A DNA stretch of 38,470 nt from Bacilli bacterium (GTDB lineage: Bacteria; Bacillota_I; Bacilli_A; RF39; UBA660), in NCBI GenBank assembly GCA_017476885.1, contig JAFUYX010000004.1, positions 1 through 38,470 on the forward strand. Direction: 5' to 3'. Positions within the stretch are counted from its first letter, which is position 1, and each line of letters opens with the position of its first letter. The notes beneath the pieces are model-generated. The model saw only the letters and a program-made list of their open reading frames with translations, had not been told where the DNA came from and did not search any database. Shown in pieces: positions 1 to 38,470 of the stretch. The translations under genes and the position numbers were made by a program.

Positions 1-2752
1 AATAGGTACTTAAATCAATAGCTTGATTTGGATAAGTATTTGGAGCATAAATGCTTTTCGGAGTAGTAGGCATAGTGACATTATAATTCTTAAATGTAAT
101 CGTACCATACATTCTTATATTTGTACAATGACCATTTGTATATCCTTGATAGGTTACTGTAACATAATCTGCCAACCTCAATTTATATCCTCTATTTTTT
201 TTGGCGTTATAGGAATAAAGTCCAGATAATTCTATGGATGAAACATAAACTTCTTCTTCGCCTCCATAGTCAGTCCCATAACTTGTTATCCAATCACCAC
301 CCCAATGTTTCGTCTGTGGAGATTCAGTAGTATATGCAGTTTCACTCGCATTCCTTTTCAATGGCAAAGCCACTTGATACTTACTTCTTCCTCCAGATAA
401 ATTATTAGCATATTCTGATTGCGTAGTCAATAACCCAGAGATTTCCCCCCAATAAACTCTTGCATTATAACCTCCAGAATAATATCCTTCATAATTATAT
501 AAATCATTGGCATTTTTAAAAATCCCTCTCAAATCAGCATTATTAGCATAACGATTTTCAGCTGCATAACTTCCCTTAAATCCTATTGCCATAAAGACAC
601 CTACACGAGGAGTATTATATCCCCATCCCCAACTACTATTGTTAACAGGGATAGTAACATCAAATGGAATCACCAAATCATTGGACCATTGAGCATAGTA
701 AGTAGCATTACCCGATGGCTTTGTTTGGGCTGTGATTTTTGTTCCACCTGTTTTAGCTGTATACCATCCTTGGAACACTTTTGGATTCGTTGTTTTGGTA
801 ACACTCGGTAAAGTCCCTATTGCAGAACCTGGAGTTATTGACTTTGTTTGAGTAGTAGGTGTACCACCATTTCCATCAAAGATAATTGTATAAGCGTTTG
901 CTTTCCACGTAGCTTTAAAGTTAACTCTTCCCGATGTGGATCTCAAATTCTTAAATGAGGTTTCTTTTGTACCATTAATCGTAGTATCTGTTGTCGTTGA
1001 AGAACCATAGGTGTGAGTCACACTATCCATTCCTGAGATATTCCAACCGGTAAAAGTATATCCACTCTTAGTAGGATTATTGATTGTAAACGCATTATTA
1101 TAAGTAGCACTTTCAGGGTGATTTGTACCATATGAACCACCATCTAAATCATACCCAATAGAATAAGTATTTGCATTATAAAGAGCATATAGACTTAACG
1201 CTGCATTAGAAGAATATGTAGCTCCAGGATTATAACTTGTACCACTTCCATTAGCTTGAGTGTTCCAATTCACAAAAGTATATCCCGTTCTTGTAGGTTT
1301 TGCAGAACTCAAAGTTAGATTTGTTCCATAGACTTTGGTTTGGGCACCAGGTGCTCCAGAACCACCATTAGCATCATACGTGACAGTATAAGTAATTTTA
1401 GAAGCCGAAGAAGAAATTGCAATATTTCCTGTAACGGTTTTCACTCCACCACTATTCAAAGAAGTTCCTCCTGCAACAATCTTAGCGTCCTTATATCCTT
1501 CCTTAGCACTCACAGTCACTTTTAAGGTATCATTATAGTAAATTTTAGCATTGTTTTCTAAGTCTCCAAGAATACCTTTTCCTATTGGTGAAGCAGTTCT
1601 TTGAATCGTTAAAGTCGTTCCATCTCCTTGTGTTTTTGTTAATGTATATTCTTTCACCGTGGCACTGGATGAAATCGATAGTACATTATCAATAGGATTC
1701 GAAACCGTATATACCGCACCACTGGTAAAGGCACCATTATTGACCATTAAAACAGGAGTATTATATGCAGCCGTATTAGTACTTACACTGATAATAAGTT
1801 GATCCCCTTGATAAATAGGATCTCCTTGATGTAAAATTCCTTTTCCTCCCTTTATAGAAAAACTTCGATTCACTGTAATCGTAGTCCCTGTCCCTTGAGA
1901 AATCTTTAATTGATATTCTGGAACATGACTTCTTGCCTTCACGACTACATTTCGATCCACTACAATCGTATCTCCATTTTTAAATTCTTCATATCCTTCA
2001 ATACTATACTCATCTAATACATAATTCTCTTTAGGAGAAAGATCTATTTTTAACTGATCTCCTGGATAAATCTCATTACTCTCATGAATTGTCCCTAAAC
2101 TTGCAATTTCATTTTGAGTAGTACTCCTTCGATTAACTAAAATTTCTGACCCTTCATCTTTATCATATTTCAAAAAATACGTTCTTAATGAATAATTCGG
2201 TACAAAAATAGTACTCTCTCCAATATAGAATAATTCGATATCATCAATGACATTATCTTCTCCTCCATTGATAATGGGAATCGTAATCTTCATATATTTA
2301 TAGCTTGGGCAATGACGTTCTGTAATTTGCAACTCACTGTTTGTCACCTCTTCACACAACTCATCATTTTCACTACTAGTACTTTCCACCAAAATATTTT
2401 CAATATCAATTACAACATCTGTTCCTTGAAGTTCCCACTTCTCATCGCCATACGTAAGTTCCCTATCCGTTAATGAAAGAACCTTTTCATAAGTATTCAC
2501 TCCATCTTGAAATTCAAAATTAATTTTGGTATGACTTCCATTCATACTCACGCTTTTCAATGGCTTACTTGTTAAATCCTGCTGTACACTTCGCATGACA
2601 GAGGCTCTCACCACTTGATTTTCTTTGGCATAAGTAGGATGAGAGGACTCAAACTCTACATCCGTAAGCAACTGAAACAAGAACAACATAACCACTGAAA
2701 TCAATGCCACACTAATAATAATTTCTATTAATGTAAAACCTTTCTTCTTCAT
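1..2752 (-). CDS. Prepilin-anchored repeat surface protein (C-terminus beyond window)
   Basis: The frame is open from an ATG at 2752 to the left edge (917 codons read without a stop), so the C-terminus is missing. The N-terminus has three Lys, then GFTLIE and a hydrophobic run to about residue 27. This is the type IV prepilin/pseudopilin signal: cleavage after Gly5, and Glu10 as the conserved mature +5 residue. Residues about 190-455 hold three tandem repeats of roughly 85 aa, each with an 'IY.GD.L.I' or similar core. Residues about 455-690 hold three InlB B-repeat/Flg_new-like units (YDANGG, YDLDGG, FDGNGG, each followed by a W). A Tyr/Gly-rich domain follows. The start has a good ribosome site (AAGGTGGTGG) and lies 15 nt after divIB, so the two are probably co-transcribed. 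I infer an extracellular adhesin or pseudopilus-linked protein. Its partner pilus genes are not in the window. Confidence 0.85.
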   Translation of the reverse strand, partial: MKKKGFTLIEIIISVALISVVMLFLFQLLTDVEFESSHPTYAKENQVVRASVMRSVQQDLTSKPLKSVSMNGSHTKINFEFQDGVNTYEKVLSLTDRELTYGDEKWELQGTDVVIDIENILVESTSSENDELCEEVTNSELQITERHCPSYKYMKITIPIINGGEDNVIDDIELFYIGESTIFVPNYSLRTYFLKYDKDEGSEILVNRRSTTQNEIASLGTIHESNEIYPGDQLKIDLSPKENYVLDEYSIEGYEEFKNGDTIVVDRNVVVKARSHVPEYQLKISQGTGTTITVNRSFSIKGGKGILHQGDPIYQGDQLIISVSTNTAAYNTPVLMVNNGAFTSGAVYTVSNPIDNVLSISSSATVKEYTLTKTQGDGTTLTIQRTASPIGKGILGDLENNAKIYYNDTLKVTVSAKEGYKDAKIVAGGTSLNSGGVKTVTGNIAISSSASKITYTVTYDANGGSGAPGAQTKVYGTNLTLSSAKPTRTGYTFVNWNTQANGSGTSYNPGATYSSNAALSLYALYNANTYSIGYDLDGGSYGTNHPESATYNNAFTINNPTKSGYTFTGWNISGMDSVTHTYGSSTTTDTTINGTKETSFKNLRSTSGRVNFKATWKANAYTIIFDGNGGTPTTQTKSITPGSAIGTLPSVTKTTNPKVFQGWYTAKTGGTKITAQTKPSGNATYYAQWSNDLVIPFDVTIPVNNSSWGWGYNTPRVGVFMAIGFKGSYAAENRYANNADLRGIFKNANDLYNYEGYYSGGYNARVYWGEISGLLTTQSEYANNLSGGRSKYQVALPLKRNASETAYTTESPQTKHWGGDWITSYGTDYGGEEEVYVSSIELSGLYSYNAKKNRGYKLRLADYVTVTYQGYTNGHCTNIRMYGTITFKNYNVTMPTTPKSIYAPNTYPNQAIDLSTY

Positions 2753-2767
2753 TTTCCACCACCTTAC

Positions 2768-3505
2768 CTAAGAAGACTTTGCTACAGAATTCGGTTGCTT
2801 TTCATCAGTCAAACTAAACGATATTTTATCACTAGAAGAATCTAAATATAAAAAGCCTTTTTTATTTTCAAGAGTAGCATAAATCTGCATATAATTATTT
2901 AATTTATCCATATGAATAAGATTGACATACACTTGATTACCATCACTCATACGTAGAAAAAAACGAGTTTCATCAATCACAACATCGCCATTTTTCCAAG
3001 GGCGATATTCAATCTCACTAATCAAGTTTAAAACATCATTATCTAATTTTTGAAACTCATGAATAAGTCTCTGATAATAAACATCTGGAACATAATTAAT
3101 TAACATAGGAATTCCAGTAACATTACTAATACTAGCCTCTTTCCCATTTGAAAGAATCACTTTTCCAGTATTACGATTATAAAAGATAGGACGTGCTTCT
3201 AAAACCTCAAAAATAATGCTACCCAATAGATTCCTTTTTACTTTCACATCTTCTACTGTTGGAATCTCCAAAACTTTTTGTTTGATTTCACTTAATTGAA
3301 TATCAAATAACTTAGGATAACTTTTCAAACCAGAAGCTACAATAATCTCGTTATCAGAAGTAAAAGTTGTACCCTTGATCTCTATTCTCTCAATAGAAAT
3401 CTGTCGCGTTCCATAATACAAAGCAACTAGAAAAACAACTAAAGACAACAAATTCATAATAGCTTTCCAACGAATCCTTTTACGAATGATCCTTTTCTTT
3501 TTCAT
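2768..3505 (-). CDS. divIB: Cell division protein DivIB/FtsQ
   Basis: 245 aa with a basic N-terminus, one membrane segment at about residues 16-34 and an extracytoplasmic part that begins with a POTRA-like stretch (ISIERIEIKGTTFTSDNEII). This layout is that of DivIB/FtsQ, a scaffold of the divisome that bridges FtsL/DivIC and the septal synthase. Primary sequence in this family is weakly conserved, so the call rests on topology, the POTRA pattern and position. Its start lies inside the end of murB (26-nt overlap), as in many dcw clusters. The ribosome site (TTGGGG) is modest, suggesting translational coupling to murB. Confidence 0.85.
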   Translation of the reverse strand: MKKKRIIRKRIRWKAIMNLLSLVVFLVALYYGTRQISIERIEIKGTTFTSDNEIIVASGLKSYPKLFDIQLSEIKQKVLEIPTVEDVKVKRNLLGSIIFEVLEARPIFYNRNTGKVILSNGKEASISNVTGIPMLINYVPDVYYQRLIHEFQKLDNDVLNLISEIEYRPWKNGDVVIDETRFFLRMSDGNQVYVNLIHMDKLNNYMQIYATLENKKGFLYLDSSSDKISFSLTDEKQPNSVAKSS

Positions 3506-4400
3506 GATTGCAACCCCAATCCTTAGGCTCTTGTTCTAAAACTAAATCTATCTGATAAGATTCTTTAACCTTATCCTTTATTAATTGTATCAAATTTCTG
3601 ATATCTTTTCCACTAGCATTTCCTAAATTTACAATAAAATTTGCATGTTTTTCACTAATACAGGCATCATGAATTCGCGTTCCTTTTAATCCTAAATCAT
3701 CAATAATCTTTCCACTAGGAAGTTCTTTACTGGGATTTCGAAATACACTTCCAGCACTTGGATAATCTAAAGGCTGAGAAGAAAGTCTTCTTTGTAAACG
3801 ATCTTGTACCAATGCTAAAGATTCTTCTCTATTTCCTTTCTTAAAATCAAAGATTGCAGACACAATAATTCCCTGTAATCCTTCTTTAAAAGAAGTAGTA
3901 CGATATCCATAGGATAAATCTTCTTTTTTTAAAGTGATGAAATGCCCCATTTCATCAATCATATCCACAGACTTCAAATACTCAAATGTACTTACGTTGT
4001 AGGCCTCTGCATTTCCATAAATACATCCTCCAATTGTTCCAGGAATTCCAGTAGCCCACTCTAACCCACTAAGACCATGCTCTATTAAATCATAAGCAAG
4101 TTTATTGATCATCACTCCAGCATCTACAACCACTTTAGTATGATCGTATCTCACATTTTTAAATAAATCCAGCTTCACAACAACTCCTGGATATGGACTG
4201 TCGGACAAAATCACATTAGAGCCATTCCCTAAAACGAAATATTCTAGTTTTTTGACGTGAGCAAACTTCACAAACTCTTGTAACTCTTTCACATTTCTTG
4301 GGTGAAGTAAATACCTAGTAGAAGTATTGATTTTATACGTATTCAAATCCCTCAAAGAAGCATATTCTTCTACAATTCCAAATGAAGCAAGTTCATTCAT
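3480..4400 (-). CDS. murB: UDP-N-acetylenolpyruvoylglucosamine reductase MurB
   Basis: 306 aa, the usual length for the Gram-positive (type II) enzyme, which reduces UDP-GlcNAc-enolpyruvate to UDP-MurNAc using NADPH and FAD in the cytoplasm. The FAD-binding region contains LGNGSNVILSD and GLEWATGIPGTIGGCIYGNA. The C-terminal part has YGYRTTSF and AGSVFRNP, where the Ser is the catalytic proton donor of the family. The ATG overlaps the murG stop as ATGA, so the two genes are translationally coupled. Nothing unusual is seen in the protein. Confidence 0.97.
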   Translation of the reverse strand: MNELASFGIVEEYASLRDLNTYKINTSTRYLLHPRNVKELQEFVKFAHVKKLEYFVLGNGSNVILSDSPYPGVVVKLDLFKNVRYDHTKVVVDAGVMINKLAYDLIEHGLSGLEWATGIPGTIGGCIYGNAEAYNVSTFEYLKSVDMIDEMGHFITLKKEDLSYGYRTTSFKEGLQGIIVSAIFDFKKGNREESLALVQDRLQRRLSSQPLDYPSAGSVFRNPSKELPSGKIIDDLGLKGTRIHDACISEKHANFIVNLGNASGKDIRNLIQLIKDKVKESYQIDLVLEQEPKDWGCNHEKEKDHS

Positions 4401-5482
4401 TTTGAAATCATCTCCTTAATATTTTGATAAATCATCAAACTACTATTTTTGGTATCCAACTTTTTCATAGACTGAATCATTTTCAAACGTTTCTCTTTGT
4501 TATACAAACAATCTTCAATTGCTTTCAAAAGAATTTCTTCAGTAATATCTTTCTCCTCTAAAAGTTCAATACATCCCTTCTCCTGTAATTCTTTTGCATT
4601 ATAATATTGATGGTTATTAGCAACATTGGGACTTGGAATAATCAAAGAAGGAATTTCTAGACTCAATATCTCAGATAAACTACCAGCTCCAGCCCTAGAA
4701 ACAACCAAATCACTTACTTTCATAAGTCCAGGTAGATTATCACAATAAGGAATAAACTGAACATTTTTAGGAACATTCTCTTTCTTCATTTCCTCATAAT
4801 GTCCTCTTCCTGTAATATAACAAACCTCATAATCTTTTCCTTTTAATTTTTTCAAAACGTTCAAGAACTTATCATTCAAAGATCCACTTCCTAAAGAACC
4901 AGCCACAACAGTAACGAGTTTTTTATCACGATGAAATCCTAAAGACTCTTTGTTTAATTTTTCCCTTGCCAAAGCCCAAGCACCACAAGGATGTCCAGTG
5001 ACTAAAATCTTTCCATTCGTCTTAAAATAAGGAATACTACTTTCAAAAGTAACCGCAACAAAATCAGCATACTTAGCAATCATCTTATTGCTCTTCCCTG
5101 GGATACTATTTTGTTCATGAATGGCTGTTTTAATACCCATTTTTTTAGCAGCCTTTAAAACGGGATAAGTTACATATCCTCCTACCCCAATGACAATATC
5201 AGGTTTAAAATTTTTCATAATCTCGATACATCTCTTTGTGGCTTTATGAATATAAAAAATATTTTTTAGATCCAATAAAAGATCTTTACTAAATCCATAG
5301 ATCTGAATTCCTTCATAAGCAATTCCCTTACTTGGAATCACATCTTTTTCCATTCGATTGTGAGTTCCGATATATAAAACTTCTAAATTCTTATCGTGTT
5401 TCTTAAATTCTTCAATAATAGCTAAGGCAGGATTAATATGTCCCATGGTACCTCCAGCTGTGATAATCATCTTCATAAGCAT
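4397..5482 (-). CDS. murG: UDP-GlcNAc:lipid I transferase MurG
   Basis: 361 aa GT-B glycosyltransferase that adds GlcNAc to lipid I to give lipid II on the inner membrane face. The N-terminal donor/acceptor loop reads TAGGTMGH (family GGTGGH, with Met for Gly). The C-terminal domain has VVSRAGAGSLSEIL and NVANNHQYYNA, the UDP-GlcNAc site. Three in-frame ATGs lie at 5482, 5476 and 5470. AAAGGATGTGA precedes the first two at usable spacing, so the true start could be 5476. The gene is divergent from ftsW, with about 105 nt between them, and coupled to murB downstream. Confidence 0.96.
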   Translation of the reverse strand: MLMKMIITAGGTMGHINPALAIIEEFKKHDKNLEVLYIGTHNRMEKDVIPSKGIAYEGIQIYGFSKDLLLDLKNIFYIHKATKRCIEIMKNFKPDIVIGVGGYVTYPVLKAAKKMGIKTAIHEQNSIPGKSNKMIAKYADFVAVTFESSIPYFKTNGKILVTGHPCGAWALAREKLNKESLGFHRDKKLVTVVAGSLGSGSLNDKFLNVLKKLKGKDYEVCYITGRGHYEEMKKENVPKNVQFIPYCDNLPGLMKVSDLVVSRAGAGSLSEILSLEIPSLIIPSPNVANNHQYYNAKELQEKGCIELLEEKDITEEILLKAIEDCLYNKEKRLKMIQSMKKLDTKNSSLMIYQNIKEMISK

Positions 5483-5500
5483 TCACATCCTTTTCTATTC

Positions 5501-5571
5501 TATTATACTATACTTTTTCTATTTTTTGATGAGAAAAGAAAGTTCTATTTCAAAATATTTAGAAATATACT
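5501..5571. promoter_or_regulatory. Divergent promoters between murG and ftsW
   Basis: For ftsW on the plus strand, TTCTAT (5543-5548) and TATACT (5566-5571) are 17 nt apart. For murG on the minus strand, a TATAAT is read at 5507-5502, without a clear -35 box. These boxes fit sigma-A promoters and would make ftsW independent of the surrounding wall genes. The assignment is by consensus only. Confidence 0.45.
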
Positions 5572-5587
5572 AATCATAGGAGAAACT

Positions 5588-6670
5588 ATGAAACATAATA
5601 AAATCGATTTTCCTCTTTTACTCTGTGTCATTTTCATGTCCCTACTAGGAATGATCATGATTTACTCCGCAAGCAGTATCTGGGCAGAGTATAAATTTCA
5701 TGACCCTTTAAAATTTGTTAAAAACCAAGGGCTATTCTTATTGATTTCCACATTACTATGTGGATTCATTACCAAACTAAATCCAAAAACATTGGAAAAA
5801 CACTCAAACAAATATCTTGCTATTTGCTTTCTACTTCTTATTTTAGTATTAATTCCAGGAATTGGAACAGTAAGAAATGGCTCTCGTAGTTGGTTTGGAA
5901 TTGGAGGATTTGGAATTCAACCCTCTGAATTTTCAAAAGTAGCTTTAATTATATTTGTATCAAAGTATTTAGCAAACAATCAAAGAGAATTAAAAAGTAT
6001 CAAAAAAGGGGTATTCCCCATCTTTCTAGTTATTCTAGCCTTCTTTTTTCTAATTTTATTAGAACCAGATTTTGGAAGTGCTATGGTCATCGTATTAACA
6101 TTAATTAGTCTCATCTTTATCAGTGGCGTAAAGCTATCCTTTTTTATCCGTTTAGGAATTCTAGGAATCATAGGAATCACCATTCTCATCTTAATTGCCC
6201 CCTATCGATTAGAAAGAATCTTATCCTTCTTAAATCCATGGAGTGATCCACTAGGAAGTGGATTTCAAATCATTCAATCTTTATATGCAATCGGGCCAGG
6301 AGGACTTTTAGGCCAAGGTTTTTTAAACTCCCGTCAAAAAAACTTCTACTTACCAGAACCTCAAACCGATTTTATATTTTCCATCATCAGTGAAGAGTTT
6401 GGTTTTCTTGGGGTACTACTCATTAGTTCATTATTTTTCTTCGTCTTTTATCGAAGCATCAAAATAGCCTTAAAACAAGAAAATCTCTTCTTAAAATATG
6501 TAGCATTCGGTCTTTCCATTGGAATCATCATCCAAGCACTGTTAAATCTCAGTGTAGTCACAGGATTAATCCCTGTTACAGGAGTAACTCTACCATTCTT
6601 TTCCTATGGAGGTTCCTCATTACTCATAACAATGATCTCTATGGGAATCATTTTAAATATATCAAAATAA
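5588..6670 (+). CDS. ftsW: SEDS-family glycosyltransferase FtsW
   Basis: 360 aa, all membrane, with about ten hydrophobic segments. Family blocks include MIYSASS near the N-terminus, LEPDFGSAM, GSGFQIIQSLYAIGPGG, LPEPQTDFIFSIISEEFG and LPFFSYGGSSL. SEDS proteins polymerise lipid II into glycan strands with a cognate class B PBP, here probably the nearby ftsI product. RodA is the alternative, but the mur/fts context favours FtsW. The start at 5588 is chosen because AGGAG precedes it. The frame is open further upstream, but that part overlaps murG and looks non-coding. The orientation is odd: it is the only plus-strand gene in this block. Confidence 0.9.
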   Translation: MKHNKIDFPLLLCVIFMSLLGMIMIYSASSIWAEYKFHDPLKFVKNQGLFLLISTLLCGFITKLNPKTLEKHSNKYLAICFLLLILVLIPGIGTVRNGSRSWFGIGGFGIQPSEFSKVALIIFVSKYLANNQRELKSIKKGVFPIFLVILAFFFLILLEPDFGSAMVIVLTLISLIFISGVKLSFFIRLGILGIIGITILILIAPYRLERILSFLNPWSDPLGSGFQIIQSLYAIGPGGLLGQGFLNSRQKNFYLPEPQTDFIFSIISEEFGFLGVLLISSLFFFVFYRSIKIALKQENLFLKYVAFGLSIGIIIQALLNLSVVTGLIPVTGVTLPFFSYGGSSLLITMISMGIILNISK

Positions 6671-6680
6671 GAACTAATAA

Positions 6681-6706
6681 AATAAAAAAAGAGCACTATT
6701 TGCTCT
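6681..6706 (-). terminator. Terminator after mraY
   Basis: On the minus strand the hairpin AGAGCA/TGCTCT with a 5-nt loop is followed by TTTTTTTATTTT. The stem overlaps the mraY stop codon. It would stop transcription before it runs antisense into ftsW. On the plus strand the hairpin lacks a good U-tract. Confidence 0.8.
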
Positions 6707-7697
6707 ATAACCATACTCCATAGGTAATTGCAGCCATCGCAAGCAAAAGCCCTACTACATAAAATACTTTAACAATATCTCTCTCACTCCAACCAAGTTG
6801 TTCAAAATGATGATGTAAAGGAGCCATTTTAAATATCTTACGATTGAATTTACGAATAGCAATAATCTGAATCATCGAAGATAAAGTTTCAACTACAAAA
6901 ACTCCACCAATCAACGCTAAAGAAAGTTCATGTCTTGTAACAATAGCAATCGCAGCCATCGCTCCTCCAAGAGCTAAACTTCCTAAGTCTCCCATAAATA
7001 CTTTAGCAGGATTGGAATTAAATAACAAGAACCCTAATAAAGATCCCACTAATACAAAACAGAAAATTGCAATCTCTTGATATCCTTCCATCCAAGTCGT
7101 ATTCCAAGAAAGAATTCCAAATGCAAGAAAGGCTATAACACAGAGCCCAGCACATAATCCATCTAACCCATCCGTAATATTTACAGCATTAGAAGAACCT
7201 ACCAGTAAAAACAAAATAAACAAACCAAACGTCCAACCCATAGGAATGAAAACCCCTAAAGAAGTAATTTCAAGAGTAGGTTCACCTCCGTTTTTCATAA
7301 ATATATAGAAAAACACAAGAGCAATACACATTTGTAATAAAAACTTCGTTGATATTCTTAAACCAGTATTATTATGAAATCGTACCTTTAAAAAGTCATC
7401 GACAAAACCAAGTGCAGCATAAGAAAGGAAAACAAATACAACAATAATTAAATTATAATTAAGAGTAATAGAACCTCTAATATAAAGTAAAAATAAAGTA
7501 AAAATAACAGGAAGAATGAAAATAAACCCACCCATAGTTGGAGTTCCTTCCTTTTTTAAATGTCTTTCTCCAACCATATCACTTACATGTTGTCGAAAAT
7601 TCACTTTTTTTAAAATAGGGATTCCTATTAATCCCACTATAATGGCAAAGATAAAACCTAGCATCATCGATAATGCGGTTTTTGCTAAAATTAACAT
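6705..7697 (-). CDS. mraY: Phospho-N-acetylmuramoyl-pentapeptide transferase MraY
   Basis: 330 aa polytopic enzyme that transfers phospho-MurNAc-pentapeptide to undecaprenyl phosphate to make lipid I. Visible family motifs are EGTPTMGGF near residue 50, FVDDFLK with the paired Asp residues, NITDGLDGL, FMGDLGSLALGG and the C-terminal MAPLHHHFE. The length is typical. It lies 80 nt downstream of ftsI on the same strand, without an obvious terminator between them, so they likely share a transcript. In most Bacilli murD and ftsW come next. Here murD is absent and ftsW is reversed. Confidence 0.97.
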   Translation of the reverse strand: MLILAKTALSMMLGFIFAIIVGLIGIPILKKVNFRQHVSDMVGERHLKKEGTPTMGGFIFILPVIFTLFLLYIRGSITLNYNLIIVVFVFLSYAALGFVDDFLKVRFHNNTGLRISTKFLLQMCIALVFFYIFMKNGGEPTLEITSLGVFIPMGWTFGLFILFLLVGSSNAVNITDGLDGLCAGLCVIAFLAFGILSWNTTWMEGYQEIAIFCFVLVGSLLGFLLFNSNPAKVFMGDLGSLALGGAMAAIAIVTRHELSLALIGGVFVVETLSSMIQIIAIRKFNRKIFKMAPLHHHFEQLGWSERDIVKVFYVVGLLLAMAAITYGVWL

Positions 7698-7777
7698 AAT
7701 ACCACCTACCTAACTTCATTATACACAAGTTTTAAAGAAAACAAAACTATTTTTCATTTTTTGACATCCTTTAGACA

Positions 7778-9682
7778 CTACCCTAAATAAACTTTTATGG
7801 TTCCGCCCTCTTTCACATATTCTCCTTCACTAGGAGATTGATATAAAATACGTTCTCCAACTCCAGTATACTCCACTTGAAATCCCTTTAAAGTCTTTTT
7901 TGCTTCTTCTATTTGAAATCCTACAACATTAGGAACTTTCACATACTTTTGGTCTAAATGATTATATTCTTTCTCCATTCCTTTCTCACTGGGTTGAATT
8001 TCTAAAATTGAAATAGCCGATTCAAATACCGATTTAGCAATAGGAGCCGCAACAGTACCTCCATATTGTACCGTATTCAAAGGATGATCAATGGCTACAT
8101 AGACAACAAGTTCAGGGTCATTAGCAGGCATAAAACCTATAAAAGATAAAATATAGTTTCCAGCCATATAATGTCCATTTTCTACTTTTTGAGCCGTCCC
8201 AGTTTTCCCACCAACTCGAAACGATTCAATATAAGCATTTCTTCCGGAACCATGAGCAACAACACTTTCAAGAGCAAACCGTACCAATTTGGAAGTTTCC
8301 TCTTCAATGACTCTCCTTTTTAAGATAGGCTCCATATGTAAAATCGTACTATTCGTTTCAGGTTCTACAATCGAATCTAAAATATAAGGTTGAAAAAGAT
8401 TCCCACCATTGATTGCTGCTGATACCGCACTCACTTGTTGAATAGGAGTCACTGATATTCCTTGTCCAAAACTAGTAGTAGCAAGTTCTACCGGTCCCAT
8501 CTTATCAAGAGAAAACAAAATTCCAGAGGCTTCTCCATTTAAATCAATTCCAGTTTTTTTTCCAAACCCAAAGTTTTGAATATATTGCATTAATCGTTCT
8601 TTCCCTAACTTCTGGCCTAAATAAACAAACCCAGGGTTACAACTATTTTCAACCACATTTAAAATGTTTTGAGCCCCATGACCCCCATGTTTCCAACAAT
8701 GAATCGTGGCACCCTCCACATGTACTGCACCCGAATCAAAATATTGATCCTCAAAAAGATTAACAGTATGTTCATTTAAAGAAGCAGATAAAGTAACAAT
8801 TTTAAAAGTAGAACCAGGTTCATAGGTCATCCAAACGGGTAAATTTCGGTTAATCACTTCTTGATGATAGTTTTTATATTGATTCGAATCAAAACCAGGT
8901 CTAGAAGCCAGTGCCAAAACCTCACCCGTCTTAGGATTCATAGCTAAAATCAAAGCATGTTCTGGATTATACCTAGCAACAGCATTGTCTAACTCCCTTT
9001 CAACAGCAAGTTGTAAATCTAAGTCAATGGTAAGATACAAATTCATTCCATTCTGGGGCTTTTCATAGACTTCAGAAACCTCAAGCCTTTTCCCTTTTCC
9101 ATCCGAAAAATACTTAATGGCCCCGTTTCTTCCGGTTAAATAAGAGTCATAAGTTAATTCCAACCCAGATAACCCTTGATTATCAATCCCAACATATCCA
9201 AGAGTATGAGAAAGAAGTTCTTGATACGGATAATAACGTTTACTTTCTTTCACGAGATAAACCCCATCGATATGTAAATCATCAATTTGACTAGCAATAT
9301 CATAAGATAGTTGTCTTCCTTCTGGGTGTACCCTTTCAATGCTCGTTTTTTTCGATACATGAGAAAGCATATCCTCATAATCGCTTTGTAATATCTCACT
9401 AAGTTTTCTTGCAGTATCTTCTTTATCTAATATTTGATTTGGAATCAATACAAGAGAGGTCGTCGTTAAATTTGTGGCAAGGACTTTTCCATTTCGATCA
9501 TAAATTTCCCCACGATCAGCTCCAATTGGAAGTTCCCTACTCCATAAAGAATCCGCTAGTTCATGAATCTTGTCATATTCAATCACCTGAATATAAAAAA
9601 CTCTACAAATAATCACAATAAAAATGAACAATACCATCAAAAAAAAGAAACGAATACGAACATGAATATCATGAAAAAACAT
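7778..9682 (-). CDS. ftsI: Class B penicillin-binding protein with PASTA domain (FtsI/PBP2B/SpoVD type)
   Basis: 634 aa septal transpeptidase. It has an N-terminal membrane anchor at about residues 10-32, a PBP-dimer region, then the transpeptidase motifs STFK (about residue 291, SxxK), SCN (about 347, SxN) and KTGT (about 493). A single PASTA domain fills about residues 575-634 (VKVPNVVG to the end). It cross-links peptidoglycan at the division site with FtsW. AGGTGATTCT precedes the ATG. A division PBP is the likelier role; a SpoVD-like sporulation PBP has the same layout and cannot be excluded. Residues about 369-414 have a second, diverged copy just upstream of the gene (10013-10150). Confidence 0.93.
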   Translation of the reverse strand: MFFHDIHVRIRFFFLMVLFIFIVIICRVFYIQVIEYDKIHELADSLWSRELPIGADRGEIYDRNGKVLATNLTTTSLVLIPNQILDKEDTARKLSEILQSDYEDMLSHVSKKTSIERVHPEGRQLSYDIASQIDDLHIDGVYLVKESKRYYPYQELLSHTLGYVGIDNQGLSGLELTYDSYLTGRNGAIKYFSDGKGKRLEVSEVYEKPQNGMNLYLTIDLDLQLAVERELDNAVARYNPEHALILAMNPKTGEVLALASRPGFDSNQYKNYHQEVINRNLPVWMTYEPGSTFKIVTLSASLNEHTVNLFEDQYFDSGAVHVEGATIHCWKHGGHGAQNILNVVENSCNPGFVYLGQKLGKERLMQYIQNFGFGKKTGIDLNGEASGILFSLDKMGPVELATTSFGQGISVTPIQQVSAVSAAINGGNLFQPYILDSIVEPETNSTILHMEPILKRRVIEEETSKLVRFALESVVAHGSGRNAYIESFRVGGKTGTAQKVENGHYMAGNYILSFIGFMPANDPELVVYVAIDHPLNTVQYGGTVAAPIAKSVFESAISILEIQPSEKGMEKEYNHLDQKYVKVPNVVGFQIEEAKKTLKGFQVEYTGVGERILYQSPSEGEYVKEGGTIKVYLG

Positions 9683-9719
9683 AGAATCACCTAAGTAATA
9701 CTATGTTTCAAAAATAAAA

Positions 9720-10009
9720 TCATTCTATTTCATATGGATTAGATGCAGTTCCATCCGTTTCATCTTTAAAAGTTGTACCTGGTTTTAACGATATAGCAGG
9801 TCGAACACCAAAATTTCCTCTTGCCCAAACATTGCTTCCCCAACTACCATCTTCTTTAATATATTTTGCATCCACATACACATGATTATAATAGTGAGGC
9901 GTTAAATTCCAATATCTACTTCCTGTTGCTTGAACTGTCTTATTTTTCAATAAAGCTGATTCAGCTGTAGTTAATAATCCCACTGGATAGGTTAAAGTAC
10001 TATTTCCAT
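9720..10009 (-). pseudogene. C-terminal fragment of a DUF6273-like surface protein
   Basis: The frame from about 10009 to a TGA at 9722 encodes YGNSTLTYPVGLLTTAES onward and ends in GVRPAISLKPGTT and GTASNPYEIE. The VRPA.-.L-P---G-GT---P ending recurs in the surface protein at the right edge of the window, so this is the C-terminal module of that kind of protein with no N-terminus, signal or start of its own. It is fused upstream, in another frame, to a copy of an ftsI segment. The domain name DUF6273 is from memory of the family pattern. I treat it as a non-functional remnant. Confidence 0.75.
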
Positions 10010-10399
10010 ACGAATAGGAGTCACTGATATTCCTTGGCCAAAACTAGTAGTAGCAAGTTCTACCGGTCCCATCTTATCAAGAGAAAACAAAAATTCAGAA
10101 GCTTCTCCATTTAAATCAATCCCTGTCTTTTTTCCAAACCCAAAATATTGAAAAATGGTGTTCACTTCTCTTTTTTGAGGTTCAACATCTGTAACATCAT
10201 CGAAATCAATATAAACTTTACCACTAGTAACATTTTCAAGTCCAGAAATCAACCTTAAAATTGTTGTTTTGCCACATCCACTTGAACCAAGAAGTGTTAA
10301 AAATTCTCCTTCATGTACTTCTAAAGACAAGTCTTTAATAACATATTTATCCTTAATAAAACTCTTACTGACATGATCTAATTTAACAATGGTCTTCAT
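9992..10399 (-). pseudogene. Chimeric ORF: PotA-like ATPase N-terminus joined to an ftsI fragment
   Basis: A 135-codon frame starts at an ATG with AAGGTG upstream. Residues 1 to about 84 match the N-terminus of a polyamine-type ABC ATPase: LDHVSKSF, Walker A GSSGCGKTT, then KREVNTIFQ. At that point the sequence switches to FGFGKKTGIDLNGEAS and on to FGQGISVTPI, which is ftsI residues about 369-414, then ends after a few unrelated codons. The ABC signature, Walker B and switch regions are missing, so it cannot be a working ATPase. No transporter partners are nearby. It reads as a patchwork from recombination. Confidence 0.85.
10013..10150 (-). repeat. Partial duplicate of ftsI (copy of 8441-8578)
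   Basis: About 138 bp match 8441-8578 in the same orientation with only about nine differences by eye (roughly 93% identity). The differences include both silent and replacement changes (for example Gly-Ile to Glu-Phe), so the copy is no longer under the same constraint. It could recombine with the real gene by direct-repeat exchange, deleting about 1.6 kb. Confidence 0.9.
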
Positions 10400-10448
10400 A
10401 AATCAAACACCTTCTATTATAAATATCATATCATGAATAAAAATAAAA

Positions 10449-10467
10449 AGTCTATTTTGAATAGACT
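10449..10467 (-). terminator. Terminator after the 503-aa coiled-coil gene
   Basis: On the minus strand AGTCTATT/AATAGACT with a 3-nt loop is followed by TTTTATTTTTATT. It sits directly after the stop codon at 10469. Confidence 0.8.
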
Positions 10468-10468
10468 C

Positions 10469-11980
10469 TTAATTTTTCAACTTTTCCACTTCTAAATAGA
10501 ATTTTACATCATCTAAAACAAGCCCAGAAGATAAAATATCTTCATACAAAACCAATGTTTGAATATCTTTCATCGTATTCTCTAAATTATCCTTCTCTAA
10601 AGATTCAATGGTCAATTTTAACCCATCCAAATGATAACGATCCACAATAACTTGCTTCATTTGATATTCATCCAAAAGAGCAATTTGATTTAACAAAATA
10701 AACAAATTTGTATTCAAAAGATGTTTCAAATCCTGATATTCCAAAGACAAATGATGGTCTTTCATATCTTCCTGAGCTTCTTTCATAATTCTAACAAAAT
10801 ACAAATAATGAGATGCAATAAACTCCAAAGCTAATAAAGCAGAAGAATCCTTTGGAAAATGATGATAAAGCTGATCCTGAAAACAAGCCAAATCATAAGC
10901 ATCATAGGCTTCTATGACCTTATTAAGAGCTTCTTTATATTGAAACAAATAATCTTCACTGGTTTTCTTCTTAAAAGAGAATAATTTAGGCTTTTTCTCT
11001 CCTAAAATCTTATATAAATTCTTTTCTTCTTTTTGGACTACTTTCAATGCCGTTTGTTTCACTGTTTTAAATTGATCTTTTTCATTTAAAAGATTTCTTA
11101 AATCTTTAAATAAAACATCATATTTTAAAATGATTTGATACTCTTTTAAAATTTTATACAAAGCATTTAAAGTATCCACAGAATAAGCATTCTCGTTAAA
11201 ATAAATATCTCTTTTCTTTACAATTTCACTCTCTTTAAAATCAGAATACAAATACTCTTTATTCAAAAATTTTTGAAAATGAGCATATGCATCTTTCTTT
11301 TGTGCCTGTTCAAGAGCAGAAATCAACTCTTTTTTTCGCACCTGTAATTCCTCTACCTTATGAGAAGAACAAAATGCTTGATATCGATCTTGAAAATACT
11401 TATCAATTTGTTTTTCATATTTTAAATAAATATGCTTAATATTTACTTCAATGGCATTAATCAGTTCAGGAAATTGCCAATATAACGTCTCAAATTTTTG
11501 CTTTAGTTCTAAAGAAGAAGCCCCATTTAATAGTAACGTCATAAAATCCTGAACAGAAGGATGAAAATCAAAATCAGAAGAAGAAAGAGAAATATGACAA
11601 TTTTTAAAAGATTCAATCATCTTATTCAAACAACTTTCAATTTCTTGAAAATCATTTTTATAATAACGATGCAACTGATAGAGATAATAATCAAGATGCA
11701 TTTTTTCATAAGAAGAAAGATAAGGTCTAAATTCATTTAAAATGCTACACTTTTCTAATTCTTCTTGATACTGTTTTATATGAGGATTTTCTTTTAAATG
11801 AGAAATTTTATGAATTCTCCCTTGAATTTCTTCTTCCATCATTGCTAACTCTTTCTTAGTTTTTTCTATCTCGCCAAAAAGATAATCCTTCTTCTTTTTA
11901 CGATTTTGAGCGTTATTTTCAGGAAGAACATCAAACACTTCTGAAAAAGACTCAATTTCACTAACAATTTTCTCCTTCAT
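10469..11980 (-). CDS. Predicted coiled-coil protein of unknown function
   Basis: 503 aa, not recognised. It is rich in Lys, Glu, Leu and Gln, with long heptad-like stretches at about residues 30-75, 205-240 and 330-350, and has no signal peptide or membrane segment. It is therefore likely a cytoplasmic, largely helical protein. The only distinctive local feature is a basic KKPKLFSFKKK patch near residue 340. The start overlaps the stop of a 38-aa gene as ATGA, so the two are translationally coupled, and both follow the giant surface protein by a few bases. A structural or assembly role for the surface protein is possible from position only. Confidence 0.75.
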   Translation of the reverse strand: MKEKIVSEIESFSEVFDVLPENNAQNRKKKKDYLFGEIEKTKKELAMMEEEIQGRIHKISHLKENPHIKQYQEELEKCSILNEFRPYLSSYEKMHLDYYLYQLHRYYKNDFQEIESCLNKMIESFKNCHISLSSSDFDFHPSVQDFMTLLLNGASSLELKQKFETLYWQFPELINAIEVNIKHIYLKYEKQIDKYFQDRYQAFCSSHKVEELQVRKKELISALEQAQKKDAYAHFQKFLNKEYLYSDFKESEIVKKRDIYFNENAYSVDTLNALYKILKEYQIILKYDVLFKDLRNLLNEKDQFKTVKQTALKVVQKEEKNLYKILGEKKPKLFSFKKKTSEDYLFQYKEALNKVIEAYDAYDLACFQDQLYHHFPKDSSALLALEFIASHYLYFVRIMKEAQEDMKDHHLSLEYQDLKHLLNTNLFILLNQIALLDEYQMKQVIVDRYHLDGLKLTIESLEKDNLENTMKDIQTLVLYEDILSSGLVLDDVKFYLEVEKLKN

Positions 11981-12093
11981 GATTCTTCACCTTCTAATTT
12001 CTTTTGTGCCTCTTCAAGTTCACTTAAATGTTGTAATAGTATCGTATAAATACTTAATAATTCTTCATGACTAAGTTGTTTTAATTCTTCCAT
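11977..12093 (-). CDS. 38-aa acidic helical protein
   Basis: A small gene: ATG at 12093 with GTGAGG upstream, ending TCATGA so that its stop overlaps the next start. The product begins MEELKQLSHEELLSIYTILL and continues with Glu/Leu-rich heptads to KKLEGEES, so it is probably a single amphipathic helix. It lies 10 nt after the stop of the 2579-aa protein and is coupled to the 503-aa coiled-coil protein, so it could be a binding partner or a translational lead-in. I recognise no family. Confidence 0.65.
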   Translation of the reverse strand: MEELKQLSHEELLSIYTILLQHLSELEEAQKKLEGEES

Positions 12094-12103
12094 TTTTCTA
12101 ACC

Positions 12104-15100
12104 TCACTTTACTATAATATAACGAATAATTTCACCTATCAAAGTGTCCCCATCATATAAACGGAAAGCAAGTCGATAGGTTCCTGTCTGTAATTCACTC
12201 TTTAAAATTAAACTATAATCATTTTGTGGACCTGGTTTATCAATCAACAAATACTCCATAGGATTGCTTGTTGCAAATAAAGTCTGATCCAAGAAATCTT
12301 TTAAATCCACTAATTCATAATCCGTATCATAGATTTCATCATATTTTCGACGATACATAGCTAATCGAATATTTGGATTTTCCAGTACCGATTCATACCC
12401 AATTGAAAACTTTAATAATTTATCATTTTTACTAGACAAAATAACATTATCATCATTCAAAACAGGATTTAAACCATAAGTACTATTAATTACAGTCACA
12501 TTTAATAGTTCTTCTTTTGGCAATTGATCTCCATAATAAATTCCATCTAATGAACCATACACTTCAAATTTAAAAGTATATTCTCCACTTGGTAAAGACG
12601 AATTATCACTATGGAATAATAGCCATTTTTGAGTATTACCCACCTTATTAGAAAGTTTAATATGAGTAATACCAGAAATATCTGGATAATAACGATTGTT
12701 ATCCATCTCAAAATAAGTTCCTACTAAATCAGTTCCTGAAACTAGACTTCCCTCATGATTCAAAACAGAAACTTGTAAACCTAACTTAGAATCAAAATAT
12801 TGAGTATCTACAATACCAACATTAGAAATAGAATCATTAATATAACTTACCTGAACATCAAAAATATCGGTATGTCCTATATAGAGTGGATTATCTGTAA
12901 TGGAGACATCCGCTTTTAAAATAGAATCATTTCCTTCATAAAGATTATAAACCATTCTAGAACGTTCAATACCAAGAAAGGAAATAACAGATTCATTCTC
13001 TTGATTTTGCATCTCAATGAGTAAAGAATTTCCTAATTGATTTTGATTGATATTCGTATCTCCAAAATCCACAATAAAGATAAACTCTTCACTGCTATTC
13101 TCTCCATCAAAATAAATTTGATTCATATCTGCATCCGAATATGTTTGACTATCGTTTTGCCCCCCCATCCTCTGAAACATAGACAAAGGATAAGACACTT
13201 CGTTTTCTCTTGCTAACTCAGAAGTTGCATTTGCAACATCTTCAGCAGTTATAATATGATAGTAATACTCTGTCTGATGATTAGCAAAATCAATCATCGT
13301 AATTTTCGTTTTTTCAGGAAGAACAAAATTAGAAGTCAAAGCCCGATGATAACCAGTCTTATAAATATTTTGATTTTCCGCATATAAAGCATAATAAGCA
13401 CTAAACTTACTCTTTGTAGTAATATTATTGGAAGTAGAAGCAAACAACTCATACTTATCACCTGGTGTCATAGCCCCTTCATATTCAATCGTATTAAATA
13501 ATAAAGTAGACATATTTACATTAATCACCAAACGTTTAATGACACTAGATAAAGCATTCACTTTGGTAATTGCCATAATGGAGATACGAACTGTACCTAA
13601 ATCTTGTTTGACATCTAAATTTTTAGAATGATATAAATAGAACAACATCGTTGGTACAGTAGTGGAATTCTCTCCTTCATAATAAGTAGTTCCCCTCATT
13701 GTTGGATTACTCGTATAAAAGTTGGTTTTACCCGTAGTTAACCATCCAGTATTCGAAGCCTCCATGGATAATCCAAAATTATGGTTAGCATCCTCTACAT
13801 TAGCAGCAATACGAGGAATATCATTTTTATCCACTAAATGAATCCCATCTGCTAACTCAGAAGTATCAAAATTCAATACTTCAAAAGACGTATTAGGCTC
13901 AGTAAATTCTAGAAAAGAAAGCTCAACAGAACCTAAGGTCGAATACTTAGAAGCTTCCAAGTCTACATTGTACTCTAAAACATTCTCCCCAACATACCAC
14001 ATATAGAAAACAGAATTACTAGGAGTTGGTTCAATATAATCGGTATCATTCACTAAAGTTTCTTTATTGATAAAGTTACTATAGAAGCCATTGACTTTAA
14101 TATCGTGATTGGTATCATGATGTCCAACCACATAACCACCTCTGGTAAACTCTCCTGCCCATGATAAAGAATCTCCTGCCTCTTTACTAAAATGATAATT
14201 ACCAGTATTGACAGTATTATCAAAATTGTAATTGAAAAGTCCAAAGAAAGTCATCCCACGAACAAGTCCATATTCAGTAACTTGTTCATCCGTAGCAATA
14301 TTTAAATTCTTTCCTTCAAACATATAAAGACGATTATTAACATTTTTAGTAACTTGATGATTCTCTTTATCAATCGTTACTTGAGCAAGATTTCCACTTC
14401 CATCCTCAGAATAGAATGCTTCTAATAAATTAGCCCCAGTTTCCAAATACAGTTCGGAATTATTTTGTAAATGCAATTCTGGAACACGGCTAATAGAGAA
14501 TAACTCATCTTTGTAATCATTTGCTCTATCAATCGCACCTTTTAATATCATCGAAGAATGATTAATATAAGCATACTTAACTCTTTGAATGGACACATTT
14601 TTCTTAGGAGCTCCCATTTCTCCATAGTTTTTAATATAAAGATAGGAATCTCCTGAAGCACTAGAGGCATTTCCTCCACCATAAAAGGATCCATCAATTT
14701 GAAAACTACTATGATTTAGTGCATCAACATTAATCAATGTCCCTTCTGTGACACTAATAAAATCCCAGTCATATTTATCAGAAGCCTCGGCATTGGCTTC
14801 TCCACCACCAAAGATATGACCTTTAATATAAATATCATCCACTTTTAAAGAGGAATCCTCAACATTCTCACTTCCAATATTGACAATCGTATTTCCATAG
14901 ATGACGGAGGTATTGGCTCCCCCATAGACATTTCCATAAATCGTTGCCCCAACAATATTAACCGTACTTGTAGAATCATTCTGATCTCCATTTCCAGTAA
15001 AAGCTTGATTTCCTCCACCAAAGACACTTCCCGTAAATGGAGCAATACTATCTGGACTTCCAATCACACTATTGCCATCAATAGTGATTGAGGTATTTCC

Positions 15101-18100
15101 TTCTAATGTAGCTGTACTACCATTACCACCAGCATAAGCACTACCTCTCACAGTAGCATCAGTGATTTCTACAATAGAATTACCCTTTACAACTCCAAAG
15201 TTTCCTCCTCCATAGATATTACCTGTAATTTCACCACCATTTAAATCCACATAAGTATTTTCATTCACCTGAGCAAGATTTCCGCCTCCGAAAATAACAC
15301 CAACTTTTCCCCCATTCACAATAACGTTAGTGATTCCAACTTCGGCTTTATTTCCTCCCCCATAGATAGAAGAAATATTATTAGAATTATTCACAACAAC
15401 ATTGGTAGTACTTACAAGCCCACTATTATTAGAACCCCCATAGACATTCACTACATTTCCAGAAGTGACTAAAATATTTGATGTCGAAAGTCCAGCTTTA
15501 TTTCCTCCACCAAAAATATTAGTACTCGTTCCACCACTAACTTCAATGTGAGAAACATCACTATTTGCTTGGTATCCTCCACCATAGACATTTTCACTCG
15601 TTCCACCTTGGAATGTAATATGAGTATTCACGGTATTTCCACCGGCGTTATTTCCTCCATAAACATTAGTGCTAGTTCCAGAAACATGAGTAATAAAACT
15701 ATCTTGAACAGAACCCGAATTATTTGAACCCCCAAAAATATTTCCAACATTAGCACCATTCTGTAAAATATTTGTAGTGGTTACACTAGCCAGATTTCCT
15801 CCACCATAGACATTTGGAATAGTCCCATCTGCAGATAATAGTTGAATATCCGTAGTCGGAGTAGAAACTTTATTTCCTCCACCATAGACTGCAGTAAGAA
15901 CTTTAGCAACACCTTCCACTTTTACAGAAGTAGTATCACAACTTCCTCCTTCGTTATTTCCACCATAAGCATTCCCAATTTCACCACCTGTAATTTCAAC
16001 AGTAGAAGAAGTAACATCTCCAGAAGAATTGGAGCCACCAAATAATGTAGTCACAGAAGACCCATTAGCGTGCACGTGTGTATTCTCTACACTAGATTTA
16101 TTTCCTCCACCAAAGGCACTACCGATAACGCCTCCGTTTAAGAACACTTCATTTTTCTTAGTATGAGTTCCTGCTTGGTCATTTCCACCAAAAACACTTG
16201 TAATATCCCCGTTTTGAATCGTCACATTAATATCGCCAAGAACATATGGAGTCGTACTAGCATCTCCTTCTCCACCACCAAAGACACTTCCTAAGACAAC
16301 ACCTTGGTTCACAGTAACAGAAGTATTTCCATAATTAGACCCCGTATGACTAGTAGAATTTACGGTTCCAAAAGCACTACCACCATACACAGAACCTCCA
16401 ATAACAGGAACATTTTCTTTACGATCTCCAATGACTACCTCAACATCATTTTTAACATAAGTATCTACACCTTTACCTCCGCCATAGATATTTGTTTCAA
16501 CGTTTCCTTCTTGTACTTGAACTTTCGTGCTACCTAGAATCGTTCCAGAGATATTAGAGCCTCCATAAATACTTCCTTTGACTGTGCCACCTTTTTGAGT
16601 AATCGTAATAGAAGCTATTGTATCATCTGTTCCAGCACCATTTTGGTTTCCTCCACCATAGACATTCTTTTCAACAGTACCGCCTAAAATAGAAATCGAA
16701 GTTGTTGTAGTATTCTTAGAACTACTCACTCCTGTAGCACCATAGTTTCCTCCGCCATAGACACTATTTTTAATCGTTGCATTTCCATCAATTAGAATAT
16801 AAGAGTTTTCATTAGAACCAATCGCTGAATAACCACTTTTTCCATTTCCATTTCCAAATACACTACCAGATTCTGCTCCAAATAAAGTGTCTGTAGCCCC
16901 ATTCCCAATAGTAGCATTTCCTCCAACATAGATGAAAGAAGAACCATTTAACGTTCCATCACCATCGCTACTATCACTACCAGAACCATTTGATCCACCA
17001 AAAACACTATAATTAACAGTTCCTCCGGTTAAAGAAATAATTCGATTTCCATAAGTTGCAGATCGACCTGCGCCACCCACAACCATATCAATTGTTCCAC
17101 CTGTCTGATAAATATAAGTATCGTTATAAGAAGCTCTAGAAGAGGCTGTTAAAGGCCCACCAATGAGGTTATAAATATATCCCCCTTCTATTTTGGCACA
17201 TCTTGCACTATAGTACTCCCCATAACTTCTTCCCCCTACATAGATGCCAGAATACATATCATATTTTCCTGTACCAAAAGAACCACTTTTAACAGTCAGA
17301 TGAATAGCACATTCTCTAGTCGAGCGTATTTCTCCAGCCCATGAACCAGCCGCACTAAACGATACATCTAAATTTTGAGTTTCTCCCTTAATTCGGTCAA
17401 CATCACTTCCATACACGGCATCAGCCTGAATCGACAAATAATCCGTATTTCGATTTCCTCTTGCTGGAGGTTCTGTCAAAGAACCACTACTATATACACC
17501 CGATTCAATAATCATGCTATATTTTGTATTATTAGCGTTGCTTCCAGTATCATCAAGTCCACCAATAAAAGAGTCAAAATTTGCATAATCTTCATATTGT
17601 CTTAATCCACGACCAACTTTCAAGTTATGGAAATTAGCAATAACAGTCCCATGATAAATATAACTCCATCCACTTATTGTATACCCAGTAGTAGGATCTT
17701 CATCTGTCGGTTCATTTTCAGAATAAATCGTCAAATTCTCAATAGTCGTATCATTATAAGCTGTTACATTAAGGGAATTTACATTCCATCGATAATTTAA
17801 ACGTTCTCCATTTTTGAGTCCTGTAAACGTAAATGGTTTATTCTGATTTGTACTCCATGTACTATAGATATTAGCGCCAATATAAGCGATATTAGTATCT
17901 CTGGTTGTTAAATAATAATAATGTTTTCCTGGTTCAAAGAGATTTTCTTCTTCATTCTCATCATACTCACCCAAAAGTTCATAATAAGTACAACTCGAGC
18001 TTCTGCAAGTTCCATTAACACGGTTTCCATCTAAATCGTAATAACCAGAGTAACTAGCACCATTACTAAAATCACGATTGACATAGTATCCACCCATGTT

Positions 18101-19843
18101 TTTATTTTCATAAGGATAAACAACTTCATAATCATAGTCTAGATCATTCCCATAAACCGTATAACGTCGATTATTTTCAAAATAATAGAAGGTGTCATCT
18201 TCATTATAATACATTTCTCCAGACGTTAATTCTCTATAGTAATAGCAGGTCTTACTCGTACAGGTACGATCCGTAGCATAACGATAACTATTCCCAGACC
18301 TATAATACCCAGTATAAGTATGATTTCTAGTAGTACTGGTATAGACATAATATCCTACCATATCAAAAGGCAACTGATGGCTTTCAGACGTTGAAATTTC
18401 ATGTAAACCTTCACTATAGAAATTGCTAAACACATTACTCCAACTACCAGTCATATCAGCAGTTTGAGCATCCACCCAACTAGCTCTAAAGTTTAATACT
18501 AAATCATTATACCCATTCTCATTTCGAGTTACAGGAATACTAGCATGCCTTTGATACAATTCGGAATCTAGAGTAACGACCACACCAATATTTTGACTAA
18601 CCCATCCATTGAATCCTTTTCCATTGGGACGATTGGTAAAAGGATTATCGATTAATACCAAATCAACTTGATTATTTTTTACCTCTAACCATTTATAATA
18701 CACCATTGTATGTTCATTTTCCGTATCACTAATAGTTCCAGTATATTCTCCATCACTCGCAGAATACGTAATTTTTGCTCTCACTAAGTTATTCTCAGAA
18801 TAAATATTTCGATTTTCTCCAGTAGGTAATCTAGAACTTCCACTCACATAATTTAGACCTTGATAATAATTCCAGTCAGCATCTAAATCATTAATATAAA
18901 TAACTTGATTTCTAGAACCACTTTTCTCTACCTCAAAACTAGGAACAGAACTTGGAGATAGAGCCTTCAATAATCGCTTAGTTTGCTTTTTTTCAAGTGC
19001 GATATCTCTAGAATGAACTTTCATTTCATAAGTATCATTAGATAATGCAATCTCAGAATCCTCTAGTACAATTCGATCACCTTGAATCATATATTTAGAG
19101 GCCTCTCCAACGACTCCTTCTTGTTCTTTAAATAAATCATAAACATCATTTTTAACAAGTACATTCGATATTTGAGTATCCTTAGCATGATAGATTAAAG
19201 TAGTGATATCATTTCCCATAGGAACAACATTCTCTTGTAAAACAACCTGAGAAAGTTTAGAAGCATCATCTTCATAAAAAAGTCCCCCAAAACAATGATC
19301 AAATGCTTGAACATTTGCCTCAATTAAAATAAAATCAAGATTACTTTTGTTACTGCTAAGAGCAAGAATTGCCCCTTTATCACCCGTTAATTGATAATCA
19401 ATATCTTTAATTGATAAGTTCACAATGGAAGCATTTTCTAAATTCGAAAATAACGAATCAAAAATACGAACATTATAAATCGTATTTCCCTGTCCATCTA
19501 AAGTTCCAGAAAAAGGAACGTCACTGTCTATAGACAATTCATGTTTCCCATAATTAAAGCCACTCGTAAGTAAGTAGTTTTTATCCGCATAAAAAGTTGC
19601 CTCATCACTCTCTAAAAGTTGTTTAAAATAAGCAAACTCCCCCGCAGTAGAAATCACATAAGGATTTTCTTCGCTTCCTGTTCCAGATGCAAAACTACTA
19701 GCAACAACACCATCCCAACCACTATCACTTGTAGAAGAAGAAAAAGTGCTTAAAAAATACCATGACAAAAGAATCGCTATCAAAGCAATCGAAATAAATA
19801 AAAATCGATGTTTGTAAATATAATTTAACTTCAACTGCTTCAT
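12104..19843 (-). CDS. Giant membrane-anchored beta-solenoid-like repeat protein (2579 aa)
   Basis: The N-terminus has a basic start and one hydrophobic segment (about residues 12-32) with no clear cleavage site, so it is probably an uncleaved anchor with the bulk outside the cell. Residues about 50-130 (GTGSEENPYVIST, GTLDGQGNTIYNV) resemble the entry of GLUG/right-handed beta-helix adhesins. Residues about 490-630 hold two Tyr-rich modules, each with a CxxxxC pair (CTSKTC, CRSSSC). Residues about 945-1730 consist of dozens of [VIA][YF]GGGN or YGGSN units about 24-25 residues apart. The C-terminal 600 residues look like beta-rich domains. No LPxTG or C-terminal anchor is seen. It starts after a good ribosome site (AGGAG) and is followed by the 38-aa and 503-aa genes. 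The role is inferred as surface scaffold or adhesin. Confidence 0.85.
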   Translation of the reverse strand: MKQLKLNYIYKHRFLFISIALIAILLSWYFLSTFSSSTSDSGWDGVVASSFASGTGSEENPYVISTAGEFAYFKQLLESDEATFYADKNYLLTSGFNYGKHELSIDSDVPFSGTLDGQGNTIYNVRIFDSLFSNLENASIVNLSIKDIDYQLTGDKGAILALSSNKSNLDFILIEANVQAFDHCFGGLFYEDDASKLSQVVLQENVVPMGNDITTLIYHAKDTQISNVLVKNDVYDLFKEQEGVVGEASKYMIQGDRIVLEDSEIALSNDTYEMKVHSRDIALEKKQTKRLLKALSPSSVPSFEVEKSGSRNQVIYINDLDADWNYYQGLNYVSGSSRLPTGENRNIYSENNLVRAKITYSASDGEYTGTISDTENEHTMVYYKWLEVKNNQVDLVLIDNPFTNRPNGKGFNGWVSQNIGVVVTLDSELYQRHASIPVTRNENGYNDLVLNFRASWVDAQTADMTGSWSNVFSNFYSEGLHEISTSESHQLPFDMVGYYVYTSTTRNHTYTGYYRSGNSYRYATDRTCTSKTCYYYRELTSGEMYYNEDDTFYYFENNRRYTVYGNDLDYDYEVVYPYENKNMGGYYVNRDFSNGASYSGYYDLDGNRVNGTCRSSSCTYYELLGEYDENEEENLFEPGKHYYYLTTRDTNIAYIGANIYSTWSTNQNKPFTFTGLKNGERLNYRWNVNSLNVTAYNDTTIENLTIYSENEPTDEDPTTGYTISGWSYIYHGTVIANFHNLKVGRGLRQYEDYANFDSFIGGLDDTGSNANNTKYSMIIESGVYSSGSLTEPPARGNRNTDYLSIQADAVYGSDVDRIKGETQNLDVSFSAAGSWAGEIRSTRECAIHLTVKSGSFGTGKYDMYSGIYVGGRSYGEYYSARCAKIEGGYIYNLIGGPLTASSRASYNDTYIYQTGGTIDMVVGGAGRSATYGNRIISLTGGTVNYSVFGGSNGSGSDSSDGDGTLNGSSFIYVGGNATIGNGATDTLFGAESGSVFGNGNGKSGYSAIGSNENSYILIDGNATIKNSVYGGGNYGATGVSSSKNTTTTSISILGGTVEKNVYGGGNQNGAGTDDTIASITITQKGGTVKGSIYGGSNISGTILGSTKVQVQEGNVETNIYGGGKGVDTYVKNDVEVVIGDRKENVPVIGGSVYGGSAFGTVNSTSHTGSNYGNTSVTVNQGVVLGSVFGGGEGDASTTPYVLGDINVTIQNGDITSVFGGNDQAGTHTKKNEVFLNGGVIGSAFGGGNKSSVENTHVHANGSSVTTLFGGSNSSGDVTSSTVEITGGEIGNAYGGNNEGGSCDTTSVKVEGVAKVLTAVYGGGNKVSTPTTDIQLLSADGTIPNVYGGGNLASVTTTNILQNGANVGNIFGGSNNSGSVQDSFITHVSGTSTNVYGGNNAGGNTVNTHITFQGGTSENVYGGGYQANSDVSHIEVSGGTSTNIFGGGNKAGLSTSNILVTSGNVVNVYGGSNNSGLVSTTNVVVNNSNNISSIYGGGNKAEVGITNVIVNGGKVGVIFGGGNLAQVNENTYVDLNGGEITGNIYGGGNFGVVKGNSIVEITDATVRGSAYAGGNGSTATLEGNTSITIDGNSVIGSPDSIAPFTGSVFGGGNQAFTGNGDQNDSTSTVNIVGATIYGNVYGGANTSVIYGNTIVNIGSENVEDSSLKVDDIYIKGHIFGGGEANAEASDKYDWDFISVTEGTLINVDALNHSSFQIDGSFYGGGNASSASGDSYLYIKNYGEMGAPKKNVSIQRVKYAYINHSSMILKGAIDRANDYKDELFSISRVPELHLQNNSELYLETGANLLEAFYSEDGSGNLAQVTIDKENHQVTKNVNNRLYMFEGKNLNIATDEQVTEYGLVRGMTFFGLFNYNFDNTVNTGNYHFSKEAGDSLSWAGEFTRGGYVVGHHDTNHDIKVNGFYSNFINKETLVNDTDYIEPTPSNSVFYMWYVGENVLEYNVDLEASKYSTLGSVELSFLEFTEPNTSFEVLNFDTSELADGIHLVDKNDIPRIAANVEDANHNFGLSMEASNTGWLTTGKTNFYTSNPTMRGTTYYEGENSTTVPTMLFYLYHSKNLDVKQDLGTVRISIMAITKVNALSSVIKRLVINVNMSTLLFNTIEYEGAMTPGDKYELFASTSNNITTKSKFSAYYALYAENQNIYKTGYHRALTSNFVLPEKTKITMIDFANHQTEYYYHIITAEDVANATSELARENEVSYPLSMFQRMGGQNDSQTYSDADMNQIYFDGENSSEEFIFIVDFGDTNINQNQLGNSLLIEMQNQENESVISFLGIERSRMVYNLYEGNDSILKADVSITDNPLYIGHTDIFDVQVSYINDSISNVGIVDTQYFDSKLGLQVSVLNHEGSLVSGTDLVGTYFEMDNNRYYPDISGITHIKLSNKVGNTQKWLLFHSDNSSLPSGEYTFKFEVYGSLDGIYYGDQLPKEELLNVTVINSTYGLNPVLNDDNVILSSKNDKLLKFSIGYESVLENPNIRLAMYRRKYDEIYDTDYELVDLKDFLDQTLFATSNPMEYLLIDKPGPQNDYSLILKSELQTGTYRLAFRLYDGDTLIGEIIRYIIVK
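14665..17015 (-). repeat. Coding repeats for YGGGN units
   Basis: On the plus strand the repeats appear as recurring TTTCCTCC(A/T)CCATA-like words roughly every 70-75 bases. They encode [VIA][YF]GG[GSN]N turns separated by Thr/Val/Asn/Ser-rich strands. Units differ clearly at the DNA level, so the array is old or diversified rather than freshly duplicated. Confidence 0.85.
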
Positions 19844-19861
19844 TCTTATTCTCCTAAAATA

Positions 19862-19870
19862 ATTATAACA
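19862..19870 (-). promoter_or_regulatory. Extended -10 promoter of the giant gene
   Basis: The minus strand reads TGTTATAAT about 20 nt before the start, an extended -10 element. The -35 side is only T-rich. This would give the giant gene its own transcript after the terminator at 19909-19929. The short leader leaves room for little else. Confidence 0.45.
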
Positions 19871-19908
19871 TAAAATTGTTCAAAAAAACACATTTTTTAC
19901 AATAAAAA

Positions 19909-19929
19909 AGAAGTTGAAATTCAACTTCT
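19909..19929 (-). terminator. Terminator after the TasA-like gene
   Basis: On the minus strand AGAAGTTGA/TCAACTTCT with a 3-nt loop is followed by TTTTTTATTG, just after the stop at 19940. Confidence 0.85.
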
Positions 19930-19939
19930 AAGTTTCAAA

Positions 19940-20935
19940 TTAAGCTCCTGCACTAGATTGAGTAGATAATTGTACATTATAAGTAATATCAGAACCAGTA
20001 GCATTGTTTTCACAATCGATATCTTGTCCTTCAATCCACATATAAATTCTCATTTTAGTAACACCGGCTGGTAAATCAAACGCTCTTTGATAAGCAGAAT
20101 TTACAGTAGCAGTTTTCATATCTGGAGTCACTAATGTTGCATTTGTAGTATCACTACCCTTAACTAAATTCTTCAAGTTAACAGCAGAAGAAATAACTTT
20201 ATTAACTCCATAATAAGGGGTATTTGAATTTTCTACTAAAGTAACTCCATATTCAGGTGCTACCGTATTAGTAACCATTGTACTATGAGTATCCATATTA
20301 GGCTCCCAAATAATCGCCTTACTTGCAATCTTATTAGATAATGCAGTTAATTTAGCAACTGAATCAGTGGAAGCTCCTTCTCCTAAAGTAACAAAACCTA
20401 CACGAGCAGCATTTTTAAGACCTTTATCATCGGTTCCTTCTTTTGCAACAACATTAGAATTAGTCGTTAAATAAATTGTTTGAGGGGTATCTACACGTAA
20501 GAAAACATCAAATGCCACAAAATTTCCAGTAGATCCAGCAGCTTCAGTTTCTAAAACTGTTGTAATATTATAATCTCCTGTTGCTTGATCGTTTCCAACA
20601 ATACCACGATATAGTTTCAAATGACCAGAAGTACCATCTACAGCACCATCGGTTGATACTGCTGTTACAGTAGCTGGTAATTGATTTGTATGTCCAGTAT
20701 ATCCAGTTGAAATATCTGAATTTGTAATTACAGATTTCCATGCATTAGCATCCGTTGAAATTTGTAAACCATTGCTTGCTTCTACTTTAACATCGATTGA
20801 GTTAATCGTAACAACTTGGTTAGCAGTAAACCATGCATATGTTGAAGTTCCAAACATCACAATCGTTAACAATAATAGTAAAATAAACTTTTTTGTTCTG
20901 CTTTTTTTTCTTTTTTTAGAACTAATTTTTCCCAT
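19940..20935 (-). CDS. SipW-dependent TasA/camelysin-like secreted protein
   Basis: 331 aa from the ATG at 20935, chosen because GAGGAG lies 8 nt upstream. A GTG at 20944 is in frame but too close to the site. A Lys/Arg-rich start and a hydrophobic segment end in STYAWFTANQ. This is the signal region typical of proteins processed by the SipW-type signal peptidase, which make extracellular matrix fibres in Bacillus. The Ala/Thr/Ser/Asn-rich beta-type body ends with RIYMWIEGQDIDCENN. A WLEGxDxDC-like motif is also present in the upstream frameshifted gene, so the two are paralogous. No SipW is encoded in this window. Confidence 0.8.
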   Translation of the reverse strand: MGKISSKKRKKSRTKKFILLLLLTIVMFGTSTYAWFTANQVVTINSIDVKVEASNGLQISTDANAWKSVITNSDISTGYTGHTNQLPATVTAVSTDGAVDGTSGHLKLYRGIVGNDQATGDYNITTVLETEAAGSTGNFVAFDVFLRVDTPQTIYLTTNSNVVAKEGTDDKGLKNAARVGFVTLGEGASTDSVAKLTALSNKIASKAIIWEPNMDTHSTMVTNTVAPEYGVTLVENSNTPYYGVNKVISSAVNLKNLVKGSDTTNATLVTPDMKTATVNSAYQRAFDLPAGVTKMRIYMWIEGQDIDCENNATGSDITYNVQLSTQSSAGA

Positions 20936-20940
20936 TCTTT

Positions 20941-21662
20941 TCACTCCTCTACTTGTTCTACATGATTTTCAGTTATAACCATGTGCATTTTTAATTCTCC
21001 GCCAATCAATGGATCGGTGCAATCTGGGTCATCTCCCTCCAACCACACCACTACTGTGATTCGGTCAAGACTCCCAGGCATAAAATCATCTACTTCTTCT
21101 AAGATAATGGTTCCTTTGGCATCTTTGATCTCTTGAAAAGGGACCGTGTCTTTCTCAGGCTCATGATCTAAATGATTTCTCTTCGCATACGTCTTATACT
21201 CTCCATTGCGATAGATTCGCACACGAATCGCTTCATCCACATTTTTAATGACATCATCAACAATCACCTCATACCAATAATGAAGTTTTTCTTGTCCCTG
21301 ATTTTCAATATAAAATGTATAGGCGATATAATTATCTCCATTGTGAGATCCCGAAACTCCTTCTGCATCAACATTCTCAGGTAACCACTTATAAGAAATA
21401 TTATCCATAAATTTGATTGCAGTTGCTTCAAGTCTCCTCTTCCCTGAGAATTGTTCAAACTATCAAAAATAGCAAGTCCACTCTCTAAAGAACGATTCGA
21501 ATCCAAAGTTACAGTAAACTTTCCTTCGCTATAAATCACTTCCAGTATAATATAAAGAACTATTAAAAATAGCAATAGAATTAACAAAGCAATTTTCACT
21601 GTCCTAGATGCAATTTTTCGCCGTTTTACTTTGTCGGCTTTTACTAAAACTTCTTTTGCCAT
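20941..21662 (-). pseudogene. Frameshifted SipW/TasA-type protein
   Basis: Two frames together make one protein. The first begins at the ATG at 21662 (GGTGGGTGG upstream), has a basic start, a membrane segment (IALLILLLFLIVLYII) and FTVTLDSNRSLESGLAIFDS. The second, shifted by one base, continues EATAIKFMDNISYKWLPENV and ends with VVVWLEGDDPDCTD. The change of frame falls at about 21435-21450. Neither half alone is sensible: the second has no signal, and its ATG at 21408 has no ribosome site. A one-base deletion explains it, and I see no canonical slippery heptamer. The end abuts the start of the next paralogue. It could also be a sequencing or assembly error. Confidence 0.8.
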
Positions 21663-21768
21663 GAACCACCCACCAAAATTATGCACATGGTATATCCTCA
21701 TACCATAAAAATAATTTACCATATTCTTTTTTAAATTACAATATCCAAAAATTTAAAATTTTAAAAAT

Positions 21769-21842
21769 TGACACACCAATGTAAACAAGCCAAAAAAATG
21801 ACACATGTAAAATTTGTGCCAAACAAAGAAAAAATTGACACA
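21769..21842 (+). promoter_or_regulatory. Three TGACACA direct repeats in a divergent intergenic region
   Basis: AAAAA(T)TGACACA occurs at 21769-21775, 21799-21805 and 21836-21842 (centres 30 and 37 bp apart), with an inverted-like TTTGTGCC between the second and third. The last copy contains TTGACA, a perfect -35 box, with TATAAG 15 nt downstream, a possible promoter for the gene at 21900. The spacing is near three helical turns, so a regulator binding both matrix-type genes is possible. Confidence 0.45.
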
Positions 21843-21899
21843 TTCGTCTTTTCTTTATAAGGATTCTTGATAAAATAAAAATAGAAAAGGAGGCATTAT

Positions 21900-22490
21900 A
21901 TGATTCAAATAAACAAAAAGTACAAAATAATACTACTATTATTCTCCATTCTAATATTGATGAATCTCATCCAAGAATCCTACGCCAAATACATTTCAAG
22001 TGCCTCTGCAAATGGAAACTTTATCATTGCCAAATGGGCATTTAAAGTCAATAATCAAGATGTATTAAATAATCAAGATTTTTCAAATAAAATCATTCCC
22101 GTCATCGAAGATAATGCTCATATCAAGTCTGGAGTCATAGCGCCAACGAGCACAGGATATATTGATTTAAATATTGATTATAGTGATGTAGCAGTCGATT
22201 TTACAGAAACCATTTCCTTATCCTATAAAGAAAACTCATCTGTAACAGACCTAGTCATTACAGGATACCAATTAAATGACGGAGAAATCATTGAATTTAA
22301 TAATAGTGCTTCCCTATCTTTAAACCACTCTATTCAAGAAGAAAACAAAATAGACCGCTATAGATTCTTTATTAAATGGAAAGATGGAACTGGTGAGAAT
22401 ATGGACAATCAAGCAGATACTCTAGCGTCCGTTGAAGGAAATGCAGCCGTAAGTGTCAACGTCAATTTCATTCAAAAAGCCAGTTCATAA
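21900..22490 (+). CDS. SipW-type secreted protein
   Basis: 196 aa. The N-terminus has a Lys-rich start and a hydrophobic stretch (IILLLFSILILMNL) followed by ESYAKYISSASANGNF and AKWAF, the pattern seen at the start of camelysin/TasA-like SipW substrates. The rest is beta-type, with no cysteines and no anchor. GGAGG precedes the ATG. It is divergent from the frameshifted paralogue and ends in its own terminator. The function is inferred as a matrix or surface component. Confidence 0.75.
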   Translation: MIQINKKYKIILLLFSILILMNLIQESYAKYISSASANGNFIIAKWAFKVNNQDVLNNQDFSNKIIPVIEDNAHIKSGVIAPTSTGYIDLNIDYSDVAVDFTETISLSYKENSSVTDLVITGYQLNDGEIIEFNNSASLSLNHSIQEENKIDRYRFFIKWKDGTGENMDNQADTLASVEGNAAVSVNVNFIQKASS

Positions 22491-22515
22491 GAGTTTTAAA
22501 AGAACTCTTTTTTTC
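22490..22515 (+). terminator. Terminator after the plus-strand SipW-type gene
   Basis: AGAGTT/AACTCT with a 7-nt loop is followed by TTTTTTTC on the plus strand, immediately after the stop codon. Confidence 0.75.
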
Positions 22516-22562
22516 ATATTTATAAAACTTGCATCGTATAATGAAACAAAGGAGAGAAAAAA

Positions 22563-22889
22563 ATGAAACTAAAAATCAATAACAAGTACTATCCTATTAT
22601 AGAAGCCACATCATTTAAAACAAGACTTCTAGGACTGATGGGAAAAGAAAACATCGATTATGGGATGTTATTTCCTAAATGTAATGCCATTCACACCTAT
22701 TTCATGAAAGAAAATATTGATGTCATCGGTTTAAATGAGGATCATCAAATTATCTATATCTATAGAGACGTTCCCAAAAATAAAGTAGTCAAAGTCAGTG
22801 AAGACCATAAAAAAACTAGTATTTTAGAACTACCTCAAAATACTAGTAAAAACTTCGTCATTGGTTCCATCTTAAAATTTGAAAATTAA
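22563..22889 (+). CDS. DUF192 family protein
   Basis: 108 aa. The pattern LLGLMGKENIDYGMLFPKCNAIHTYFMKENIDVIGL matches the DUF192 core (usually RGLMFR....GMLF......FWMKNT.IPLD), a small beta-barrel domain of unknown function. Here the usual Trp-Met-Lys-Asn is FMKEN. There is no signal peptide, unlike many homologues that are secreted, so this one is probably cytoplasmic. A TATAAT at about 22536 and AAAGGAGAG precede it. Its stop overlaps the obg stop on the other strand by four bases. Confidence 0.75.
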   Translation: MKLKINNKYYPIIEATSFKTRLLGLMGKENIDYGMLFPKCNAIHTYFMKENIDVIGLNEDHQIIYIYRDVPKNKVVKVSEDHKKTSILELPQNTSKNFVIGSILKFEN

Positions 22890-24160
22890 TTTTTCAATTC
22901 AAAGATATAATCGTTAATTTGAACTTCATCCCCCACTTTAGCACCTAATCGATAAAGTTCATCTTCAATGCCCATTCCTTTTAATTTTCTTGCGAATCTC
23001 TCAACACCTTCTTGTTCTGTAAACCGAGTCATCGCAAATAATTTTTCAACATCTTTTCCTTCAACAACCCAGATTCCCTCTACCTTTTTGATAGTATATG
23101 GTTTTTCATGTTGAAATTTATAGACAATGGCGCTTTCAAAAGTCTCATCAGCAAAAAGATTTTCCTCTTCCAAAGTATCTAAAACATCAGCAAGACGATA
23201 AAGGAGTGCCTCAAGTCCTTGACTTTCTATAGCACAGATAGGATAAACTTCTTTTTCAGGATAACGCTCCTGAAATTTTTTTAAGTTCTCTTCAAAAGAA
23301 GGTAAATCCATTTTATTAGCCACGATAATTTCTTTTTTCTTTGCTAATTTGTCACTATAAGAAACAATTTCTTTACGAATACATTCATAGTCTTCAATAG
23401 GATTTCTTCCTTCGCTTCCAGCCATATCAAGAACATGAACCAAAACTCTAGTTCTAGAAGCATGTTTCAAAAATTGATTTCCAAGTCCAACTCCAGCACT
23501 CGCGCCTTGAATTAAACCCGGCAAATCTGCAATGACAAAAGATCTTTGGTCACGTAATTTCACTACTCCTAAATTAGGACTTAAAGTAGTAAAATGATAT
23601 GCCGCAATCTTAGGACTAGCACTCGTTACCTGCTTTAATAAAGTACTTTTTCCAACACTAGGCATTCCAATCAATCCAACATCGGCTAAAACTCTGAGTT
23701 CACACTTGATAAAACGAATCTCGCCAGGTTCTCCAAGTTCACTATAAGAAGGGGCAGGTTTTTCATGAGTAGCAAAAGCCGTATTTCCTCTTCCTCCTCT
23801 TCCCCCACGAGCCACAACAAATCGCTCATGATCTTCTTTTAAATCCGCAAGAACAATCCCAGAATCATCATCATAAACAATCGTTCCAGCGGGCACTTTC
23901 AAAACCAAATCTGGAGCACTAGCCCCTTTTCTATTCTTTCCTTTTCCATTTTCTCCCTTGTCAGCCTTAATAATCTTGTGAAACTTCAAATCCACAAGCG
24001 TTTTTAAACTCTTATCGACTTCAAAAACAATACTTGCTCCAGCACCACCAGACCCCCCATCAGGACCACCCATAGGAATATATTTTTCACGCCTAAAAGA
24101 AGTACACCCATCTCCCCCTTTTCCAGCCATCAATTTCATTTTTACTTCATCTACAAACAT
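22886..24160 (-). CDS. obg: GTPase Obg/CgtA
   Basis: 424 aa GTPase of late 50S ribosome assembly and stress signalling. The N-terminal Gly-rich Obg fold is clear (GKGGDGCTSFRREK, GGPDGGSGG, GGRGGRGN). The G domain has GMPSVGKSTL (G1), TTLSPNLG (G2 region), DLPGLIQGAS (G3) and NKMDLP (G4), and a C-terminal OCT domain follows. The ATG at 24160 with GGGAGG upstream is preferred to a TTG two codons earlier. It follows rpmA as in Bacillus, but without spo0B between them. Confidence 0.97.
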   Translation of the reverse strand: MFVDEVKMKLMAGKGGDGCTSFRREKYIPMGGPDGGSGGAGASIVFEVDKSLKTLVDLKFHKIIKADKGENGKGKNRKGASAPDLVLKVPAGTIVYDDDSGIVLADLKEDHERFVVARGGRGGRGNTAFATHEKPAPSYSELGEPGEIRFIKCELRVLADVGLIGMPSVGKSTLLKQVTSASPKIAAYHFTTLSPNLGVVKLRDQRSFVIADLPGLIQGASAGVGLGNQFLKHASRTRVLVHVLDMAGSEGRNPIEDYECIRKEIVSYSDKLAKKKEIIVANKMDLPSFEENLKKFQERYPEKEVYPICAIESQGLEALLYRLADVLDTLEEENLFADETFESAIVYKFQHEKPYTIKKVEGIWVVEGKDVEKLFAMTRFTEQEGVERFARKLKGMGIEDELYRLGAKVGDEVQINDYIFELKN

Positions 24161-24238
24161 AGCCAAGCCTCCCTTGCTAAACCTATTGTACCAAAATCAT
24201 ATCAAAAAGAAAATAGTTTTAGAATATTAAAAAAGCGT

Positions 24239-24526
24239 TTACTTTGCTTCGTAAACACTTACTTTCTTTTTATCTCTTCCTAGTCTTTCAAAACGAACAA
24301 TTCCATCTATTTTAGCAAATAAGGTATGATCTTTTCCCATTCCTACATTCGTACCAGGATAAATCTTAGTTCCTCTTTGACGATATAAAATAGAACCTGC
24401 ACTGACCATTTGACCATCAGCAGCTTTTGTGCCTAATCTACGACCAGCACTATCACGTCCATTTTGAGTTGAACCTTGTGCCTTAACATGGGCAAATCTT
24501 TGAAGATTTAAACTCAATCTTAACAT
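24239..24526 (-). CDS. rpmA: 50S ribosomal protein L27
   Basis: 95 aa. The mature part begins [15 protein letters not shown] and contains the usual GxIxxRQRGT. Ahead of it is an 11-residue extension ([11 protein letters not shown]) of the type removed by the Prp protease in Bacillota, leaving the Ala N-terminus that reaches the peptidyl-transferase centre. The start overlaps the end of prp by seven bases. Confidence 0.97.
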
Positions 24527-24837
24527 GTTTCTATATCCTCCTTTAATTTTACATTTTTTGGATAAGATTCTTCCAATTCTTGAAACTCACAAATCATATT
24601 TTCAAGTAATGTCTGAGTAATCTCATCATTTTCTAAAACATTGAGAATAAAGTTTCCCTGATCTTCGATTTGAATTGCTTTCTCATTAAATCGAAGAATC
24701 GCATTCACAGTTGTAGTTAGTATAGAAGAAACTCCTGCACATACAATATCTTTTCCATAATCTGCAAACCTTGCATGTCCAGATAACTTCACTCCCAAAA
24801 TAAACTCATTTTTTCTATGTATTGTTATAGTAATCAT
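24520..24837 (-). CDS. prp: L27-processing cysteine protease Prp (YsxB)
   Basis: 105 aa. The [18 protein letters not shown] segment holds the catalytic pair, His21 and Cys33, of the Prp family. Prp removes the N-terminal extension of L27. The gene lies between rplU and rpmA and overlaps both, as in other Bacillota, so enzyme and substrate are co-expressed. Confidence 0.95.
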
Positions 24838-25136
24838 TACTTCACAATTTTCTTAATCGTAACTTTAGTATATGGTTGTCTATGACCTTGAGTTTTACGA
24901 TATTTTTTCTTTGGACGATACTTAAACACTAAAATCTTCTTTTGTTTTCCATGTTTTTCAACCGTACCAACGACTTTAGCACCTTCTACATAAGGGCTTC
25001 CTGTTTTACCATCTACATATAAAACATTACTAAACTCTACATCACTTCCAGCTTCCGCATCTAATTTTTCAACATAGATTACATCGCCTTCGCTAACATA
25101 GTATTGTTTTCCACCTGTAACAAAAATCGCTTTCAT
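24837..25136 (-). CDS. rplU: 50S ribosomal protein L21
   Basis: 99 aa. It starts [18 protein letters not shown] and ends in the basic [20 protein letters not shown] and TIKKIV typical of L21. The stop TAA overlaps the prp ATG by one base. It is the first gene of rplU-prp-rpmA, with a long leader in front. Confidence 0.97.
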
Positions 25137-25144
25137 TATTTCCC

Positions 25145-25250
25145 TCCTTTACTATAATAAGACTCGCCATGAAGGTAATTTTCATTTTTAAGACCTTTTT
25201 TGTGCGGTTTTATGAAAGCACACATCAGCCCATAAAACATTTAGATTTTA
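25145..25250 (-). promoter_or_regulatory. L21 leader (ribosomal protein autoregulatory RNA)
   Basis: The approximately 110 nt upstream of rplU are conserved in position with the L21 leader of Bacilli. On the minus strand they contain pairable segments (CATAAAACCGCACA, AAAGGTCTTAAAAATGAAAATTACC), an A/T-rich flank and a start site close after. This is a positional call with partial structure. Confidence 0.45.
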
Positions 25251-25599
25251 CCAAAAAACAAACTTATTGTCAATTCTTCTTTCTTAATTTTTTGTTTATA
25301 AAAGCGACTTTTCTATTGAACTCATCCTTTTCTTATTGATTAAGAGGAAATCAAAACATTATTTTTCCTTTCAAAGACAAAGATGCCCTTTAAAATAAGA
25401 AAGTATGATAGGATTATGAATAACCATCCAAATCTTCCCAACGAATTCCAAGTTTTTCATTAGAGCTAGCAAAAAATGTAAGGAATTCCGTTAAAATCCG
25501 TTCTTTCATTCCAACCTTAAACTTTTTGTGAAACAATTTTATTTGATAGATGTGGCATACCGCATGCAAACATTCCTTTCAAATCTAGATAATACTTTA
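25251..25599 (-). other. Gap with a short decayed ORF
   Basis: No intact gene is seen in this stretch of about 350 bases. On the minus strand a frame is open from 25578 to a TAA at 25414. It encodes HAVCHIYQIKLFHKKF, then MKERILTEFLTFFASS and GIRWEDLDGYS. It has no convincing start and I do not recognise it. Its composition looks coding, so it may be the tail of a lost gene between spoIVFB and rplU. Confidence 0.35.
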
Positions 25600-26361
25600 T
25601 CATAAAATATACATTTTATCAAAATGACTCTTTAATATTTCTTTTTCACTATAATATTTATTATCATCATAAAAGAAATGTCTTATATTCTTTCTTAACA
25701 CCCGATAGTTCCTTCCCTTTTCATTTTTAATCTTAGAATACGGGAAATCTTGTAAATACCGTTCCAAATAAAAACGATTCACATAATGCTTTTTGTTTTT
25801 CAAATATAGATGATATTGCCCCAGTAAGACAAGACACATAAAATAATTATGAACCTGAAAGAAAATATTATATAAAAAAAATCCAAATAAGAAAATCAAC
25901 GAAACCACCTCATAGACTTTTAATGACAACTCAAAAGAAAAGAAAAATTATAAAAAGTGATGCCAAAACACACTTCCATCTAATGGTATAATCGGAAGCA
26001 AATTAAAAAGTAGAATCATCTGATTATAAAAAAGAAAAAGTTCTTTATTTAAAATAGAACTTCGAAGCAAAATGATTTCCAAAATCAATTGAGATAAAAT
26101 TCCTCCTGAGGAGATGACTAAGTCTTTTAAAATCGAATCATTAATTTTATGGCTTATCTTACAAATTCCCCCGAAAGGATAAAACACTACTTTTATAACA
26201 GGATAAGAAAATAATTGAATAAAAAATAGATGTCCAACTTCATGAATCACTAAAATGCTAAAAAGAATCAATACTCTTTGAAACATTCCCATACAAAAAG
26301 CAAGAAAAAAGAACAAATACGTCCATTCAGAAATTTTAAATTTGCTGATAATAGTCTTCAT
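25600..26361 (-). pseudogene. spoIVFB: Stage IV sporulation protease SpoIVFB, interrupted by an in-frame TAA
   Basis: From ATG 26361 the first 137 codons encode a membrane zinc protease of the site-2 family: HEVGH (His40, Glu41, His44) and NLLPIIPLDG (Asp128). Codon 138 is TAA (25950-25948). The same frame then continues without shift for 115 codons (FFFSFELSLKVYEVV to HFDKMYIL), with another membrane segment and the basic tail (FYLERYLQDFPYSKIK) expected at the SpoIVFB C-terminus. Joined, it is about 253 codons, close to family size. SpoIVFB cleaves pro-SigmaK. Order after spoIVFA and before rplU matches Bacillus. The metal site is intact but the C-terminal part is lost unless the stop is read through. 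Confidence 0.8.
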
Positions 26362-26941
26362 AAGAAATCGTCTTTCCATCTTTTTCAAATACTAGATAAT
26401 ACTCTTCTCCAAGACTTTCTCCCAATATTTGTCCTTCTTCAATATAATCATAAAGTTTAAAATTGGTATGATCAATATTTCCATACCAAATATCAACTCC
26501 ATCGACTCCTTGCATAATAAACGTGTTATTATATCCCTCTTTTTCTCCCATATAAACAAGAAGTCCACTTGAAATTGCCTTAATAGGAGTACTCTTCATG
26601 GTCTTAATTTTATACCCATCTAAATAGGTTTCTCTTTCTCCCATACGAACTTCATTCATCACCATAGAACTTTTCTCATCTTGAACACTAGGAAGAATTT
26701 CTCCAAACGTATGATGATACCATTCATTAATTTTCATAAATTCTAAATTACTTTCCAGGACATTCTTTTTAAACCAAACTTTATTATCATCATCTAATTT
26801 CATGAAGATCACAGATGATAACACCAAAATAATGCTTAAAAGAATTTTACTGAACTCTTGAGAAATCTTATTATCAACTGCTTTGGGACGATTTCCTCTT
26901 CTTTTTTTATGTCTTTGCATTGCTAAATCCAGTTCATTCAT
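26336..26941 (-). CDS. spoIVFA: SpoIVFA-like M23-domain protein
   Basis: 201 aa from the ATG at 26941 (AGGTGAG upstream; a GTG three codons earlier is less well placed). It has a basic cytoplasmic start, a membrane segment at about residues 30-50 and an outer part ending in a degenerate LytM/M23 domain (GYNNTFIMQGVDGVDIWYGN, YIEEGQILGES) that lacks the zinc ligands. SpoIVFA anchors and inhibits SpoIVFB. Order and overlap with spoIVFB support the call over a generic M23 protein. Confidence 0.8.
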   Translation of the reverse strand: MNELDLAMQRHKKRRGNRPKAVDNKISQEFSKILLSIILVLSSVIFMKLDDDNKVWFKKNVLESNLEFMKINEWYHHTFGEILPSVQDEKSSMVMNEVRMGERETYLDGYKIKTMKSTPIKAISSGLLVYMGEKEGYNNTFIMQGVDGVDIWYGNIDHTNFKLYDYIEEGQILGESLGEEYYLVFEKDGKTISYEDYYQQI

Positions 26942-27020
26942 GACTCTCACCTATCAAAGTATATGAAAGTTTAAAACAATCTAGAATACAAATATGTCAA
27001 ATACTAAAAGAGTATGCCAA

Positions 27021-27049
27021 AATAAAAAAAGAAAATCCAATGGATTCTC
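27021..27049 (-). terminator. Terminator after the aquaporin
   Basis: On the minus strand GAGAATCC/GGATTTTC (one G-U pair, 3-nt loop) is followed by TTTTTTTATTTT, just downstream of the stop at 27054. Confidence 0.75.
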
Positions 27050-27053
27050 CTTT

Positions 27054-27704
27054 TTATTTTAAAACTTTTTTATAAAACAAAGCTGCAAGAGCACCGCCCA
27101 CTAAAGGAGCGACTAAAAATACCCATACCTGAGACAATGCTTCTCCACCTTGGAATAAAGCTGGACCTAAACTTCTGGCAGGATTTACACTAGTTCCAGT
27201 AAATGGAAGTCCTACTAAATGAACTAATGTTAAAGTAAGGCCAATGACAAGTCCAGCAATAGAACTATTCTCTTTTTTATCCGTTACACCAAGAATTGTC
27301 AAAACAAAGACAAAAGTCAAAATCACTTCAATTCCAAGTGCCATCCAAACATTGACGATAGTTCCATTAATCAGTTCTCCGCCATAAGCATTAGCGCCAA
27401 GCACTTCAAAAGAACCTAAGAAAAATCCAAGAAGTGCTGCCCCACAAATAGCACCTAGTACTTGAGAAATGATATACTTAAAACACTCACTCCAAGTCAT
27501 TTTCTGAGCTACTGCCATACCAAGAGATACAGCAGGATTAATATGACATCCACTGACATTTCCAATACTATAAGCCATCGCAACAATCACAAGTCCAAAA
27601 GCAAGTGCTGTTCCAAGGTAAGAAACCCCTGTAACAACCGCAACACCACAAGCAAATAAAACAAGAACTAAAGACCCTACAAACTCAGCAATATACTTCT
27701 TCAC
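27054..27704 (-). CDS. aqpZ: Aquaporin (AqpZ-like water channel)
   Basis: About 216 aa with six membrane segments and the two half-helices HINPAVS and SVNPARS (both NPA boxes). The second box is preceded by LVHLVGLPFTGTS. The His and Arg of the selectivity filter are in the positions of water-selective AqpZ rather than of glycerol facilitators, which have extra residues in the second loop. The start is taken as GTG 27704, 8 nt after AGGAGG; TTG 27707 is the alternative. It is a single-gene unit with its own terminator. Confidence 0.9.
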   Translation of the reverse strand: MKKYIAEFVGSLVLVLFACGVAVVTGVSYLGTALAFGLVIVAMAYSIGNVSGCHINPAVSLGMAVAQKMTWSECFKYIISQVLGAICGAALLGFFLGSFEVLGANAYGGELINGTIVNVWMALGIEVILTFVFVLTILGVTDKKENSSIAGLVIGLTLTLVHLVGLPFTGTSVNPARSLGPALFQGGEALSQVWVFLVAPLVGGALAALFYKKVLK

Positions 27705-27753
27705 CAAACTAACCTCCTCTATTTCATTATATCAAAAAGAGAATTTAATTAGA

Positions 27754-27780
27754 AGAAAAAAAGAAAAGATTTTACTTTTC
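27754..27780 (-). terminator. Terminator of tyrS
   Basis: On the minus strand GAAAAG/CTTTTC with a 6-nt loop is followed by TTTTTTTC. The stem includes the last codons and stop of tyrS. Confidence 0.75.
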
Positions 27781-28980
27781 AATTAAGTAATACTTTTTCT
27801 TTCCTCTACGAATAATATTATATTTTCTATTTTCATCTAATAAAGTAGTTTCCTCACTCACTATTTCTCCATTTAAAGAAATTGCATGATTATTTAAGAA
27901 CTCTCTTGCTTCTCTTTTAGAAGAAGCAATCTTACAATTTACTAAAATATCAATCAAAGGTAAATTTTCATATTTGAATGTTGGAACTCCTTTAAATACC
28001 GTTTCAATCTCTTGATCACTTAAAGAAGAAACATTCCCTGAGAATAGTGCCTCAGACACTTCAAGAGCATGTTCAAAAGATTCTTTTCCATGTAAATCTG
28101 TAATAAACTCCTGAGCTAGTCTTTTCTGAGCCATTCTCTTTTCAGGACATTTTTTATGACTTTCCATAATTTCATCAATTTCTTCTTTTGTTAAGAACGT
28201 AAATACTTTTAAATAATCTTCTACTCTAGAATCATCGGAATTAATTAAGTATTGATATAACTCATAAGAAGAAGTCTTTTCTTCATCTAACCACAAAGCA
28301 TTTCCTTCACTTTTGCCAAACTTATTACCATTTGCATCCAACACCAAAGGCATGACAAAACCATACGCATCTTTTCCTGTTTTTCTTTTGATTAAATCGA
28401 TTCCTGCCGTAATATTTCCCCATTGATCAGAACCTGCAACTTGCAGTGTACAACCTTTGTTTTCAAACAGATAATAAAAGTCCATAGCTTGCATAATCAT
28501 ATAAGAAAACTCTGTAAAAGTAATTCCTGTTTCTAATCTTCTCCTGATAATATCTTTATCAAGCATATAATTTACATTAAAGAATTTACCATAATCTCTT
28601 AAAAAATCAACAAAGTTAAGATCTTTGCTCCAATCCCAATTGTTCACAACTTCGAACCCAAATATTTCTTTTGCTTGTTTCGCCAAACAAGAAACATTAT
28701 GATCAATTTCATCAATCGTTTTCATTGCTCTTTCCGCAGTAGGTTTAGGATCCCCAATTCTTCCCGTAGCCCCACCAATTAACAACAAAGGATGGTGCCC
28801 CGCTTTAGCTAGTCTCTTACTAATCAAAAAAGAACTATAATGACCAATATGCATAGAATCCGCCGTTGGGTCTGTTCCTATATAAAAAGTAAGTCCCCCT
28901 TCATTTAATTTTTCAATCAAATCGGGACTTGTGATATCCTTGATAAGTCCTCGATAAACTAAATCTTCATATACTGTCAT
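27772..28980 (-). CDS. tyrS: Tyrosyl-tRNA synthetase
   Basis: 402 aa class I synthetase that charges tRNA-Tyr. It has HIGH at residues 44-47, the Tyr/ATP pocket pattern QVAGSDQWGNITAGIDLI, KFGKS (KMSKS loop) at about 220-224 and a C-terminal S4 RNA-binding domain from about residue 335. The ATG at 28980 follows AAAGGTGA; a GTG three codons earlier is less likely. It is preceded by a T-box leader, so expression should respond to uncharged tRNA-Tyr. Confidence 0.97.
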   Translation of the reverse strand: MTVYEDLVYRGLIKDITSPDLIEKLNEGGLTFYIGTDPTADSMHIGHYSSFLISKRLAKAGHHPLLLIGGATGRIGDPKPTAERAMKTIDEIDHNVSCLAKQAKEIFGFEVVNNWDWSKDLNFVDFLRDYGKFFNVNYMLDKDIIRRRLETGITFTEFSYMIMQAMDFYYLFENKGCTLQVAGSDQWGNITAGIDLIKRKTGKDAYGFVMPLVLDANGNKFGKSEGNALWLDEEKTSSYELYQYLINSDDSRVEDYLKVFTFLTKEEIDEIMESHKKCPEKRMAQKRLAQEFITDLHGKESFEHALEVSEALFSGNVSSLSDQEIETVFKGVPTFKYENLPLIDILVNCKIASSKREAREFLNNHAISLNGEIVSEETTLLDENRKYNIIRRGKKKYYLIEK

Positions 28981-28998
28981 AAAATTCACCTTTCTTCT

Positions 28999-29150
28999 AA
29001 AATAAAAACCTTCTATTCACGTAAGGGTGACAATTGCCACGGTACCACCTTACTTCATAGAAGGTTATTCTATCTCTATTTTTTAACGACCTTTAAGCCG
29101 ATTTCACTCCATTGGTTGTAATTCAACTTCTACGTGAACAAACTCATTGT
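28999..29150 (-). promoter_or_regulatory. Tyrosine T-box leader of tyrS
   Basis: On the minus strand the T-box core GGTGGTACCGTGG is at 29049-29037. It lies inside a terminator hairpin with arms AACCTTCTAT (29066-29057) and ATAGAAGGTT (29016-29007), followed by TTTATTTT. Upstream, GAATTACAACC holds a candidate UAC (Tyr) specifier. At most about 170 nt separate the upstream gene's stop from tyrS, so this is a compact T-box. If tRNA-Tyr is uncharged, its 3' end pairs with the T-box bulge and the terminator does not form. Confidence 0.9.
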
Positions 29151-29159
29151 AACAAAAAC

Positions 29160-30077
29160 TTAACTACTTGTCAAAGATTTCTTGGGATAAATCCACTTGG
29201 GATAATGATAAAAGAAAATACTACAAAAGATGCCAACAATCACAAAAACCCAAATATCTTTGCTAATCACATTCACCATATAATTGATAAAACCATTTGC
29301 AATTTCCAATCGATTCATCAATGCGGTCTTCACCACAGTTCCTAAAAAAATTTCTACAACAATGAGTACAGAAGTATAAGCAAAAGAAGTCCGGTATAAT
29401 GCCTTATAAACGCTTCTCACATTTTTACCACAACAAAATAATAGAATCATAGAAATCCATAACAAAATAATAGATAAAAGAATCCAAAACTTACTCATCA
29501 AAAAAGGAATAAAATCAAGAATTTGAGGAATCGTAACTCCAAAATAAGATTTTTCACTTTCTAAACGCTGCATAAAATGTTGAACCGTCGGGAAAAAATT
29601 CAACACATCTTTGGAATATTCATCAATTTTTTCATCAATCAATTTCTGCTTTTGCTCTTTTTCCTGCTTAGAAATAGATTTAAATAGCCAGGAAGTAATC
29701 TGAGTATTCTCTCTTAAGATTTTCTTAAACAAAGAGGCATCAAAAACAGGTTTTTCCCCTTCATTTAAGTAATATAGAATATATTGAATCGTATAATCAC
29801 GAATCAATTGTTTAACTACATCACTCTCTATGACTTGGTCCACCACTGAACCAGAAATTCCAAGTCCTTCTAAAAACATTTTTGTTTCTTTCAAAAAAAG
29901 ACTATCATCACCACTTGATGTCTTCACAAGAAAAGAAAAATCATTTTCGTTAATATATTTTTGAATAGACGAAGGACGAATACTTATTTTTAAGATAAAC
30001 GAAATCGTAAGAAAAAGACAAGTCAAAAACAAAAGAATAGAAGAAAGAAAAACTCCAGTTTCTTTTATAAGCTTCAT
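29160..30077 (-). CDS. Membrane protein with a large extracytoplasmic domain, function unknown
   Basis: 305 aa. There is one membrane segment at the N-terminus (about 10-32), an outside part of about 160 residues with predicted helices and charged repeats (ISKQEKEQKQKLIDEK), then three membrane segments (about 200-220, 233-255, 275-295) and a short basic tail. No catalytic motif is recognised. The ATG at 30077 with GGGAGTG upstream is preferred to GTG 30086. It lies just upstream of the tyrS T-box and downstream of a tRNA gene on the same strand. Confidence 0.7.
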   Translation of the reverse strand: MKLIKETGVFLSSILLFLTCLFLTISFILKISIRPSSIQKYINENDFSFLVKTSSGDDSLFLKETKMFLEGLGISGSVVDQVIESDVVKQLIRDYTIQYILYYLNEGEKPVFDASLFKKILRENTQITSWLFKSISKQEKEQKQKLIDEKIDEYSKDVLNFFPTVQHFMQRLESEKSYFGVTIPQILDFIPFLMSKFWILLSIILLWISMILLFCCGKNVRSVYKALYRTSFAYTSVLIVVEIFLGTVVKTALMNRLEIANGFINYMVNVISKDIWVFVIVGIFCSIFFYHYPKWIYPKKSLTSS

Positions 30078-30144
30078 GTTGTTCACTCCCTATCTATGTT
30101 ATAAAAGTCTTGAAATATTTATTTCAAGACTTCAAAAATCAAAA

Positions 30145-30221
30145 TGGTGTCCCCGGAGAGAATCGAACTCTCAGTCTTCTGCTTAGGAGGCGGATGCATT
30201 ATCCTATTATGCTACGGGAAC
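30145..30221 (-). tRNA. tRNA-Arg (anticodon CCU)
   Basis: A 77-nt cloverleaf with CCA encoded. Acceptor GTTCCCG pairs with CGGGGAC; D stem is GCAT/ATGC. The anticodon loop CTCCTAA gives CCU and has stem TCCGC/GCAGA with one C-A mismatch. The T arm is GAGAG-TTCGATT-CTCTC. It decodes AGG. Confidence 0.95.
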
Positions 30222-30243
30222 GCAATCTCATTATACAATAGAA

Positions 30244-30272
30244 TTCAAAAAAAGAAAAGATTTCTCTTCTCT
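30244..30272 (-). terminator. Terminator after the sigma-factor gene
   Basis: On the minus strand AGAGAAGA/TCTTTTCT (4-nt loop, one G-U pair) is followed by TTTTTTTG, directly after the stop at 30273. Confidence 0.7.
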
Positions 30273-30923
30273 TTAAGCAACTTCATAATACCTTTTTAAT
30301 TGTCTCAAACTCTTTTTCTCATATCTAGATACCATTACTTGAGTCATTCCCATTTTCTTGGCCGTTTCGCTTTGGGTCAAATCTTCAAAATAACGATAAT
30401 TTAGAATTTTTTGTTCTTCACGTGGTAAGGTTCTTAACGAGTCATACAAGGATAGTTTCTCATCTAAAGGAATACTTTCCTTCTCAGCAATCGTTTCATA
30501 GTAATCTCTCATCTCTTCTCTTGGTGCATCTAAATAAACCATCTCTCTTGTTGCAGTAATGGCTTGTTCTACAAGTGATTCATCGAGTTCTAAAAACTGA
30601 GCAACCTCCTGCAAAGAAACATCTCTCATATATTTCTGACTTAGGGCATTCCTAGCAATCTGAATCTGTTTTGTTAATCTTAAGACCTCTTTATTCACTT
30701 TCATTTTTTGATCTTTACAAGCATACTCATACATCTCTCCTAAAATATAATCGTAAGCATACGTTGAGAACTTTACATTCTTATGTTCTTTATAATTTTT
30801 AAGAGCTTTCAATACTCCAATACGACCTGCTTGCATAAGGTCCTCGAAAGGAACTTGATAAAAATTTGAGGCAATTTTTTTCATAAGGGGTTCCATACTG
30901 CACAACAACTCTTCTGTAGTCAT
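30273..30923 (-). CDS. sigF: SigF/SigG-family sporulation-type sigma factor
   Basis: 216 aa from ATG 30923, chosen because AAAGGATT lies 6 nt before it; earlier in-frame codons fall inside the upstream gene. Region 2 has FEDLMQAGRIGVLKAL and KFSTYAYDYILGEM. Region 3 has MRDVSLQEVAQFL. Region 4.2 has SETAKKMGMTQVMVSRYEKKSL, close to the forespore sigma factors. It follows a SpoIIAA-like gene by about 10 nt, as spoIIAC does in Bacillus, but the anti-sigma gene spoIIAB is not there. Family membership is sure; whether it acts as SigF or as a related general factor is not. Confidence 0.85.
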   Translation of the reverse strand: MTTEELLCSMEPLMKKIASNFYQVPFEDLMQAGRIGVLKALKNYKEHKNVKFSTYAYDYILGEMYEYACKDQKMKVNKEVLRLTKQIQIARNALSQKYMRDVSLQEVAQFLELDESLVEQAITATREMVYLDAPREEMRDYYETIAEKESIPLDEKLSLYDSLRTLPREEQKILNYRYFEDLTQSETAKKMGMTQVMVSRYEKKSLRQLKRYYEVA

Positions 30924-30933
30924 ATAATCCTTT

Positions 30934-31230
30934 CTATTGCACGTGCATTCGATAACCAATCAAACTTTTTTTAATACTTTTTTTGACGTCAAATAAAATC
31001 ATTTTTCCTTGTTGTTCTTTTAAAATTAATTTTGTTTTCAGAAGCGCATATTTTCCATCATAATCCACCTTTTTTAATTTTTTACAATCACAAAGAACTT
31101 GTTTAATCTGATATTCTTGGATGTAAGGAATCATATAATGATCAATCTTATAGGTGCTTCTCTTAGTTAAATTTCCAGAAATAGTTACGTGAAGAACATC
31201 ATCTCTTCGATCTAAGTTTAACAATAACAT
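30934..31230 (-). CDS. spoIIAA: SpoIIAA-like STAS protein with Asp at the phospho-site
   Basis: 98 aa with the STAS layout: a first strand VLHVTISG, then VLCDCKKLKKVDYDGKYAL, which aligns with the SpoIIAA segment containing MDSSG. The phosphorylated Ser58 of Bacillus SpoIIAA is Asp58 here, and the preceding Ser is Tyr. SpoIIAA normally binds the anti-sigma/kinase SpoIIAB and is phosphorylated by it. SpoIIAB is missing from this locus. AAGGTG precedes the ATG. It is coupled to the sigma-factor gene and separated from dacF by a terminator. Function is probably altered or lost. Confidence 0.7.
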   Translation of the reverse strand: MLLLNLDRRDDVLHVTISGNLTKRSTYKIDHYMIPYIQEYQIKQVLCDCKKLKKVDYDGKYALLKTKLILKEQQGKMILFDVKKSIKKSLIGYRMHVQ

Positions 31231-31325
31231 AGCATCACCTTGCCTACTTTAATATAGAACAATTCAAATATTTTTTAAACAAATTCGACAAACCATGTCA
31301 TATTTTTATTCTCTCCATAACAAAT

Positions 31326-31351
31326 GAAAAAGTCTGAATTCATAATTCAGA
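31326..31351 (-). terminator. Terminator after dacF
   Basis: On the minus strand TCTGAATT/AATTCAGA with a 3-nt loop is followed by CTTTTTC. It separates dacF from the STAS/sigma pair, which are often one operon in Bacillus. Confidence 0.75.
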
Positions 31352-31367
31352 TTCTTTTTAAACGCCC

Positions 31368-32525
31368 TTATTTAAGAAACATTTTCCCTATTGTGAATCG
31401 ATTGATATTTTTTAACCATATTTCAAAAAAGTTTAATTCTACGATGTCTTCTTGTACCGTAACATCTAACTGATCTATGACTTCGCCATTCTCATTTTTT
31501 ACTTCGAGTTTTGCAATAATATCGCCTCTTTTTACCGGAGCCACGAGTACCTCTTTATCAAGAAAATAATTATAATTAGGAAGTGAATCTTGCTTTTTTA
31601 ATAATCTGGTATAATCTTTTGTTAAAACAAGATCAACATAATCTTTATTCCCCATCTCCACTTTTCTTTTCCCTAAAGAGCTCTCTTTTGATAAAACAAT
31701 TTTATTAACATAATTGCTAAATCCGTAGTTTAATAAATTGGTAGTATCACTACTCCTTAAATTACTATTCTCTACTCCCATAACAACAGTAATAAAACGG
31801 GTATTTTCTCTTTTGGCTGTTGCTGTCAAACAATACCCAGCATTCGAAGTATAACCAGTTTTAAGCCCATCAACTCCATTATAAAAACGAACTAATTTAT
31901 TGGTGTTAACAAGCCAAACACTAGAACCATCATTTTTCTTTAAATAATCTTCATACGTACTAGAAAACTCTAAAATATCCTCATGAGAAATCAATTCACG
32001 AGCAATCACTGCCATGTCTTTTGCACTAACCTGATGTCCATCCATATCAAGGCCATGGGGATTTTTAAAAGTACTATGTTCAAGTCCAAGTTCTAAAGCT
32101 CTTTCATTCATTTTTTGAACAAAGGCTTCCTCACTTCCCTCAACAAACTCAGCCATCGCCACTACAGCATCATTTCCACTGGCAATAGCAATTCCCTTAA
32201 CCAGTTCCCTAACACTATATTTTTCACCCGTTTGCAAAAACACTTGAGAACCACCCATGGAAGAAGCATGATCACTAACTACTACCATATCATCCCAAGA
32301 AATTCTTCCTCCATCAATGGCTTCCATAATTAACAACATACTCATAATTTTAGTCATAGAAGCAGGGGGCAAAGCCTCCTCAGCATTTTTCTCATATAAG
32401 ACTTCTCCTGTATCATAAGACATTAATATGGCGCTTTTGGAATTTGGAGCCAAATCCACTTCTTCCGCAGAAACCATTCCTATCCAAAAAAACATTCCTA
32501 ATAAGAATAACCAGATTCTTTTCAT
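31368..32525 (-). CDS. dacF: D-alanyl-D-alanine carboxypeptidase (DacF type)
   Basis: 385 aa. A signal peptide covers about residues 1-20 (ends MVSA). The catalytic motifs of class C PBPs are SMTK (Ser56, Lys59), SGN (116-118) and KTG (222-224). A beta-rich PBP5-C domain follows, and the C-terminus ends in an amphipathic stretch (FFEIWLKNINRFTIGKMFLK) that would bind the membrane. It trims the terminal D-Ala of peptidoglycan stem peptides outside the membrane. Its place upstream of spoIIAA/sigF relatives matches dacF of Bacillus. The ATG has GAGGTGTAG upstream. Confidence 0.95.
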   Translation of the reverse strand: MKRIWLFLLGMFFWIGMVSAEEVDLAPNSKSAILMSYDTGEVLYEKNAEEALPPASMTKIMSMLLIMEAIDGGRISWDDMVVVSDHASSMGGSQVFLQTGEKYSVRELVKGIAIASGNDAVVAMAEFVEGSEEAFVQKMNERALELGLEHSTFKNPHGLDMDGHQVSAKDMAVIARELISHEDILEFSSTYEDYLKKNDGSSVWLVNTNKLVRFYNGVDGLKTGYTSNAGYCLTATAKRENTRFITVVMGVENSNLRSSDTTNLLNYGFSNYVNKIVLSKESSLGKRKVEMGNKDYVDLVLTKDYTRLLKKQDSLPNYNYFLDKEVLVAPVKRGDIIAKLEVKNENGEVIDQLDVTVQEDIVELNFFEIWLKNINRFTIGKMFLK

Positions 32526-32569
32526 CTCTACACCTCTACTAATTACTATGTAAAATTTGTAGATTTATG

Positions 32570-32600
32570 CCAAAAGAGATGAACATATGTCCATCTCTAA
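32570..32600 (-). terminator. Terminator of the bacteriocin operon
   Basis: On the minus strand a hairpin AGAGATG...CATCTCT with a small inner ACATATGT palindrome is followed by TTTTGG. It lies just after the stop of the last peptide gene and before dacF. The T-run is short; edges are approximate. Confidence 0.65.
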
Positions 32601-32602
32601 AA

Positions 32603-32761
32603 CTAGCAATAGTTTCTTTTAAACATCCTAGATAAAGCAGTACCAACATAGGTTCCTAAACTATAAAGAAGCGTTACTCCCCTAATAATCGCATTTGCAA
32701 AAGTCGCATTAAAAGTAGCTCCTCCATAAACACTAGAAAGTTCTGGTTCTTTTAAAATCAT
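32603..32761 (-). CDS. Double-glycine bacteriocin-like peptide C (52 aa)
   Basis: ATG 32761, preceded by AGAGGAGGAG; stop TAG. The leader MILKEPELSSVYGG is 14 residues and fits the class II consensus: Leu-12, Glu-8, Leu-7, Val-4, Gly-2, Gly-1. The predicted mature peptide has 38 residues, begins ATFNATFANAIIRG and is hydrophobic. It has a GxxxG motif (mature 22-26, GTYVG) and a basic end with a C-terminal Cys (RMFKRNYC). There are four basic and no acidic residues. It is third in a run of three such genes behind a C39 exporter, which would cut after Gly-Gly. I recognise no known bacteriocin. Confidence 0.85.
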   Translation of the reverse strand: MILKEPELSSVYGGATFNATFANAIIRGVTLLYSLGTYVGTALSRMFKRNYC

Positions 32762-32785
32762 AAAACTCCTCCTCTCTATTAGATT

Positions 32786-32917
32786 TTAACGAAATCTAGG
32801 AATCGTAAAACGAAGATACGATTTCATCAAACGAAAGATTCCAAAAACAACCCAACCCAGGACATTCTGAATTCCTCCTCCATAAATATTCTTTAATTCC
32901 AATTCTTGTAACTTCAT
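32786..32917 (-). CDS. Double-glycine bacteriocin-like peptide B (43 aa)
   Basis: ATG 32917, preceded by AAAGGAG; stop TAA. The leader MKLQELELKNIYGG has the same 14-residue length and the same Leu-12, Glu-8, Leu-7, Ile-4, Gly-Gly as its neighbours. The predicted mature peptide has 29 residues: a hydrophobic half (GIQNVLGWVVFGIF) and a basic half (RLMKSYLRFTIPRFR). It has five basic and no acidic residues and no Cys, so it probably forms an amphipathic or membrane-inserting helix. No known family is recognised. Confidence 0.85.
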   Translation of the reverse strand: MKLQELELKNIYGGGIQNVLGWVVFGIFRLMKSYLRFTIPRFR

Positions 32918-32932
32918 ATGATAATCTCCTTT

Positions 32933-33073
32933 CTATTTACAAGCCAAAGGTCGAAATAAACCATCCAAAACTCCAATTAGGAAGGTAGCAACACCCCCTA
33001 AAACTCCCGCAACAAATTTCCAAGACAATGCTCCACCCTGAATTTGAAATAATTCGCTACGATCTAAAATCAT
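32933..33073 (-). CDS. Double-glycine bacteriocin-like peptide A (46 aa)
   Basis: ATG 33073; stop TAG. The leader MILDRSELFQIQGG has 14 residues with Leu-12, Glu-8, Leu-7, Ile-4, Gly-Gly. The predicted mature peptide has 32 residues, is strongly hydrophobic and starts ALSWKFVAG. It carries two GxxxG motifs (mature 9-13 and 20-24) and ends PLACK with a single Cys next to the C-terminus. GxxxG helices mediate pairing in two-peptide bacteriocins. Its ribosome site lies inside the last codons of the 60-aa gene upstream, one base separating stop and ATG, so the two are translationally coupled. Confidence 0.88.
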   Translation of the reverse strand: MILDRSELFQIQGGALSWKFVAGVLGGVATFLIGVLDGLFRPLACK

Positions 33074-33074
33074 T

Positions 33075-33257
33075 TTATCCACCTCCTTTCATCACACTGA
33101 AAAGGATTTCTAAAAACGTCGTATCACTTTCAAAGGAAAAGGTTCCAAAATACCCCACAAAAAGTAAAAACAAAATAATCACAATTATCAAACCATACTT
33201 TTTACCATAGTCATGATAAGCAAGATAATATTCAAAATCACCATTTTTCTGACTCAT
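33075..33257 (-). CDS. 60-aa single-pass membrane protein of the bacteriocin operon
   Basis: ATG 33257 overlaps the exporter stop (ATGA). The first 20 residues are polar and rich in Tyr and charge (MSQKNGDFEYYLAYHDYGKK), then comes one membrane segment (about 22-38, IIVIILFLLFVGYF) and a short outer part ending VMKGGG. The three Gly codons are the ribosome site of the next gene, so that ending may be forced by RNA rather than by function. It has no double-glycine leader. By position it may be an immunity protein or an exporter accessory; no family is recognised. Confidence 0.75.
   Translation of the reverse strand: MSQKNGDFEYYLAYHDYGKKYGLIIVIILFLLFVGYFGTFSFESDTTFLEILFSVMKGGG
33079..33089 (-). 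promoter_or_regulatory. Ribosome site of peptide A nested in the 60-aa gene
   Basis: AAAGGAGGTGG on the minus strand, an almost perfect Shine-Dalgarno, lies 5 nt before the ATG at 33073. At the same time it encodes Lys-Gly-Gly of the preceding gene. It decides the start of peptide A and couples the two genes. Confidence 0.85.
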
Positions 33258-35272
33258 GAGAGACTCACCACCCTATCAAAAAGATGTTCTACTTTTCGAT
33301 GTGAAATATAAAGAAGCGTATGCTCATGCAAATAATTTCTCATATTTAAAATGATATCTTTTTCCATCTCCTCTTCCACATTACCTAACGCCTCATCTAA
33401 AACATAAATAGAAGTATCTCTAAGAAGAATACGAGCAAGTAAAACTCTCTCCTGTTCTCCACAAGACAACGTCCCTTCTAGAATCGTTGAATCATATGAC
33501 AGCTTCTTGTTTCTAACAATCTCATCTACATGACAAATTTGACATACTTTTAAAAATCTACTTTCTTCAACCTCTTTTCCAAACAAAATATTTTCTCGAA
33601 TAGTTCCCCAAAAAAGATGTTCTCTCTGACTTAGATAAGCAATATTACTTGTTATGTCTTGAAAATGAAGTTCAGAGATAGGATACTCATCAAACCAAAT
33701 AATTCCCTCATATCCATCTACTTCTCCCATTAAAATCTTACACAAAGTGCTTTTTCCTGATCCACTCTTTCCTTTCAAAAACACATGTTCAGAAGAATCA
33801 ACTTGAAAACAAAGAGATTGAAATACCGGTCGATTTCCATAATAAGAAAAGGTTAAATCTTCAACTCGAAGCGAAGAAAAAGAAATGTCTTCTAAAACCG
33901 GTGAAGTTTCTTCTTTGATCGATAAATATTCATTAATTTTAGAATAAATAGTTTGATAATAAGAGATTCTTGGCAAATATTCTCCTAAACTTTGAACTGG
34001 TCTTATCAAATAGAAAAGAAGATTTTGAATCGTCAAAAAATCAATTAAACTGAAGTGCTTCTCATACAATAAAAACACTCCACAAGCAAAAAAGGAAAAG
34101 AGAAAAAACTGTAAATAAAACGATTTAACCCATTCAATTCTCAATAATTTCTTTTGGATTTTCTGCCTTGTTTTCACCGTTTCAACCAAAGAGAGTGTGG
34201 TCTTATTTAGTAAGTAATCCTGAGCATGAGCATGTCTAGCACTCACAAGAGTCTTTATATATTCTAACGTTGCAGATTTCCAATTCGTTTCATTTTCTAT
34301 ATGTCCCCGCATTTGAGCTGAGATTTTAGAAGAAAACACCCATTGAATGAAGAAATACATTCCAATTCCTAAAAGAACTAAAAGTCCTAAAATCCGATTC
34401 AATAAAAGAAGAAAGAAAAATGAAAGTATACTAAAGAAAAGTTCAAATCCAAAAGTAATACACAGATTACTAAACAGATTTTTCAATTCTTCTGATTCCT
34501 CGACTCTTTTTAGGATTTCAGCTTCATGATACGTTTGATACTTCTTCATAGGAAGTTTAATAAGATGAAACAAAAATTCCCTTAAAGAATACAAATCAAC
34601 TTTCTTTTCAATGACAAGTTTGAGTTTTTCTTTTTCATAAAAAAATAAGTATTGAAAGAAACAGAAAGCCAAAAAACAACCTGTGAAAAGAAAGAAACGA
34701 TTGAAATGCTGAGTTTGAACCATTACCTTCACATAAAACTGATTCACCATTTGTAAGAGAAAAAATAATAATTCTAGAAAAAAAGTCCAAAAGAATTCTT
34801 TCCTATTTTCATGAAATATTTTCAAAAAAAATTGCATCAATGCGTGTTCTTTAGGTAATTTAGGAATACGTTGATAAGGAGAAGCAACAATCACTACTTG
34901 ATCAAAAACCTTAAAAAAGTTTTCCAAGTTCTCTTTATAACATCCCTTCGCTGGATCCATCACCTCAATTTTATTCTTATACACTTTATTTACCACCACA
35001 AAATGTTGCAAGCCATTTTCTAATGATAAATGAGCAATAAAAGGAACAGGAAGTTTAGAGAGAAATGCATTTTCAATTCTCATACCATAGGCATCAAAAT
35101 GATACTTTTTTAAACTATTCACAAGATGGTAAGCATTCGTTCCATGAACACTCGTAAACGTATCTTCTCTTAAAGTTTCAATAGGAACATATCCATGATA
35201 GAATTCAATCAAATAGGATAAACACGAAACTCCACAATCTTGAAAATCTCTTTGAAGTTTTTGCCTTTTCAT
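33254..35272 (-). CDS. C39-peptidase ABC exporter for double-glycine peptides
   Basis: 672 aa, the three-part PCAT layout. The N-terminal C39 peptidase has catalytic Cys13 (QDCGVSC), His90 (LQHFVVV) and Asp106 (MDPAKG). A membrane domain follows with about six segments (residues 155-440). The ATPase has Walker A GKSGSGKST (about 503-511), a signature reading LSCGEQE (normally LSGGQ/E), Walker B IYVLDEA (about 624) and the H-loop YISHRK. It cuts leader peptides after Gly-Gly while exporting the core. All catalytic residues are present. The three peptide genes directly downstream are its likely substrates. AAAGGATT precedes the ATG. Confidence 0.95.
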   Translation of the reverse strand: MKRQKLQRDFQDCGVSCLSYLIEFYHGYVPIETLREDTFTSVHGTNAYHLVNSLKKYHFDAYGMRIENAFLSKLPVPFIAHLSLENGLQHFVVVNKVYKNKIEVMDPAKGCYKENLENFFKVFDQVVIVASPYQRIPKLPKEHALMQFFLKIFHENRKEFFWTFFLELLFFLLQMVNQFYVKVMVQTQHFNRFFLFTGCFLAFCFFQYLFFYEKEKLKLVIEKKVDLYSLREFLFHLIKLPMKKYQTYHEAEILKRVEESEELKNLFSNLCITFGFELFFSILSFFFLLLLNRILGLLVLLGIGMYFFIQWVFSSKISAQMRGHIENETNWKSATLEYIKTLVSARHAHAQDYLLNKTTLSLVETVKTRQKIQKKLLRIEWVKSFYLQFFLFSFFACGVFLLYEKHFSLIDFLTIQNLLFYLIRPVQSLGEYLPRISYYQTIYSKINEYLSIKEETSPVLEDISFSSLRVEDLTFSYYGNRPVFQSLCFQVDSSEHVFLKGKSGSGKSTLCKILMGEVDGYEGIIWFDEYPISELHFQDITSNIAYLSQREHLFWGTIRENILFGKEVEESRFLKVCQICHVDEIVRNKKLSYDSTILEGTLSCGEQERVLLARILLRDTSIYVLDEALGNVEEEMEKDIILNMRNYLHEHTLLYISHRKVEHLFDRVVSLS

Positions 35273-35320
35273 TTAGAAATCCTTTCTAAGAGAGTTTTTA
35301 CACCCTCTACTTACATATAC

Positions 35321-35385
35321 AAAAAAAAGAGAGATTTTCCTCTCAAATGATAAAAATTTGTATCAAGAATATGTATTCTCTCTTT
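35321..35385 (-). promoter_or_regulatory. Terminator/antiterminator-like leader before the exporter
   Basis: On the minus strand, GAGAGG-AAAA-TCTCTC followed by eight T (35344-35321) is an intrinsic terminator lying 49 nt before the exporter start. About 45 nt upstream of it, AAAGAGAGA (35385-35377) is perfectly complementary over 9 bases to TCTCTCTTT, the 3' arm of that terminator. The two pairings exclude each other, as in an attenuator. No gene lies between this and the fmt terminator. The sensor, if any, is unknown and the promoter is not clear. Confidence 0.5.
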
Positions 35386-35409
35386 ATTAATCATTCAAAA
35401 ATGTTTGTG

Positions 35410-35439
35410 AAGAAAAAACATTGAAAAAATTCAATGTTT
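35410..35439 (-). terminator. Terminator after fmt
   Basis: On the minus strand AAACATTGAA/TTCAATGTTT with a 4-nt loop is followed by TTTC. The stem overlaps the fmt stop codon. It marks off the bacteriocin locus from fmt. Confidence 0.8.
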
Positions 35440-36370
35440 AATTGATAATCCAATGCTCCACATCTTCTTTTAAGACCCCATTTAAATAGTCCCTTGTATC
35501 CATCATTTTCTTTCCAAATGGTTTAATTTTAGTTAAATAAATAATCCCATCTAAACAAGAAATGCCAATGCCATCTTTTCTAATATCTACAACTTTTCCT
35601 GGAATATCCACATTCTTCTTTTCAAAAGTAGCTTCATATACCTTAAACTCTTCTTGATTTACTAGCATATTTGCTACAGGCCAAGGATTCAATCCTCTAA
35701 TATGATTGATAATCTCATTCCCCGTTTTATGAAAGTCTAAATGTTCTTCCTCTCTTTTAATATTATAAGAAAAAGTAACTTCTTCCTCATTTTGTTTTAT
35801 TCTTTGATTTTTACCAGATACAATCAAAGGTAGAGTTTCCATTAATAAATCTGCACCCATCAAGGATAACTGATCATGTAAAGTTCCTACATTATCACTT
35901 GCTTGAATATCGTATTCTCTTTGACTAATAATGTCACCATCATCCATTCCCACGTCCATATACATAATAGTAACCCCAGTCTTCTCTTCTCCTCTAATTA
36001 AACACCAATGAATCGGAGCACCTCCTCTGTTTTTAGGCAACAAAGAAGCATGAACATTAATACATCCAAGTCTTGGATAATCTAAGATTACTTTAGGAAT
36101 AATCTGACCATACGCACACGTAATAATGATATCACATTCCGTATTTAAAATCTTATCATATTCTTTTCTGATCTTTTCAGGTTGAAAAACTTCAATTCCA
36201 TTTTCTAAAGCCACTTCTTTAATGGGGCTAAATTTAAGTTCTTGTTTTCTTCCAACTTTCTTATCTGGTTGAGTCACTACTAAAACAACATGACAATTCT
36301 CTATTAAACTCTTAAGCACAGGAACCGCAAAATCAGGAGTTCCCATAAATATAACTTTTAAATCCTTCAT
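35438..36370 (-). CDS. fmt: Methionyl-tRNA formyltransferase
   Basis: 310 aa. It starts with FMGTPDFAVPVL, has NVHASLLPKNRGGAPIHW (catalytic Asn and His) and MYMDVGMDDGDII, and a C-terminal OB-like domain (PWPVANM onward). It formylates Met-tRNAi using formyl-tetrahydrofolate. The length is normal. GAGGGATATGT precedes the ATG. The usual neighbours def and sun are not seen here. Confidence 0.97.
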   Translation of the reverse strand: MKDLKVIFMGTPDFAVPVLKSLIENCHVVLVVTQPDKKVGRKQELKFSPIKEVALENGIEVFQPEKIRKEYDKILNTECDIIITCAYGQIIPKVILDYPRLGCINVHASLLPKNRGGAPIHWCLIRGEEKTGVTIMYMDVGMDDGDIISQREYDIQASDNVGTLHDQLSLMGADLLMETLPLIVSGKNQRIKQNEEEVTFSYNIKREEEHLDFHKTGNEIINHIRGLNPWPVANMLVNQEEFKVYEATFEKKNVDIPGKVVDIRKDGIGISCLDGIIYLTKIKPFGKKMMDTRDYLNGVLKEDVEHWIIN

Positions 36371-36424
36371 ACATATCCCTCTTTCTTGTTTTATTCTATC
36401 ATTTTTCTAGAATAAAAAAAAGAA

Positions 36425-37318
36425 TTAAAGAACAAGATATTCTCTACTTTTTATTCGTTTGTCACTACAGTATTCCACGACATATTTGTTGTTTTTTCGA
36501 ACTAGAATAATTCCTATTGTTTTACCATGAATGCTTTTCTTTACATTCTTATCAATGTAATTCATATAGACTTCTATCTGACCTATATGCTCTTTTTTGA
36601 GTTCTCCTAACTTTAACTCAATTACTACGTAACTGTTATATTCAATATTGAATAAGAGTAAATCAATATAGTTGTACCGATTTCCTAACTTAATTTTATA
36701 TTCGTTTTCAATAAAAGTAAAACCAGTACCTAATTCTTTTAAAAACGAAGGAATATCTTCTAAGATGATTTTCTGTAACACTTTCTCTGATATTTCTTCA
36801 TATCGATTCTTATTTTGAATCATAATTGGATTTTTAATATAATCTGTAATCTCTTGTTTCTTGCTTTGATTCTTTATCTTTTCTTTCGTTTCCTCATCTA
36901 ATCTTTCGTATTCTTTATTCTTGATTCTATTACGTAGTTCTCTGACCGATAAATTTTGGATTTCAGTTAATTTTATATAATAGTTAATCTCTTCATTGCT
37001 TTTAAAAGTCATTAAGCATCTATAATGAGTAAAAGTTAATTGGTCACTCACTGAGTGACTTTTTGAGAATCTATAGAACTGACGAATATATTTTAATGAT
37101 GTAGCAGAATAATTTTTCCCAAGCTCTCTTGTCAGTTTTTCAGCATATTTTTTAATGATTCCTTCGCCATAATGCTTTCCTGCTTCTTCAAGTGTTTTTC
37201 CTATACTTGCATAAGTTCTTAAATCACTTCTGTTTTTGCTATAGTCCTTTACTCTTTTAGTGATTTCATTATTTAATATTTCTCCTTTGATACTCTCATA
37301 ATACTTGTCTTTTTCCAT
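36425..37318 (-). CDS. DUF1016/YhcG-type PD-(D/E)XK nuclease
   Basis: 297 aa. The N-terminal helical half (YASIGKTLEEAGKHYGEGII, SATSLKYIRQFYRFS) matches the DUF1016 N domain. The C-terminal half has the nuclease core YIDLLLFN, then VVIELKLGELKKEHIGQ, giving the Asp and Glu-x-Lys of PD-(D/E)XK enzymes, and MNYID. Proteins of this type are found in mobile and defence contexts. It is Lys/Asn-rich like much of the window. AGGAGGAG precedes the ATG. No methyltransferase, restriction or toxin partner is adjacent, so it is an orphan. The function is inferred to be DNA cleavage. Confidence 0.85.
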   Translation of the reverse strand: MEKDKYYESIKGEILNNEITKRVKDYSKNRSDLRTYASIGKTLEEAGKHYGEGIIKKYAEKLTRELGKNYSATSLKYIRQFYRFSKSHSVSDQLTFTHYRCLMTFKSNEEINYYIKLTEIQNLSVRELRNRIKNKEYERLDEETKEKIKNQSKKQEITDYIKNPIMIQNKNRYEEISEKVLQKIILEDIPSFLKELGTGFTFIENEYKIKLGNRYNYIDLLLFNIEYNSYVVIELKLGELKKEHIGQIEVYMNYIDKNVKKSIHGKTIGIILVRKNNKYVVEYCSDKRIKSREYLVL

Positions 37319-37413
37319 ATGATAGGCTCCTCCTCTTTTGTTTTAAAACCTATCCTAACACTTGGAATATGCGAATAATGTCGAATGATGGTAGTTAATA
37401 CACTTTTTACGTA

Positions 37414-37454
37414 ATAAAAAAATCTAGTGTGTTTTTGAGTTTACACATTAGATT
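37414..37454 (-). terminator. Terminator of the right-edge surface gene
   Basis: On the minus strand AATCTAATGTG/CACACTAGATT (one G-U pair, about 12-nt loop) is followed by TTTTTTTATT. It lies 45 nt after the stop at 37499. The remaining bases from 37319 to 37413 hold no gene that I can see. Confidence 0.8.
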
Positions 37455-37498
37455 CTATATTTTTATTTGCGTGTCTCATGCACGTTGAAGTACATGTT

Positions 37499-38470
37499 TT
37501 AATTTAGACTCAAAGTGAATGGGGCACTTGGTGTTCCTTCCCCTGAAATTGTGATAGAGGGTATCAGAAACAAGGCTGGGCGAACGGAAGCGTCATGGCT
37601 GGCTTCGCCGATGTAGACATACCAGCCTGAATTCCTGCCTGAATTCACGTAGAACACAGAGTAAGCGGTATAATCCACAGCACCAGGAGACATGGTCCAT
37701 GGATATGTTGAAGTTGGAGATAACCAGTCGTTGCTATAACAATTGTTGGTATCGTAATTATAAAGATTGGTATTTGCAAGACAATTTGTTCTTGCTTCTC
37801 CTCCTACAGCGTACCCATAGTCACTTGGGTACATAAGTCCTACATATCCTTCCCAGGTTGTTGTTCTATTGACTGTGTCAGTACAATATTTTCCATTTTG
37901 GTAAGTTGTTCCTTCGCATATTTTTCCTGTATTATTACTTCTTTCGTATTCATAGAATTTACTTGCGAGTCCCAATCCATTTCCGCTTGTAAAAACATTA
38001 TTTTCCCCTTGACTCCCTAAGTTCCATGTATGTTTATCTATCATAGTCTTTGATGCTTCTGTAAGTCCTGTTGTACTAAAATCACAGGTAGTATAAGCAT
38101 TGCCATAGCCAGTATAACAATTCCCAGTTCCTTTGTTCCAATACAAACTATTATTTACTAATGATGATTCACTCACTAAATCACATATCGTACTACTTGT
38201 AGAATTATCATATCGACAATTATTATATAAAGAATCCATATTATTATCATAGCCTGGGTTCAATAATTTCATTAAATCTGCTCCAGTGTATGTTCCTGAT
38301 TCTCCCCATTGATTGATTCCATATCCTTCGCTTATGCTATACTCACTAGTATCCCATGAATAATCTCCTATGGATTCATTTCTGATGAGTTTAATTTGAT
38401 TATCAAAGACTCCAATGATTCTCCAGCCAGCTTCTTCTCCATTAAATGTGACATAATTACAAGGATTAGA
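37499..38470 (-). CDS. Surface protein with DUF6273-like C-terminal module (N-terminus beyond window)
   Basis: The frame is open from the right edge (SNPCNYVTFNGEEAGWRIIG) through the ATG at 38272 to the stop at 37499: 323 codons, with the start outside the window. The protein is rich in Asn, Tyr, Ser, Thr and Gly and has several Cys (NCRY, TICD, GNCYTG, TTCDF, NNCYS), suggesting disulfides outside the cell. It ends with ASVRPALFLIPSITISGEG and SAPFTL, the same ending module as the fragment at 9720-10009. Related proteins often begin with a prepilin signal, as does the protein at the left edge, but that is not visible here. The DNA near the 3' end is less AT-rich than its surroundings. Confidence 0.8.
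   Translation of the reverse strand, partial: SNPCNYVTFNGEEAGWRIIGVFDNQIKLIRNESIGDYSWDTSEYSISEGYGINQWGESGTYTGADLMKLLNPGYDNNMDSLYNNCRYDNSTSSTICDLVSESSLVNNSLYWNKGTGNCYTGYGNAYTTCDFSTTGLTEASKTMIDKHTWNLGSQGENNVFTSGNGLGLASKFYEYERSNNTGKICEGTTYQNGKYCTDTVNRTTTWEGYVGLMYPSDYGYAVGGEARTNCLANTNLYNYDTNNCYSNDWLSPTSTYPWTMSPGAVDYTAYSVFYVNSGRNSGWYVYIGEASHDASVRPALFLIPSITISGEGTPSAPFTLSLN

Follow-up and report, generated by a model that had tools for sequence, protein, structure and literature searches.

A candidate core operon for a two-peptide factor, with a dedicated C39 exporter and a SigH-type promoter, in a family of Bacilli

A minus-strand peptide-export operon (32603-35272) was identified in the window, meaning the whole 38,470-nt stretch of DNA that was analyzed, and was found to comprise genes for a C39-ABC exporter and a membrane protein of 60 aa, followed by three small ones. 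We suggest, at a probability of roughly 0.52, that this is a core operon for a class IIb-like two-peptide factor that would be exported at the SigH/competence transition and act on neighboring cells or kin. Apparently activated along with DNA-uptake genes, the locus looks less like an isolated bacteriocin than like a weapon or signal of the core stationary-phase program. At the level of sequence, the coding nature of the peptide genes, their leaders, the exporter, the pairing of the genes, their conservation, and the SigH-type promoter with its shared motif appear well supported; membrane permeabilization and the biological purpose of the system are what we infer.

The operon lies between fmt (35438-36370) on one side and the dacF-spoIIAA-sigF group (30273-32525) on the other (Table 1). 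The 60-aa ORF overlaps the exporter gene by 4 nt, and the gaps before the three peptide ORFs (46, 43, and 52 aa) are 1, 15, and 24 nt, with a strong Shine-Dalgarno sequence in front of each. The original prediction had listed this membrane protein and the tandem genes of 46, 43, and 52 codons, and both the genes and their close spacing were confirmed. The 14-residue double-glycine leaders that it described were likewise found on all three precursors, with the common residues L-12, E-8, L-7, I/V-4, and GG, and its remarks that such small genes are easily missed by gene callers and that none of the cores is a known one were upheld. For peptide A, an upstream GTG start (giving 49 aa) was dropped in favor of the ATG at 33073, which has a Shine-Dalgarno sequence and yields the 14-residue leader. 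A terminator had also been proposed to close the operon: the hairpin is there, but the stem is followed by just four T and was not called by the terminator scan.

Table 1. Features of the peptide-export operon and their positions in the window.
Feature	Position	Strand	Basis
C39 peptidase-containing ABC exporter, 672 aa	33254..35272	-	Pfam C39 and ABC domains, catalytic residues, full-length structure matches
60-aa single-TM protein, shortened accessory	33075..33257	-	Alignment with the ~145-aa accessory of congeners
Peptide A precursor, 46 aa: MILDRSELFQIQGG (leader side)/ALSWKFVAGVLGGVATFLIGVLDGLFRPLACK	32933..33073	-	Conserved A family
Extra peptide X precursor, 43 aa: MKLQELELKNIYGG/GIQNVLGWVVFGIFRLMKSYLRFTIPRFR	32786..32917	-	ORF, Shine-Dalgarno sequence, and leader only
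Peptide B precursor, 52 aa: MILKEPELSSVYGG/ATFNATFANAIIRGVTLLYSLGTYVGTALSRMFKRNYC	32603..32761	-	Conserved B family
Sigma-H-type promoter of the operon, GAGAGGAAAA ... GTATATGTAAGTAG	35307..35343	-	Promoter model, shared motif
Hairpin 3' of peptide B, possible weak terminator	~32575-32598	-	Read from the sequence

The exporter was examined by domain models, by its active-site residues, and by structure comparison. Peptidase_C39 scored 97 bits (cut-off 22) and ABC_tran 81 bits (Pfam); Cys13, His90, and Asp106 were all present, as were Walker A (501), Walker B (623), and a signature-like LSCGE (602); and the structures of PCAT and ComA aligned to the protein along its full length. The complete and dedicated C39-ABC exporter of the original prediction was thus corroborated, dedicated in the sense that this is the sole C39 protein above cut-off in the window's genome. 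Such a protein is expected to cleave double-glycine leaders and to export the peptides behind them. Between the exporter and peptide A, congeners encode an accessory protein of ~145 aa with one TM segment. When the 60-aa protein, for which no Pfam family was matched, was aligned with this accessory, the N-terminal TM segment and the C-terminus were found to be kept while a central part of ~85 residues with a Cys pair was missing. The KGGD end of the accessory was considered as a second Gly-Gly cleavage site and rejected, as it is an in-frame reading of the Shine-Dalgarno sequence that serves peptide A (AAAGGAGGTG...). Several genera (e.g., g18, g25, g35, and g107) retain the exporter, A, and B with no accessory; given this absence and the reduced form found here, the accessory is dispensable for export and makes a poor candidate for a dedicated immunity protein.

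Comparison with congeners identified the first peptide of the window as A (76 bits with the A profile) and the third as B. The A family carries the signature ...DGxxRPxxC and, in the congener alignment, eight invariant positions (L8, G13, G14, F31, G34, D37, G38, and C45); the B family carries ...GRSxGSxxRR...C, with M1, G13, G14, G36, G40, and C52 invariant. Conservation at the codon level, which the original prediction had named as a check on all three frames, was borne out for A and B, where pN was 0.01-0.16 against a pS of 0.23-0.61 in close pairs, indicating purifying selection. Since A and B are conserved as proteins with pN well below pS, their frames are coding and not due to chance. 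No such case could be made for the middle peptide, X: no counterpart between A and B was found in the congeners examined, so that X is specific to this genome within the sample, and its support consists of the leader and the Shine-Dalgarno sequence. As far as sequence comparison can tell, the shortened accessory and X are variations of this one lineage, known from one strain.

The mature parts of the peptides also suggest a pair. Core net charges in the window are +2 for A, +4 for B, and +5 for X; GxxxG is present in both the A and B cores, while the X core has neither Cys nor GxxxG. Across the loci compared, GxxxG was found in 67/67 B cores versus 18% of shuffled sequences and in 56/67 A cores versus 43%, the frequency in A being moderately above chance. 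The C-terminal Cys of A and B was present in both peptides of 59 pairs, absent from both in seven, and discordant in one (p ~1e-8, uncorrected for relatedness), the exceptions being confined to two genera (g17 and g27) and so reflecting few independent events. Covariation had been weak when any Cys was counted and became clear once the count was restricted, after an initial inspection, to the C-terminal Cys. Because there is usually one conserved Cys near the end of each core, linkage of A to B (or dimerization) becomes more likely, and A and B are probably joined by a disulfide through their C-terminal cysteines. In scans with family models, the A peptide of the window scored 16.7 bits with TIGR03949, the NCBI class IIb cerein 7B family (cut-off 21.5), and 3/8 A peptides of relatives, scanned singly, were above the cut-off at 24.0-30.0 bits. 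B matched no known family above cut-off in these scans, and no relatives of A or B were detected among solved structures. Taken together with the leaders and the exporter, A and B would almost certainly constitute an exported peptide pair.

The distribution of the locus was determined for the order, all genomes of which in the exporter count belong to one family. An exporter with a C39 domain was detected in 250/288 genomes and 93/102 genera. It was present in 24/24 congeners searched (mostly 32-40% identity). In the congeners, where the contig continues (the comparison genomes being mostly fragmented assemblies), the order is exporter, ~145-aa accessory, A, and B. When 66 exporter loci from 42 genera were examined, a set that includes a few duplicates of one genome, A and B were both found downstream in 63 (40/42 genera), and the A and B profiles each had matches in 41/42 genera. 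Across 296 genomes of the class, the A profile matched 34/38 of the family and 1/258 outside it, the latter marginally. Gene order in relatives, a further check proposed with the original prediction, therefore gave a split result in which exporter-A-B recurs and the three-peptide order does not. The claim of a three-peptide system was not sustained, as the conserved unit is A plus B across congeners and 41 other genera. In the exporter tree, the four genera with several members form clades (0.82 for g1 and ~1.0 for g17, g27, and g32), and the downstream neighbors are often alike, with an rpsU-like gene at 23 and a YqeY-like gene at ~31 of the 66 loci by regular-expression counts. The agreement of the tree with genus and the recurring neighbors argue for vertical inheritance, and point to the locus being a vertically inherited core operon of the family.

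These findings bear on whether the locus is an ordinary class IIb bacteriocin directed at other species, for which the accessory or a gene outside the locus would confer immunity. The gene layout, leaders, GxxxG motifs, and NCBI class IIb matches would fit; extra peptides such as X in the window, a second divergent A/B pair in g27, and an additional A-like peptide in g17 exist, of which X and the g27 pair suggest diversification; and many genera conserve the accessory as a membrane protein. As a rule, bacteriocin clusters vary and are patchily distributed. Here, by contrast, a two-peptide system is near-universal in a family of ~100 sampled genera, fixed with its exporter, vertical, and under purifying selection, and the accessory is cut to 60 aa in the window and missing from several genera in which A and B persist. 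No immunity gene beside the peptides was conserved across the loci compared, nor was anything else there apart from the accessory, the minimal loci consisting of the exporter, A, and B, and a missing adjacent immunity gene is unusual for a bacteriocin. An ordinary bacteriocin thus seems improbable, and the stand-alone bacteriocin locus originally envisaged finds no support, given this distribution, the selection on the peptides, the lack of a conserved neighboring immunity gene, and a promoter shared with comEA and dnaG.

This promoter was recognized from alignment of the regions upstream of the exporter genes, which revealed AAAGGAAAT-N11-NNNGWAT followed by ATATAAGTAG. The exporter-upstream DNA recurs elsewhere in the window's genome, and the idea that the repeat is a mobile or RNA element was dropped when it was found to precede comEA, dnaG, and unrelated genes with SigH spacing, as a promoter would. 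The sites agree with the SigH regulon consensus used here (RNAGGAWWW-N11/12-RNNGAAT), although the last element is often GTAT rather than GAAT, including in the window. Most training sequences of the promoter model came from upstream of exporter genes, with a few sites of the window's genome added, such that the score of the window promoter (28.5 bits, E 1.9e-6) is that of a site in the training set and only the non-exporter sites (comEA, dnaG, and spoIIAA) are independent. At E up to 0.1, each genome of the genus yielded between five and fifteen model sites, and 80 non-exporter sites (E up to ~5e-4) were fetched and the gene behind each was read. By model and pattern search combined, the motif was found before comEA, which is followed by comEC in the window's genome, in 19/25 genomes of the genus and before dnaG in 9 (window genome included). 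In other genera, the same model identified exporters, three comEA, about nine dnaG, and one spoIIAA-like gene. Both dnaG-sigA and spoIIA are SigH targets in Bacillus subtilis. The genome encodes a SigH-family sigma factor whose best matches are SigH models at 102-108 bits, below the equivalog cut-offs (102 vs 295), in the gene order rlmB-sigma-secE-nusG as in B. subtilis. In Listeria, comEA and dnaG-rpoD are preceded by SigH promoters that match in spacing and in the -35/-10 elements (e.g., AAAGGAATT-N11-GGCGAAT; PMC4754846), and comEA is activated by SigH in Lactobacillus sakei (PMC3364868). From the motif and its placement, control of the operon by SigH is very likely, and we infer that transcription indeed depends on this factor.

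The shared promoter is relevant to two other readings of the peptides. The original prediction had proposed that they are antimicrobials, which our favored reading would allow, or alternatively signals. In the latter case, A and B would be ComC/BlpC-type pheromones, or one would signal with the assistance of the other; after export by the C39 transporter they would be sensed by a surface receptor and so coordinate the SigH/competence program. Consistent with this, the peptides have Gly-Gly leaders with weak ComC-like scores, A and B are conserved family-wide under purifying selection, the promoter is common to competence genes, and LytTR-type regulators were detected in 14/15 genomes of the genus tested; however, the single genome lacking one is the window's own (~92% complete), no kinase or regulator was seen adjoining the locus, known linear pheromones do not resemble a pair of hydrophobic cores that have GxxxG faces and conserved Cys, and A and B are almost always retained as a pair, all of which make signaling rather unlikely. 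In the second reading, the peptides would act on the envelope of the producer itself and not on other cells, for instance as a pair with a holin-like or structural function required late in growth or during spore development. The near-universal conservation, the SigH-type promoter, and the position beside dacF-spoIIAA-sigF in this genus are compatible with such a role, yet the products of dedicated C39 ABC exporters are normally released and the neighbors in other genera are often rpsU and yqeY rather than sporulation genes, leaving it highly improbable.

The preferred reading, of a factor acting on neighbors or kin, can be laid out as a sequence of proposed steps. At the stationary-phase or competence transition, the SigH-family sigma factor would transcribe the operon alongside comEA-comEC and dnaG; the C39 domain of the exporter would cut precursors A and B after Gly-Gly, and both would be released. 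Outside the cell, the hydrophobic A and B helices may pair by their GxxxG faces, probably with a C-terminal disulfide, and the pair may then insert into and permeabilize the membranes of neighboring or sibling cells, the leakage of which would free DNA and nutrients while the producer can take up DNA. Such a membrane-active factor is favored by the resemblance to class IIb structure and by the parallel with CibAB (see below), while a signal or a self-acting peptide would also fit the lack of an immunity gene, the near-universal occurrence, and the purifying selection; a membrane-active toxin role for A and B accordingly stands at even odds. A more specific version is offered tentatively, as possible but short of even odds: an ancestral, family-wide factor with no dedicated immunity gene, forming an A-B disulfide heterodimer and expressed from SigH with DNA uptake, so that lysis of, or signaling to, neighbors would be coupled to competence within the core physiology of the whole lineage. 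If the peptides do act on neighbors, predation or cannibalism coupled to competence would be a core trait outside the streptococci, in genomes near 1 Mb. Two clearly delimited peptide families also emerge from the analysis, along with a promoter rule and the prediction of an A-B disulfide, and these can be tested without culturing the organism.

Among known systems, the class IIb bacteriocins (lactococcin G, plantaricin EF/JK, and the cerein 7B/lactobin A group of TIGR03949) are similar in having two tandem double-glycine genes, a C39-ABC exporter, an optional accessory, and cationic hydrophobic peptides with GxxxG, and some A peptides pass TIGR03949. An adjacent pair of small double-glycine genes, GxxxG in both peptides, and a dedicated exporter are all found here, whereas a cognate immunity gene in the operon is not. 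The locus further differs from class IIb in being near-universal and vertical, in the Cys at both C-termini, in its SigH-type promoter, and in a B peptide outside known families. CibAB of Streptococcus pneumoniae is not known to have an exporter of its own, whereas the operon described here does. Likened by description and not by sequence, the two resemble each other in that a sigma factor tied to competence (ComX in S. pneumoniae, SigH type in this operon) governs a two-peptide factor, and differ in the immunity protein CibC, for which there is no equivalent gene in this operon; CibAB, a competence-induced bacteriocin of two peptides, is expressed with the late genes of competence (PMC5295010). 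Gallocin A is a Cys-containing two-peptide bacteriocin whose cysteines are needed for activity (PMC10100652), but its disulfides are within each peptide and it has an immunity gene, gip. The closest known regulation is that of the SigH competence regulons of Listeria, L. sakei, and Staphylococcus aureus (PMC4754846, PMC3364868, and PMC3486894), and among the Listeria SigH units considered for this comparison (PMC4754846), there is no two-peptide export operon.

The SigH-type motif, a sigma-H-like promoter sequence found before exporters, comEA and dnaG, was also detected upstream of many genes for PD-(D/E)XK-looking (Rpn/transposase-like) nucleases, often several per genome, and upstream of DUF1016 and ORF6N genes. 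Among the motif-linked nuclease-like genes scanned, a single one was confirmed by Pfam, as PDDEXK_2 (locus L150). Through this shared promoter sequence, the nucleases may possibly be tied to the competence programme. The nuclease-like protein of the window was similar by eye to the motif-linked gene at locus L310. Large surface protein genes were likewise found immediately downstream of the motif at seven loci; the L162 protein carries thioester (TED) and SpaA-type domains, and those of L166, L168, L174, L189, L196 and L206 are similar to it.

Features of the window and of relatives' genomes
Feature	Location	Remark
SigF/SigG-type sigma gene	window 30273-30959	directly after SpoIIAA-like gene
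SpoIIAA-like gene	window 30934-31230	behind dacF
Hairpin, then eight T	window 35329-35344	behind fmt
Nuclease-like protein	window 36425-37318	weak NucS-type match
SigH-type motif with nuclease-like/DUF1016/ORF6N genes	L138, L140, L147, L150, L158, L201 and others; G000 C3, C7, C70

The peptide sets vary in two genera. Genus g27 (L253, L239, L230, L234, L243) encodes a divergent A/B pair, its cysteines shifted from the C-terminus or lost, which in some loci adjoins a second pair. Genus g17 (L225, L227, L228, L231, L233) has an extra A-like peptide upstream of A and B that is without the C-terminal Cys (GGGLFGTIINIVVSVISFTKAILSLRNLRG in L225).

At the operon itself, the hairpin and the SigH-type promoter overlap in sequence. 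On the other flank, no spoIIAB was found between the SpoIIAA-like gene and the sigma gene (window 30273-31230); this differs from Bacillus, where spoIIAB, encoding the anti-sigma factor, sits between spoIIAA and the sigma gene.
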